Positions 1 through 47,733 of a stretch of DNA of 47,733 bases are shown one piece after another (positions within the stretch are counted from its first letter, which is position 1; every line of letters starts with the position of its first letter). A model generated the notes under the pieces. It made no database searches and had not been told where the DNA came from. It was given only the letters and a program-made list of their open reading frames with translations. The DNA is from Limnochordia bacterium (lineage in GTDB: Bacteria > Bacillota > Limnochordia > Darwinibacteriales > DTU012). The stretch covers positions 1 to 47,733 of the forward strand of contig SKJB01000037.1 of assembly GCA_007116145.1 (NCBI GenBank). The letters run 5' to 3'. The translations under genes were made by a program, and so were the position numbers.

Positions 1-2
1 GG

Positions 3-869
3 GATGGATGGGATGACTTAAGTGCATATGTTACCTTTCATTCAGGGTTTACTCGTCACAGTGGACATCGTATGCGAAAAGATAATTCGTTTACATTTTA
101 TGCTCTCGGTGAACGATTTGCGATTAGCCCGGGAGAGGCACGAACCCGCATGGAAGTTGTTCATAATTTAGTTATGGTCGATGAACCTCGTACTACGCGC
201 TGGGCCGAGGAGTTTCCATATTCCGCGGTGATTACTGAGCAAAGAATAATGGATGAAGCGGTTTATATTAAGGGTGATGCATCCGATTCCGTTGTTTACT
301 TTAGACAGCAGGATGCTGGGCGATTGCCGAATAATGCTCAAACTATGAAGGTAGAAGAGGCTCAACGTCAGTTGTTGTTTGTGCGTCAACCAGCAGGGGT
401 TGCGCAACCATATCTATTAGTAATTGATGACCTAAGCAAATTCGCTGGAGAACCTTCCTCTACGTTTTCGTGGCTCCTCCATACAGAACCCAATAATAGT
501 ATACAGTATCTAGACAATGGTGCTGTCATTACTGGGAACCGCCGTGGGGCTCAGTTACACTTAGATTTTCTTTACCCATCGGACGTAAACGTCAGGGCTT
601 TGAATCTTTCTGGTCTTAGGGAAATCAAAGGAAGGGAGAACAGTATACCTAGGATTCTACGGACACTAACTGGGGAAATTCAGGGTACTGATGTAAGGAT
701 AATTGCCTTGCTGATAGCATCTGAAAGCGATCAGGAAAAACCACATGTAGAATATGTTGGTACCGAGTACGATGGCAAGGTGACAATCACTTTTGTTGAT
801 GGCACTATTGATACGATAGTTATTAGTCAGGACAACATGGAATTTTCTAGAGAAAATAGTTGTCAGTGA
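3..869 (+). CDS. Heparinase II/III-like protein, C-terminal part (5' truncated by window edge)
   Basis: The reading frame is open from the window edge (codon at 3), so the first ATG at 72 is internal. The translated start contains SGHRMRKDNSFTFYALGE, which resembles the heparinase II/III domain pattern in which a His and an Asp precede an 'NSF-x-hydrophobic-ALGE' strand. The remaining ~260 residues are beta-rich with no membrane segment, like the C-terminal beta-sandwich of polysaccharide lyases that cleave uronic-acid-containing chains. A GC-rich hairpin follows the stop, and a LacI regulator lies next on the same strand, which fits a sugar-utilisation locus. Substrate cannot be told. The family call rests on one motif and general fold character. 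Confidence 0.6.
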   Translation, partial: DGWDDLSAYVTFHSGFTRHSGHRMRKDNSFTFYALGERFAISPGEARTRMEVVHNLVMVDEPRTTRWAEEFPYSAVITEQRIMDEAVYIKGDASDSVVYFRQQDAGRLPNNAQTMKVEEAQRQLLFVRQPAGVAQPYLLVIDDLSKFAGEPSSTFSWLLHTEPNNSIQYLDNGAVITGNRRGAQLHLDFLYPSDVNVRALNLSGLREIKGRENSIPRILRTLTGEIQGTDVRIIALLIASESDQEKPHVEYVGTEYDGKVTITFVDGTIDTIVISQDNMEFSRENSCQ

Positions 870-902
870 CGATCTAAGAATAGGAGTATTGCGTTATTTT
901 GC

Positions 903-935
903 GGAAACTCTGGAGTCAAGTACTCCGGAGTTTCC
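903..935 (+). terminator. Strong stem-loop after the heparinase-like gene
   Basis: A 14-bp inverted repeat (903-916 with 922-935, one G-U pair) encloses a CAAGT loop. No T-run follows, so it may be a weak terminator or a 3'-end stabiliser. It separates the heparinase-like gene from the LacI regulator. Confidence 0.45.
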
Positions 936-991
936 CCATATAGCGAGTAGCAATAGACGTAACCTAACATTTTTGTATGAGGTGGACTAGC

Positions 992-2011
992 ATGTCTGGA
1001 AAAGTATATGATGTAGCAAAAAAATGTAATGTGTCTCCATCAACGGTATCCAAAGTATTTCAGGGAAAAGGTAGTTTAACCGAGGAGACGAGGATAAAGG
1101 TTTTAAAGGTTGCAGAAGAGTTGGGTTATAAACCACGCAAATACTCTATACGAAAGAGTTTTGTGGAAAGCGTTCTTCTGACAGTTCCCGATCTTCATTA
1201 TAGTGACTTTGCTAACAGTCACTTCTATGGGCATGTTATTAATGGGATTGAACGTGCTCTAGCCGATAATGGCTTCCAACTTCGATTAATGACAGTGCCT
1301 TCAGACCAGAACGATTTCCGTCAAGTCAAATCATTTCTAGATGAGTCTGTTAAGGGAGTGCTCCTATTAGGCTCTGGTGTTCCTCGTACTACAGTATTAG
1401 ATTTTAAGCAAAGAGGCTTACCTATTGTGTCCATAAACTATAACCGACTAGCTGATGGAATCAATAGCGTTGTTAACGATAATTTGTTAGGTGCACAACA
1501 GATCGTAGAGTATCTAATCAAACTAGGCCATCGAGATATCGCATATATTGGTGGATCATTGGACAATTTGAATATGGAACAACGATTTATGGGTTATAGG
1601 AAGGCTTTAGAGCAAGGCGGTTTTCAGGAAGTTGGAGATTTCATTCGCTTTTGTGGATTTCACTCTACCTTAGAGCAAGGGTCTGCAGCAGCTGATGATA
1701 TTCTAGGAAAGCAGAAGCCAACCGCTATTTTTGCTGCATCTGATTCTATAGCTATGGGAGCAATGAAAGTCATTCGCGAGTTGGCTCTGCAAGTGCCAGG
1801 TGATATATCGGTTGTGGGTTTCAACGATATTGATTTAACCCAATTGGTAACACCACAACTTACGACTGTACGTGTACATAGACAGAAAATGGGTGAATAT
1901 GCAGTTAGTCATCTTATTCAACTGATTAAGAACAAGAGCACGTTTACTATTCCAATTAAAATTGAGTTGCCAACTGAGCTGGTATTGCGTGAGTCAGCTG
2001 CGTCAAAATAG
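992..2011 (+). CDS. LacI-family transcriptional regulator
   Basis: A 339-residue protein with an N-terminal LacI helix-turn-helix (VYDVAKKCNVSPSTVSKVFQ, residues ~5-24), the hinge region (LGYKPRK) and a periplasmic-binding-protein-like sugar-sensing domain containing the usual AIFAASDSIAMGAMK and VVGFNDID segments. Length is typical of the family. I chose ATG 992 because GAGGTGG lies about 7 nt upstream; ATG 977 has no ribosome binding site. It follows the heparinase-like gene and probably controls carbohydrate genes upstream of this window. The effector is unknown. The gene ends at a terminator shared with convergent carB. Confidence 0.9.
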   Translation: MSGKVYDVAKKCNVSPSTVSKVFQGKGSLTEETRIKVLKVAEELGYKPRKYSIRKSFVESVLLTVPDLHYSDFANSHFYGHVINGIERALADNGFQLRLMTVPSDQNDFRQVKSFLDESVKGVLLLGSGVPRTTVLDFKQRGLPIVSINYNRLADGINSVVNDNLLGAQQIVEYLIKLGHRDIAYIGGSLDNLNMEQRFMGYRKALEQGGFQEVGDFIRFCGFHSTLEQGSAAADDILGKQKPTAIFAASDSIAMGAMKVIRELALQVPGDISVVGFNDIDLTQLVTPQLTTVRVHRQKMGEYAVSHLIQLIKNKSTFTIPIKIELPTELVLRESAASK

Positions 2012-2021
2012 CAAAAAGTAG

Positions 2022-2077
2022 AAAAAGGGAGGGCAAACCCACTCGTTGAGTTACGTAGGTTTGCCCTCCCTTTTTTT
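2022..2077. terminator. Bidirectional rho-independent terminator between lacI-like gene and carB
   Basis: An 18-bp arm at 2022-2039 pairs perfectly with 2058-2075 across an 18-nt loop. The stem ends in an A-tract on one side and a T-tract on the other, so it can stop transcription from both convergent genes. Confidence 0.9.
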
Positions 2078-2098
2078 GTCCAAACAATCAAGTGGCTC

Positions 2099-5000
2099 TT
2101 ACACACTAGAATCGTTTTTCTTAGCCTGATGATACTCTTGGATTGCTTTTACTTGCATTCCGCGTAGCTTAACCTGCTCAATACCTTTTACAGCAGCGAC
2201 CGCTCCTTCGATGGTTGTTGCGATAGGAACACCCTCCATTAGAGCCTCGCGCCGTATCTTATATCCATCAGATAGAGGTCCCTTACCAAGGGAGCGATTA
2301 ATAATAAACTGAATACGACCGTTTTTAACTTCATCAACAATATCTGGCGATCCTTCACCGATTTTGGCTATCGGATCAACGAGTATTCCTTGCTTTTGCA
2401 GGTATTCTGCAGTGCCCTTCGTTGCCACTAATCCAAATCCGAGTTCTCTAAGCTTAGTAGCTAGTTCTACGACCAACGGCTTATCCTTATCTGCAATAGT
2501 AAGGAGAACATTGCCCGCTAGTGGAAGCCTCGAACCAGCAGCGGATTGGGATTTAGCAAAGGCCATGGCGAAATCTTGATCAATTCCCATGACTTCGCCT
2601 GTGGAGTGCATTTCTGGACCGAGAATAATGTCTGTGCCAGAAAACTTGATATAGGGAAACACCGCTTCTTTTACCGCGGTATAGGGTGGAATAACTTCAT
2701 TTGTAAAGCCAAGGCTATCTAGCTTAATACCTAATAGTACATTAGTAGCAATTTTTGCAAGAGAGATACCAATGCTCTTGCTGACAAACGGCACAGTTCG
2801 TGATGCCCGGGGATTAACCTCTATTAAATAGACTTGCTCTCCCTTAATCGCAAATTGAATATTGAGGAGTCCGACAACCCCGATTTCAATGGCTAGGAGC
2901 TTTGTTTGTCGTCGTATCTCGTTTAGGATCTTTGGCGAGAGACTAAACGGAGGAAGGGCGCAGGCGCTATCGCCAGAATGTATACCTGCGCGTTCGATAT
3001 GTTCCATGATCCCTCCGATGACACAATTACTTCCATCAGAGACCGCGTCGACATCAACTTCAATGCTATCTTCAAGAAATCTATCAATGAGAATCGGATG
3101 CTCCGGCGATGGTTTAACTGCTTCCTGCATATAACGAGAGAGTGAGGTTTCGTCATAGACAATTTCCATTGCTCTGCCACCGAGAACATAAGAGGGGCGC
3201 ACAAGTACGGGGTAGCCAATATCTTTCGCTACTACCTGAGCTTCAGCTATCGAACGTACAAGACCATTTTGTGGTTGTAGCAGCCCTAGCTTGGTCACGA
3301 TTGCTGAAAATTTTTCGCGGTCTTCGGCGAGATCAATGGCCGTTGGTGAAGTTCCTAGCACATTGATTCCTGCTTTTTCTAGTGATAAGGCTAGTTTTAG
3401 CGGTGTTTGGCCTCCAAATTGGAGAATAACTCCATCGGGTTTCTCGTTCTGACAAATCTCTAGAACATTTTCTAAGGTCAACGGTTCAAAATAGAGCGTA
3501 TCCGAGGTATCATAGTCAGTACTGACTGTTTCTGGGTTGCAGTTAACCATAATCACAGTGCTGCCTTTTTCTCGTAGGGCAAAGGCAGCTTGAACACAAC
3601 AGTAGTCAAACTCAATCCCTTGTCCTATTCGATTTGGACCACCACCAAGGATCATCACTTTGTGTGTTTTTTTTGGCACAACCTCATTCTCCTCACCGTG
3701 ATAGGTAGAGTAGAAGTAGGGGGTGACTGCGTCAAATTCTGCAGCACATGTATCAACAGATTTGAACACAGCGAAAATCTCCTGTTTCTGGCGAATAGCG
3801 CGAATGGCGCTTTCATCCATTTGATAAATATGAGCGATCTGTTGATCAGAAAAGCCATAGTTTTTGGCTGTCTGTAACAGTTTTTTTGTTAAGGAAGTGC
3901 TTCGTAGTTTGATCTCAATATCCAAAATCTGTTGCATATTGTGCAAAAACCAACGATCAATTCCAGTCAAAGTATAGATTTCATCAATGGACATGCCAAT
4001 TAGCAGAGCATAGCGAATATAGAAAATTCTCTCAGCCGTAGGTACTAAAAGATAGTGGGTAATCTCTTCTTTGAATACATCGGCTGCGTTCGCTTGTGTC
4101 AGCTCTTCATAGGAGTAGCGATCCTGGCCGTCTGTTCCCCAACCAAACCGCCCTTGTTCTAAGGAGCGGAGGGCCTTTTGAAAAGACTCCTTAAATGTAC
4201 GACCAATAGCCATGACCTCGCCTACGGATTTCATCTGGGTGGTTAAGCGTACGTCGGTATCATAAAACTTCTCAAAATCCCAGCGGGGTACCTTGGTAAC
4301 ACAATAGTCTATTGCTGGTTCAAAACAAGCTGGGGTTTTGCTGGTTATATCGTTGGGTAATTCATCGAGGGTATATCCAATTGCTAGCTTGGCAGCAATT
4401 TTGGCGATGGCAAACCCTGTTGCTTTTGAGGCTAAGGCTGAACTGCGTGATACCCGTGGATTCATCTCCACCACTACCCGTTTGCCGGTCTCGGGATCTA
4501 CCGCGAATTGAATATTTGAACCGCCCGTCTCCACTCCGATGGTGCGAATTATCTTCAGTGCTTCGTTGCGCATCTGTTGGTATTCTAAATCGGATAGGGT
4601 CTGAATTGGTGCTACTGTTATGCTATCTCCCGTATGGATTCCCATAGGATCCACATTTTCCATGGAACAAACAATGACCACATTGTCAGCTATGTCTCGC
4701 ATTACTTCAAGTTCATATTCTTTCCACCCGATCACAGATTCCTCAATCAGTACTTGTGAGCTCGGACTTTGAGTGAGTCCGCTATGGGTGATTTCCCGAA
4801 GCTCCTCTAAATTGCAAGCCACACCACCGCCAGCCCCACCTAAGGTAAAAGACGGACGGATGATTAAGGGGAAGCCGTTGTGATTGGCAAATTCCTCTGC
4901 TGCTTCTACGGAGGATACATGGGCGCTAGCAAGAACGCCTACCCCAATGCTCTCCATGATCTCTTTGAAAATCATCCGATCTTCAGTCTTTTGAATCGCA

Positions 5001-5362
5001 TCATAGCTCGCTCCGATCAGCTCCACGTTATACTTGGCTAAAACGCCTTGTTTGTAGAGAGCACACGCAGCATTTAACCCAGTTTGGCCTCCTAAGGTCG
5101 GCAGTAGAGCATCAGGGCGTTCTTTAGCAATTATCTGCTCGATTATAGCTGGTTCAATTGGTTCGATGTAGGTCTTGTCAGCCATATCCGGATCGGTCAT
5201 AATCGTAGCTGGATTACTGTTTATGAGTATTACCTGATACCCCTCTTGGCGTAGGGTTTTACAGGCTTGTGAGCCTGAGTAATCAAACTCACAAGCCTGC
5301 CCAATAATAATAGGGCCCGATCCGATAATCAGGATTTTTTGGATGTCTAGTCGTTTTGGCAT
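2099..5362 (-). CDS. carB: Carbamoyl-phosphate synthase large subunit
   Basis: A 1087-residue protein that makes carbamoyl phosphate from ammonia, bicarbonate and two ATP for pyrimidine and arginine synthesis. It begins [20 protein letters not shown] and shows the internally duplicated ATP-grasp halves; the second half starts near [22 protein letters not shown]-terminal MGS-like regulatory domain contains [12 protein letters not shown]. Length is normal. The longest open frame starts further upstream inside carA, but AAGGAG positioned before ATG 5362, four bases after the carA stop, marks the true start. It is translated with carA, which supplies ammonia from glutamine. Confidence 0.97.
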
Positions 5363-5366
5363 TTGA

Positions 5367-6524
5367 TCACTCCTTCTCCTTGTCCATGAGTTCTGCAAAA
5401 CGCTGAAACAGATAACGAGCATCGTGGGGACCTGGAGATGCTTCTGGGTGGTGCTGAACAGAGAAGCACTTTAGCTGTGAATGCAGTAAGCCCTCGACTG
5501 TATTATCATTTAAGTTGATATGAGTTATCTCCAACCCCGCTAGGAGATGATTTGTTCTTAACCTACTCGGAGAAGGTAACTCTAAGCAAAATCCGTGGTT
5601 TTGAACGGAAACTTCCACATGATCAGTGGAAAGATCTTTGACTGGATGATTACCGCCTCGATGCCCAAATTTTAGTTTATAGGTCTTTAGTCCCAAAGCT
5701 TGCCCAATAATCTGATGGCCAAAGCAGATTCCAAAAATAGGGATCTTACCGACTAGCTTGGTGACTTCAGTCACAGCATACGGTACAGCACCTGGATCAC
5801 CAGGTCCGTTTGAAAGGAAAATGCCATCAGGCTGATATTGCATAATCTCTAATGCTTTTGTGCTAGCAGGAACCACGGTCACTCGGCAGCCAACAGCAGT
5901 AAGCATGTCTAAAATGCTCTTCTTTATTCCAAAGTCTATAGCTACTACGTGATATCTTTCATTCGTTCCGTAGCTATACGCTTGCTTGCATGAGACATCC
6001 TTAACTAAGTCGCGACCTGCGAACTTAGGAAGACTTTGTACCTTAAATAGTAACTGATCGAGAGAATCCGTGTTCGTGGAGAGAATGGACATCATTGCCC
6101 CAGCGCTTCGAATATGTCGTGTTAGTGCTCTTGTATCGATACCATGAACACCAAGGATTTGATATTGCATGAGAAACTGCTTGAGGCTCGATTGCGCGCG
6201 CCAATTACTGTAGTAATCATGATATTCATGAACCAAAAGTGCTTCAATCTGTGGAGAGTTCGATTCATTATCTAAATCTGTAACGCCATAATTACCGATT
6301 AACGGATACGTCATGGCTAAAATCTGACCACAATACGAAGGGTCTGTAATGATCTCTTGATAACCTGTCATACTTGTGTTGAAAACGATTTCTCCAGTTG
6401 CTTCGCCAGAGCCAGTAAAGGACTCTCCTGATAGATGAAACCCATCTTCTAAAACTAGTAGCGCTTTTATGATGAAACCTCCTTTACCACTAACTTGTAT
6501 TTTCGGTTCAATGCGGAATTTCAC
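5367..6524 (-). CDS. carA: Carbamoyl-phosphate synthase small subunit (glutaminase)
   Basis: The glutamine amidotransferase subunit that feeds ammonia to CarB. The N-terminal CPSase small domain ([32 protein letters not shown]) is followed by a class I GATase domain with the nucleophile Cys in [13 protein letters not shown] and the His/Glu pair in [13 protein letters not shown]. The only NTG start is GTG 6524, which has no good ribosome binding site. A near-perfect AAAGGAGG lies inside that frame, 7 nt before an ATA codon at 6470, exactly where relatives begin '[10 protein letters not shown]'. The true protein may therefore be 367 residues from a non-standard start. The carB start is 4 nt downstream. 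Confidence 0.95.
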
Positions 6525-6549
6525 AGTCCATGTTGATTGTGTTCTCTTA

Positions 6550-6578
6550 AATATACTGGTTATACGGGGTCAAGTAAA
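6550..6578 (-). promoter_or_regulatory. Likely carAB promoter
   Basis: On the minus strand, TTTACT (6573-6578) and TATATT (6550-6555) are separated by 17 bp. The expected transcript start is near 6543. No pyrimidine attenuator hairpin was seen in the short leader. Confidence 0.4.
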
Positions 6579-6661
6579 GAGATATTGCGAAATAATACTG
6601 GTATACATCTACACTTAACCCCAGATACAAAACTGCTAAAATTGCTCGTTTGAAAGAGGGC

Positions 6662-6691
6662 ATTCGCAATGTATAGCGAATTAATTATACT
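6662..6691 (+). promoter_or_regulatory. Palindromic operator overlapping a weak promoter
   Basis: ATTCGC-N8-GCGAAT (6662-6681) is a perfect inverted repeat. A TATACT -10 box (6686-6691) lies 17 bp from a poor -35 (TTCGCA, 6663-6668) inside the palindrome. A regulator bound here would sit on the -35 region of the sugar isomerase-like gene. Confidence 0.4.
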
Positions 6692-6744
6692 AAGGAAGAA
6701 ATGAGTTTTCTAAATTAGAGATTTTAATGGAGGGATAGTGTAAT

Positions 6745-7611
6745 ATGAAATTGTCAGTGTTTACTGTGTGTACACCGGATTACAACCTTGAGGAAACAGT
6801 GGTTAAACTTAAAGAATTAGGTTATGATGCAATTGAGTGGAGGGTTAGTAAAGCTTTAACAGAAGATCCTAATCCAATACCTCCACAGGATAAGTGGTAT
6901 TGGAACTATAATAAGAGTACAGTCGATCTGGATACTCTAGAGGAGAATGGGGAGTATCTTAAGTCGTTAAGCGATAAATATGATTTGCCCATTGTGAGTT
7001 TAGCCACATACCTCAGTGTAGTTGAGGTGGAAAAAGTAGAAATGGTATTAAAAGTAGCCGCTCAAATAGGTGCACCTCGAATTCGCGTGCAAGTGCCTGG
7101 CACTAAAGGAGTTGGGGACTACAATGCTCTTTTCGATAAAACAATACAAGATATAAAGGTGATTGAGCAATTAGCTAAGAAATTCCAGGTAAAGGTTAGT
7201 TTTGAAACGCATCACGGTAACCTAATCCCAAGTGCTAGTGCAGCGTACCGCTTAGTGTCTAATTTTGACAGCAAATATATCGGGGTTACATATGATGTAG
7301 GCAACACGGTGCGCGAGGGATATGAGTCGTATAACATGGCTTTTCAGTTGCTCGGAGAGTACCTGGATCACGTCCATATTAAAAATGCTCGTTGGTTCGT
7401 AAGTGGTCTGACCGAACAGGGAGCGCAAAAATGGATATGTGAATGGGTACCAATCAAAGCAGGACAGGTTGATATGGCACAGGTAATCAGTGAGCTAAAA
7501 GCCGTAGGTTATGATGGTTATTTATCCATTGAAGATTTCTCTAATGAGCAGAGCACGGAAGTGAAATTAGAGGAATGTGCTCAATACTTACGGGATTTAT
7601 TAGGAGAGTAG
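6745..7611 (+). CDS. Sugar phosphate isomerase/epimerase-like TIM-barrel protein
   Basis: A 288-residue protein of the xylose isomerase-like TIM-barrel superfamily (IolE/IolI/hydroxypyruvate isomerase type). Family features seen are the opening strand KLSVFTVCTPDY, the metal-ligand regions VSFETHHGN, VTYDVGNT and DHVHIKNAR, and the closing YDGYLSIEDF. GGAGGG precedes ATG 6745. It is followed by a Gfo/Idh/MocA dehydrogenase on the same strand, a common pairing in inositol, rare-sugar or 3-keto-sugar catabolism. The exact sugar cannot be inferred. The promoter region carries a palindromic operator. Confidence 0.85.
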   Translation: MKLSVFTVCTPDYNLEETVVKLKELGYDAIEWRVSKALTEDPNPIPPQDKWYWNYNKSTVDLDTLEENGEYLKSLSDKYDLPIVSLATYLSVVEVEKVEMVLKVAAQIGAPRIRVQVPGTKGVGDYNALFDKTIQDIKVIEQLAKKFQVKVSFETHHGNLIPSASAAYRLVSNFDSKYIGVTYDVGNTVREGYESYNMAFQLLGEYLDHVHIKNARWFVSGLTEQGAQKWICEWVPIKAGQVDMAQVISELKAVGYDGYLSIEDFSNEQSTEVKLEECAQYLRDLLGE

Positions 7612-7672
7612 GATACTTTATCATCATCCGCTTCATTTGATACATCGAGTGGTAGCTATTCTAGGGGTGCTT

Positions 7673-7694
7673 GATGATCACACACTAGATCATC
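7673..7694 (+). promoter_or_regulatory. Inverted repeat upstream of the oxidoreductase
   Basis: GATGATC-N8-GATCATC is a perfect 7-bp inverted repeat in the 130-bp gap between the isomerase-like and oxidoreductase genes. It may be an operator or a small mRNA hairpin. It differs from the palindrome at 6662. Confidence 0.3.
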
Positions 7695-7741
7695 TCAACA
7701 TCCCGATCATAATGGATTAAACAGTAAAGGTGTCGATTTTC

Positions 7742-8869
7742 ATGATTAAAGAACAATATGCTGTTGCAATTGTTGGCTGTGGGGGTATGGGAGGTGGGCA
7801 TGCTATCGCCATAGCTAGCGGCACAGGTAATGCTATTTGGAATACGAATGCTGCGCAAGGGACATTCTGGAAGGGCAATATGCATACAGATATAGCAAAT
7901 AAACTTAGGCTTGCAGGGGTATATGATATTGATCCTGTACGTCAGCAGTGGGCGGCCGAACGTGGATTCCACAACTATGATAGTTTTGAAGCGATTCTTG
8001 CTGACGAAGCAGTGGACATAGTGCTTATTGCAACCCCAAACCATCTCCATCATGAAGAGGCAATCGCTTCTTTGCGTGCAGGTAAGCATGTTCTTTGCGA
8101 AAAGCCTGTCACTCCCACTAGTGGAGAACTAGACGAGATTATACGTGTGGCTAAGGAAACAGGCAGAGTTTTCTATCCGCGGCAGAACCGTCGGTGGGAT
8201 GAAGATTATCTCATTAGCAAAAAGATTTATGACGAAAATCTTGTAGGTCAAGTTTTCAATATTCAATGTCATGTCCAGGGTTCTCGGGGTATACCAGGTG
8301 ACTGGAGAGGCATGAAAGCATACGGCGGAGGAATGATGCTAGATTGGGGTGTTCATCTTCTTGACCGCCTACTCATTATGATTCCAGAGAAGATTAAAAA
8401 GGTTTTTTGTTCCCTCACCCATATCAAAAATGATGAGGTGGATGACGGATTTAAGATGCATATGACATTCGAGAGCGGCCTTACTGCGGATATCGAAGTA
8501 GGTACTTGCCATTTTCTAAGGCTTCCTCTTTGGGTTATTGCTGGCAATAATGGGAGTGCTCATATCGATAACTGGTCCTGTGAAGGCAAAATGGCTCGTC
8601 TTAAAAGTTGGGACGATAAGGATGCATCGCCCATTCTTGCAGGTGCTGGTCTAACAAAGACTATGGCTCCCCGCCAAGAAAACTCGGTGGAGATTTTGCC
8701 TTTACCCTCAGTAGAATTTGACAATAATGAGTTATATAGCAACTTAGTAGACACGATTAATGGTACTGCAGCTCAAATTGTCACGAATGAACAAGCTCTT
8801 CGAGTGTTGAAGCTGATGGAGGCTGCATTCAAGTCTGCTAAAGAGGGTATTGTGGTTAATTTTGAGTAA
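7742..8869 (+). CDS. Gfo/Idh/MocA-family NAD(P)-dependent oxidoreductase
   Basis: A 375-residue dehydrogenase. The N-terminal Rossmann fold carries AVAIVGCGGMGGGHA and the family motif HVLCEKPVTP. The C-terminal substrate domain contains the catalytic-region sequence YGGGMMLDWGVHLLDRLL. ATG 7742 is preferred, with AAAGGTG 9 nt upstream; the GTG at 7730 overlaps that site. About 25 extra residues separate the dinucleotide motif from the second Rossmann strand (AGVYDID), longer than the usual spacing. It probably acts with the preceding isomerase/epimerase on a keto-sugar or inositol-like compound. A rho-independent terminator follows. Confidence 0.9.
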   Translation: MIKEQYAVAIVGCGGMGGGHAIAIASGTGNAIWNTNAAQGTFWKGNMHTDIANKLRLAGVYDIDPVRQQWAAERGFHNYDSFEAILADEAVDIVLIATPNHLHHEEAIASLRAGKHVLCEKPVTPTSGELDEIIRVAKETGRVFYPRQNRRWDEDYLISKKIYDENLVGQVFNIQCHVQGSRGIPGDWRGMKAYGGGMMLDWGVHLLDRLLIMIPEKIKKVFCSLTHIKNDEVDDGFKMHMTFESGLTADIEVGTCHFLRLPLWVIAGNNGSAHIDNWSCEGKMARLKSWDDKDASPILAGAGLTKTMAPRQENSVEILPLPSVEFDNNELYSNLVDTINGTAAQIVTNEQALRVLKLMEAAFKSAKEGIVVNFE

Positions 8870-8896
8870 GTGACGAAACATGATCGATATTTTATC

Positions 8897-8934
8897 GGTG
8901 AGCATGGGGGGGTAATCCTGTGCTCACCTTTTTT
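8897..8934 (+). terminator. Rho-independent terminator after the oxidoreductase
   Basis: An 8-bp stem GGTGAGCA/TGCTCACC with a 16-nt loop is followed directly by TTTTTT. It ends the isomerase/oxidoreductase transcription unit. Confidence 0.85.
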
Positions 8935-9030
8935 GTTCGTTGTCGCGATCTAAGCGTCGTGAGTATTTGCGAACCGATGGTCTCCTGCGATAAGCGCAAC
9001 AGCGCTCGACTTCAAATAGGACTAGGTGGG

Positions 9031-10950
9031 CTAACTGTCTGTGCTCGTTATCAAGATTGTACGATTGCGTCCTAAAGCTTTTGCTCGATATAAGGCTTTA
9101 TCGGCTTGTAAAAGTAACTTATCAATGGTCTTAGTTTCTGCATTAAGGGAGGTTACACCGATACTGACCGTATAGGTAATGGACATGCCATTGGTTTCAA
9201 AGGGTTTTTGCTCGATACGTTGACGAATTCGTTCTGCAACTAAAAAACCCCGTTTTGAGTCGGTCTCTGGTAGGGTTACTGCAAATTCTTCGCCGCCTAT
9301 GCGAGCTAGGGTATCCACTTCACGGAGGGTATCTGTCAGGATATCGGTAAAATGCTTCAAAGCTTGATCACCTGTCTGGTGTCCAAAGGTGTCGTTGATC
9401 CGTTTAAAGAAATCGATATCAAACATAAGCAAGGTCAAAGGGATGTTGTAGCGTTGCGAACGTTCTAATTCCTTCTGCGTAGCTTCCATAAAAAAACGGC
9501 GATTCCACACCCCTGTGAGCTCATCCCTTGTTGCTAAGAGCTTTAACTGCATTTCTGCTTGCTTACGTTCGGTAATATTGACTGATGTAGCCACGATATA
9601 GTCATAACCATTTATACTTATTTTTTCTAGGTGGACATCCTCCCAAAAGGATTCACCCGTTTTCGTGAGGCTCAACCATTCGAAATGTTGGGATCCTTCG
9701 GCTAATACTTTTTGATTCATGGCAATAGCATCTTCGAGACTATAAGGTTTATCAGCCCATATTCTTGTTTGTTGAAGCTCTTTCAGATTTTTGCATCCAT
9801 GTTGGGCAATAGCACTTGGATTTGCTTCAATAATCGCCCCATCTTGTATGCTGACAAGTAAGATAGAGCACGGGGAGTTATCAAAGAAAATCCGCATTTT
9901 TTCTTGGTTTTCTCTCAGTCTCTGTTCCACTTGTTTTTGCGCAGTGACATCGTGGATAAAAAGCATTAATCCCATGTTGTTGGTCGAGAGCTTAAGAGGT
10001 GAGAAGTCTATTTGATACCATTGGTTATCGCGCTCTATAGTAAGCGATGCAGTTCCATCCATTTGATTATGAGTTTGTGTTTGGCCTACTATTTCTGGCC
10101 AATGCTTTAACACTCCAGTTATGTGCTTGCTAGCAACCGCGTTTTGAACATGGAGATAGCGACAGGCATTTTCGTTAATCTCTATGATGGAACCTGCATC
10201 ATCTATAACCAAAATACCACAGGATAAGGAGTCATACAGAGTTCTTTGATTAATAGGGTATTTGGTGAACAAACGGTGCCGAAAAAGCCCCCAGAACACC
10301 AAAATACTACTTATGGTAAAGCTATAGACAGTAATGTCAAATTGCCAATGTTGATGGAAGAGAATATAGATGAGAAAACTTAGGGAGGGAATCATGCTGG
10401 CAATGAATACAATGAGTACCTGTTTTCGATAGGTTTCTGTGGCATGGAGCCACATGGTAAAGAAAAACACATTACTAACAGAAATGGATAGTAGCGTGAA
10501 GCTACTATGAATCCAATACCAGATACCACTATCGTATGCGAAAACAGGAAAGCCCCCTGTTGTACAGATACGAGGATTAAGATAAAACAACTCGTGGATA
10601 GCACTACTCCAAACAATCAGCAAGGAAACGAAAGGAATGAAGAATAGAATAATTAAGCTAGCTTTGGGTGCTGGAAGCGTTCTATGGGTGTATCCTAATG
10701 CAAAGAGGAACATAAGACCAGATATGGGAGCCAGTCCCAGATACTGAATACGTAACCAGAAGATCATGTGGGTTAAGTCTTGTGAGGATGTTTCTAGTGC
10801 ATATCCTAGGGTATAAATAGCAACAGAAATAAGGAGTAAGGCAAAAGCCTTGGCTCCAGCTGTTTCTTTGTATTGATAGGTCCAATACGATAAACCAAGT
10901 AGTAATAGTCCCGAAAAAAAGAGGGGAAGAGAATAAGCATTAAAGTACAT
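9031..10950 (-). CDS. Membrane-bound PAS-PAS-GGDEF diguanylate cyclase
   Basis: A 639-residue signalling protein. The N-terminal ~230 residues form about seven hydrophobic helices, resembling the 7TM region of histidine kinase-type sensors. Two PAS segments follow (around YDSLSCGILVIDDAGSIIEI and MRIFFDNSPCSILLVSIQDG, the latter ending in a PAC-like VATSVNITERKQAE). The C-terminal GGDEF domain has an intact GGEEF active site near residue 560 and an RxxD (REVD) inhibitory site five residues before it, so c-di-GMP synthesis with product inhibition is expected. The second ATG (10950) is chosen because AGAGGT sits 6 nt upstream of it but abuts the first ATG at 10956. The gene stands alone. Confidence 0.92.
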   Translation of the reverse strand: MYFNAYSLPLFFSGLLLLGLSYWTYQYKETAGAKAFALLLISVAIYTLGYALETSSQDLTHMIFWLRIQYLGLAPISGLMFLFALGYTHRTLPAPKASLIILFFIPFVSLLIVWSSAIHELFYLNPRICTTGGFPVFAYDSGIWYWIHSSFTLLSISVSNVFFFTMWLHATETYRKQVLIVFIASMIPSLSFLIYILFHQHWQFDITVYSFTISSILVFWGLFRHRLFTKYPINQRTLYDSLSCGILVIDDAGSIIEINENACRYLHVQNAVASKHITGVLKHWPEIVGQTQTHNQMDGTASLTIERDNQWYQIDFSPLKLSTNNMGLMLFIHDVTAQKQVEQRLRENQEKMRIFFDNSPCSILLVSIQDGAIIEANPSAIAQHGCKNLKELQQTRIWADKPYSLEDAIAMNQKVLAEGSQHFEWLSLTKTGESFWEDVHLEKISINGYDYIVATSVNITERKQAEMQLKLLATRDELTGVWNRRFFMEATQKELERSQRYNIPLTLLMFDIDFFKRINDTFGHQTGDQALKHFTDILTDTLREVDTLARIGGEEFAVTLPETDSKRGFLVAERIRQRIEQKPFETNGMSITYTVSIGVTSLNAETKTIDKLLLQADKALYRAKALGRNRTILITSTDS

Positions 10951-11093
10951 ATACATACCTCTTTTGCTAATACATCATGAAATTAACGATACAGTGAGTA
11001 TATATTCGCCTTTTTTAGGTGTGGTTCCTCTAATCGACGGAACTTTACCCTATTTTGATGCTTGAATTGAAAATATGATTTAGCGAAAATGAT

Positions 11094-11122
11094 TTGAAAG
11101 TAATGGTAAATTATGTTAAAAT
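11094..11122 (+). promoter_or_regulatory. Putative promoter for the unknown gene at 11221
   Basis: TTGAAA (11094-11099) and TAAAAT (11117-11122) are separated by 17 bp, about 100 bp upstream of the start codon. Confidence 0.5.
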
Positions 11123-11220
11123 AGATGTAACGATATTAATTCTTTTTGAAGTCGTATTCTGCGCAGCAAATAGCAATCGCACTTGGAATGTAGGAAGTGC
11201 AGATTTGGGAGGTAAGCATT

Positions 11221-12093
11221 ATGAAGACAGACAAAGGAATACTTTTTCTCGGTCCATGGGTAATCGATCGGGTGAAGAAATTTAAGGACGGCAGAGAGGT
11301 GATAGGGTATCACCAAACAGGATTTGCAACAAGCAGCAATAGTGACAGCCCTATACATAATGCTTCTATATATGTAATCTCTACTGTGGTTAAGGACGCC
11401 GAAGGCAAAATGGTAGATCACGCTCGACTGATGCAGCTTGTTGGGGCTTCGGGTGATGTCGCATGGGCGTATGCGATTAGAAGAGCCGACACGAAAGAAG
11501 GCGAGTACTCTTTCAAACTTAAATCTGGAATAGGTTGCTGGAAAAATATTGTTGGTACAATAAAAGAAACAGGCTTTATTGAAGAAAGAGTTGACAGCTT
11601 TACTCACATTTCGCTTGAGGCTTCTTTTGAAATCGGAGATGGGGACAGGGCGCAGTATTACGAGCATAAGACGCTTTACAAGAACTCTGATCAGGGATAC
11701 AGCTTTCATGGCGCTCATGTGCATGAATTTCAAATGGATTTGCCTGGCTGTGAAATCGATAATATTGTTCTTAACAAACAAGACGGAGTTATTATCAGCG
11801 AGATTGCAGATAGCCCCCGTCACAATGCTACCTGCTGCGACAGAGGCTATATGATGCGTAAGGGTGATCGTACTCTTGGCGACGTTATGCTGCTCGAAGA
11901 TACAGACGCAGAAGGCAATGTAATATGGATTTATCATGAGTGGTGGTATGGTGTGGGACCTGGAATATATGAGATTATGGGCGGTCACGGAAAATGGTCT
12001 GGCATAAGCGGAACAGGAAGATCTGTGAGCATGATCAGTAAACGGCAGGATGAGTGGTTTATGCCCACCTGGGAGTTAAGCTGGAACATATAG
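11221..12093 (+). CDS. Protein of unknown function, beta-rich, with repeated SPxHNA motif
   Basis: A 290-residue protein that I do not recognise. GGGAGG lies 8 nt before ATG 11221. There is no signal peptide or membrane segment. It appears beta-rich, and the pattern SP-x-HNA occurs twice (SPIHNAS near residue 38, SPRHNAT near residue 200), which suggests two related halves. A His-rich HGAHVHEF lies near residue 165. The region from the stop codon onward resembles a chromate transporter, so a rearrangement breakpoint sits immediately at its 3' end and its natural C-terminus may be lost. A lipocalin-like or sugar-binding barrel is possible but unsupported. Confidence 0.7.
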
Positions 12094-12094
12094 A

Positions 12095-12268
12095 GGTCCT
12101 GAAGCTCACTATGGCATTTTTACAGATCAAATGGTGGTAAGGAGAAACTATTTAACTGAAGAAGAGTTGGTAGAGCTTATTGCTCTAACTGGTATTTTAC
12201 CTGGTCCAAGTAGTACCCAAACTATTGTTGCTATCGGCCATAAAATCGGAGGACCATTTTTGGCATTT
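12095..12268 (+). pseudogene. Chromate transporter (ChrA) fragment running into glgC
   Basis: The frame at 12095-12268 reads [17 protein letters not shown], then [20 protein letters not shown], then [19 protein letters not shown]. This matches residues ~30-90 of a ChrA-type chromate transporter, including the conserved 'LPGP' turn and 'GGP' motif. It lacks the start, most membrane segments and the C-terminus. The frame continues without a stop into glgC, so automated annotation would add ~55 foreign residues to GlgC. It is a gene relic created by deletion or rearrangement. Confidence 0.75.
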
Positions 12269-12295
12269 GATCAATACGAGAATGGGGGTTGTTGT

Positions 12296-13468
12296 ATGGT
12301 ACAGCCAAAAAGAGAATGCATTGCCATGATTCTAGCTGGAGGTCAAGGAAGTCGATTAGAAATATTGACAAGTAAAGTAGCAAAACCTGCTGTACCCTTT
12401 GGAGGGAAATATCGGATAATTGATTTTTCTTTGAGTAATTGTTCTAACTCTGGTATTTATACTGTAGGCGTGTTAGTTCAATATCAACCGCTAGCACTAA
12501 ACTCATATTTAGGGATTGGAGCACCCTGGGGTCTAGACCGAAGAAATGCTGGAGTCACTGTATTGCCGCCTTTTGTGCGCACAGGTGGGGGTGAATGGTA
12601 TAAGGGGACTGCAAATGCTCTTTTTCAAAACATCGAGTTTATTGAAATGTATGATCCCGAATACATCCTTGTTCTCTCAGGTGATCATGTCTATAAGATG
12701 GACTACTCTCTAATGCTAGATTTTCACAAAGAGCAACAAGCTGCGACCACTATAGCATCCATACAGGTTCCTTGGGAAGAAGCTAGTCGGTTTGGAATTC
12801 TAGACTGTAGTGAAGATATGTCGATTGTAGAATTTGCAGAAAAACCACTCGAGCCGAAAAATAACCTGGCTTCGATGGGTGTTTACATATTTAACTGGCA
12901 GGTTCTTAAGCACTATCTCGAGTTAGATGAGGTAGATACAAGTTCTGCTCACGATTTTGGCAGAAACATTATCCCAACCATGCTCAACAATGGTGAGAAA
13001 ATGTCTGCATATCTTTATAATGGTTACTGGAAGGATGTTGGTACTCTGGAAAGCTTGTGGCAAGCAAACATGGATTTACTTGCTGATAATCCACTCTTAA
13101 CACTTGATGATCCTAACTGGCGTATTTACTCCACTAATCCAAGCAAGCCAGCTCAGTATATTGGGAAGAATGCAACCGTTTCAGAGTCTCTAGTCAACGA
13201 AGGGTGCTACATCGAAGGAGATGTAAAACATTCGGTTTTATTTACTGGTGTCACCATTGGCAAGGGTTCGAAGGTTATTGATTCTGTGCTCATGCCAAAT
13301 GTGAGAGTTGGGAATAATGTTGTGATCCACAGATCGATTGTTGGTAGTGAGACGGTAATCGAAGATCATACATACATCGGCGAGAGACATAATACGGAGA
13401 GGTTGACTGTGGTTGGTGGATCGTTAACCATACCAAGTAGGAAAGAATTAATCGGTACTATCGGTTAA
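12296..13468 (+). CDS. glgC: Glucose-1-phosphate adenylyltransferase
   Basis: A 390-residue enzyme that makes ADP-glucose, the glycogen precursor, from glucose-1-phosphate and ATP. The nucleotidyltransferase domain starts with [21 protein letters not shown] and has the [15 protein letters not shown] signature; [12 protein letters not shown] and the sugar-phosphate-binding [11 protein letters not shown] follow. A C-terminal left-handed beta-helix begins near [18 protein letters not shown] 12296 with GGGGG upstream is chosen; the frame extends 55 codons upstream only through a chromate transporter remnant. It lies 13 nt before glgD in a glgC-glgD-glgA operon. Confidence 0.95.
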
Positions 13469-13481
13469 GGAGTGAGTTAGT

Positions 13482-14588
13482 TTGAAAAATGTAATGGGTG
13501 TCATTAATGTGACGGAGTCACCAGATATGTTCCAGGGTTTGATTACGAATCGAACATTAGCGACACTTCCCTTTGGGGGTCGATATTGTTTAATTGATTT
13601 TATCCTATCCAACATGGTGAATTCTAATATCTATAATGTGGGAATATTTGCTAAAAATTACAGTCGTTCTTTGATGGATCATATTGGAACTGCGTCGGAA
13701 TGGGATTTGAATAAGAGACAGGATCGATTGTTCATTCTCACACCACACCAAACAACAACAGACGATATTGGTGATGCAGGTTTGTTGTACCAGCACCTTG
13801 ATTACTTTGAACGTAGTACTCAAGATGTGGTTGTTCTTGCCGATAGTTCCACAGTTAGTAATATTAACTTTACTGACGCAGTTCAATTTCACCTGGATAA
13901 GAAGGCTGATATTACGGTAATGTATCAATCAAGAGATGTCCTAAAAGTGAAACCGAATTGTACGTTAATCGATCTAGATGCAAATCAGAGAGTAACAGGG
14001 ATGGAGATAAACCCCTTCTATCGACGAAGTAAAAATATGTCATTAAAAATCTATATTATTTCTAAAACGTTGCTTATGGAATTAGTTGATCAGTTAGTAT
14101 CTAGGGGAGAAAAGCATATTGTTATGGATGGTATTGTGAAAAATATATCTTCCCTTAAAGTATATGGGTTTGACTATCAGGGTTATTTAGCTTGTGTTTG
14201 CTCGCTCCAGAGTTACTATCACCATAATATGAATCTACTGCAACCAGAAGTCTGGGGAGAGTTATTCTCAAAACCAGGGTTGATTTACACCAAGTTTATT
14301 AATGCGCCTCCTGCAAATTATCGCAATACAGCAAAAGTAAAAAACAGTATAGTTGCTAACGGTTGTGTTATTGAAGGACACATAGAAAATTGCATAATTT
14401 TTCCTGATGTCAAGGTTGAAGCTGGTGCGTATGTGAAAGACAGTCTGATTATGCACCGTAGTGTATTAAAAACAGGGTGCCACTTACAAAATGTCATTCT
14501 CGATAAGGAAGTAACTGTAACTGAGAATAAGCACTTAGTCGGAGATTGGAATTACCCGTTAGTAGTCGAGAAGAAAGTAAGCCTTTAG
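13482..14588 (+). CDS. glgD: GlgD, non-catalytic ADP-glucose pyrophosphorylase-like subunit
   Basis: A 368-residue GlgC paralogue. It keeps the PFGGRYCLIDFILSN segment and a C-terminal beta-helix (KNSIVANGCVIEGHI) but lacks the AGGxGxRL catalytic loop, as is usual for GlgD. In Bacillota GlgD forms a heteromer with GlgC and raises its activity. AAGGAGTG precedes a TTG start at 13482. Relatives usually open 'MKNVMGVINL', which agrees with this start. Translation is probably coupled to glgC. Confidence 0.93.
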   Translation: MKNVMGVINVTESPDMFQGLITNRTLATLPFGGRYCLIDFILSNMVNSNIYNVGIFAKNYSRSLMDHIGTASEWDLNKRQDRLFILTPHQTTTDDIGDAGLLYQHLDYFERSTQDVVVLADSSTVSNINFTDAVQFHLDKKADITVMYQSRDVLKVKPNCTLIDLDANQRVTGMEINPFYRRSKNMSLKIYIISKTLLMELVDQLVSRGEKHIVMDGIVKNISSLKVYGFDYQGYLACVCSLQSYYHHNMNLLQPEVWGELFSKPGLIYTKFINAPPANYRNTAKVKNSIVANGCVIEGHIENCIIFPDVKVEAGAYVKDSLIMHRSVLKTGCHLQNVILDKEVTVTENKHLVGDWNYPLVVEKKVSL

Positions 14589-14631
14589 TGAATATGCGAA
14601 GTCTGTATAGAGAGGGTTAGGGGGTTTAGTG

Positions 14632-16089
14632 ATGAGGGTGCTTTTTGTAGCATCTGAGGGTTTTCCATTTAGTGTGGGGAGTGAGTTAGCTGAATTAATT
14701 AGATTATTACCGCAGGAAATATCCAAAGATGATATTGATGTGCGGGTAATCCTACCAAAATATCGAGAGATATATCAAGATTCTACTAAGCAATTTAAAA
14801 CCGTAACGGACTTTACTCTTAGGATGGGGTGGAGAGAACAATATTGTAGGATTATGGGCACAGACTATCAGGGGATTCATTATTACTTTGTAGACAATGA
14901 GTACTATTTTAACCGAGACGAGCTCTATGGATACGAAGATGATGGAGAACGATTTGCCTTCTTTTGCCGTTCGGTATTAGCAGCCCTACCGCTGATAGAT
15001 TTTTGCCCAGATGTTCTACATCTCCATGATTGGCAGTCTGCTATGACGAGTTTAATCATCCACAAACACTATGCCAATAACAGCTTCTATGCGAACATCA
15101 AGACAGTTTTTACCATTCACAATGTAAAGCATCAGGGGATTTTTCCTAAGCATGTTCTAGGAGATTATCTGGATTTAGGGTGGGATTGCTTTCATATTAA
15201 TGGAATAGAGTTTAATGATCAAGTGAATTATCTTAAGGCTGGCCTAGCATATTCGCACATCATAACAACAGTGAGTCCAGGTTATGCTCGCGACATCCTG
15301 GATCCAATCTATGGAGAATCTATGGATGGAATGCTGGGTTTGCGCAAGGATGATCTCTATGGTATTCTTAACGGGGTTGATTATCAGCAGTACAATTCTA
15401 ACGAAGATTCACTGAACGCCAAGTATTTTAACGCTGATAGCTTAGGGAATAAGCAACATAAGAAAATGAAATTACAGAAGGAGTTAGGTCTGCTAGTTGA
15501 TAGGAATATCCCAGTACTAGCAATGATAACCCCGTTAGTAACGGAAAAGGGATTGGATTTAGTTGGGGCAATTATGAGTGAGCTTCTTAAGGAAGAGATG
15601 CAAGTGGTGATTTTAGGCACTGGAGAGGAACATTATACTAAAGTATTTCAGTTTTGGTCAATGCAAAAACCTCATAAACTTTGCGTAAGGATTGGTGATG
15701 ATAAGACACTAGCTCGACGAATCTATGCTGGTTCTGACATGCTTTTAGTTCCCTCCTTTGTTGAACCATTTGGGCTTTCGCCACTAATTGCACTTCGATA
15801 TGGTACCATACCCATTGTACGAGAAACAGGTGGTCTAAGAGATACCATTAGATCCTATAACGAAGAAACGCAGGAAGGAAATGGTTTTTCTTTTGTTAAT
15901 TATACGGAGCACGATCTGTTATCCACAATCCGCCGCACTTTGTCGTACTATCATAATAAGCTAGTTTGGGATCGTATTCAAAGCAATGCTATAGGATGTG
16001 ACTACTCATGGAGTCAGTGTGCTCATGAATATATTAAATTGTACCAAAAAATCTCTATAGATTCAAATCACCTCTCGGTCTATAGATGA
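14632..16089 (+). CDS. glgA: Glycogen synthase (ADP-glucose type), with altered N-terminal motif
   Basis: A 485-residue GT5/GT-B glycosyltransferase that extends alpha-1,4-glucan from ADP-glucose. Clear features are LHLHDWQSAMTSLI, KTVFTIHNVKHQGIFP, the ILNGVDYQQYN motif and the C-terminal SFVEPFGLSPLIALRYGTIPI carrying the catalytic-region Glu. The usual KxGGL near residue 15, which contacts ADP-glucose, reads SVGSEL here, so the conserved Lys and one Gly are missing. Otherwise length and domains are normal. ATG 14632 is chosen with GGGGG upstream. It lies 43 nt after glgD and ends the operon; no branching enzyme or phosphorylase follows. Confidence 0.93.
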   Translation: MRVLFVASEGFPFSVGSELAELIRLLPQEISKDDIDVRVILPKYREIYQDSTKQFKTVTDFTLRMGWREQYCRIMGTDYQGIHYYFVDNEYYFNRDELYGYEDDGERFAFFCRSVLAALPLIDFCPDVLHLHDWQSAMTSLIIHKHYANNSFYANIKTVFTIHNVKHQGIFPKHVLGDYLDLGWDCFHINGIEFNDQVNYLKAGLAYSHIITTVSPGYARDILDPIYGESMDGMLGLRKDDLYGILNGVDYQQYNSNEDSLNAKYFNADSLGNKQHKKMKLQKELGLLVDRNIPVLAMITPLVTEKGLDLVGAIMSELLKEEMQVVILGTGEEHYTKVFQFWSMQKPHKLCVRIGDDKTLARRIYAGSDMLLVPSFVEPFGLSPLIALRYGTIPIVRETGGLRDTIRSYNEETQEGNGFSFVNYTEHDLLSTIRRTLSYYHNKLVWDRIQSNAIGCDYSWSQCAHEYIKLYQKISIDSNHLSVYR

Positions 16090-16182
16090 AGTTGCTTATT
16101 ACGTTTTAGACCAATCCAAGAAGGAGGGAGGTGGTGCACAAATCGGGTACTGCTATTCAACCAATATTAGGAGGGATTTATT

Positions 16183-16677
16183 ATGTCAAATGACAAGTAC
16201 ACATCAATCGTAAACCTCGATTTCCAGTACGCACATAGGTTTATGAATTGGCCAAGAGAAGCAAAGCACCTACACGGGCACTCAGGTCTTTTAACGATTG
16301 AACTTGAAGACACCGTAGACCCAGTAACTGGATTTGCACACGCTTGTAAAGATGGATTCAAGAAAGCATGGGAAGTTTGTGACCATTTCCATCACGCAAC
16401 ATTGTTTCAAGAAGGCGACCCTCTTCTTGACGCTGTTCTTGCTGTATACGAAAAGGAAGGTATTACTAATGACCCAGAGCATTGTGTTCCTCTTAAAAAG
16501 ATAGACCACGCCCTTGCTTGGTCATACCCAGAATACAGAATAGTTGTGACCAAGAAAGTTTCTACTTGCGAGAATCTTTGCGAACTCTTCTACGAGCTTC
16601 TTAAAGACAAGATGCCGATTAAAAAGATTACTTATCGCTCATCTTCTATGAACGCTGCATCGAAAGAGTATAAGTAA
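16183..16677 (+). CDS. 6-pyruvoyl-tetrahydropterin synthase / QueD-like protein without the usual Cys
   Basis: A 164-residue protein of the PTPS/6-carboxytetrahydropterin synthase family. Zinc-ligand motifs are visible: the first His in QYAHRFMNW and the HLHGHSG pair; a Glu in STCENLCELFYELL matches the conserved C-terminal 'xxEN' position. Canonical QueD has a catalytic Cys three residues before the Leu of LHGH; here that position is Ala (EAKHLHGH). It may be a divergent PTPS paralogue rather than a queuosine enzyme. No other queuosine or folate gene is nearby. AGGAGGG lies 8 nt before ATG 16183. A hairpin separates it from the convergent acylase gene. Confidence 0.8.
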   Translation: MSNDKYTSIVNLDFQYAHRFMNWPREAKHLHGHSGLLTIELEDTVDPVTGFAHACKDGFKKAWEVCDHFHHATLFQEGDPLLDAVLAVYEKEGITNDPEHCVPLKKIDHALAWSYPEYRIVVTKKVSTCENLCELFYELLKDKMPIKKITYRSSSMNAASKEYK

Positions 16678-16693
16678 AAAATCGTATTCAGCT

Positions 16694-16728
16694 AGAGGAG
16701 CGGACACATTAAAGGTGTCCGCTCCTCT
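16694..16728. terminator. Hairpin between convergent genes
   Basis: A perfect 14-bp stem (16694-16707 with 16715-16728) encloses a 7-nt loop. Only a pyrimidine-rich CTCTCT tail follows, so termination is plausible in both directions but not textbook. Confidence 0.6.
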
Positions 16729-16750
16729 CTCTACTGCTTTGTGAGTGTCT

Positions 16751-19096
16751 TTATATTGGTTGTTTAGGTAGTAGTTTCAGTGTTTTATCTCTACTAGTAC
16801 CAGCTGTGATATTAAGTAAAGTGACATGGTAGTGTCCTTGCGTCCATGGGATTTTGCCGTCCTGGTACCATTTACTGAACCTATGACCAGATTGACCAGG
16901 GCCAATAATATGCTCCGCTTTGCTTAGATCAGCAGTATCTACAATAAAACGCCACCCAGCTCCATGATTAACCGTTCCCGATTGGCGATTCCATCCAGCA
17001 GCCATTACCGTGTTTGAACTGCCACTTAATGGAATTGGCTTGGAGTTGAATAAATATTGAAGTGATTTAACTCGTCCTAACAGATGGGAAAACGAGATGC
17101 TGTGGAATGCTCCCCAAGTCCATGTATGGGGGTTATTACCTTGTAACTTAGATATACGTTCAACCGTTAATTGTAATGAGTTGTGTACCACAACTGCAAA
17201 TCCTCCTTGAGCATTCACCCAGTGACTCTGTTCACCTTGACTCACTTTACGAATTATCTCATCGAATTTTGTTGTCCGATTATCAAACAGCTTGATTACT
17301 TGTTTGTCAATTCTTTGGACAAGAAGCTTATAGATTTCGTCCATCCAGATATTAAAAACCAAAGGCGCAGCTGCTGATTTATCCTCTTCATAGTCCCACG
17401 CCTTTAGAATGGAAATAACCTCAGACTGCAGTTGATCTACGTTCTGCTGTGAGATTATGTCTAATAATATGGGCAGTATCCCCTGGGCTTGTAGGTTATA
17501 AGTGTCATACTGTAATTCTTTCATATCATTAAGGGACAGTGTAGATTTTGAATGTAAGAAATCTACAATCCGCTGTTGCCGATAGGATGGAGCCCATGTG
17601 TAGCTGATGTGATAAGGATAGCTATCATCTACGAGTTTGTGATTAGCAGTAGAGATAAATCCTTCCTCAGGGTTAATTATGGTAGGTAGCTCATCCCATG
17701 GAATAAAACCCTCCCACTCATATTCATCAGTCCACCCCGGTATAGGAACCAATCCAGAAGTTCTGGTTTTACGAATTGGAATTAGTCCGTTAGTCCTATA
17801 CGCTATCGTTCCATCCTTACAAGCAAACACAAAATTCTGTACAGGGGTCTGAAAGGACTGCAATGCTTGTGCAAACTCATCCCAATTCTGGGCTTTGTTC
17901 ATGTCTACTATTGCCTCGAGTTCAGCCGATGGCTGATAAGCTGTCCATTTTAACGAAAGGGCATAATGAGCAGCATCAAGAGATGTAAACTTGGAGATAA
18001 TGGGGCCATGTCTAGTGATTTCTGTTTCGTGGAAATGAGAATTTTGTCCTTTTACCCGAATTTCATCCTTGACTACATCAGCTTCTTCCCAGTTTCCCAA
18101 ATATTCAAACAAGCGAGGGTTTTTGCTGTTTCTTTTCTCGAGGTACAAATCCTGTACATCTGCACCCGTATTCGTAACTCCCCATGCAATAAACTCATTA
18201 TGACCAAGCATAACGCCAGGTATCCCAGGTATAGTTACACCCGATACATTAGATGTTTGGGAATTAAGATGGGTTTGGTACCATACTGATGGAGTGGTCA
18301 GTTCCAGGTGGGGATCATTAGCTAATACTGGATAACCCGATTCTGTCTTACTCCCAGCAATTACCCAGTTATTACTACCGTTTGACGTATTTGGTAGCTC
18401 AATGTTTTCTAATCCAGATAGATTGATTTTGGCATCAGTCAGGTGCTTAACAGCGATCTGAGCCTGAGCAGTATCAGTAGGGAATAGCTCTAATGCTTCT
18501 TCTGTTGAGAAATTCTGTAATAAATAATTGCGGAATGCTTGCCCCTTCCAATTCCAGTTTAAATCAAATGCTAAGAGTTTTCCTATGGCCAGCGAATCCA
18601 GAGGACTCCAGGGGGTGGGTTCATAGCCGATCAATCGGAACTCCAATGGCAGTGCCTTTTTGTTAATTGCTTGGGATATATAACGATTAACACCTAGTGA
18701 GAATGCGTCTAACAGAGTTCTCGTTTCGTCTGTGTAGAGCTCTTCAGATAATTTTGCAGCTCTTCGTAGTCCTATACTTAGCATAAACTTGTCCGTAACG
18801 AGTAATTTTTCTCCAAAAATTTCGCTAAGTCCACCTGAAGCTTTCCGTCTTGCTAGATCCATCTGGAACAAGCGATCTTGTGCAGTTACATAACCTTGAG
18901 CAAAGAACAGATCATGTTCATTTTCAGCCCTAATGTGTGGCACCCCGTTTTCGTCTCGAGTGATAGTTACAACTTGCTTGAGCCCATCCAAAATTAGCTC
19001 TCCCTCTAACTGGGGCAAGCTCTTTTTTATCTGTATGTAGCACCAGATAACTACCGTAAGTATTAGAGTAGCCATTGCGATGATAATCATCCACAC
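16751..19096 (-). CDS. Penicillin acylase-family Ntn hydrolase, membrane-anchored
   Basis: A 781-residue protein of the penicillin amidase (peptidase S45) family, which hydrolyses amide bonds such as penicillins, acyl-homoserine lactones or acylated amines. An N-terminal transmembrane helix (residues 3-22) should tether it outside the cell. The alpha region contains GVPHIRAENEHDLFFAQGYV and AQDRLFQMDLARR. The autocleavage site and N-terminal nucleophile Ser lie in NGSNNWVIAGS near residue 241, followed by ANDPHL as in active members. GAGGAGG lies 9 nt before the GTG start. It is monocistronic and diverges from the XRE/GH3 operon. The true substrate is unknown. Confidence 0.92.
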   Translation of the reverse strand: MWMIIIAMATLILTVVIWCYIQIKKSLPQLEGELILDGLKQVVTITRDENGVPHIRAENEHDLFFAQGYVTAQDRLFQMDLARRKASGGLSEIFGEKLLVTDKFMLSIGLRRAAKLSEELYTDETRTLLDAFSLGVNRYISQAINKKALPLEFRLIGYEPTPWSPLDSLAIGKLLAFDLNWNWKGQAFRNYLLQNFSTEEALELFPTDTAQAQIAVKHLTDAKINLSGLENIELPNTSNGSNNWVIAGSKTESGYPVLANDPHLELTTPSVWYQTHLNSQTSNVSGVTIPGIPGVMLGHNEFIAWGVTNTGADVQDLYLEKRNSKNPRLFEYLGNWEEADVVKDEIRVKGQNSHFHETEITRHGPIISKFTSLDAAHYALSLKWTAYQPSAELEAIVDMNKAQNWDEFAQALQSFQTPVQNFVFACKDGTIAYRTNGLIPIRKTRTSGLVPIPGWTDEYEWEGFIPWDELPTIINPEEGFISTANHKLVDDSYPYHISYTWAPSYRQQRIVDFLHSKSTLSLNDMKELQYDTYNLQAQGILPILLDIISQQNVDQLQSEVISILKAWDYEEDKSAAAPLVFNIWMDEIYKLLVQRIDKQVIKLFDNRTTKFDEIIRKVSQGEQSHWVNAQGGFAVVVHNSLQLTVERISKLQGNNPHTWTWGAFHSISFSHLLGRVKSLQYLFNSKPIPLSGSSNTVMAAGWNRQSGTVNHGAGWRFIVDTADLSKAEHIIGPGQSGHRFSKWYQDGKIPWTQGHYHVTLLNITAGTSRDKTLKLLPKQPI

Positions 19097-19217
19097 AGTA
19101 TTCGTCCTCCTCGAAAAAGCGTTAATGTGTTATGTTATAGTATTAGATTCAGATCGAACGAACTCCTTGTATACACTTAAACATTATACTTGAATTATGG
19201 AGGTGATGGGAGAGTTG

Positions 19218-19272
19218 TTTTAACGTTTTTCGTTAAAATATAGTTGACAAACGTAATTTAGTCTGACATACT
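19218..19272 (+). promoter_or_regulatory. Promoter and operator of the XRE-GH3-radical SAM operon
   Basis: TTGACA (19244-19249) and CATACT (19267-19272) are 17 bp apart. A perfect inverted repeat TTTTAACG-N5-CGTTAAAA (19218-19238) sits just upstream of the -35 box. The first gene encodes an XRE regulator, so autoregulation is the simplest reading. The site also lies between this operon and the divergent acylase gene. Confidence 0.6.
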
Positions 19273-19343
19273 AGCGTTGAATACTTTGAGTATAGGCAAA
19301 AGCTTCAACAAGAAAGCGATGAAACACTATAGAGGTGGTAGTG

Positions 19344-19577
19344 ATGGCAATTATTTTGCGGCTTGATCGAGTAATGGCTGATCGGAAAATGTCTCTAAAT
19401 GAATTAGCAGAGCAAGTTGGTGTAGCTAACGTGAATTTGTCTAACATTAAACGAGGGAAGATTAGCGCTATTCGTTTCTCTACACTGAATGCAATATGTG
19501 ATGTACTAAACTGCCAACCCGGAGATATAATCGAGTTCCAGAAGGATACTGCAGGTGATCAAAATGCAGCTAAATAG
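19344..19577 (+). CDS. Small XRE/Cro-type regulator (YozG-like)
   Basis: A 77-residue protein that is a single Cro/C1 helix-turn-helix domain: LNELAEQVGVANVNLSNIKR as recognition region, then CDVLNCQPGDIIEF, typical of the YozG-like class. ATG 19344 is preferred over upstream in-frame GTG codons because AGAGGTGG is then spaced 5-6 nt away. It is the first gene of the operon and its 3' end overlaps the next gene by 14 nt. It probably binds the inverted repeat at 19218. Small size and position suggest a pathway-specific switch. Confidence 0.85.
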   Translation: MAIILRLDRVMADRKMSLNELAEQVGVANVNLSNIKRGKISAIRFSTLNAICDVLNCQPGDIIEFQKDTAGDQNAAK

Positions 19578-20268
19578 CGAGATTATTGCTGTTGATTTGC
19601 TGACGGATCATCTGAAGTCTTCCATGTATAAGTTGATGGTCGAGTTTTATGATCAAACCAATTATGTTGTCTTCTTACATGATCTAAAGGATAAGGATTA
19701 TTGCATATTGCTTTATACGCCTGACAATGAGTTGCGAGGTTTTACCACTGTTAAGCAGGTGAGGTTTACGCTAGATGATACCGACATCTTTGGTGTGTTC
19801 TCGGGCGACACAATAATTCATAGTGATAACTGGGGAAGTTTAGAGCTCTTTAAATCCTTCGCGAAGCTCGTCTTTGAGCTTGGCTCATACCATCAAGATT
19901 TTTATTGGTTTTTAATATCCAAGGGCTACAGAACATATCGAATGCTTCCCGTATTTTTCAAGGAGTTCTACCCTAACTACCAGCACACAACGCCTGCTTA
20001 TGAACAAAGTATTATCAATGGCTTTGGCATGTATAAATACCCAGAAGAATTTGACCTGCTAAGTGGTGTAGTCTGTTATAAGGGGATTAAGGATAAACTA
20101 AAGTTAGGGGTTGCGGATATTACCGACAAGCAGTTACGAGATAAAAACATTGCCTATTTTGTGGATAAGAATCCTGGTTATATTCAGGGTAATGATCTAG
20201 TATGCTTGGCTAGGCTTCATCCTGACAGTTTAAGAGAGCCTGCAAGGAGGTTACTCTTAGGTGGATAG
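19564..20268 (+). CDS. Unknown protein, possible GNAT-like fold, operon gene 2
   Basis: A 234-residue protein without signal or membrane segments. It has no motif I can name with certainty. The order of segments (LRGFTTVKQVRF, FGVFSGDTIIHSDNWG, then a helix and FYWFLISKGYRTYRMLP) resembles the beta-strands, acyl-CoA-binding turn and helices of GNAT acyltransferases. ATG 19564 is chosen, with AGGTGA 5 nt upstream, inside the end of the XRE gene. Its stop overlaps the GH3 start by 8 nt, so translation is coupled. It may transfer an acyl group in the same pathway, but that is inference. Confidence 0.6.
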   Translation: MQLNSEIIAVDLLTDHLKSSMYKLMVEFYDQTNYVVFLHDLKDKDYCILLYTPDNELRGFTTVKQVRFTLDDTDIFGVFSGDTIIHSDNWGSLELFKSFAKLVFELGSYHQDFYWFLISKGYRTYRMLPVFFKEFYPNYQHTTPAYEQSIINGFGMYKYPEEFDLLSGVVCYKGIKDKLKLGVADITDKQLRDKNIAYFVDKNPGYIQGNDLVCLARLHPDSLREPARRLLLGG

Positions 20269-21808
20269 TGTGATAAGTAGCTTTCTGTGTTTTATTGCAA
20301 ATAGCATTTGTTGCAATGGCTATAAACGGGAATACCATAGATTTATAGGTACTACCGATCTTGCAGCCGTACAAGAGCATAAGCTCCTCAGTATCCTATT
20401 AAAGAATAGGGACTGTGTCTATGGCAAGCGCTATAAGTTTTCGCAAATTCAGAGCGTCGCTGATTATCAGGAGCACGTACCGTTAACGTGCTATGAAGAC
20501 TATGTACCCTATATCGATCAGATTTGTCAGGGTATGCCCAAAATTCTAACAGAAGAAGAGGTGTTGATGTTAGAGCCTACAAGCGGATCAACTGCCGCAT
20601 CAAAGTTGATTCCGTACACAAAGAGTCTTCGCGAGGAGTTTCAGAAAGGCATAAAGCCTTGGATCTATGCACTATACACTAACAATCCTAAGCTGCGCTC
20701 TGGTAAAAGCTACTGGTCAATTACACCCATCACTCACCAGGAGAAATTTACGAGTGGCGGTATACGCATTGGCTTTGAGGAAGATAGCCAGTACTTTGGT
20801 AAACTAGAGAGATTTTTGCTTGATCTTGTCTTTGCAGTGCCTGGCAAGCTCGTTAAGCAAGCTGCAATTGATCAGTTTTATCAAGTGACATGTGAAAAAT
20901 TACTACTGTGTAGAAATCTTAGCTTGATCTCCATTTGGAATCCCACATTTTTATTGCTTTTGCTAGACTTTATTACAGCGAACCAGGATGCCTTACTAGC
21001 TAGCATCAGCAGCAAAAGTCCCGAGCAGGCTCTCGAGCTGAAAGCACTTATCCAAAACAGAAACTATCAATTGATCTGGCCGAAATTAGCGATAATTAGT
21101 TGTTGGGGAGATGGTCAGGCAAACCAGTATTTGCCGAAAGTGCAAGCGCTGTTTCCTGATGTGAGCATTGAACCAAAAGGGGTCTTAGCTACGGAAGCCT
21201 TTGTTTCCTTTCCCCTACATGGACTTAATGGTACTGTATTGAGTGGTCATTCTCATTTTTTTGAGTTTCTATCCGTCGATGATGGTCGGATATATCTTGC
21301 TCATCAGCTGCAAACGGGATCGAAGTATGTGGTTATCCTGACTACATCGGGTGGATTGTATCGCTATAATCTTAATGATGTTATCCAGGTTTATGATTTT
21401 TTCGGTTGTTATCCAGTCATAGGATTTATAGGTAAGCAAGATAAGGTGTCCGATCTCTTTGGCGAAAAGCTTCATGAGCTTTTTATCAGTCATATCTTTG
21501 CTGAGCTTAATATAGCAGACTTTTGCATGCTAGCACCGCAGGGTGATCATTATGTAGTTTATACAACATGCGAGGTTAATCGAGAAGAACTAGAAAAGGC
21601 TTTATGCGAAAATTATCATTATGACTACTGTCGTAAGCTCGGTCAATTAAAACCACTGAGATTGTTTCGATTAACTGGAGATCCTCTGCAAGAATATACA
21701 GCAGAGTGTCTTCGCCAAGGGAAGCGGCTTGGAGATATAAAAACCCCAGTTCTATCAGTATATCCAGATTGGGATTTGATTTTTAAAGGAGAATATTTAT
21801 GCGAATAG
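20261..21808 (+). CDS. GH3-family acyl-adenylating / amido synthetase-like enzyme
   Basis: A 515-residue protein of the GH3 ('auxin-responsive promoter') family, ANL-type adenylating enzymes that in plants join carboxylic acids such as auxin or jasmonate to amino acids. Visible features are the N-terminal helix bundle, YxxHVPLTCYEDYVPYI, the phosphate-binding loop LEPTSGSTAASKLIPYT near residue 105, and a second nucleotide motif VLATEAFVSFPL near residue 310. A GLYRYNLNDVIQV segment like that of plant GH3s follows. AAGGAGG precedes the GTG start. Bacterial members are poorly characterised. It lies between a GNAT-like gene and two radical SAM genes, suggesting activation of an acid for amide formation. 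Confidence 0.85.
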   Translation: MDSVISSFLCFIANSICCNGYKREYHRFIGTTDLAAVQEHKLLSILLKNRDCVYGKRYKFSQIQSVADYQEHVPLTCYEDYVPYIDQICQGMPKILTEEEVLMLEPTSGSTAASKLIPYTKSLREEFQKGIKPWIYALYTNNPKLRSGKSYWSITPITHQEKFTSGGIRIGFEEDSQYFGKLERFLLDLVFAVPGKLVKQAAIDQFYQVTCEKLLLCRNLSLISIWNPTFLLLLLDFITANQDALLASISSKSPEQALELKALIQNRNYQLIWPKLAIISCWGDGQANQYLPKVQALFPDVSIEPKGVLATEAFVSFPLHGLNGTVLSGHSHFFEFLSVDDGRIYLAHQLQTGSKYVVILTTSGGLYRYNLNDVIQVYDFFGCYPVIGFIGKQDKVSDLFGEKLHELFISHIFAELNIADFCMLAPQGDHYVVYTTCEVNREELEKALCENYHYDYCRKLGQLKPLRLFRLTGDPLQEYTAECLRQGKRLGDIKTPVLSVYPDWDLIFKGEYLCE

Positions 21809-23166
21809 CCTTACTAGCTCCCGCGGGAGCTATGCATCGCTACAATGGTAGCTTTGGAAAATCACTGCACTATGCACCCCTAACGCTAACTACCTTAGCA
21901 GCGTTAGTGCCCGAGGAGTTAAAGGCAGATATACGAATATACGATGAAACTGCAGGCTCCATCCCTTTGGATCTAGATGCTGATATCGTTTGCATTACTT
22001 GTATTACAGGGACTGCTCCTCGATGCTATGCATTTGCAGACTATTATCGCAGTAAGGGTAAAACAGTTGTCTTAGGCGGGGTACATCCCACAATGCTACC
22101 CGAAGAAGCTAGTCAACATGCAGATGTAGTGATTACTGGTTTTGCCGAGTTTACCTTTCCTCAAATGCTTTATGATTACCATAACCACTGTTTAAAGCAA
22201 CGGTATACCCAAGGTGCCGATTATACCATCGCGGGTCGAGTAAGACCACGGCGCGATCTGCTTCAAAAAAAAAGCTATATTACGCTAAACACAGTAGAAG
22301 CGGTAAGGGGTTGTTCCTTACCGTGCACGTTTTGCGCTTATCCATCGGCCTTTGGTAGAACCATTTATAAACGTCCAGTAGCGGAAGTAATTACTGAGAT
22401 CAAGGAGCTTAACGCACGTGAGGTTCTCTTTCCCGATGTAAATTTAATTGCAGATCAAGCTTATGCTATCGAGTTATTTACTGCAATGATTCCACTGAAA
22501 AAAAACTGGATGGGTTTGGTGACCTCGGCAGTTGGTCTAGAGGATCAGTTAATCAAAGTTCTGGCTAAAAGTGGTTGTCGAGGACTCCTTATCGGATTTG
22601 AGTCAATTAGCCAAGGATCTCAGAAATTAATCAATAAGGGAGTCAATAAAGTGCCTGAGTATCAGTTGCTCATGAAGAAGCTACATGATGTAGGTATTCT
22701 TGTCCAAGGCTGTTTTGCGTTTGGCAGCGATGATGAGGATCAGAGTGTCTTTGATAAAACGGTAGAAATGGTTATCAAAACAAAAATTGACTTGCCGCGA
22801 TATTCTATCTTAACTCCTTTCCCAAAGACAGAGCTTTATCGGCAATTAGCATCAGAAAATAGGATTGTAGAACGAGATTGGGCCTTGTATGATGTGGAAC
22901 ACTGTGTGTTCACTCCTAAACAGATGACGGCTGATCAAGTAGAAGAAGGGTGTGCTTGGGCGTGGGAGGAAACCTATAAAGCGATGTCCATTGTTAAACG
23001 CCTGTCTCCTTTTAACCGACTTCCTTGGCTTGCTCTACCGGTGAATCTAGGATACCGAGGATATGCTGCTAAATTTCGAAGATTTACCAAAGACATAATG
23101 ACTGACAATAGTGATATTCCTGAGGTGAAAAATGAAAATAACCTTCATAGTTCCAGCGATCGGTAA
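21799..23166 (+). CDS. B12-binding-type radical SAM enzyme 1
   Basis: A 455-residue protein. The N-terminal ~150 residues form a cobalamin-binding-like Rossmann domain (VVLGGVHPTMLPEEA, then VVITGFAE). The radical SAM core carries the cluster motif CSLPCTFC (CxxxCxxC) near residue 172, LFPDVNLIADQ and LLIGFESISQGSQ. No DxHxxG cobalamin ligand motif is present, as in many P-methylase/BchE-type enzymes. This class performs C-methylation or radical ring and bond rearrangements. ATG 21799 overlaps the GH3 end by 10 nt and has AAAGGAG 8 nt upstream. It is a paralogue of the next gene. Confidence 0.9.
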   Translation: MRIALLAPAGAMHRYNGSFGKSLHYAPLTLTTLAALVPEELKADIRIYDETAGSIPLDLDADIVCITCITGTAPRCYAFADYYRSKGKTVVLGGVHPTMLPEEASQHADVVITGFAEFTFPQMLYDYHNHCLKQRYTQGADYTIAGRVRPRRDLLQKKSYITLNTVEAVRGCSLPCTFCAYPSAFGRTIYKRPVAEVITEIKELNAREVLFPDVNLIADQAYAIELFTAMIPLKKNWMGLVTSAVGLEDQLIKVLAKSGCRGLLIGFESISQGSQKLINKGVNKVPEYQLLMKKLHDVGILVQGCFAFGSDDEDQSVFDKTVEMVIKTKIDLPRYSILTPFPKTELYRQLASENRIVERDWALYDVEHCVFTPKQMTADQVEEGCAWAWEETYKAMSIVKRLSPFNRLPWLALPVNLGYRGYAAKFRRFTKDIMTDNSDIPEVKNENNLHSSSDR

Positions 23167-24460
23167 AAAACCTGAACAGAAATACATTGGAACCTGGAAA
23201 ATGGAACCTTTAACCTATGGTACATTGTCCGCGCTAACACCAAACGAAATAGAGATTGATTTATATGATGATCGGATAGAGTTAATTGATTATGACATAG
23301 ATACGGACTTAGTGGTGCTTTCTGTTGAGACATATACAGCTAAGCGAGCTTATGCTATTGCTCAGAGATTTCGAGAACGGCAGATACCTGTTGTGCTTGG
23401 TGGTTATCATGTGACTCTTTGTCCCGAGGAAGCAAGTCTTTATAGTGATTGTATTGTGATTGGAAATGCAGAAGGGGTCTGGGAGCAGCTACTAAGTGAT
23501 CTTAAGCTTGGGCAACTACAAAAGGCATACCAGGGTCAGGCTTTTTACCAAAGAAAGTGTGTTGATCGAAGCTTGTATCAGGGCAAGAAATACTTGCCAA
23601 TAACACTTGTAGAGACGGGTCGTGGTTGCTGCCATGATTGCGATTTTTGTGCGATCACCCACTACTATCACACGTATCACAAGCGAGATATTGATCTTAT
23701 TATTGGGGATCTTGCGGCGAGTCCCCACAAACATGTGTTTTTGGTCGATGATAATCTAATGGCAGATAAGGCGAATGCCAAGGCGCTTTTTAAGGCTATG
23801 ATTCCTTTAGGGATCAAATGGGCTGGTCAAGGCACCCTAGCCATGGCAAAAGACCCTGAGCTATTAAACTTAATGAAAAAAAGCGGTTGCGAGCTTATGC
23901 TTATTGGCTTCGAATCGCTCGAGCAGGATAATTTAAAACAGATGAATAAGTCGTTTAATCTTACTTTGGGGGAGCAAAATGAGTTAGTGAAGAGAATTCA
24001 TGATGCCGGTATTGGGATATATGCAACATTCGTGTTTGGTTATGACCATGATACCCTAGCTACAATCGAAAACACCGTTAGGTTTGCTAAAAAGCACAAT
24101 TTTTACACAGCAGCTTTTAATCACTTGTTGCCATTTCCAGGAACTCCCCTGTATACGCGCCTTTTGGAACAAAAGAGATTGATTTATGATAAATGGTGGT
24201 TAGCGGATGATTACACCTATGGTGAGCTTGCTTTTGTTCCGAAACTTATGCCAGCTGAGCGGTTAAGTACAATGTGTCGTCAAGCTCGCAAGGAATTTGC
24301 AAGTTTCCCGACAGTATTAAAAAGAGGCTTACATGCAATGCAGCGTTCGAGCCCGTTAATGTGGGGTGTGTTTTGGGCAATGAACCTCCGATTAGGTGAG
24401 GAAATTGATGAAAAGATGAACGTTCCCCTCGGGAGGAATCTAGATGAGTTCCCTAAATAG
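23132..24460 (+). CDS. B12-binding-type radical SAM enzyme 2
   Basis: A 442-residue paralogue of the preceding protein. The B12-type domain reads VVLGGYHVTLCPEEA and VIGNAEGVW. The [4Fe-4S] motif CHDCDFC with a preceding Cys gives CxxxCxxC near residue 165, and HVFLVDDNLMADK plus MLIGFESLEQDNL follow. LPFPGTPLYTRLLEQ near residue 330 is typical of BchE/HpnP-like enzymes. GAGGTGAAA precedes ATG 23132, which lies 35 nt inside the upstream gene. Two adjacent, divergent B12-type radical SAM enzymes imply two successive radical steps on one molecule. The substrate is unknown. Confidence 0.9.
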   Translation: MKITFIVPAIGKKPEQKYIGTWKMEPLTYGTLSALTPNEIEIDLYDDRIELIDYDIDTDLVVLSVETYTAKRAYAIAQRFRERQIPVVLGGYHVTLCPEEASLYSDCIVIGNAEGVWEQLLSDLKLGQLQKAYQGQAFYQRKCVDRSLYQGKKYLPITLVETGRGCCHDCDFCAITHYYHTYHKRDIDLIIGDLAASPHKHVFLVDDNLMADKANAKALFKAMIPLGIKWAGQGTLAMAKDPELLNLMKKSGCELMLIGFESLEQDNLKQMNKSFNLTLGEQNELVKRIHDAGIGIYATFVFGYDHDTLATIENTVRFAKKHNFYTAAFNHLLPFPGTPLYTRLLEQKRLIYDKWWLADDYTYGELAFVPKLMPAERLSTMCRQARKEFASFPTVLKRGLHAMQRSSPLMWGVFWAMNLRLGEEIDEKMNVPLGRNLDEFPK

Positions 24461-25514
24461 CAGGTATGAATATAGTTTAGCAACGAGTAACGATGGTCCT
24501 GATTTGCTAAGGCTTTATGAGTGCGATGAGTCCTCGGGGAACATATCGGTAATGTATACCCGCAGACCGAATCCCTATGAGTCCCTATTAAGAGAGGGGG
24601 ACAAAGTAATCTTTCCAATAATGCGAGTAAAAGAAACCCAGGAACTATGTGGGGGAGGGTGCTGTGTCATCCGAAAAGCGTATGTAAATGGGCAACGAAG
24701 AATTACTGGGTATCTTACAGGTCTAAAAATTATGCCTAAGTTTCGAAGGCGAGTCCCTTATATCCAGGAGCTCTATCAGGAGTTGTTTGCTTTAACCAAA
24801 GGTGAGGTGGATCTGTTTTATACAACCATTCTTGCCGAAAATGTAGTTTTTCAACGGCTTCTAGAGAAAAAGCGGAAAAATATGCCTGTTTATCAGTTTC
24901 TTCATGACTATACGGTATATTGTTTTTTGCCGCGTTTGCCAAAAACAAGCTTGGACTTGGCTCTTGAGCAGGGAGTTAGTCGTGAAGTAATCGAGTTCTA
25001 TGAGCAGCGATTGCCGCATCTTAACTTATCTCCTTACTCACTTATCGAGTCTAGCAGCTATCCTCGCTTAGACAGTAGCAATATCTATTCGTTAAAAGAT
25101 GCAGCTGGGAGAGTGGTTGCTGCTTGTGGGCTTGTTGATCAAAAGCACTATAAGCAATATATTGTTACCAAGTATTCTGGTGCGCTAAATCTGCTTAGTC
25201 ATCTACCCCTAACATGGATCGGCTATCCTAATTTACCAAAGGTTGGTCAGGTTATAAATTATGCGAGCATTGCTATGTTATGTGTGGACAATGATGACCG
25301 TGATCTAGCCTGTTCTTTAATGAGCAAGGTTTTTGCACAGCATAATAACTATGATTTTTTCATGCTTGGTTTAGTAGGTAATCATCCGCTTAATCAGCTA
25401 TTTGAAACCTTGAAGCATATCAAGTATCCAAGCAAGCTTTATACCGTGCATAATGATCCATCTCACCTTCATCTTGATGAACGGTTGATTCATTTAGAGG
25501 TATCCTTATTATGA
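24444..25514 (+). CDS. GNAT-like acyltransferase, last operon gene
   Basis: A 356-residue protein. The N-terminal half resembles a GNAT domain: YSLATSNDGPDLLRLYE, RITGYLTGLKIMPKFRRR (strand 4 and acetyl-CoA-loop-like basic turn) and a helix. The C-terminal half looks like a second, degenerate copy with AAGRVVAACGLVDQKHYK and SIAMLCVDNDDRDLACSLM. No signal peptide or membrane helix is seen. GGGAGGAATC lies before ATG 24444, which overlaps radical SAM 2 by 17 nt. With the GH3 enzyme it could acylate or amidate a product made by the radical SAM pair. The family is likely, the substrate unknown. Confidence 0.65.
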   Translation: MSSLNSRYEYSLATSNDGPDLLRLYECDESSGNISVMYTRRPNPYESLLREGDKVIFPIMRVKETQELCGGGCCVIRKAYVNGQRRITGYLTGLKIMPKFRRRVPYIQELYQELFALTKGEVDLFYTTILAENVVFQRLLEKKRKNMPVYQFLHDYTVYCFLPRLPKTSLDLALEQGVSREVIEFYEQRLPHLNLSPYSLIESSSYPRLDSSNIYSLKDAAGRVVAACGLVDQKHYKQYIVTKYSGALNLLSHLPLTWIGYPNLPKVGQVINYASIAMLCVDNDDRDLACSLMSKVFAQHNNYDFFMLGLVGNHPLNQLFETLKHIKYPSKLYTVHNDPSHLHLDERLIHLEVSLL

Positions 25515-25580
25515 GGATTTTACATCTCACCACGGTAGCATAGTCTAGGTATGGAAGATGTCCGCAACAGCAACGGCTAA

Positions 25581-25658
25581 GTCAGGGAAGGCCTTTCAAG
25601 TGGTCAGATCCAACGGGTAGCAGTAGCTCGTATGCTGGTTTGCCAACCCCTTGTTGTA
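25581..25658 (+). pseudogene. ABC-transporter ATPase relic
   Basis: One frame reads REGLSSGQIQRVAVARMLVC followed by QPLVV. This is the ABC signature motif (LSGGQ with G to S) and the following helix leading to Walker B. Nothing else of an ATPase surrounds it. It is a ~26-codon remnant between the GH3 operon and the next promoter. Confidence 0.55.
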
Positions 25659-25666
25659 AAAAACAC

Positions 25667-25695
25667 TTGACATTGTGTATGATATTTGCTACATT
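25667..25695 (+). promoter_or_regulatory. Promoter for the membrane protein/XRE pair
   Basis: TTGACA (25667-25672) and TACATT (25690-25695) with 17-bp spacing, about 33 bp before the start codon. Confidence 0.65.
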
Positions 25696-25727
25696 AAGTA
25701 TGTAAATATTAACAAAGGGGTGTGCGT

Positions 25728-26234
25728 ATGTCCTATCAAGAAAAGCGAACTATCGTTTCGATAATTTCAGGCTTGTTTGTTTTGGGGTTTTATTGCTTCT
25801 ATACCAGCAGTAACTACAGAGCAGGTGTATTGGTTGCAGATGATATTCGAGGCTGGGCAAGTACAATGCTAGTTTTCATTGGTATCGGTATTGTTGCTAC
25901 AATTATTATCCAGATCGGTTTTCATGTACTGCTTTGTATTGCTATTGCAGCGAAACAGAAGATTCTATACGGTAAATGTGATGATAGGGAGATTGATAGA
26001 ATTATTGATTGTGAAACAGTAACAGATGAAATGGATAAATTAATCGAGTTAAAATCATTGCGAATAGGGACGATTGTTATCGGGATTGGATTTGCCACAT
26101 CATTAGTGTCGATAGTCCTGCATTATCCTATGGTGGTGATGATCAACATCTTGTTTATCTCGTTTTTGATAGGATCATTATTTGAAGGCTGTACACAGCT
26201 ATATTTTTATCGAAGGGGCATTAGAAATGGCTAG
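25728..26234 (+). CDS. Four-helix membrane protein paired with an XRE regulator
   Basis: A 168-residue integral membrane protein with hydrophobic helices near residues 8-25, 40-65, 108-130 and 132-152. The short loop between helices 2 and 3 is charged (KCDDREIDRIIDCETVTDE). AAAGGGG lies 7 nt before ATG 25728. Its stop overlaps the next gene, a small XRE regulator, by 8 nt. Such membrane-protein/HTH pairs are common in Bacillota (DUF2178-like arrangement), where the membrane partner may control the regulator. The specific function is unknown. Confidence 0.75.
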   Translation: MSYQEKRTIVSIISGLFVLGFYCFYTSSNYRAGVLVADDIRGWASTMLVFIGIGIVATIIIQIGFHVLLCIAIAAKQKILYGKCDDREIDRIIDCETVTDEMDKLIELKSLRIGTIVIGIGFATSLVSIVLHYPMVVMINILFISFLIGSLFEGCTQLYFYRRGIRNG

Positions 26235-26448
26235 GAAGATCGAGATTACGAATCATATTCGAAGACTACGTTTCTTCGCCAATGAAATGACACAACAGCA
26301 GCTTGCTGAAAAGGTCGGGGTCTCAAGACAGACCATTATTGCCGTAGAGGCGGGGAAGTATTCACCCTCTTTAGAGCTTGCTTTCAATATAGCTGACGTC
26401 TTTGATGTTAAACTTGAGGACGTTTTCGAGTATGAGGTAAAGAATTAA
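26227..26448 (+). CDS. XRE-family regulator of the YgzD type
   Basis: A 73-residue helix-turn-helix protein: LRFFANEMTQQQLAEKVGVS then RQTIIAVEAGKYSPSLELAF and ADVFDVKLEDVFEYE, the standard small Bacillota XRE regulator. ATG 26227 is chosen because AAGGGGC precedes it and family members start 'MKN-x-I'. It overlaps the membrane protein gene and is translated with it. It probably represses the shared promoter at 25667, though no clear operator was found. Confidence 0.88.
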   Translation: MARKIEITNHIRRLRFFANEMTQQQLAEKVGVSRQTIIAVEAGKYSPSLELAFNIADVFDVKLEDVFEYEVKN

Positions 26449-26502
26449 TTGCCACGTCTATAGAAGAAAAAGGTGGGTAACAGTGAAAAAAACTCTTTTA
26501 AT

Positions 26503-26880
26503 TCTATATTCCTTGTTCTAGTGAAGATGCCGATTTGATAGTTAATCATTTTAAGCAAAGTCTAGGTGATAAGGAAAAAAGCATCCTAGAGCGCAGACAT
26601 AAAAATATGAGAGAGTATGGGGATATCCTGCAGCCTAATCTAAACATTGTCCTCTTACAAGGAATCGGTTTTCCTTTACTCAGAAGTTTTTAACTCTGTA
26701 GACTATGATCTGTTTGCTTTTACTCATAAGGATACGGACTTTTTGGTAGTCGATTACTATTGTGTTTCGCCAACTTGTAAGTGTAATGATGTTGTTTTGG
26801 AGTTTTTGAGTTGTAGCACAGACCAGGATGAATATGAGTTAGCCAATCGATTCATTTTGAGCAAGTGTTTCGAGTGTTGA
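26503..26880 (+). pseudogene. Broken gene, possibly SEC-C-related
   Basis: Two frames must be joined to read it. The first gives PCSSEDADLIVNHFKQSL and KKNMREYGDILQPN-like sequence. The second (from about 26647) gives FNSVDYDLFAFTHKDTDFL then YCVSPTCKCNDVVLEF, a Cys-rich motif seen in SEC-C-associated proteins. A short start-like segment upstream (26484) stops at once. The gene appears frameshifted and 5' damaged. The family call is tentative. Confidence 0.4.
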
Positions 26881-27123
26881 AAAAGATGGGGTACAGTTGA
26901 GCAGATCGTTGTATCCATGTGCCATTTGGACTATTTTGTTTGGCGAAGAATCAATGTTCACGCGAAAAGGGAATGGATAAAGTGAAAGAGCTATTAAAAA
27001 AAGTAGCTTACCAACAAGCCAACACACAGTTATAGCTAGGAGTGCCCATTCCTGATGCCATGTGATTTCGAATGCAGGATAGAAAACGAGCTTACTTTCG
27101 ATGTAGCTTCTATCTAATTCCAT
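26839..27123 (-). CDS. Possible small single-helix membrane protein
   Basis: A 94-residue frame on the minus strand. AAGGAG lies 7 nt before ATG 27123, which argues for translation. One long hydrophobic stretch (WALLAITVCWLVGKLLFLIA, residues ~26-45) is the only feature. I do not recognise it. Its 3' end overlaps the 3' end of the opposite broken gene, so it may itself be a truncated relic. Confidence 0.4.
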   Translation of the reverse strand: MELDRSYIESKLVFYPAFEITWHQEWALLAITVCWLVGKLLFLIALSLYPFPFRVNIDSSPNKIVQMAHGYNDLLNCTPSFSTLETLAQNESIG

Positions 27124-27147
27124 TTTCCGACTCCTTGACACTCGTTT

Positions 27148-27181
27148 CTGCAACGAACATGTTTTCATCCGGCCGTTGCAG
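27148..27181. repeat. Inverted repeat in the gap before the Fic gene
   Basis: CTGCAACG and CGTTGCAG are separated by 18 nt. The rest of 27124-27317 holds no recognisable coding sequence. Confidence 0.3.
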
Positions 27182-27317
27182 TTTCACGTATGACAAAGCA
27201 AAACATTTTTAAGGTCAATATCAAGGGACAAAAATGCTGTGATATACGGCGCAACTAAATCTGGGATTTACAGTAGCGGCTGAAATTATTATGCTGTAGT
27301 ATTCTAAAGAAAATCAA

Positions 27318-27353
27318 TTATGAATTCATAAAAGTAAAGAAATGTGATATACT
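27318..27353 (+). promoter_or_regulatory. Palindrome overlapping the Fic gene promoter
   Basis: TTATGAATTCATAA (27318-27331) is a perfect 14-bp palindrome. It covers a weak -35 (TTCATA, 27325-27330), which lies 17 bp from a TATACT -10 (27348-27353). The downstream Fic protein has its own HTH, so it may bind here. Confidence 0.5.
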
Positions 27354-27370
27354 TATCTTGAGGTGATTAT

Positions 27371-28291
27371 ATGCCCATTCAATATGGTAAATTATTCAAC
27401 TTGCTTAAAGAAAGAAAAATTTCGAAGACTGATTTGCAAAAGGAACTTGGAATATCTTCTGCTACTATAGCAAGATTATCAAAAAATGAAGCGATATCAT
27501 TGAAGGTTATGGAGAATATCTGCAGATTATTACATTGTCAACCTGGGGACATTATGGAATTGGCATATGACTTAGACAAGCCATTGTTGAAGCTCTTTAG
27601 GGAAGAAAAAGAAATGAAGTTGAAGGGTGGGCTGTATCACCAGACTCAGATAAAATTAACATACAATTCTAATAGAATAGAAGGTAGCGTGCTTTCAGAA
27701 GATCAAACGCGATATATTTATGAGACAAATACTATTGCAATGTCTAAGGAAGAAGCAACTCCAGTGGATGATATAATTGAAACAATTAATCATTTTGGGT
27801 GTTTTGATTATATGATTGATATTGCTGATCAAGTATTAACAGAAGAAATGATAAAAGAGTTTCATCGCCTAATTAAATTAAATACTTCTGACAGTAGAAA
27901 AGATTGGTTTAATATAGGTGATTATAAGTTAAGGCCTAACATGGTTGGCGAGAGTAAGACTGTTATGCCATCAAGAGTCAGAGGTGAAATGGCTAGATTG
28001 ATTATAGACTATAATTCTTTGGATGAAGTGAAGTTTGAAGATATTATAGAATTTCATTATCGGTTTGAGTCTATACATCCCTTCCAAGATGGAAATGGAA
28101 GAGTCGGGAGAATCATCATGTTTAAGGAATGCTTAAAGTACGGAATTATTCCCTTCATTATCGACGAGCGACATAAGCAGTTTTATTATCGAGGGCTAAA
28201 AGAGTTTGAGTTAGAAAAAGGATTTCTTATTGACACTTGTTATTCTGCACAAGACGAATACCATAAACTTGTTAGATACTTTATTGAATAA
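27371..28291 (+). CDS. HTH-Fic protein (putative AMP-transferase)
   Basis: A 306-residue protein. Residues 1-65 form an XRE helix-turn-helix of the YozG type (GISSATIARLSKNEAISLKV, CQPGDIMEL). The Fic domain has the complete active-site motif HPFQDGNGRVGR from His236. An inhibitory helix motif SNRIEG lies at residues 101-106 in the N-terminal position, as in class II self-inhibited Fic proteins. AMPylation (or another nucleotidyl transfer) of a protein target is expected. GAGGTGATT precedes ATG 27371. No antitoxin-like partner is adjacent. Codon use is AT-richer than its neighbours. Confidence 0.92.
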   Translation: MPIQYGKLFNLLKERKISKTDLQKELGISSATIARLSKNEAISLKVMENICRLLHCQPGDIMELAYDLDKPLLKLFREEKEMKLKGGLYHQTQIKLTYNSNRIEGSVLSEDQTRYIYETNTIAMSKEEATPVDDIIETINHFGCFDYMIDIADQVLTEEMIKEFHRLIKLNTSDSRKDWFNIGDYKLRPNMVGESKTVMPSRVRGEMARLIIDYNSLDEVKFEDIIEFHYRFESIHPFQDGNGRVGRIIMFKECLKYGIIPFIIDERHKQFYYRGLKEFELEKGFLIDTCYSAQDEYHKLVRYFIE

Positions 28292-28739
28292 ATGTTTTCA
28301 CCAAGTGACCTGGGGGGCTTTACGACATCGTTTTTGCTTACTTAAGGTTTCGAATCCGGGTGTGAATGTCGGTTAAGTCCCACGCAAGTTGTCGGTTGAA
28401 TAAAAAGATTACCAGCACCGCTCTACGGCACTGGTATACGTCTCAATTGACCGAACATTGCCCTAAAAATCAGGTGCCTGTAGCATTTCCTCTATTCGAC
28501 CTGTGAGGCTGAGAAACATTAAATTGTTAGCCAAGTAATCAAGGACTTGACCTATCGGAATTTCTAAGATATACGTGTCCTCAGATACTGGATTGACCAA
28601 CGTGATGTCGACGCGGTCATCTTCTTGGATAGACAAACGGTTTACCAATATGATGGTAATGATATTGCATCAAAAGCATTTTTTTGACTTCAGATCCGCA
28701 TCCACAGAGATTATCTTAATTTGTGAAGAGGTAGAAAAT
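28292..28739. other. Gap with hairpin, no clear gene
   Basis: A hairpin TACCAG...CTGGTA with internal CCG/CGG pairs lies at 28410-28436. A 61-codon minus-strand frame (28463-28648) reads like a small globular protein but uses TTG without a ribosome binding site. TTTCGAATCC near 28348 resembles a tRNA T-loop, but flanking bases do not pair. Nothing else was seen. Confidence 0.4.
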
Positions 28740-29202
28740 ATGGACCATAGCAGTATTGTTGTTATCACAGGTGCAAATTCAGGGAGGGGGAAAGCGATTG
28801 CTATTGAGCTTGCTAAGACGGGAGCAGTCATAGTAATGGTTTGGCGGAGCAAGGAGAGGGGAGAAGTTGCTCTTCAAGATGTGAGAAATTTGAGTGGGAA
28901 CAAAATAATGCAGGTGTTATCCTGCCTGGATATCATCAAACAGCCGATGGATATGAACTTCATTTTGGCGTGCTTATGCACAATCAAAGCTAGCCAATGT
29001 CTTATTTACATATGAACTATCAGAAAGGCTGAGTGGAACTGGTGTTACTGCAAACTGTCTTCACCCCGGTCTTCATTGGTCCTCATGCGCAGTGATTAAA
29101 GTTGATAAGACAGAACAAAGGGGCCCAGAGAGTTTTGGCGAAAAGTGGTTTTATATATTTTGCCGAACGGACTTAGGACCGACTTTATTACGCAATGCTT
29201 AG
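28740..29202 (+). pseudogene. Short-chain dehydrogenase/reductase pseudogene
   Basis: ATG 28740 with an upstream GAGG begins [20 protein letters not shown], the Rossmann start of an SDR, and continues to [11 protein letters not shown]. The centre is deleted. A second frame then gives [20 protein letters not shown] (the YxxSK catalytic motif) and [12 protein letters not shown], ending near 29202. The catalytic Ser region and several strands are missing and two frameshifts are needed, so no active enzyme can be made. Confidence 0.8.
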
Positions 29203-29239
29203 GGAAGAATTCAAAGCCAGCACATAAGAGGAGTAGATA

Positions 29240-29291
29240 ATGAAGTTTGCGGCATTTATTGAGGTAGGTAACAACTTAAACTTCAGGGGGT
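29240..29291 (+). pseudogene. YciI-like N-terminal scrap
   Basis: AGAGGAG lies 6 nt before ATG 29240, and the frame opens MKFAAFIEVGNN, close to the usual start of YciI-related proteins (MKFAAFIEY). The resemblance stops after about 12 residues. Confidence 0.3.
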
Positions 29292-29298
29292 TAATCCT

Positions 29299-29654
29299 TT
29301 GGGAAAGCAAATTTTTCAAGTGCTGGTCATATCATTTAAGCGAGAACAGGATCGTGGCAAGTATGCCATATTCCGACAAGCCGATTTAGAGGTGTGGTAA
29401 TTTCTCTCCAATCAACTTATCTCAAGCTAGATAGTTCGGCCAGGATACCAGCAAGTTGTTTCATCGATTTAGCCGATCCTAAGGTATCTTATCTTGATCA
29501 GCATTCCTTTAGAGTCGAAGTGGATCACTCAGTACCACAGATCTCCCGCGAGCATATTGAGTATCGCTGGGTTAGCTATGCTGAGGCAGTGCAATTGCTT
29601 GAGTATGATAGCAACAAAGCCTCACTTAAAGAGCTCAATGCTAGATTAAAGTAA
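29299..29654 (+). pseudogene. Nudix hydrolase pseudogene lacking the Nudix box
   Basis: The first frame (from 29299) reads KQIFQVLVISFKREQDRGKY and then a stop after DLEVW, matching the first strands of NudB-like dihydroneopterin triphosphatases. A second frame gives YLKLDSSARIPASCF, then IEYRWVSYAEAVQLLEYDSN, the C-terminal part of the same family. The segment between, which should carry the GX5EX7REUXEE box, is deleted. Confidence 0.75.
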
Positions 29655-29741
29655 TACTTGGAGCGATAATGAAGACCAAACTTAGGATGAGAGTAACACA
29701 ATTGGGTACAGCGATTCGATACCGTTTTGGGAGGTTTTAAT

Positions 29742-30782
29742 ATGCTTGAGCATGCAAAACTTACAGCTATGCGAATGGAGCGCCAGCTTCTTACTCATAA
29801 GGCAAATGAAACTGAATACAAGGAACTGTACCGTGACATGTCGCCCGGCTACAACGTCTACTGGAACGGCTTCGGTGACCCGCCCACACTGACCTACCGC
29901 GCCGATTTCGACGATATGGAGTACAATCGCGGCAGGCAAGCCGACCGCTCTCTTGTCAAGGTACGGTTGGCGGGCGGGAAACTCGGCTGGGTTACGGCAG
30001 AGGACTTGGAGTTATTTGCCTGCGCCTACACCAAGCCGCTGGACAAGCCCAGTGAGCGGCAGGGAGTCTTGCTGGAACTGATTAAACGCGAAGGCCCGCT
30101 GACCATCCATCAAATGAAGGAATCCACTGGAATGTTGGTTAAGGAAATTACGCCTGCGCTACATCGGTTGCAACAGGCATTTCTTATCTACGAAGATCAA
30201 AACGAAGGGCAGGATGACCGTGGCTGGTACAAATTTGGTGAGATGTTCCCTGAGGTCAATTTAAATCGCTATTCTCGGACGGATGCATTGAAAATTCTGC
30301 TCCAGCGCTTCGCATTCCGCCTAGTCTGGTTTGATTTGTATATGGTTAAATCCTGGTTTAAACTGCCCGTTAAGGACATCAAAACGGCCGTGACCCGACA
30401 GGTTGACGAGAAACTGCTAGTGGATGTGGATGGCGGATATATGCTGCCATCCGATGTGGAACTGTTAGACGGTTACGCCTCCGATCCACCCAAGTCTATA
30501 TATGCCATGCACCGTAATGACTTTTTTGTGATAGCAAACGAACATATCTTGAAAGAGAAGTACCTGCACCCCTACCCAGACACATTGTATTATCTTTTGG
30601 TTGATGGAGAATGGCAAGGCGCAGTAGCAGGGAAATTCCGCTATACGCCAGAGATAGACGATGTGCTGCTCGACCTACCGTCGAAAGAAGCTATTGCGCG
30701 TAAAGATGAAGTGCTGTCAGCAATACGCGGAATCTGCTCGTGGGCACAGGTGCCCAAGCGTTATCAAGGGGGGAAAAATTAG
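29742..30782 (+). CDS. Winged-helix DNA-binding protein (YcaQ/HTH_42-like), GC-rich
   Basis: A 346-residue protein. A winged-helix segment (KREGPLTIHQMKESTGMLVK, EITPALHRLQQAFLIYED) and a C-terminal part ending in YLLVDGEWQGAVAGKFRY resemble the HTH_42 family that includes the YcaQ/AlkX DNA glycosylases. The QxD catalytic motif of YcaQ was not identified, so glycosylase activity is uncertain. GGGAGG precedes ATG 29742. From about 29840 the coding region is clearly richer in G+C than its neighbours, suggesting recent transfer. It sits alone among gene relics. Confidence 0.55.
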   Translation: MLEHAKLTAMRMERQLLTHKANETEYKELYRDMSPGYNVYWNGFGDPPTLTYRADFDDMEYNRGRQADRSLVKVRLAGGKLGWVTAEDLELFACAYTKPLDKPSERQGVLLELIKREGPLTIHQMKESTGMLVKEITPALHRLQQAFLIYEDQNEGQDDRGWYKFGEMFPEVNLNRYSRTDALKILLQRFAFRLVWFDLYMVKSWFKLPVKDIKTAVTRQVDEKLLVDVDGGYMLPSDVELLDGYASDPPKSIYAMHRNDFFVIANEHILKEKYLHPYPDTLYYLLVDGEWQGAVAGKFRYTPEIDDVLLDLPSKEAIARKDEVLSAIRGICSWAQVPKRYQGGKN

Positions 30783-31265
30783 AAATGGAGACGCTTTTTA
30801 TGGTTTATCTGACAGATAGCCCAGACGAAGAGATGTTCAGATTCATATAGGCAATGAACCAAAGTATACTAAAGGCTGTATTCTGTTGGCTAAAGATTAG
30901 AACGAATCGAAGTTGTATTCAATTGGAAGGAGTATGGTAGCTATAATTGAAGCTTTGAATCATATTAAGCAAACATAGCGTAATTAAGGGAGGTTTACAA
31001 TTTTTTTATACATTTATATCAACAGAGATGGAGAAGAGCCAGTTCATGCAAGCAGGAATCTCTATCAAGCGAGCGAAAGTATTAGTAGAGCTGCTTATCG
31101 AGTAGTGTAATCAGTTGATCATAAAAATGGAGTAAATATAAAAAAACTCTTGAGCGTTTGAACTATATAATTGACAGATATGAACAGAAAGTCATTTCCT
31201 GAGAAAATTAGCTGAAAAAGTCAGGGAAGTACTAATTGCGAGCAGCAGAGGAAGGACGATATAAT
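30783..31265. other. Gap without an intact gene
   Basis: It holds a DUF5675-like scrap (30820-30900). A second open stretch near 31010-31110 reads RDGEEPVHASRNLYQAS, with no family recognised. No promoter or hairpin stands out. Confidence 0.4.
30820..30900 (+). pseudogene. DUF5675-like fragment
   Basis: A 26-codon frame reads VQIHIGNEPKYTKGCILLA, like the 'IHxGNxPxDTxGCILxG' core of DUF5675 proteins, which occur in phage-like contexts. Stops flank it on both sides. Confidence 0.45.
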
Positions 31266-32294
31266 ATGCCGAGCATTACATTAGGAAGTACAGGGATAAT
31301 AACCGCTCAGAATGGCTTTGGTGCACTTCCCATTCAAAGAGTAGATATGAAGATTGGGGTCCAAATTCTAAGGAAAGCATATCTAGGCGGGATGACCTTT
31401 TTTGACACCGCACGGGCTTACTCGGACAGTGAGGTAAAGTTAGGGTGGGCATTCGAGGGTATGCGGGACAAGGTGGTCATCGCAACAAAGACGCATTCAA
31501 GTACGCCGGAAGGGTTCTGGCATGATCTTAATAATTCTCTATTGAACCTGAAGACGGATTACATTGATCTGTACCAGTTCCATTGGCCTAAGGTCTGCTA
31601 TAAGCCAGGTGACGGCACAGGGATGTATGAATGTATGTTAGAGGCAAAGAAACAGGGGAAGATCCGGCACATAGGCGTGACCAACCATATGTTGGGTTTA
31701 GCACAGGACTGTATCGATTCTGGGCTATACGAGACCTTGCAGTACCCTTTCAGTTACCTCTCGTCGGAGAAAGAAATTGAGCTAGTAGAAAAATGTAAGA
31801 AAGCCAATATGGGATTTATTGCTATGAAGAGCTTAGCCGGAGGATTGATTACAGATTCAGCTGCGGCATATGCATTTATTTCACAGTACGATAATGTATT
31901 GCCCATCTGGGGCATCCAACACCAGACAGAACTTGACGAGTGGTTAAGCTATATGGATAATCCAGCAGTACTGACCGACGAGCGTAAGGCGTTTATTGAG
32001 AAAGAGAAACAAGAGTTAACCGGTGAATTCTGCCGAGGCTGTGGTTATTGTATGCCATGTCCGGAAGGAATTGCAATCAACACCAGTGCCAGAATGTCTC
32101 TGTTGATTAGGCGCTCTCCGTCGGAAAACCATCTGACACCTAGAGCACAGGATATGATGAAGAAAGTCGAAGACTGTACGGAGTGCGGATTGTGTACGTC
32201 CAAATGCCCATATGGTCTGGATACACCGAAGTTATTAAAGAAGAATTACGCTGATTACAAGCAAATTATCGCTGGTAAAGTACGGGTTAGTTAG
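31266..32294 (+). CDS. Aldo/keto reductase with C-terminal ferredoxin-type Fe-S domain
   Basis: A 342-residue oxidoreductase. The TIM barrel shows FFDTARAYSDSE (catalytic Asp/Tyr), KTHSS (Lys), and DLYQFHWP with the catalytic His. The C-terminus adds two Cys clusters, CRGCGYCMPCP and CTECGLCTSKCP, which should bind [4Fe-4S] centres, as in COG1453-type reductases of anaerobes. ATG 31266 is chosen over an in-frame TTG at 31236 because GGAAGG lies upstream and family members start near 'MPSITLGSTG'. The physiological substrate is not known; electron exchange with ferredoxin is likely. Confidence 0.9.
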   Translation: MPSITLGSTGIITAQNGFGALPIQRVDMKIGVQILRKAYLGGMTFFDTARAYSDSEVKLGWAFEGMRDKVVIATKTHSSTPEGFWHDLNNSLLNLKTDYIDLYQFHWPKVCYKPGDGTGMYECMLEAKKQGKIRHIGVTNHMLGLAQDCIDSGLYETLQYPFSYLSSEKEIELVEKCKKANMGFIAMKSLAGGLITDSAAAYAFISQYDNVLPIWGIQHQTELDEWLSYMDNPAVLTDERKAFIEKEKQELTGEFCRGCGYCMPCPEGIAINTSARMSLLIRRSPSENHLTPRAQDMMKKVEDCTECGLCTSKCPYGLDTPKLLKKNYADYKQIIAGKVRVS

Positions 32295-32298
32295 GATT

Positions 32299-32460
32299 TT
32301 GGAATGGAATAGGCGATTGTCTTTAGAACGAATTGAAGCTACACCTAATCTTGAAGCTAGGGATCTGGTGGTTTTTGCAAACAATCCTTCAGCGAACACA
32401 TCACATCTGCAGAATGTTGAGGTAGTGATTAAGAACGGAAAAATTGTTTTCAGACCCAAG
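32299..32460 (+). pseudogene. Amidohydrolase C-terminal relic
   Basis: The frame reads LERIEATPNLEARDLVVFAN then NPSANTSHLQNVEVVIKNGK. This matches the last ~50 residues of imidazolonepropionase-type amidohydrolases (ADLVVFDxNP, VWVIKNGxIV). The metal-binding barrel is entirely absent. Confidence 0.65.
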
Positions 32461-32487
32461 GCGACGGTTCTTTTGTGCCGTCGCCTT
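32458..32487 (+). terminator. GC-rich hairpin
   Basis: AAGGCGACGG pairs perfectly with CCGTCGCCTT across a 10-nt loop. It lacks a T-tract. It may be the old terminator of the amidohydrolase or an attenuating structure. Confidence 0.4.
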
Positions 32488-32718
32488 GTGAACTGTCGGA
32501 TCAAAAAACACAGAAGAATCGCTAGACCAATGGTACCTCAATTTACCTTGTCGTACAAGCATTTACGTATCAATGCTTCCTATTGGCTCACGAGTTGATT
32601 ATTCAGTTTATTGCAGTAAATGTCAATAGTTTGCTTTTTTGCATTTGTTCAATTTCTTCGTCCTTAATCTGGGTGTAAGCAGATAGTAGAAATTTTTTGA
32701 GAATCTGACGATTACACC

Positions 32719-32747
32719 TTGACAAAAAAACATGTGTTATATATAAT
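32719..32747 (+). promoter_or_regulatory. Consensus promoter of the TetR/ABC exporter operon
   Basis: A perfect TTGACA (32719-32724), 17-bp spacer, perfect TATAAT (32742-32747). The first operator of the 19-bp array covers the -10 box, fitting a strong promoter kept silent by its repressor. Confidence 0.85.
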
Positions 32748-32826
32748 AACATTAGTTATAGAGTATGGCACACGTTATACACTATAACTGTTGATGTTTT
32801 TTATAACTGCCGTTATACCAAATCAT
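32736..32826 (+). promoter_or_regulatory. Array of five operator units at 19-bp spacing
   Basis: Sites of the form GTTATANNNTATAAC start at 32736, 32755, 32774, 32793 and 32812, each exactly 19 bp after the last. The third is a perfect palindrome. The first and second keep most of both halves. The fourth keeps the right half TATAAC and the fifth the left half GTTATA. They run from the -10 box to just before the ribosome binding site of the TetR gene. Confidence 0.8.
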
Positions 32827-32837
32827 CTGTAAGGGAC

Positions 32838-33437
32838 GTGATTATTATTGTTCAACCTAGTGTCTATTCCTATGATAACATTATTGAAGCTGCTTTGGAG
32901 ATACTCCGTGAAGACGGCTGGCGTGCAGTAACCACCCGTGCTATCGCAAAGAAAATTGGTTCCTCGACCATGCCAATCTATTCCAGGGTGAAATCTGTTG
33001 ATGATCTAGAGCAAGATGTGCGCATCAAAGTTCGAGAGATTCTAAAGGAGTTTCAGCGACGCCCGGTCACTTCAGACACACTTTTAAATGTTGCCTTTGG
33101 ATATGTGGCGTTTGCACGAGATGAAACCAATTTATTTCGGTACCTTTATCTAGAACGTCCTGAAAAACTCAGTTCGGAGGATTCGTCAGGTATGAGTGAG
33201 ACATTTGCGTCGGACTTTGGCGAAGATAGCGAAGAGCAAAAAGCACTTGAAAATCTACAGCGTACAGGACACGACGAATTAGTACAATACACTTGGATTT
33301 TCGTTCATGGGCTGGCCACATTAGTAAGCTCAGGAACGTATGGTGCAATCTCTAACGAAGCCATTCTTTGTTTTCTTACAAATGCCGGTGAAGCATTTCA
33401 TCTATGGAGTACGAAGGATGATTCTCAAGACAGTTAG
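32838..33437 (+). CDS. TetR-family regulator
   Basis: A 199-residue protein with an N-terminal TetR DNA-binding domain (IIEAALEILREDGWRAVTTR, AIAKKIGSSTMPIYSRV) and an all-helical ligand domain ending in a TetR_C-like YTWIFVHGLATLV segment. GTG 32838 is only 1 nt from AAGGGA; ATT codons at 32841-32847 fall at better spacing, so the true start is uncertain by a few residues. It precedes an ABC-2 exporter and probably represses it together with itself, binding the 19-bp-periodic sites upstream. Confidence 0.88.
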   Translation: MIIIVQPSVYSYDNIIEAALEILREDGWRAVTTRAIAKKIGSSTMPIYSRVKSVDDLEQDVRIKVREILKEFQRRPVTSDTLLNVAFGYVAFARDETNLFRYLYLERPEKLSSEDSSGMSETFASDFGEDSEEQKALENLQRTGHDELVQYTWIFVHGLATLVSSGTYGAISNEAILCFLTNAGEAFHLWSTKDDSQDS

Positions 33438-33514
33438 TACAGTGTTGTCAATTATACTTCTGAGTAGTAGAGTGCAGATATGCACCGCTCAAAAAATTCC
33501 GAGGAGAGTGTGTG

Positions 33515-34450
33515 ATGATATTATTAGAAGTAAATGGACTTAAGAAAGCATTTGGATCTCGTAAAGCAGTCAATGGAGCGAGCTTTACGGTGCGAAGAGG
33601 CGAGGTTTTTGGGCTGTTAGGGCCAAATGGTGCAGGGAAATCAACTACCATCTCCCTGATTTGTGGTGTATTAAAGGCCAATGCAGGGTCAGTAGTAGTG
33701 GATGGGTTTAGTGTTGGTACGGATGGAGCGAATGCAAAGAAACGAATCGGGATCGTACCTCAAGAACCTGCGCTTTATCCGACGCTGTCAGCCAGGGCGA
33801 ATCTTCGTTTTTGGGGAACTATCAATGACGTACCGGCTGATGAGCTTGAAGAGGCTGTTAACTATGTTCTTCAGGTAGTGGGCCTAGTCGATCGAGCAGA
33901 TGAGAAGATTGCCAAATTCTCTGGAGGAATGAAGCGCCGGCTCAATATTGCTGCAGGACTTATCCATAGCCCAAAATTGTTAATAATGGATGAGCCGACC
34001 GTAGGTATTGACCCGCAGTCTAGAAACCATATTTTAGAGACCGTTAAGAACTTAAAAGATAAAGATATAACAGTGATCTATACAAGTCACTACGTGGAGG
34101 AAGTCGAGTATCTATGCGACCGTGTGGCTGTTATGGACAATGGAGAAATAATCGCCGAAGGGACCCTTCCAGAGCTTCTTGAGCAGGGTAGCCAGTTTCA
34201 AGAGCTTACTATCAGCGTAGATACAATTCCCGATGAGATAGAAAATGCTATCCAGGCACTGCCCCATGCTGAAGAGGTCATAGTTCAAAATGAACAGCTG
34301 AAGTTGGTTACGTCGAATGCAGAGAAGCTTCTGCCGTCGGCCTTTGCGGCGATAATAGGACTAGGTGGTACTGTTTCTGAGATTAAAATTCATAAACCTA
34401 ACCTAGAGAGTTTGTTTCTTAAGCTAACAGGTAAAGCGTTGCGAGATTGA
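33515..34450 (+). CDS. ABC transporter ATP-binding protein (ABC-2/drug exporter type)
   Basis: A 311-residue ATPase. Walker A GPNGAGKST, Q-loop VPQEPALYP, signature FSGGMKRRLN, Walker B LLIMDEPTVGID and the switch His in YTSHYVEEVEYLCD are all intact. A ~90-residue C-terminal extension (LPELLEQGSQFQEL onward) is typical of NodI/DrrA-like exporters. GAGGAG lies 8 nt before ATG 33515. It works with the permease immediately downstream and probably exports a drug, lipid or peptide under TetR control. Confidence 0.95.
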   Translation: MILLEVNGLKKAFGSRKAVNGASFTVRRGEVFGLLGPNGAGKSTTISLICGVLKANAGSVVVDGFSVGTDGANAKKRIGIVPQEPALYPTLSARANLRFWGTINDVPADELEEAVNYVLQVVGLVDRADEKIAKFSGGMKRRLNIAAGLIHSPKLLIMDEPTVGIDPQSRNHILETVKNLKDKDITVIYTSHYVEEVEYLCDRVAVMDNGEIIAEGTLPELLEQGSQFQELTISVDTIPDEIENAIQALPHAEEVIVQNEQLKLVTSNAEKLLPSAFAAIIGLGGTVSEIKIHKPNLESLFLKLTGKALRD

Positions 34451-34481
34451 GTGATAGAAAAAAATGAAGGGAGCGATTATT

Positions 34482-35201
34482 GTGAGAAAGACATGGGCCA
34501 TTGTTATGGTTGGCGTACGGCAGGTTTTAGCAGATCCAGCATATCTTATGTTTCTAGTGGGTCTTCCTGTTATGATGACTTGGATGATGAGTTTTCTACC
34601 AGTTGAGGTCTATGAGATGGCTATCTTGGGAGTCTTAGTTATGTTCGTTGGGCTTAACGTAATAACATCAGCAGGAGGTTATATTTTAGGTGAGAAGCAG
34701 ACGGGTACATGGCAACGAATGCTAGCTAGTACTACGACCTACTGGCATATCATGGCAGGCTATTTTATTCGATTGTTTGTGATGGCTACGGCGCAGTCGT
34801 TGATTCTGTTGTTGTCTGGGAAATATTTGTTTGGAGCACCCTGGGACCACGGATTTTTGGCAACCATTGTAGTACTAATGGTGTACATTTTTGCAATGAC
34901 TGGCCTTGCCCTCTTCTTGGCAGGCTTTTTAAAGTCCCAAGAGCAAGTTCAAGCGGTGGCTATGGGTGTTGTGATGGTTGGTACCATGCTTGGTGGAATC
35001 TTCTTCCAAATTGATGATCCATCCTTTGTGATTAAGCTAATTGCCACAGTTTCGCCCCAGAGTTGGGCAGCAAACGCGCTACGGGATGTGCTAACTTTAG
35101 GAGTGGGCGTTTCCTCTTTGTTGACTCCCATGTTGTGGATGACGGCTATTGGAACAATACTCTTAATCGGGGGAGTTATGAAACTACAGACCGAAGGATA
35201 A
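34482..35201 (+). CDS. ABC-2 type permease
   Basis: A 239-residue membrane protein with about six hydrophobic helices. The cytoplasmic segment GGYILGEKQTGTWQRMLAST is the conserved ABC-2 coupling motif. It has a short first loop and no large outer domain, as in DrrB-like permeases. GTG 34482 with AAGGGAG 8 nt upstream is preferred over ATG 34464. It partners with the ATPase 31 nt upstream. The last 24 bp of the gene are repeated at 36107-36130. Confidence 0.9.
   Translation: MRKTWAIVMVGVRQVLADPAYLMFLVGLPVMMTWMMSFLPVEVYEMAILGVLVMFVGLNVITSAGGYILGEKQTGTWQRMLASTTTYWHIMAGYFIRLFVMATAQSLILLLSGKYLFGAPWDHGFLATIVVLMVYIFAMTGLALFLAGFLKSQEQVQAVAMGVVMVGTMLGGIFFQIDDPSFVIKLIATVSPQSWAANALRDVLTLGVGVSSLLTPMLWMTAIGTILLIGGVMKLQTEG
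35178..35201 (+). repeat. Direct repeat, copy 1 (end of permease gene)
   Basis: The final eight codons of the permease gene, including the stop. They match 36107-36130 at 23 of 24 positions. The two copies enclose the AraC/GyrI-like gene. Confidence 0.8.
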
Positions 35202-35247
35202 CGAAAGCCTACGAATCATATACCCGTGGTTTTTGAGGTGATCTAGC

Positions 35248-36033
35248 TTGATTAAGCGGCTTCTCACGATAGCGAAGGCGGCTACCCTTGTGGGAGCGTT
35301 AGCCAAATACCAAAACAGTGCATTAGAACGTATTATTTCCCATGGAAAAGGGAGGGAATTACTGCAAAAGCGAGAAAACTTAAATCTAAAGGAGAATTCG
35401 AGAAGGGTGAATCATGTGGATTTATCTGGGAATTTTAGTTTGGATGTGGATCTTGCCCTGAAATACGGGTATGAATCTCCGACAGCGTTCAATCGAGCTT
35501 TTCAAAATATTCATGGGGTTACTCCAAAAATGGCCAGAAAACAAGGAGTATCTCTCAAGGCATATCCACGCATCGTCTTCCAAATTGCAATCAAGGGAGA
35601 TGTAGAAATGAACTATCGAATTGAAAAGCTAGAAAGTTTTAAAGTTATTGGCGTGAAGAAGAGGTTTTTGATGAGCATGGAAGATGCATTTATTCAAGTC
35701 CCTCAGTTTTGGCAAGAAACCGTACAAAGCGGGGTTGTACCAGATATTCTAGCTCTCCTAGAAGACCCCTCCAACGGTTTGCTAGGTGTAAGTACATGTA
35801 TGAACGGAGAGGACTTTTATTATTACATAGCTGTCCGCTCCACAAAGGATACTCCAGCTAATATGGAGGAGTATATCGTGCCCAAAGGAACCTGGGCAAT
35901 TTTCGAATGTGTAGGGGCTATGCCAAAAGCAATTCAAGATTTACAAAAGAGGATTGTTACAGAGTGGCTACCAACGTCCGGTTACGAATATGCAGACGCC
36001 CCGGATATTGAAGTGTATTTTGCAGGGGATTAA
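35248..36033 (+). CDS. Damaged AraC-family regulator with GyrI-like ligand domain
   Basis: A 261-residue frame. The second AraC helix-turn-helix is clear (LALKYGYESPTAFNRAFQNI, HGVTPKMARKQG), and the C-terminal ~155 residues form a GyrI-like effector domain (MNYRIEKLESFKVIGVKKRF, PKGTWAIFECVG, SGYEYADAPDIEVYF). The first ~75 residues do not look like an AraC domain: the first HTH is missing or scrambled. GAGGTGATC precedes a TTG start at 35248. It may be expressed as a truncated ligand-binding protein. It lies between 24-bp direct repeats behind the exporter genes. Confidence 0.7.
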   Translation: MIKRLLTIAKAATLVGALAKYQNSALERIISHGKGRELLQKRENLNLKENSRRVNHVDLSGNFSLDVDLALKYGYESPTAFNRAFQNIHGVTPKMARKQGVSLKAYPRIVFQIAIKGDVEMNYRIEKLESFKVIGVKKRFLMSMEDAFIQVPQFWQETVQSGVVPDILALLEDPSNGLLGVSTCMNGEDFYYYIAVRSTKDTPANMEEYIVPKGTWAIFECVGAMPKAIQDLQKRIVTEWLPTSGYEYADAPDIEVYFAGD

Positions 36034-36106
36034 AAATCAGCCGATTATCGGTGTGAAGTGTGGGTGCCAATAACAAAGAAAGGCCTTGTAAAATAATGGA
36101 GGATTT

Positions 36107-36130
36107 ATGAAACTACAAACCGAAGGATAA
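36107..36130 (+). repeat. Direct repeat, copy 2 (isolated permease gene end)
   Basis: 23 of 24 bases match the end of the permease gene at 35178-35201. The eight codons and stop are intact, but no permease sequence precedes them. Confidence 0.8.
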
Positions 36131-36146
36131 GCTAAAGGGTTCTCTT

Positions 36147-36185
36147 CTGCTGGTATTTGCCCTTTTACGGGGAAATAACCAGCAG
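36147..36185 (+). repeat. Imperfect hairpin before the membrane hydrolase gene
   Basis: CTGCTGGT (36147-36154) pairs with ACCAGCAG (36178-36185), with further pairing inside. There is no T-tract. Its role is unknown. Confidence 0.35.
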
Positions 36186-36227
36186 GAATTTTCAGCTGCT
36201 TGATCAAGTTCAGGACGGAGGTTGCTT

Positions 36228-38402
36228 ATGCAAACAATATTCAAGGTAGTAAAACAACCATTTCGCTGGGTGAAGCTACTCATATCCGAGAATTGGAGAG
36301 GTTCTGCGCTCGGTCTCTTTTTGGGTACTCTGTTTTTTATCGGACTTGTGGGATGGAAAACCACCTTAGGGTTTCATTCCACTCTGAATTTGTTGTTTAT
36401 CCTTTTGGTAGGGGGGGTTATGCTATTATTGACAGTGGCTCTTGTGGATCTTTTGCGTCTTATTTTGACATGTGGGCCAAGATTGTTGGTTACCGTCGTT
36501 ATCGGGAGTTCGGTGTTTATTGGTATTTTTATTCATATGATATCTAATTCACTACCTATAGCTATCGGAATTGGCTTTGTTTATTCCTTAATCCAGGTGT
36601 TTTTTGGCGGTTCTATCTATGCTTTGTATCGAGGTGGTATGAAACAACTCTTTCCAGTTTGTATTCTTGTTATCACGATGTCGTTGAATATCTGGGGGTT
36701 CGTTTGGCTATTTGATAGCGGTAGCGAAGTGATAGTGGTCACAGAGACTCTGCCTGATCTAGCTCAATTAGACCTCCCAAATCCAGGGAATCCAGGGGAT
36801 TACCAGGTTAGAATGCTGACATATGGTAGTGGAGTAGACAAACGACGAGTTGAATATCGAGAGGACGTTGATCGTGTTACTGCTTCTGTCGATGGAAGCA
36901 AGTTTCATCCAACGGTTACTGGTTTAGAAGCCCTTTACCGAAACTGGTTCTGGGGATTTAGAGCGAATGAACTACCGATAAATGGTCGTGTTTGGTACCC
37001 AGAGGGGGAAGGTCCCTTCCCGTTAATAGTCATCGTGCATGGAAACCATGCGATGGAAGAATTCTCGGATCCTGGATATGAGTATCTAGGAAAATTATTC
37101 GCTAGTCGAGGCTTAATCACCGTATCAGTGGATCAGAACTTCCTTAATGGGTTTGCTTTCGGCAATATAAATGGAGAAATGGATCTACGCGGTTGGCTGT
37201 TATTAGAGCATCTGCAAGTTTTGCGCGATTGGAATGATGATGCCGAAAGTCGATTATACCAGAAAGTCGATTTTGATAGGATTGCTTTAGTAGGTCATTC
37301 CCGTGGTGGAGAAGCAGCTCTTGTTGCTACGGCCTTTAATCAACTTGGCCACTATCCTGATGATGCCACCATAAGATTTGATTATGGCTTTGGTATTCAA
37401 TCTGTTGTTGCATTAGCCCCAATCGATGGGTTGTACCAACCCGCCAACCAGGTACTTCCCATTGAGAATGTGAATTACCTTGTGATACAAGGGAGCCACG
37501 ATAGTGATGTCTTTACCTTTTATGGCAGCGACGCGTATCAACGGGTTCAGTTTACCGATGATCATGATCGGTTTAAAGCAAGCCTTTACATTTATCGAGC
37601 CAATCACGGCCAATTTAATACCGAATGGGGCCGTGATGATCTTGGTGGAATAGCTGGATTATTCTTGAACACTTCAGAGATTATGCCTGGAAGCGAGCAA
37701 CGCCAAATTCTAGAGGTTGTTCTCAGCGGATTTTTTGAGGCCACCCTATTTAATCGCTATGAGTATGTCCCAATGTTTCGCGATATACGTGTTGCTAGCA
37801 GGTGGTTACCAGACACTATCTTTATTCAGCGTTATGCTGATAGTAGGTATCAGGTGTTAGCAGATTTTAGTGAAGATATTGATGTACGAACCATGACCGT
37901 TCCTGGTGGTCTGATCTACGGAGAAAACTTACAAATATGGCGAGAACAAAAGATGCGGTATCGGCAGGGAAGGCATCGAGCAATATCTGCTGTTTACCTT
38001 GGTTGGGATAATCCCAAGGCTAGCTATCGGTTAGTATTGCCAGACGATATTCGACTACAAGAAGACTCAACGCTGGTGTTAGCGCTGGCAAGTGATGATG
38101 GTCATACACCTGATTTTTCCGTTGAACTTGTTGCCTTCGATGGAGCAAGTGTTAAACTGCCTCTTAGCGAATTCTTGCCGATTCGCGCTTCGTTGCCTGC
38201 AGCCTTTACTAAACTACGTATGATTGATCGAATTAGATATGGATCAGCAACCGAAGCTGTATTACAAGATCATCGCTTACCTATGGCAAAATTTCTTGCA
38301 ACGGATCCTTCTCTTTCTCTCGAGTACGTAAGAGAAATCCGCTTGGTATTCGATAGAAGTCCAAGAGGATTAGTTATTCTTGGTGAAGTTGGATACCAGT
38401 GA
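36228..38402 (+). CDS. Polytopic membrane protein with C-terminal alpha/beta-hydrolase domain
   Basis: A 724-residue protein. About five hydrophobic helices fill residues 25-175. An outer alpha/beta-hydrolase follows: oxyanion-type HGNHA near residue 271, nucleophile elbow GHSRGGEAA with Ser near residue 358, and a likely acid/His region IQGSHDSDVFTFYG ... YRANHGQFNTEW. The last ~180 residues look beta-rich. ATG 36228 follows GGAGG. The catalytic half resembles dienelactone-hydrolase or PET-hydrolase-like esterases; fusion to a multi-helix membrane part suggests action on a lipid, polymer or cell-surface ester. It is monocistronic and converges with the acetyltransferase gene. Confidence 0.82.
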   Translation: MQTIFKVVKQPFRWVKLLISENWRGSALGLFLGTLFFIGLVGWKTTLGFHSTLNLLFILLVGGVMLLLTVALVDLLRLILTCGPRLLVTVVIGSSVFIGIFIHMISNSLPIAIGIGFVYSLIQVFFGGSIYALYRGGMKQLFPVCILVITMSLNIWGFVWLFDSGSEVIVVTETLPDLAQLDLPNPGNPGDYQVRMLTYGSGVDKRRVEYREDVDRVTASVDGSKFHPTVTGLEALYRNWFWGFRANELPINGRVWYPEGEGPFPLIVIVHGNHAMEEFSDPGYEYLGKLFASRGLITVSVDQNFLNGFAFGNINGEMDLRGWLLLEHLQVLRDWNDDAESRLYQKVDFDRIALVGHSRGGEAALVATAFNQLGHYPDDATIRFDYGFGIQSVVALAPIDGLYQPANQVLPIENVNYLVIQGSHDSDVFTFYGSDAYQRVQFTDDHDRFKASLYIYRANHGQFNTEWGRDDLGGIAGLFLNTSEIMPGSEQRQILEVVLSGFFEATLFNRYEYVPMFRDIRVASRWLPDTIFIQRYADSRYQVLADFSEDIDVRTMTVPGGLIYGENLQIWREQKMRYRQGRHRAISAVYLGWDNPKASYRLVLPDDIRLQEDSTLVLALASDDGHTPDFSVELVAFDGASVKLPLSEFLPIRASLPAAFTKLRMIDRIRYGSATEAVLQDHRLPMAKFLATDPSLSLEYVREIRLVFDRSPRGLVILGEVGYQ

Positions 38403-38412
38403 TTACACATAG

Positions 38413-38973
38413 TTATTTTGACCTAGCAATCATATAATAAGTCGTTTTGCAGTGTGCACATATGGCTATAGTGTTAACGAACTGTAGTGGGTGTGCACAT
38501 TTGCAGACCCATCCCATTAGCTTTCCAGGCACTCCATAAACAAGCGCGAAATCAGGGACATCACTTGTGATCACAGCGCCAGAACCAATAAGCGCATACC
38601 GTCCAATGATATGTCCGCAGATAATTGTAGCGTTAGCGCCGATCGAAGCTCCTCTTTTTACGAGTGTGGGACGATATTCGTCTTTACGTTCAATGAAACT
38701 TCGAGGATTGATAATGTTTGTAAATACCATTGATGGACCGAGAAAAACATCATCTTCGCAGGTTACCCCAGAATAAACAGATACGTTATTTTGGACCTTC
38801 ACATTATTTCCTAAGATCACTCCTTGACCGATAAACACATTTTGGCCTAGTATACAGTTCTCACCGATAATACTATTTTCCATGATGTGGGAGAAGTGCC
38901 AAATTTTTGTGTTGTCACCAATTTGACATGGTTGATCTACGTATGCAGATTCGTGCAGATAATAATTTGACAT
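38413..38973 (-). CDS. WbpD/WlbB-like sugar N-acetyltransferase (left-handed beta-helix)
   Basis: A 186-residue hexapeptide-repeat transferase. It starts YYLHESAYVDQPCQIGDNTK and has repeats such as IIGENCILGQNVFIGQGVIL, a loop TNIINPRSFIERKDEYRPTL and the catalytic-region KRGASIGANATIICGH. These match the UDP-2-acetamido-3-amino-2,3-dideoxyglucuronate N-acetyltransferase family (WbpD/WlbB). A C-terminal Cys-rich tail (CKCAHPLQF..CAHC) is an extra that could bind zinc. No other surface-polysaccharide gene is nearby, so it may be a stray or serve a distant locus. Confidence 0.85.
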   Translation of the reverse strand: MSNYYLHESAYVDQPCQIGDNTKIWHFSHIMENSIIGENCILGQNVFIGQGVILGNNVKVQNNVSVYSGVTCEDDVFLGPSMVFTNIINPRSFIERKDEYRPTLVKRGASIGANATIICGHIIGRYALIGSGAVITSDVPDFALVYGVPGKLMGWVCKCAHPLQFVNTIAICAHCKTTYYMIARSK

Positions 38974-39017
38974 CAGAGACTCCTTTCCAAAAAAAATAGA
39001 AGTGGACTTTCACCCTC

Positions 39018-39431
39018 TTAGATAGTGTCAACAATGAGATAGGGAGAATCTTTTTGTAGATAAGTACTATCAATGGTGCTGAGTTGTACATAGATTCCGT
39101 AGTTCATTTTAGGGGGCAGGCGCCATTTCGGACAGAAACTTGTCACTTCGATGACCGCCTCTTCAGCGTGAGGAGAAAACTCTAACCGTATTCTTGCAGC
39201 AGAGTATGCCGGGAGTTTCCCTTTTGTGATGTTTTTTTCACGCCATTTGCTTACTATTTCTTTGATTGTAACCTTGATCGCTGTCGAGGAATCAGGGAGC
39301 GGAATGTACAAGAACATGTGCGGGATTTCCATGTCCTTTGGTATGGACAAGAGATTAAATTGAAGAAAGATCTTGTTACATACTACAGAAAATTTCCTAG
39401 GCAAAAAGAACATTTTCTTTTGCAATCTCAT
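39018..39431 (-). CDS. Hypothetical protein, 137 residues
   Basis: I do not recognise it. AGGAGGG lies 7 nt before ATG 39431, so the frame is very probably translated. The N-terminus is basic; the rest alternates beta-like segments (SAARIRLEFSPHAEEAVIEV, MNYGIYVQLSTIDSTYL). No signal peptide or clear membrane helix is present. It lies 44 nt before the acetyltransferase gene on the same strand and may be co-transcribed. Confidence 0.6.
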   Translation of the reverse strand: MRLQKKMFFLPRKFSVVCNKIFLQFNLLSIPKDMEIPHMFLYIPLPDSSTAIKVTIKEIVSKWREKNITKGKLPAYSAARIRLEFSPHAEEAVIEVTSFCPKWRLPPKMNYGIYVQLSTIDSTYLQKDSPYLIVDTI

Positions 39432-39452
39432 TCTTTGTCCCTCCTACAGTAC

Positions 39453-39686
39453 CTAGTCAGATATGATACCTAATAATCCTCCAATGATAATGTATTGTCT
39501 GCCGTTAACAAAAATGTCACAGGCTGCCTCTGTTGCACCATTGTTTTCAAAGCGTAGTAACAACTGGTTCTTTGCGGCTGCACAAAAGCATTTGTATACT
39601 GGGTTGTACGGGAGTTGATTAGCGGGAGTACGTATTGCTTGCAAGCTGTGATGACGAACAACAAAAATAATTGACAATTCAGTCAA
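39453..39686 (-). CDS. Possible hypothetical protein, probably 5' truncated
   Basis: A 77-codon frame ending 21 nt before the next minus-strand gene. It reads like a globular beta protein (LLLRFENNGATEAACDIFVN, GRQYIIIGGLLG). Its only start is a TTG without a ribosome binding site, overlapping the plus-strand promoter at 39671, so the original start may be lost. Confidence 0.3.
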   Translation of the reverse strand: MTELSIIFVVRHHSLQAIRTPANQLPYNPVYKCFCAAAKNQLLLRFENNGATEAACDIFVNGRQYIIIGGLLGIISD

Positions 39687-39699
39687 TTTAGCGTATAAT
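39671..39699 (+). promoter_or_regulatory. Consensus promoter of the double-glycine peptide gene
   Basis: A perfect TTGACA (39671-39676), 17-bp spacer and perfect TATAAT (39694-39699). Transcription should start near 39706, which excludes the ATG at 39702 as a start codon. Confidence 0.85.
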
Positions 39700-39734
39700 C
39701 TATGACAGGGCCTATAAATTCTACTGTGAGGAGC

Positions 39735-39992
39735 GTGATTAGTATTAGTAAGCTTAGTTCTAACAGTATTGGTTTTTCTACCTTAAGTACAACCGAATTA
39801 CAAGAAACAAACGGTGGTGGGTGGAAAATAACAGTGGTATTGTATGTACTTGAAGTATGTGTTAAATACTTTACGGGAAAGAGCACTCTAGATCATGGGG
39901 TTAGTGCAGTAGAAACTCTTGTAGAACATGCATCTAATTCGGCATGGGATGAGGAATTCGAGAAAGCAAACGGAACATACACTGTCTACTAA
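39735..39992 (+). CDS. Double-glycine leader peptide (putative bacteriocin or signal peptide)
   Basis: About 85 residues. The leader ends LSTTELQETNGG, matching the LSxxELxxIxGG consensus cleaved by C39 peptidase-containing ABC exporters; cleavage would fall at residue 28 or 29. The predicted mature part (~56 residues) has a hydrophobic stretch (KITVVLYVLEVCVKYF) with one Cys, then an acidic amphipathic tail. GAGGAG is 1 nt from GTG 39735 and 10 nt from an in-frame ATT, so the exact start is uncertain. No second peptide is adjacent. The next gene encodes an HExxH membrane protein, a possible immunity or processing partner. Confidence 0.7.
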   Translation: MISISKLSSNSIGFSTLSTTELQETNGGGWKITVVLYVLEVCVKYFTGKSTLDHGVSAVETLVEHASNSAWDEEFEKANGTYTVY

Positions 39993-40049
39993 AGTGGAAG
40001 CAAGCGTGTAGTATATAGGCCCTACTAAACTAAATCTAAGGGTGATACC

Positions 40050-40613
40050 ATGAAACCTCATATTGAAGAGACCTATAGTCCGATTTCTATTCATATTATA
40101 TCATTATGTATGGCTGTTACTGTTTTTTTAATCACAAAATGGATTTTTTGGGTATATTGGAATACAACAGTAGATTTCTTAGTTCCAAGATTTGGACCTG
40201 ACTCCAATAGCTTTATTTTAAACTGTCTCATTATCGCTATCTTATTTGGAATCCATGAGCTTATACATGCTCTAACTTACATTATACTTGAAAAAAAGAA
40301 TACTGTACGTTTTGGAGTTGTGGGCAAGCACTTATGGCTGATGGTTCATACTGACGATCCTATGCGCTTAGGCACCTATCGTGTTATATGTTTGATGCCT
40401 GCGGTCATTTTAGGTGTATTTCCTGTACTTCTTGGCTTCTGGTTCGGTTGGCTAAATGTTGTACTGACTGGAGGATGGATGATTGTTGGAAGTACGTCGG
40501 ACATACTACTTTTTTTTAGGAGCTTGAAATACCCCAAGAACGCCGTCGTATGGAATATAGCTGAGTCTGTTGGTTTTATGGTCAATGTTGATACAACGAC
40601 TACTACATTATAA
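40050..40613 (+). CDS. DUF3267-type membrane zincin (HExxH)
   Basis: A 187-residue membrane protein with about four helices. The second carries HELIHA at residues 69-74, an HExxH zinc-protease motif. NNTVRFGVVGKHLWLMVHT-like spacing and the later MPAVILGVFPVLLG segment fit DUF3267 ('putative zincin peptidase'). AAGGGTGAT lies before ATG 40050. It is 57 nt downstream of the double-glycine peptide gene and no promoter was found between them. Membrane metalloproteases are linked to some peptide-bacteriocin loci, so immunity or maturation is plausible but inferred. Confidence 0.82.
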   Translation: MKPHIEETYSPISIHIISLCMAVTVFLITKWIFWVYWNTTVDFLVPRFGPDSNSFILNCLIIAILFGIHELIHALTYIILEKKNTVRFGVVGKHLWLMVHTDDPMRLGTYRVICLMPAVILGVFPVLLGFWFGWLNVVLTGGWMIVGSTSDILLFFRSLKYPKNAVVWNIAESVGFMVNVDTTTTTL

Positions 40614-40773
40614 CGAACTCCTTTACTATCGAAAAAATCCTGGGATTCTTGCCAGCCATTTGCAGAGCAATATTCCGAGCTACCTCTTCCACTTGGTAGT
40701 AGGCGAGGGTGCCCATACTTCGGTAATTGGTAATCGTAGTACGGTGGAATCTCCAAAAATGTCCACGTTCCAA

Positions 40774-41200
40774 TCAATATTCGTATAGCGGGGGAGTTGG
40801 CACCCAGCCTTTAATCTTGCCGTATCTCACTGCATTGGTAATTAGATCCAGTTCATCGTACAGAAAACTCAAGAATATTCCTCGAATTCGACTGTTGGTA
40901 ACAGAATTCTTGAAAGCATTGGCATGCAAGACTCCAGCCCACTGAAGCCCTGTGAATAGTGTTTTGAAGATGTATTCATCCTTAAAGATTTCTTTATCCT
41001 TAGTTGCGCCGTAGAATTTTGGCGGCCTCTTAGACATTTGAATACCAATTTTTTCAGTTTCCAATTCTAATTGACTGATTTGTTTCTCCATTACCCGGAT
41101 TCCTGCTTTTAGAACAATAGTGAAATCTGTATCGCTTACAAACTGACTCCAACGGTGTGGATGAAGAGCAAGCTTACCAGCTTCTGGTACAGAAGCAGAC
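40774..41200 (-). pseudogene. DUF3231 (CotF-like, ferritin-fold) protein, 5' truncated
   Basis: From about 41200 the minus strand reads SVPEAGKLALHPHRWSQFVS, FTIVLKAGIRVMEKQISQLE, then RPPKFYG and KGWVPTPPLYEY. This is the usual single DUF3231 domain, found in sporulating Bacillota and related to the spore coat protein CotF. A stop codon just upstream removes the normal N-terminus, and no NTG start precedes the conserved opening. A 105-residue protein could still start at ATG 41091. Ordinary members often have two such domains. Confidence 0.65.
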
Positions 41201-41310
41201 TATTGTGGCATCGTTGGTCGGTGTGCGCGGAGGCAAAACTACATATTGACATATCTATTTAGGTGTTATATGACTTAAATAAGGATGTGACGAAGTAGAT
41301 GGAGGTAAGT

Positions 41311-41658
41311 ATGGAAGAGCTATTGGGAGTGTTAAAGGCCTTGTCGGATGAAACCAGGCTAAATATAGTTACGCTTTTGCTAAAAAATGACTTTTGTGTG
41401 GGAGCACTTGCTAAAAATCTAAGCGTATCTAAGGCTGCCGTCTCCCAACATTTACAGGTTTTGAGGAAAGTGGGAGTAGTTAAAGGAGAGAAAAGGGGTT
41501 ATTTTACCCATTATCATGTTAACCGTGATCTTCTTAATGAGGCTGCAAAGCAACTTATAGAATTATCTTCCCAGGAGACATTACGAGTTGACAACTGTAC
41601 CCAAAACGCCGAGGGTAAACATATATGTTGTAGGAAGGAGGGAGACAATAATGAGTAA
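41311..41658 (+). CDS. ArsR-family metal-sensing repressor
   Basis: A 115-residue winged-helix regulator: LLGVLKALSDETRLNIVTLL, DFCVGALAKNLSVSKAAVSQ, HLQVLRKVGVV and GYFTHYHVN. A Cys in the alpha3 region and three more near the C-terminus (NCTQ, HICCRK) could bind a thiophilic metal. ATG 41311 is chosen because GGAGGT lies about 5 nt upstream; ATG 41299 overlaps that site. The next gene, a Cys-rich mini-protein, overlaps its end by 8 nt. No transporter follows. Confidence 0.9.
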   Translation: MEELLGVLKALSDETRLNIVTLLLKNDFCVGALAKNLSVSKAAVSQHLQVLRKVGVVKGEKRGYFTHYHVNRDLLNEAAKQLIELSSQETLRVDNCTQNAEGKHICCRKEGDNNE

Positions 41659-41770
41659 GAAATGTAATTGCAAACAGCCTAAATTAAGGCCTAAAGAGGG
41701 TAAATGCAGCGAAAAGCAGATTAAAGAATGTCATGGAAATGAAAAAGAGCATACCTGTAAAGAGAAGTAA
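41651..41770 (+). CDS. 39-residue Cys-rich mini-protein
   Basis: A small hydrophilic protein starting MSKKCNCKQ with further motifs KCSEKQIKECHG and HTCKEK: five Cys and two His in 39 residues, and many Lys. GGAGGGAG precedes ATG 41651, inside the last codons of the ArsR gene, so the two are translationally coupled. Similar short Cys/His peptides follow ArsR genes in clostridia. Metal binding or trafficking is likely but inferred. A terminator follows about 90 nt downstream. Confidence 0.75.
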   Translation: MSKKCNCKQPKLRPKEGKCSEKQIKECHGNEKEHTCKEK

Positions 41771-41862
41771 TTATTGCTAGTCGATAATTGAGAAGATAAG
41801 AGAGCGAGGGTGCAACGGATTGTATCGGTTTATACGGTGTATTTACCACTCTCGTCGAGGTT

Positions 41863-41909
41863 AGAGACCCTGCTAGGTTAATGTTGTTACTAGCACTGGG
41901 GTCTCTTTT
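41863..41909 (+). terminator. Rho-independent terminator after the ArsR/mini-protein operon
   Basis: AGAGACCC pairs with GGGTCTCT, and inside it TGCTAG pairs with CTAGCA. TTTT follows the stem. Confidence 0.75.
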
Positions 41910-42005
41910 GCGTTACTTTTCTGCAAAAATGTGGTCCCCGATTTATTTCATTATTGATCACTTCTTAACGAAGCTCCCTCTCCAACGGCTGACAACTATA
42001 AGTGC

Positions 42006-42854
42006 CTATTTTTTTCCAAAATGCCTAATGATGTTGTTGTATAGGGATTCTGCAAGTTCTTCCTGAATAGCACTATCCATAAGCAACAACTCTTCTGTAG
42101 GATTGGTAACAAAACCTGGTTCAATCAACACTGCAGGAGCCTGTGTATTTCCTAGCACATAAAGCCCCCTCCAGGCCTCCACCCGCCTATGCTTTGTCCC
42201 CAAGATTCCGATCATATCCTTTTGTATATCAAGGGCGAATTGCTGTGCTCTCCAACTACCATCATAAAACGTCTCTGTGCCACTTGCTTCTGGGTTATTA
42301 TGACCGTTTGCATGAATGCTAAGAAAGAAATCGGCTTGAGCGGCATTCGACATGTTCGCCCGTTGGGCCAGTGACACAAATTCATCGCCACTTCGTGTCA
42401 AAATAACATTAGCATCTGTTGTATTTAAGAGTAATTCCAACTGGCGTGCGACCGACAGGGTAAAATCTTTCTCTTGATATCCACGAGTCCCAACCGCCCC
42501 TGGATCCCTACCACCATGTCCTGCGTCAACTACAATGGTCCGACCATCTAGTGTACTTACCTGTTGTGCAAAAACTGCTTTGACAACGCTCTGGCCGTCT
42601 ACAGCCACAGTGGTCTCTTGATTAGCTGGGCTTGAGACATCGCCTTCCCAACCCACAAATATCCAACCATCATCTGCCGTAGCCGTTAGAGTCATGACGT
42701 GTGGTTCCCCGTATTCATAGATACCCACTGTTGGATCAATAGTGCCCTGCCCTTGTTTTTCCACAGTTAAAGTATATTGTACTCCTCCTCCGCCTATGCA
42801 ACCCATGGCAAGCATAAGCAATGCTACCAGGAATAACCAGCTAGGTCTTTTCAC
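42006..42854 (-). CDS. N-acetylmuramoyl-L-alanine amidase lipoprotein with InlB-type repeat
   Basis: A 282-residue lipoprotein. The signal peptide ends in the lipobox LAMGC (Cys19). Residues ~27-95 form a divergent InlB B-repeat/bacterial repeat domain (YTLTVEKQGQGTIDP, GWIFVGWEGDVSS). The C-terminal Amidase_3 domain shows VVDAGHGGRDPGAVG, the Glu in YQEKDFTLS, SIHANG and IEPGFVTN, so zinc ligands and catalytic Glu are intact. It should cleave peptide side chains from peptidoglycan while tethered to the membrane. AAGGAGG lies 7 nt before the GTG start. CwlD-like enzymes act in sporulation, but this domain order is not diagnostic. Confidence 0.93.
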   Translation of the reverse strand: MKRPSWLFLVALLMLAMGCIGGGGVQYTLTVEKQGQGTIDPTVGIYEYGEPHVMTLTATADDGWIFVGWEGDVSSPANQETTVAVDGQSVVKAVFAQQVSTLDGRTIVVDAGHGGRDPGAVGTRGYQEKDFTLSVARQLELLLNTTDANVILTRSGDEFVSLAQRANMSNAAQADFFLSIHANGHNNPEASGTETFYDGSWRAQQFALDIQKDMIGILGTKHRRVEAWRGLYVLGNTQAPAVLIEPGFVTNPTEELLLMDSAIQEELAESLYNNIIRHFGKK

Positions 42855-43188
42855 ATAAGAGCCTCCTTTTTTTGTCTAAGTTATCCATCTAATTCCCTCC
42901 TGTGAGAATAAAAACCTGCAAATTTGGCTCGAATGGGTAATGGTAATTGTTGTGATATCATAGTGCTAAGCAGGGTTTTATTCACACGATCCATCAAATC
43001 TGCGCCATACTGTTGCTTATCAGTCGAATGCGATCTGGTGTGGAGGAGATCGTGGAGCTGCACTAGTCTTATCATCGCGACTCCGACAGGAATATTGTTT
43101 CGTTATCGAGAGCAAGTCAAGTAGGAATTGTCTTCAGCTGTATTGAAGTACTATATATCATGATTGAAACGAAAAAGGAGATTAGACC
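42855..43188. other. Gap without a gene
   Basis: It holds the ribosome binding sites of the divergent amidase and methylase genes. No convincing promoter, repeat or conserved frame was found. Confidence 0.4.
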
Positions 43189-45288
43189 GTGGCACAGTTA
43201 GCGCAACTTGAACATAACTCTAAGAATCAGCCCCGATCTGAGGATGATACAATGTCTATTCAGGACGCTGCGGTAATTCTTTCGGTTTCAAGAGCCACAG
43301 TACGAAACTGGATGAAATCTGGTCTTCTTACATCGGAGAAGAACGGGCGCAGTACTTGCTTGGTTAGAAATGATGTTCTATCTCTTAAACAGAGTATAGA
43401 AAGCGGTGATAACAGTCGCCTAAAAAGCAGAAGAAATAAAAAGACGAAAGTAGGCAACTGCGTTCCAACGAACTATGTTTCAGATCGGTACTATGAGAAT
43501 CTTGCAGTGGAAGTTTTGGACATGGTCGAGCAGATGCATAGTGATAAAAAGACGGAACTTATTTTAGCTGAGATAGCAATAAAACTAGTAATTGATGCTA
43601 AGAAGATTACTCTTTGTCGTCCTTCTAGCACTACCTATCTAGAGACACTTCAGAAGGGTGATGATGTGGGGCAATATGGAGAGTTGGTGAGAACTCTATT
43701 GCCAACGGAATTTGAGTTGTCCAATGAAGACGTAAGAATACTCTCGAAAGTTTCTGAACTAAGTATTCCTTTTTGTCCAGGCGAGGACTTCCTAGGTCTT
43801 ATATACATGTCTCTCAATAATTTAGGCGCTAGAAAGGCTTCTGGGAGTTATTATACTCCATCATTTATCGTTGATCAGCTTGTAGAAAGGTGTTTCGGAC
43901 AGGTAGTAACTAGGGAACAGAGGGCTGTGGATCCTTGTTGTGGATCTGGCAACTTTCTTATAAAGTTATTTTACCGGTTAAAACGGTATTTTCGTACGAA
44001 GGGAACATCGTCTGTTGACTCGGAGAAAGAAGCCATTAGGAGTCTGTATGGGTATGATGTTGATCCAATTGCGATTGGATTATGCAGATTGAACTTAGCA
44101 TTAGCTACAGAGTGTAGTCTCGATCAAGATTCGTTGCTAAGACAAATTGTTGTGCGAAATAGTCTATGTCATACCTGGGATGAGGATAGCTTTGCTTTGG
44201 TGTTAGGAAACCCACCGTGGGGCTTTAGTTTTTCTGATGATGAATTGGACAGTCTTAGGGATAACTATTGCACTGCACTATCTGGTGAGTCGTTCTCTTT
44301 ATTTATTGAACTTGGTTTAAGTATCTTGGCTCCTAATGGAAAACTTGCTTACGTACTACCACAATCTCTTTTAAACGTGAAACTTCATGAAGGTGTCAGG
44401 CTTCTTCTTCTAGCGATGACAAAGCTAGAGTGCATAAATCTCCTGGGTCATTCGTTTGGAAACGTCTATGCTCCCGCACTAACCCTAGAAGCGAGTAAGG
44501 GAACTCCTGCGATTTCCCATACTGTTGACGTCATAAATGATGATAGTCTCCACCAGATACCGCAAATGCGATTCAGCAGTAATGATCTTGCTATTTTCAA
44601 TGTAAACAGTACAACCAAAGAACAAGTCATATTAGACAAAATGAAAAATGTAAGTGGAGTTATGTATCTTAAAGGAAATGCCACTTTTGCTTTAGGGATT
44701 GTAACTGGCGATAATAATTCAATTATTCATGGTACCATTCCTAACGGAGGTGAATTGATCTTAAAAGGGAGTGACATATTTAAGTATAACTCTATCCCGT
44801 CTGCAAACTATATAGCCTATGCTCCTGAAAGCTATCAACAGGTTGCGCCTACTAAACTGTACCGTGCACCTGAAAAGCTCATCTACAGGTTTATCAACGA
44901 ACGTCTAATATTCGCTTACGATGACAAACAAACCTTGACTCTTAATAGTGCAAACATAGTTATTCCTCACTTTGAAGGGTATTCGCTCAAGTACATCCTT
45001 GCTGTGCTCAATTCTCGCTGTGCCCAGTTTTTCTTTACACTATCTTTTTCTTCGGTTAAGATATTGCGTAAACACTTAGAGTCCATCCCCATCCCCTCTT
45101 GTACACCTGAGCAACAGGAGATTATTGTAAACCACGTTAACGAGGTGCTGATCACCAGCGATGCAAATGCTCGAGATCAGATATATGATCGAATTGATGA
45201 CCTTATATCGAACCTATTCAATCTCAATGAGTTGGACATCAGGTTGATTAAAGAGTCTATCCCTCAGAAAGCATTGCTTTACAGATAA
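43189..45288 (+). CDS. Solitary N6-adenine DNA methylase with N-terminal HTH domain
   Basis: A 699-residue protein. Residues ~22-65 are a MerR/excisionase-type HTH (SIQDAAVILSVSRATVRNWM). A methylase domain follows: SAM-binding DPCCGSGNFLIKLF near residue 247, GYDVDPIAIGLC, and catalytic NPPWGF near residue 341, as in N6-adenine enzymes. The C-terminal part (LKYILAVLNSRCAQFFF, ILRKHLESIPIPSCTPEQQ) is a TaqI/type I-like target recognition region. AAGGAG precedes the GTG start. No nuclease motif or restriction gene is adjacent, so it may be an orphan regulatory methylase or a decayed type IIG system. Confidence 0.88.
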   Translation: MAQLAQLEHNSKNQPRSEDDTMSIQDAAVILSVSRATVRNWMKSGLLTSEKNGRSTCLVRNDVLSLKQSIESGDNSRLKSRRNKKTKVGNCVPTNYVSDRYYENLAVEVLDMVEQMHSDKKTELILAEIAIKLVIDAKKITLCRPSSTTYLETLQKGDDVGQYGELVRTLLPTEFELSNEDVRILSKVSELSIPFCPGEDFLGLIYMSLNNLGARKASGSYYTPSFIVDQLVERCFGQVVTREQRAVDPCCGSGNFLIKLFYRLKRYFRTKGTSSVDSEKEAIRSLYGYDVDPIAIGLCRLNLALATECSLDQDSLLRQIVVRNSLCHTWDEDSFALVLGNPPWGFSFSDDELDSLRDNYCTALSGESFSLFIELGLSILAPNGKLAYVLPQSLLNVKLHEGVRLLLLAMTKLECINLLGHSFGNVYAPALTLEASKGTPAISHTVDVINDDSLHQIPQMRFSSNDLAIFNVNSTTKEQVILDKMKNVSGVMYLKGNATFALGIVTGDNNSIIHGTIPNGGELILKGSDIFKYNSIPSANYIAYAPESYQQVAPTKLYRAPEKLIYRFINERLIFAYDDKQTLTLNSANIVIPHFEGYSLKYILAVLNSRCAQFFFTLSFSSVKILRKHLESIPIPSCTPEQQEIIVNHVNEVLITSDANARDQIYDRIDDLISNLFNLNELDIRLIKESIPQKALLYR

Positions 45289-45400
45289 TTCTTTGTTGTT
45301 GAAATGAAACGTAGCAATCACGTTCTTTGCCTTTTCTGCAGAGCTAGGCAGAAGGAAATCTTCCAGTGAAGATAGAAAGAGTTTATGGGAGAATCTTTTC

Positions 45401-45676
45401 ATGGATAAGAAGCGCCATTATGGCATGGGGAGGGCAAGAAATGAAGAAAAAGATTATCGTTGTAGCATTGTAGGGAGTATTACAGAAATACGAGATGGCT
45501 TCTTGACAGTGGAAACAAGCACTAGTGGAAGTGGGGTATTATACACTGATTTGGACATATATCTTGATGATGAGGCAGAGGTATTGCCTAGCCTACTAAC
45601 ACTTTCACTTTTCTCAAGCGATCCTATAGGGTTACAGGGTTTGTTCAAGGCGGCGAAGGATATCAAAACGATATAG
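45401..45676 (+). CDS. Hypothetical small protein
   Basis: A 91-residue protein with GGGAGA 9 nt before ATG 45401. It appears beta-rich (GSITEIRDGFLTVETSTSGS, VLYTDLDIYLDD). No family is recognised. It follows the methylase by ~110 nt and may be co-transcribed. Confidence 0.5.
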   Translation: MDKKRHYGMGRARNEEKDYRCSIVGSITEIRDGFLTVETSTSGSGVLYTDLDIYLDDEAEVLPSLLTLSLFSSDPIGLQGLFKAAKDIKTI

Positions 45677-45778
45677 ATTTCGCTTTGGATGATATGAGAG
45701 ATCGGTCGGATTATGAACCCATACGGATTGTTTACTAGAGCTTTGTTCAGATCGCTTAGTTGTTAGCAGATAAGTAGA

Positions 45779-45810
45779 AAATTCCTACTACCAGGAAGTA
45801 GTAGGAATTT
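45779..45810 (+). promoter_or_regulatory. Perfect hairpin before the LamG gene
   Basis: AAATTCCTACTA and TAGTAGGAATTT pair over 12 bp around an 8-nt loop (CCAGGAAG), ending 18 bp before the start codon. It may act in the 5' leader or as an operator. Confidence 0.5.
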
Positions 45811-45828
45811 AGATTGGAGTTATAAGTG

Positions 45829-47172
45829 ATGGTTAAATCATTGTTGTTGTATCTCATTATTATCCTAACCTTTACCACGCCTGTACTAGCCTATGCGGCT
45901 TGGACAGGACCAGCATTTAACAGTATAGTGCAGCTCGATGAAGTTATCAGAGATCTAGAGGACAGTATTCAGCGAGCTACTCAAAATAGTGCAGCGTATC
46001 CAGGTTTTCTCCGAGACCTGGAGGGATATTTAGCACGACTTAAGCAATATCGTGATTCGCTTGATGTTATAGATGCTGTAGATGGTTGGGGAGAGCCAGA
46101 GTTAATTTTTGATCTAGACTTTGTTTTTAATTATTATGACAGAACGTTTGGCGGTGTTACTGATAAGAATGATCTCTATAGAGTTAATTTTGGAGATCCT
46201 CTTGGTATTGGAGTTCGCGATGGTGTACAGGCTTTGGTGTTTCCTAGGCAGAACCATCCGGGTGCGAATCTGAGTGTTAACATGAGTAAATTCTCAGAGT
46301 TGACCATCGATATGTGGGTGTACCTAGATGACTTTGGACCAGTTAAGGATAGAGGGTATGCCCGACTGATTGTTGACGATGATACAGGAGCGGATTTCTA
46401 CATGATGTTACACAACAAAGGGCCGGATCACCATGATAACTCCGTGGTTGTTGGTCTGGGTAATCTTACGGTAGGGACTCCTGCCAACTCGATTCATCGA
46501 AATACGTGGCATCATATCGCATTGGCTCATGACGGAGAGAGGCCTTACGTTATCATTGATGGAGCTTGCCGTGATTTAACGGTTTATTATCGAGAGAGTT
46601 TAGAACTGCAGCTTCCTGCCTCAGGTTACATACTCGGTAATGATACAAGGGATGAGCGTAGGTTCGCGGGAGCTATCGAGCAGTTACGGATTACTGATCG
46701 GAGGCGTACGTTATCAGAGATACAGGCAGATATCGTTGACTTGCTAGCAGAGCGTCCAGGACCAACAATTCTGGAAAACGAAACTATTGCTGGTCAACGT
46801 ATCAACTACAGTGCACACGAGGCAGTTATTTATAATTGGAGATACACAGGAGCGAATCAAGATGCTATAAGAAACTATACAGTTGGTGCTGGTCATCTAG
46901 CTGGTTATTTAACTGTGTTCGGTAAGGTGGAGAAAGTTGTAGTGCGTCGAGCCGAGACAGCAATTAGCCCCCGTATAATCTCGGCGGTTCATGACACCCC
47001 AACAAAAAATGCTATGTTTGAGATTCGATTCAACCCAAATGATGGTAACAGGGTCTTAATTGTTGACCTCACTGTCAGAAAGGCTAATGGGGAACTAGAA
47101 ACTGTAACAATAAGCACCCTAGCTACTGCCTATCGGAATACTATGGGTGTCGGTCCAACCTTCGTGGACTAA
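45829..47172 (+). CDS. Secreted LamG/concanavalin-like domain protein
   Basis: A 447-residue exported protein. A signal peptide (SLLLYLIIILTFTTPVLAYA) is followed by a helical segment (VIRDLEDSIQRATQNS ... YLARLKQYRDSL). A LamG_3-like jelly roll spans residues ~95-310: LTIDMWVYLDD, NTWHHIALAHDGERPYVIID and AGAIEQLRITDRRRTLSEI. The C-terminal ~130 residues are beta-rich and not recognised. ATG 45829 has TGGAG 9 nt upstream. Such proteins bind carbohydrates or matrix polymers outside the cell. A degraded group II intron follows immediately. Confidence 0.85.
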   Translation: MVKSLLLYLIIILTFTTPVLAYAAWTGPAFNSIVQLDEVIRDLEDSIQRATQNSAAYPGFLRDLEGYLARLKQYRDSLDVIDAVDGWGEPELIFDLDFVFNYYDRTFGGVTDKNDLYRVNFGDPLGIGVRDGVQALVFPRQNHPGANLSVNMSKFSELTIDMWVYLDDFGPVKDRGYARLIVDDDTGADFYMMLHNKGPDHHDNSVVVGLGNLTVGTPANSIHRNTWHHIALAHDGERPYVIIDGACRDLTVYYRESLELQLPASGYILGNDTRDERRFAGAIEQLRITDRRRTLSEIQADIVDLLAERPGPTILENETIAGQRINYSAHEAVIYNWRYTGANQDAIRNYTVGAGHLAGYLTVFGKVEKVVVRRAETAISPRIISAVHDTPTKNAMFEIRFNPNDGNRVLIVDLTVRKANGELETVTISTLATAYRNTMGVGPTFVD

Positions 47173-47189
47173 GTAAACCTAATTTCATC

Positions 47190-47733
47190 AAGGGATGCTA
47201 GCCTCCTCACTGTAATACGGAGTATGCAGTGTGGGTATGGGAATCCAGAAAAAGCAAACGGGCGCTTGTAATGAGCGTCATAGAGGTTATGCCTTATATC
47301 GAAAGATAGCCAACTTCTGGAAGGTGCGAAATTGCTTGAGAGGATGGATAATTATGAGTGCACTCGCGTCAACTACATGGAATAACCCCCAAGAGAACGG
47401 TGCAGACATAGGCTTATCATTTTGTTGGCCTGATACAACTCTATGAAGAAAAGCCGTAAAACATGTTAATAAAATCCAGGTCAGGATAGCAAAGGCAGTT
47501 AAACAAGGTAAGAAAAACCTAGTTAAGAGATTGCAATATCTTCTTATCATTCGTTTTACGCAAAAATGCTAGCAGTAAAGAAAGTTGTAACCAATAAAGG
47601 GAAACACACTAGCGGAGTTGATGGAGTAGTCTGGAAGAAACCAGAAGAAAAAGTAAAAGCTGTGTCAGCACTATCTAATAAGAATTATTGGGCAAAGCCC
47701 CTGAAGCGCGTATTTATCGAAAAATACGGCAAA
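47190..47733 (+). mobile_element. Degenerate group II intron with reverse transcriptase/maturase start (runs off window)
   Basis: From about 47190 the sequence resembles ribozyme domain I-IV of bacterial group II introns (GGGAATCCAGAAAAAGCAAA, AATGAGCGTCAT, TTATGCCTTATATCGAAAGA). A reverse transcriptase N-terminal domain follows: from ATG 47355, then VNKIQVRIAKAVKQGKK, KRLQYLL, LAVKKVVTNKGKHTSGVDG and YWAKPLKRVFIEKYGK. An in-frame TGA (47444-47446) and a one-base frameshift in the A-run near 47561 break it. The 5' boundary is approximate and the 3' part lies outside the window. Confidence 0.8.

Follow-up and report, generated by a model that had tools for sequence, protein, structure and literature searches.

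A recurrent bacterial gene cassette of a GH3-family ligase, radical SAM proteins and GNAT-fold proteins as a candidate route to an N-acyl amide

What might be made by a compact operon that joins a GH3-family enzyme to two radical SAM proteins and two GNAT-fold proteins? The question is raised by a locus within the window, the whole stretch of 47,733 nucleotides of DNA that was analysed. The preliminary description of this locus had proposed five genes overlapping by 8 to 35 nt; the range of the overlaps was confirmed but not the number of genes, as six genes, in the order XRE, orf1, GH3, rSAM-A, rSAM-B and orf2, are joined by five successive overlaps of 14, 8, 10, 35 and 17 nt (Table 1). No GH3-radical SAM-GNAT cluster was found in the titles and opening lines of abstracts of the literature searched, in agreement with the earlier remark that no pathway with this gene set had been described, and the cluster is apparently undescribed. 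Our best guess for its product is an acyl amide. More specifically, the locus is read here as a minimal cassette for an N-acylated, lipid-like amide, that is, a pathway to an N-acyl amide or an amino lipid that is tailored by radical steps, to which we assign a probability of about one in two. This reading is based on the recurrence of the five-gene block, the motifs of the GH3 protein and its match to OlsH, the alignment of orf2 with N-myristoyltransferase (NMT), the lipid genes that neighbour some copies, and a related gene trio in Burkholderia.

Table 1. Positions of the operon genes and control elements in the window
Feature	Positions	Strand	Basis or remark
Inverted repeat, 8-bp, perfect	19218..19238		Candidate operator of the XRE protein
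Promoter match, sigma-70-type, TTGACA-17-CATACT	19244..19272	+	Consensus match only
XRE/Cro-type HTH regulator, 77 aa	19344..19577	+	HTH_26
orf1, single GNAT-fold protein (predicted), 234 aa	19564..20268	+	AlphaFold model, structure comparison
GH3-family adenylating acyl-amide ligase (predicted), 515 aa	20261..21808	+	PF03321, GH3_M, GH3_C
rSAM-A, radical SAM protein with B12-binding domain, 455 aa	21799..23166	+	PF04055, PF02310
rSAM-B, second divergent enzyme like rSAM-A, 442 aa	23132..24460	+	PF04055, PF02310 below cut-off
orf2, tandem-GNAT, NMT-like acyltransferase candidate, 356 aa	24444..25514	+	AlphaFold model, structure comparison

Loci selected by GH3 or orf1 alone were compared across 21 genomes or records, the window included, and all five enzyme genes (orf1, GH3, rSAM-A, rSAM-B and orf2) were found in 13 of them. 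The other eight comprise four loci truncated at contig ends, three with orf1, GH3 and orf2 only, and one with only a weak match to orf1. In every uncut copy of the cluster orf1 adjoins GH3; no match to orf1 was obtained in a family relative (G004) whose contig ends within GH3. The copies follow two gene orders, and hence orf1-GH3 and A-B-orf2 would constitute two mobile blocks, with the number of radical SAM paralogues per copy ranging from two to five. Two pairs of loci are not independent because of their high identity (L013 and L015, 95.4% over 6.3 kb; L007 and L008, 91.6% over 5.3 kb). One copy with all five enzyme genes is carried on a plasmid of Citrobacter, a facultatively anaerobic enterobacterium, and L032, a G+C-rich locus, has the two radical SAM genes as well. 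Rather than lying apart elsewhere, which had been named as an outcome that would speak against a joint system, the GH3 and radical SAM genes are thus co-located in unrelated genomes, and the operon of the window is best explained as a short, minimal form of a widespread cassette. A GH3 gene on a Streptomyces plasmid (H5) was rejected as a further copy; it is situated in a polyketide region, and the other cluster genes are missing from the annotation. Distant matches to orf1 were obtained in eight records of Azospirillum plasmids, the two of which that were inspected had no match to GH3, orf2 or the radical SAM genes within approximately 9 kb. Relatives of rSAM-A on plasmids of Vibrio, Acetoanaerobium and Paraclostridium (3 of 96 records inspected) likewise had no match to GH3, orf1 or orf2 nearby.

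The earlier identification of a GH3 adenylating enzyme in the operon was upheld, in so far as sequence can indicate it. The three family models (PF03321, PF23571 and PF23572; curated cut-off of 23.6 each) were all exceeded, with 155.3 bits for PF03321, 59.2 for GH3_M and 34.8 for GH3_C. Judged against the motifs given in the available text of PMC12493201, the nucleotide motifs are recognizable, and they are invariant among 11 aligned rows: S108, G109, S110 and K115, then G307, A310, T311 and E312, and in the third motif G364, G365, Y367, R368, Y369 and D373. The profile matches plant GH3.15 (E 4.8e-30), and the protein belongs to the same family as the plant acyl acid amido synthetases (GH3.15, GH3.12, JAR1). 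However, unlike these it is bacterial, encoded in an operon and associated with no hormone pathway, and its motif II is unlike the plant form.

For the two proteins that had been described as cobalamin-type radical SAM enzymes, the radical SAM domain was confirmed in both (PF04055, 50.2 bits in rSAM-A and 45.6 in rSAM-B, over the cut-off) while the B12-binding domain exceeded its cut-off only in rSAM-A (PF02310, 34.6 bits against 32.1); rSAM-B fell just below it at 31.8 bits. The CX3CX2C motif is present in 45 of 45 aligned radical SAM rows, rSAM-A and rSAM-B among them, and a tree divides these rows into an A side of 18, with rSAM-A, and a B side of 27, with rSAM-B. In domain content, motif and best sequence matches the pair resembles HpnJ, BchE and AprD4, but in contrast to these enzymes its members occur as sets of two to five paralogues beside a GH3 gene. 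Their scores against the HpnJ and BchE models, 64.0 to 95.5 bits overall, reach at most 95.5 for HpnJ (TIGR03471; cut-off 577.6) and 76.9 for BchE (TIGR02026; cut-off 481.35). These values, together with the presence of GH3, argue against hopanoid or chlorophyll enzymes of the kind that the preliminary description had considered. Assignment to a known pathway was rejected more generally, the NCBIfam equivalog scores of GH3, rSAM-A and rSAM-B all being far below cut-off. We infer from the domain matches that these proteins may use B12; what they alter may be the backbone of the product, as the earlier description proposed. Two observations on the host weigh against the proposed pathway: no match to CobS was found in its genome, by a search whose controls gave a match in 10 of 14 cases, and the one match to a cobalamin riboswitch, located outside the window, scored 24.6 bits against a threshold of 31.5.

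No Pfam family exceeded its cut-off in either orf1 or orf2, and for orf1 there was also no NCBIfam family; their description as GNAT-like is backed by predicted structures. The AlphaFold model of orf1 (pLDDT 89.8) has a GNAT fold, matching 4ua3 in the VIA comparison with Z 12.7 and an rmsd of 2.9 over 154 aligned residues, and many acetyltransferase families are tied within one Z unit in its list, none of which stands out. The model of orf2 (pLDDT 81.1) is that of a tandem GNAT, with Z of 17.4 to 19.4 to tandem GNATs and N-myristoyltransferases. Tandem GNATs are known in bacteria, mycothiol synthase and Eis being examples (PMC12219266), and the Z of orf2 to these ties with that to NMT. Against NMT 4cax the predicted model of orf2 gave Z 18.8 and an rmsd of 5.0 over 298 aligned residues, and the alignment takes in the whole of the protein and runs on to the final residue of NMT, at the catalytic C-terminus, whose carboxylate is the base in that enzyme. 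As with the eukaryotic enzyme, its C-terminus is fixed: each of 18 homologues out of 18 has a Glu at position -5 from that end. The two proteins nevertheless differ, in that orf2 is part of a GH3 gene cluster and NMT Pfam models were absent from the seven families listed for 12 orf2 members at E<=10; the latter counts against the lipid-like product.

The chemical steps that we infer for an N-acyl lipid-like amide would begin with GH3, which is proposed to adenylate a carboxylic acid (a fatty acid is the likeliest) before joining it to an amine or an amino acid. A second acyl group would then be transferred to an amine by orf2 in the manner of N-myristoyltransferase, its own C-terminal carboxylate serving as the base; the Glu at position -5 and the end-to-end alignment of the model are consistent with this idea. 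The single GNAT that travels with GH3, orf1, may transfer or relay an acyl group, and rSAM-A and rSAM-B would then functionalize unreactive carbons, either in the acyl chain or in the head group. The genes flanking the copies point in part to lipids. Lipid genes adjoin three of them: L032 is flanked by genes for a CDP-alcohol phosphatidyltransferase, a hydrolase-methyltransferase, a phosphatase, a PlsC-type acyltransferase and a CdsA-type cytidylyltransferase, the Citrobacter copy by those for a PAP2 phosphatase and a fatty-acid desaturase, and L036 by that for a fatty-acid hydroxylase. Also taken in favour of this reading is a GNAT-aminotransferase fusion next to L015. In Burkholderia, the trio of orf1, GH3 and orf2 is accompanied by genes for a desaturase and a Rieske protein in place of the radical SAM genes, and these would stand in for the radical SAM enzymes in an oxygen-using relative. 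Against a lipid-like amide, no lipid gene was recognized beside the block in the window or in the fetched Clostridia copies, and other neighbours are not of lipid type: amino-acid metabolism genes at L031 (judged by eye), a pectinesterase at L009 and, beside an Acinetobacter trio, an EmrA/EmrB/TolC-like exporter.

The Acinetobacter exporter is also consistent with the alternative that survives best, a small water-soluble metabolite such as a modified amino acid, amino sugar or antimetabolite, to which we assign a probability of roughly one in four. The radical SAM enzymes would then remodel a polar core, GH3 would ligate an amino acid, and the GNATs would acetylate for protection or self-resistance. 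The best match of rSAM-A among solved structures, AprD4, is an enzyme of apramycin, a sugar, and by sequence orf2 is closest to aminoglycoside and glucosamine-phosphate acetyltransferases, its N-terminal half resembling aminoglycoside 6'-acetyltransferases; both findings count against the lipid-like amide and for a soluble product. Weak matches of rSAM-A and rSAM-B to PhpK- and ArsL-type models also favour a soluble product. This alternative is opposed by the genes for lipid enzymes next to the L032, Citrobacter, L036 and Burkholderia copies, and by the pyrophosphate loops of orf1 and orf2, which seem degenerate in alignments judged by eye.

An ornithine-lipid type membrane lipid appears improbable. 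In Singulisphaera acidiphila, an ornithine-lipid operon encodes OlsH, OlsI and OlsG, the first of which is the founding member of its family and forms N-acyl ornithine, accepting diverse fatty acids (PMC12493201, available text). By analogy, the GH3 protein would make N-acyl ornithine and a GNAT would replace OlsI in adding the second chain. The two ligases are alike as bacterial GH3-family proteins, the lyso-ornithine lipid synthetase model for OlsH (NCBIfam NF052613) is the nearest named bacterial GH3 model and the only one matched, and the hydrolase-methyltransferase fusion at L032 recalls OlsI and OlsG. However, the match to it reached 53.4 bits where the cut-off for an equivalog is 620, the operon of the window has two GNAT proteins rather than an OlsI-type alpha/beta-hydrolase acyltransferase, and the term radical SAM, a class encoded here, is absent from the OlsH paper (PMC12493201). 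Modification of a ribosomal peptide or protein by the radical SAM enzymes and GNATs, as in RiPP pathways, is slightly less probable still. In its favour are weak matches of rSAM-A and rSAM-B to the ApyD model and to that for the RiPP radical SAM C-methyltransferase, the SPASM radical SAM gene that adjoins L028 and the fact that NMT itself acylates proteins, but the model scores are far below cut-off and the overlapping genes of the window leave no space between them for a separate precursor gene.

The N-acyl lipid-like amide may be extended, more speculatively and with odds nearer one in three than even, to acyl-amide lipids as a class that spans phyla and is made by no polyketide or non-ribosomal enzymes. 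A GH3 ligase of the plant-hormone type and a bacterial NMT-like tandem GNAT would build the amide, and the alkyl chain would be rewritten by an expandable set of two to five radical SAM paralogues in anaerobes and by an oxygen-dependent desaturase and Rieske protein in aerobes. The cluster unites three enzyme classes not found described together in the literature searched, and it opens a path, amenable to experiment, towards a new family of products. Differences in product among copies with two to five paralogues could reveal the role of each radical step, and the Citrobacter plasmid copy should be expressed more easily than the clusters of uncultured hosts. Should orf2 prove to be NMT-like, it would provide an example from prokaryotes of fatty N-acylation in which the enzyme employs its own C-terminal carboxylate.

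Neither the XRE regulator, regarded earlier as the operon's own switch, nor the divergent penicillin acylase, suggested as a partner, appears to belong to the conserved system: no homologue of either was found at E<=1e-4 by tblastn in 19 other loci, a set distinct from the Citrobacter, Burkholderia and Acinetobacter records, in which several loci are short and flanks are partly covered. In L007 there is a single XRE-like match (E 7e-4), at a distance of some 5 kb from the cluster. Within the window, the XRE protein matches HTH_26 with 82 bits (Pfam), and no Rfam element reached its gathering threshold. Base composition gave no sign of recent foreign origin, the GC content of the cluster (41.5%) being like that of the window (41.7%). 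The perfect operator repeat reported ahead of the operon, TTTTAACG-TTTTT-CGTTAAAA, is exact, and the window contains no other match to it when three mismatches or fewer are allowed; a match of this looseness occurred in 24 of 100 window shuffles. Some perfect 8+8 inverted repeat arose in 55 of 1000 shuffles of the 247-base intergenic stretch, and the repeat taken alone is therefore modest evidence for an operator. Just downstream of it lies the promoter match, one of 19 promoter-like matches in the region against 16.7 expected, with a TG preceding its second hexamer.

The operon in the window comprises six genes, each overlapping the next (by 14, 8, 10, 35 and 17 nt, consecutively), and its GH3 ligase scored above the cut-off of 3/3 GH3 domain models, on which its family assignment is unambiguous. 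The two divergent radical SAM genes (rSAM-A and rSAM-B) were initially described as a cobalamin-type pair; both passed the radical SAM model, and the B12-binding model was passed by rSAM-A and narrowly missed by rSAM-B. A Pfam scan returned no family at cut-off for the remaining enzyme genes, orf1 and orf2. Ahead of the genes, a perfect inverted repeat directly precedes a match to a TTGACA promoter; a repeat of equal quality arose in 55 of 1000 shuffles of the same intergenic stretch. Coordinates are collected in the table.

Features of the window and of related loci in other genomes (L-numbers)
Feature	Coordinates	Strand	Content or remark
Window operon	window 19344-25514	+	XRE regulator, orf1, GH3 ligase, rSAM-A, rSAM-B, orf2
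Glycogen synthesis set together with the gene of the next entry	window 12131-16677		by eye; the set precedes that gene
6-Pyruvoyl-tetrahydropterin-synthase-like gene	window 16183-16677		by eye; adjoins penicillin amidase gene
Fic-type protein	window 27371-28291		by eye; HPFQDGNGRVGR and N-terminal XRE-like HTH; downstream of operon
Citrobacter portucalensis 64A:C (gull), whole cluster	L039:3418-15513 = NZ_CP134684.1 51417-63512		
Burkholderia arboris	L038:4232-11635		orf1, orf2, 354-aa frame, fatty-acid desaturase, GH3, Rieske protein; without radical SAM
Acinetobacter baumannii	L040:4647-12011		EmrA-like, EmrB-like, orf1, GH3, TolC-like, orf2
orf2 interrupted by a transposase-like gene	L014:2885-5249	opposite	by eye; strand is that of the transposase-like gene
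Genes resembling lysine fermentation enzymes (amino-acid metabolism)	L031:1-5606		by eye; directly upstream of cluster

The host genome (2.76 Mb, 96.6% complete) has a single GH3 gene, and only one other of the 72 genomes of its class has GH3: a same-family relative from another genus, in which GH3, rSAM-A, rSAM-B and orf2 (56, 80, 73 and 58% identity) are ordered as in the window and a contig end falls within GH3. Further afield, public genomes searched with the GH3 pair yielded ten loci. The orf1 profile matched 5/398, 4/345, 2/245 and 1/345 genomes in the phyla of a Lachnospiraceae, a Desulfobacula, a Marinimicrobia and a Bacteroidetes locus, respectively, the centre genome included in each. 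A GH3 search of plasmids matched seven records, four of which were inspected; a Streptomyces plasmid was left out of the count because it carries GH3 alone. The count covers 21 genomes or records (the window, the ten GH3-scan loci, seven orf1-profile loci from the phyla of the Lachnospiraceae and Desulfobacula loci, Citrobacter, Burkholderia and Acinetobacter), none selected by radical SAM genes.

The co-occurrence of GH3 with both radical SAM genes elsewhere, proposed as a check in the preliminary description, was found: all five enzyme genes are present in 13 of the 21, the independent copies being fewer because L013/L015 and L007/L008 are near-copies. The order orf1-GH3-A-B-orf2 is seen in the window, L007, L008+L035, L009, L010, L029 (orf2 spread over two frames) and Citrobacter, and A-B-orf2-orf1-GH3 in L013, L014, L015, L031, L032 and L036+L011; the two orders are two blocks swapped. 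L008+L035 and L011+L036 each stand on two contigs of a single genome, broken where the contigs end, and we therefore infer their contiguity. Four copies (L006, L028, L030 and L012) are cut by contig ends, the first three retaining rSAM-A and the whole or part of rSAM-B and agreeing with the window order over the visible part. The trio orf1, GH3 and orf2 occurs in L033, Burkholderia and Acinetobacter, where profiles of rSAM-A and rSAM-B found no match in the 17-20 kb fetched. L034 has a weak orf1 match only.

The number of radical SAM genes in uncut copies varies between two, as in the window, and five, as in L007, L010 and Citrobacter. A tree of 45 radical SAM proteins, drawn from 15 loci that did not include Citrobacter or L032, midpoint-rooted and with a program warning of long branches meeting, separated an A side (18 rows) from a B side (27 rows), both with full support. 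The window's rSAM-A groups with its Bacillota counterparts in a supported set of 9 rows, and rSAM-B does so in a supported set of 8. On the B side, two accessory groups bring together proteins from Clostridia and from Desulfobacula or Marinimicrobia. The CX3CX2C motif is present in 45/45 rows. Among solved structures, AprD4 and 9ccb match best in sequence, neither of them closely.

The predicted model of orf1 (pLDDT 89.8) has a GNAT fold, with Z 12.7 to a NatD protein and AAC(2')-Ia and others at most 1 Z unit away. That of orf2 (pLDDT 81.1) is a tandem GNAT whose neighbours at Z 17.4-19.4 include glucosamine acetyltransferases, MAB_4324 and N-myristoyltransferases (NMTs) together. Most NMT rows span model residues 1-356, the human enzyme aligning through its last residue, 496; alignments of the other tandem GNATs listed end at model residues 335-347. 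For human NMT1, the catalytic base is reported to be this C-terminal carboxylate (PMC7048800). In 18/18 orf2 homologues with a visible end (near-copies included, and L014 and L029 represented by a C-terminal piece), Glu lies exactly at -5 from the C-terminus and the final residue is Leu (15), Val (1), Ile (1) or Thr (1); the Glu stays fixed at whole-protein identities to the window down to 15%. Such a fixed terminus is compatible with a catalytic C-terminus, and orf2 may act in an NMT-like manner. It is not classed as an NMT because no NMT Pfam model matched among the 12 members scanned.

An N-acyl amide product is the simplest account of the cluster, each chemical step being one that we infer. 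GH3 would activate an acid and couple it to an amine, much as the GH3-family lyso-ornithine lipid synthetase OlsH does with ornithine (PMC12493201). orf2 and orf1 would perform further acyl transfers, and the radical SAM enzymes would modify carbons inaccessible to polar chemistry. In Burkholderia, where desaturase and Rieske genes flank GH3 (Rieske-GH3 overlap, 8 nt), carbon modification would be given instead to oxygen-using enzymes; the 354-aa open frame at that locus has no family match. The main rival is a polar metabolite as product. Neighbouring genes may point to lipids in some copies. Co-directional, overlapping or adjacent genes come directly after the block in L032 (CDP-alcohol phosphatidyltransferase, alpha/beta-hydrolase-methyltransferase fusion, dual-specificity phosphatase containing a PAP2-like region that scores below cut-off, PlsC-type acyltransferase, CdsA-type cytidylyltransferase), a fatty-acid hydroxylase adjoins L036 on the opposite strand, and the Citrobacter copy has the phosphatase and desaturase genes described below. 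L015 has a GNAT-aminotransferase fusion immediately upstream (FeeM model below cut-off). An AMP-binding enzyme, acyl-CoA dehydrogenase and glycosyltransferase lie 3-8 kb from L033, a weak link to lipids. Against a lipid context, no lipid gene was recognised beside the block in the window or the fetched Clostridia copies, and the neighbours in L031 resemble, by eye, genes of amino-acid metabolism. Of the putative Acinetobacter exporter (EmrA-, EmrB- and TolC-like), the EmrB-type model alone passes cut-off. With no CobS match in the host, any B12 used would probably be taken up from outside. The individual enzyme types are already known, and a full-text literature search found no description of their combination, the two-block order or the paralogue array; we class the cluster as a biosynthetic gene cluster, with known enzyme types in an apparently new combination.

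The Citrobacter cluster resides on an IncFIB/IncFII plasmid predicted to be mobilizable. Alongside its five radical SAM genes it has a gene for a PAP2 phosphatase and, encoded on the opposite strand, one for a fatty-acid desaturase. Megablast of 72,556 plasmid records found a close DNA match only in its own record, and of 5,426 E. coli genomes, none. The 4.1-Mb Acinetobacter record, labelled a plasmid, is probably a chromosome. The contigs of L013 (Marinimicrobia-labelled) and L015 (Desulfobacula) are 95.4% identical over 6.3 kb; one bin may be misassigned or the cluster may have moved recently. L036+L011 places the cluster at two contig ends in a 0.7-Mb MAG labelled Kaiserbacteria; either it is unusual for so small a genome or the MAG is misbinned.

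Follow-up and report, generated by a model that had tools for sequence, protein, structure and literature searches.

A candidate bacteriocin/immunity pair of a double-glycine peptide and a DUF3267 membrane metalloprotease, with a predicted 5'-end/intergenic RNA helix, in a Limnochordia bacterium

What is a short peptide with a double-glycine (GG) leader doing beside a membrane metalloprotease-like gene, with no exporter next to it? The question is raised by the window, by which we mean the whole 47,733-nucleotide stretch analysed here; it is contig C54 of the source genome G000 (2.76 Mb, 164 contigs, 97% complete), and all features of the peptide-protease unit given below lie on the + strand. 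An earlier note on this DNA had offered two answers, a bacteriocin with a protease-type immunity protein or a peptide signal with its own processing protease. Our genome comparison leans to the first, while processing by the protease is still viable in view of TmcP, a DUF3267 protein discussed below.

The pair is preceded by a sigma-70-type promoter, TTGACA-17-TATAAT, at 39671..39699 with a consensus match of 12/12, which confirms the consensus promoter of the earlier note. The peptide gene lies at 39735..39992 (85 codons counted from GTG 39735), in an ORF open from ATG 39702. Since this ATG precedes the point where transcription is expected to begin, 5-7 nt downstream of the -10 box, the peptide probably starts at GTG 39735; a non-standard ATT start is also conceivable, and the Shine-Dalgarno-like GAGGAG read from the sequence at 39728..39733 has a short, poor spacing to the GTG, which makes the choice of start codon tentative. 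The leader MISISKLSSNSIGFSTLSTTELQETNGG (39735..39818) is assigned to the C39 type by its pattern and by model matches. It ends in LSTTELQETNGG and has hydrophobic residues at -12/-7, Glu/Asp near -8 and Gly-Gly at -2/-1. Under a strict GG-leader pattern for small ORFs, the peptide ORF was the sole match in the window, and neither 60 dinucleotide shuffles nor 74 kb of control loci gave any, which bears out the earlier statement that the leader fits the C39 cleavage consensus. The leader was also matched by the NCBIfam model of lactobin A/cerein 7B leaders (E 4e-4) and the leader region by Pfam ComC (E 0.048), both below the model cut-off. The predicted mature peptide GWKITVVLYVLEVCVKYFTGKSTLDHGVSAVETLVEHASNSAWDEEFEKANGTYTVY (39819..39989), delimited by the family alignment, contains a TGKS motif and has a core of about 50-57 residues, a charge of -4, one Cys and a best 19-residue hydropathy of 1.15.

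The second gene (40050..40613), with a Shine-Dalgarno-like AAGGGTGA read from the sequence at 40038..40045, encodes a 187-aa DUF3267 (PF11667) membrane protein, an S2P-like zincin. Both the family and the HELIHA motif named in the earlier note were recovered: PF11667 matches at E 6e-15 with 56 bits against a gathering score of 27.1, and HELIHA occupies residues 69-74. Across 12 DUF3267 proteins, H69, E70 and H73 of the HELIH zinc motif (residues 69-73; 40254..40268) are conserved, except that E70 is K in one, and D151 (40500..40502), the distal aspartate expected of the S2P clan, is invariant. With H69, E70, H73 and D151, the window protein has HExxH plus a distal Asp, so that the predicted catalytic residues are kept and the active site appears intact. 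An AlphaFold2 model shows four long helices at a mean pLDDT of only 50. Because the two genes are on the same strand, are separated by a 57-nt gap and have no terminator called between them, they are probably co-transcribed.

Other parts of the window hold features of their own. A glucose-1-phosphate adenylyltransferase-like ORF at 12131-13468 opens with a chromate-transporter-like stretch, either as a fusion or as an overrunning frame. Between 19335 and 25514 are genes for an HTH regulator, a GH3-like acyl-adenylating protein, two B12-type radical SAM-like proteins and an acetyltransferase-like protein, all named from sequence only, which may form an uncharacterised biosynthetic cluster. At 43189-45288, a single protein combines an N-terminal helix-turn-helix (HTH_17), an N6 adenine methylase and a TaqI-like specificity domain.

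How, then, could the peptide leave the cell? As the earlier note had observed, no peptidase-ABC exporter is adjacent. The C39 exporter is absent nearby and present on contig C68 (C68:16556-16957(-), E 1.8e-41), in a protein with C39, ABC-membrane and ABC-ATPase domains. Its frame is open, QHDITDC, the LLHYVVIH histidine region and the IADP aspartate region are all present, and the exporter reads as intact; the gene after it is HlyD-like, a name taken from its sequence and not from a profile search. The other C39 match in G000 is a broken peptidase stub on contig C4. As the sole intact C39-ABC/HlyD exporter is on another contig, the window peptide is an exporter orphan, with no linked exporter and yet a C39 exporter in its genome; the earlier note had named a genome without any exporter as a refutation of its reading, and this condition does not hold. 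Two observations can be added on these contigs. Adjoining the C68 exporter (L006:17313-17565 (-)) is a GG leader, LSDDEMQLTEGG, followed in a different frame by a glycine-rich bacteriocin-like core, probably through a frame break or a sequencing error. The C4 stub (L007:2679-2861 (-)) lies downstream of a GG peptide + CPBP pair, on a contig that also carries tyrosine-recombinase-like genes and an IS21-like gene.

The peptide belongs to a small family. A peptide profile (A1) searched across G000 and other genomes found five homologues in G000 (on C54, C21, C4, C117 and C50), a sixth in G002, which belongs to the same family as G000, and a seventh in G220 (E 4.7e-8), from a different class of the phylum; remaining matches were weaker. 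In the alignment of these seven, the common core runs from a hydrophobic stretch through TGKS, TGRS or TGQD to a polar helix-like stretch. Homologues without a GG leader, which would speak against the earlier reading of the peptide, were not among them, the leader being kept in 7/7, and the peptide's link to DUF3267 recurs in a second pair on C21, where an 87-residue ORF with LSEEQLQEIDGG is followed downstream by a DUF3267 protein of 189 residues with HEFIHA. The C4, C117 and G002 peptides have CPBP (PF02517) partners instead (E 5.3e-19 to 2.1e-22); the window peptide has no CPBP gene next to it and DUF3267 in that place. G000 has seven CPBP genes, and only those on C4 and C117 follow a GG peptide. 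At the C50 locus no partner gene was found. The TGKS peptide of G220 lies directly behind C39-ABC and HlyD genes, which links the peptide family to C39 export; ABC-2/ABC genes are downstream, and no protease partner was seen at that locus. A tblastn search of the peptide against plasmids and phages gave no match. The C21, C117 and G002 promoters (L008:5190-5230, L020:1670-1710 and L021:4795-4830) share a CTGAA(T)AAT-like spacer sequence, possibly a common regulator site, which the window promoter spacer does not have.

Is a GG peptide a usual companion of DUF3267? In a phylum sample of 299 genomes, DUF3267 occurred in 19, our own genome included, with 20 loci besides the two own genes. Of these, 18 were counted readable, L063 having an ambiguous frame and L067 being close to a contig end, and a GG peptide within about 1.5 kb was found in 0/18, so we rejected the linkage as a general rule. 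The class of G220 has six DUF3267 genes in 37 genomes. In G457, of a distant genus, C39-ABC, HlyD, two GG peptides, CPBP and DUF3267 stand in one row, and in G455 and G458 DUF3267 is found in comparable exporter/GG-peptide islands, where transposase-like genes intervene; the remaining DUF3267 genes of that class are not linked. The peptide-DUF3267 linkage, which the earlier note had thought worth looking for in other Bacillota, recurs in the C21 pair of G000 itself and in these three islands and fails at the 18 other phylum loci: it is confined to this peptide family and to a single exporter-linked lineage, and is not a general Bacillota pattern. A search of DUF3267 against plasmids gave one weak match, a Prevotella DUF3267 protein, and a contig scan with the two own DUF3267 proteins gave one, in Thermacetogenium sp. 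UBA4966, with no clear GG peptide nearby. In the DUF3267 tree, C21 and the G457 group are split from the C54 protein with a branch support of 96/94, and the supported branches require three or more label changes; the two own rows are long, which leaves their exact placements unsure. As the two own DUF3267 proteins sit in separate branches, this partner was most likely gained more than once by the peptide family. Beside these results, we note that the G457 island includes a third membrane metalloprotease-like gene (L090:10283-10993; weak Peptidase_M50, HELGHA), and that distant phylum genomes (G317, G244 and G424, at L051, L052 and L053) carry large GG-peptide arrays with small membrane proteins, apparently bacteriocin/immunity arrays.

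A further feature, which like the CPBP-paired paralogues does not appear in the earlier note, is shared by peptide loci with either kind of partner. In the window, a left arm AGGGCCTATA (39707..39716), at the expected transcript 5' end, is the exact reverse complement of a right arm TATAGGCCCT (40014..40023) between the two genes, 14 nt ahead of the DUF3267 Shine-Dalgarno sequence. These arms were first spotted by eye, and the same positions were then tested at the other loci for an ungapped helix, with test windows set at the promoter and at the gap. The 5' end and the gap are complementary in 4/4 short-gap pairs: besides C54, these are C21 (GAGGGGCAAATT/GATTTGTCCCTC; 12 pairs, two of them G-U), C117 (GAGGAGCACT/GGTGCTCCTC) and G002 (GAGAGGGG/CCCCTCTC). 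The arm sequences differ between loci, and the best partner of each left arm is its own right arm. The best ungapped helix energies summed to -63.1, whereas 3,000 shuffles averaged -18.6 and went no lower than -40.4; the single loci fell at about 0.06-0.25% of 7,866 same-spacing pairs of test windows from G000 DNA, and the partition function gave arm pairing probabilities of 0.86-1.00 at all four. The covariation comes from four loci, three of them in one genome, and the weak G002 promoter makes the 5' end of that transcript less sure. A looser duplex test allowing long internal loops gave a weaker signal, equalled by 0.7-8% of shuffles. Taken as a whole, the window transcript has an unremarkable MFE (z -0.20), so that the case for a helix stands on the arms. 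The helix was absent from C50, which has no partner, from C4, with its 362-nt gap, from G011 and, by the looser test, from G220; Rfam gave no match in the window.

The peptide ORF lies inside the loop closed by the predicted helix, which stops some 12-15 nt short of the Shine-Dalgarno sequence of the second gene. The G-U pairs and the differing arm sequences speak for arms that act through RNA pairing rather than as a DNA repeat or a protein operator. Long-distance 5'-3' pairing is known to silence translation in hok and AapA-type toxin mRNAs (PMC6733600), a precedent that serves here as a lead. There, as predicted for the window, the mRNA of a small peptide has its ORF closed in a loop by a 5' end that binds a distal element; unlike in hok and AapA3, the distal arm of the window lies between two operon genes and not at the 3' end, Shine-Dalgarno occlusion is not consistently predicted, and no antisense RNA is known. 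We rejected occlusion of the Shine-Dalgarno sequence by the helix, because the unpaired probabilities shift inconsistently over the four loci, and from this lack of a consistent change in accessibility we take the helix to act more probably on mRNA stability or on segment processing. Our broader proposal is that the peptide family has recruited unrelated membrane metalloproteases (DUF3267 at least twice, and CPBP) as interchangeable partners, and that in its short-gap operons a conserved 5'-end/gap helix, kept by compensatory change, controls how much peptide is made relative to protease. Such a helix would be a new kind of riboregulatory element in operons of the bacteriocin/immunity type; we advance this proposal tentatively, with slightly less than even confidence.

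For the window pair itself we propose that the peptide is a class II-like bacteriocin, exported in trans, and that the membrane metalloprotease is its dedicated immunity protein, a reading we hold with confidence evenly poised between belief and doubt. A single strong promoter would yield a short bicistronic mRNA. Its 5' end would pair with the intergenic gap so as to enclose the peptide ORF, and the helix would probably stabilise the peptide segment and set the peptide:protease ratio. The leader would be cut after GG and the ~57-residue core sent out via the C68 C39 peptidase-ABC/HlyD exporter, which may serve several orphan peptides in trans. The mature peptide, a predicted hydrophobic helix, TGKS turn and second amphipathic stretch, would hit the membrane of related bacteria, while the DUF3267 S2P-like zincin would protect the producer in the position where paralogous peptides use CPBP. 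In favour of this scheme are a GG leader above chance and five homologous peptides in one genome, two with DUF3267 and two with CPBP. The GG leader and the in-genome C39 exporter explain leader removal without DUF3267, and a protease family that varies while its position stays constant is what peptide-specific immunity would lead one to expect. One-to-one pairing, interchangeable proteases and an exporter-bearing cluster with both DUF3267 and CPBP lean the same way. CPBP proteins are described as immunity proteins for plantaricin-type peptides (Kjos et al. 2010, as cited in PMC9298176). Several points count against the scheme. An acidic core is unusual for a bacteriocin, and the mature peptide is at -4; the C50 paralogue has no partner; the exporter is unlinked and its acceptance of the leader only presumed; TmcP, the only tested DUF3267 relative in a peptide cluster, processes; and SagE and SilX show that CPBP proteins can process rather than protect.

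These last points open the way to the main rival reading, in which DUF3267 is a maturation protease that cuts a membrane-associated precursor or trims it after C39 cleavage, and CPBP does likewise for the paralogues. TmcP, a DUF3267 S2P-like protease, removes the TmcA leader, as active-site mutants have shown (PMC13252029), and SilX, a CPBP protein, is required for making a bacteriocin but not for immunity to it (PMC9298176); the kept active-site residues and the lack of an adjacent exporter at the window pair would fit such a role. The window leader is nevertheless of the C39 GG type in a genome with an intact C39 exporter, the G457 cluster has CPBP and DUF3267 despite its own C39 exporter, and homologues adjoining C39 exporters have no protease at all. 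A shared processing enzyme needs no separate protease per peptide. The C54 mature peptide lacks a stretch with the hydrophobicity of a clear transmembrane helix (1.15), and it has only one Cys in its core and no TmcE/TmcBC neighbours. We consider maturation unlikely, yet deserving of serious weight.

Alternatively, the pairs could be mobile-element remnants that are no longer expressed or functional in the host. The C21, C4 and C50 loci adjoin transposase-like or recombinase-like genes, as read from the sequence, and the broken stub on C4 and the out-of-frame leader and core on C68 fit this reading; the window pair keeps a perfect promoter, open frames, catalytic residues and base-paired arms, all of which would be lost without selection, and this makes the explanation improbable. 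Least probable by our estimate is a ComC/BlpC-type pheromone processed or sensed by the membrane protease: the window leader resembles ComC and BlpC leaders and the genome has histidine kinases with HATPase_c_5-type domains, but the best such match lies outside any ComD-like operon, no histidine kinase or response regulator stands beside any peptide locus read, five divergent paralogues with interchangeable proteases are unlike one signal and one receptor, and the core of ~50 residues is long for a ComC pheromone.

Returning to the pair as a bacteriocin with its immunity protein, we can set it beside known systems. GG peptides with CPBP-type immunity are already known. In the CPBP (Abi)-immunity class II loci such as plantaricin, as far as these are described through Kjos et al. 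2010 in PMC9298176, a small GG peptide is likewise followed by a multi-pass metalloprotease-like protein, and the C4, C117 and G002 paralogues carry exactly CPBP; unlike these loci, the window has a DUF3267 partner, no linked exporter or regulator, an acidic TGKS core and long-range RNA arms. The C39-ABC/HlyD islands of the distant genus g167 (G220, G384, G455, G457 and G458) share TGK-motif peptide homologues with the window, and three of these genomes have DUF3267 there, one of them CPBP too; they differ in having a linked exporter with ABC-2 transporter genes behind it, and in G220 no promoter-proximal RNA arms were seen. To our knowledge, DUF3267 had no assigned function before TMcin. The TMcin work made one DUF3267 member a peptide-processing intramembrane protease, and its cluster, like the window, joins a short peptide gene to a DUF3267 S2P-like protease (PMC13252029). 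Unlike TMcin, the window peptide has a C39-type leader and neither a second conserved Cys nor a clear transmembrane helix, and TmcE-like and TmcBC/TmcD-like genes were not seen adjoining the pair; given its one Cys, its low hydropathy and the absence of tmcB/tmcC or tmcE nearby, we rejected membership in TMcin.

A DUF3267 partner, the interchange of protease families and a covarying helix were not found in the literature searched, with subscription literature largely outside it. Homologous GG peptides with DUF3267 or CPBP in the same slot are a natural experiment: the family makes it testable whether such proteins protect or process, and why unrelated metalloproteases interchange. GG-peptide pairs without a linked exporter are probably easily missed by cluster-based genome mining. 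The covarying 5'-end/intergenic helix, in turn, would be a new means of setting the ratio of a peptide to its partner.
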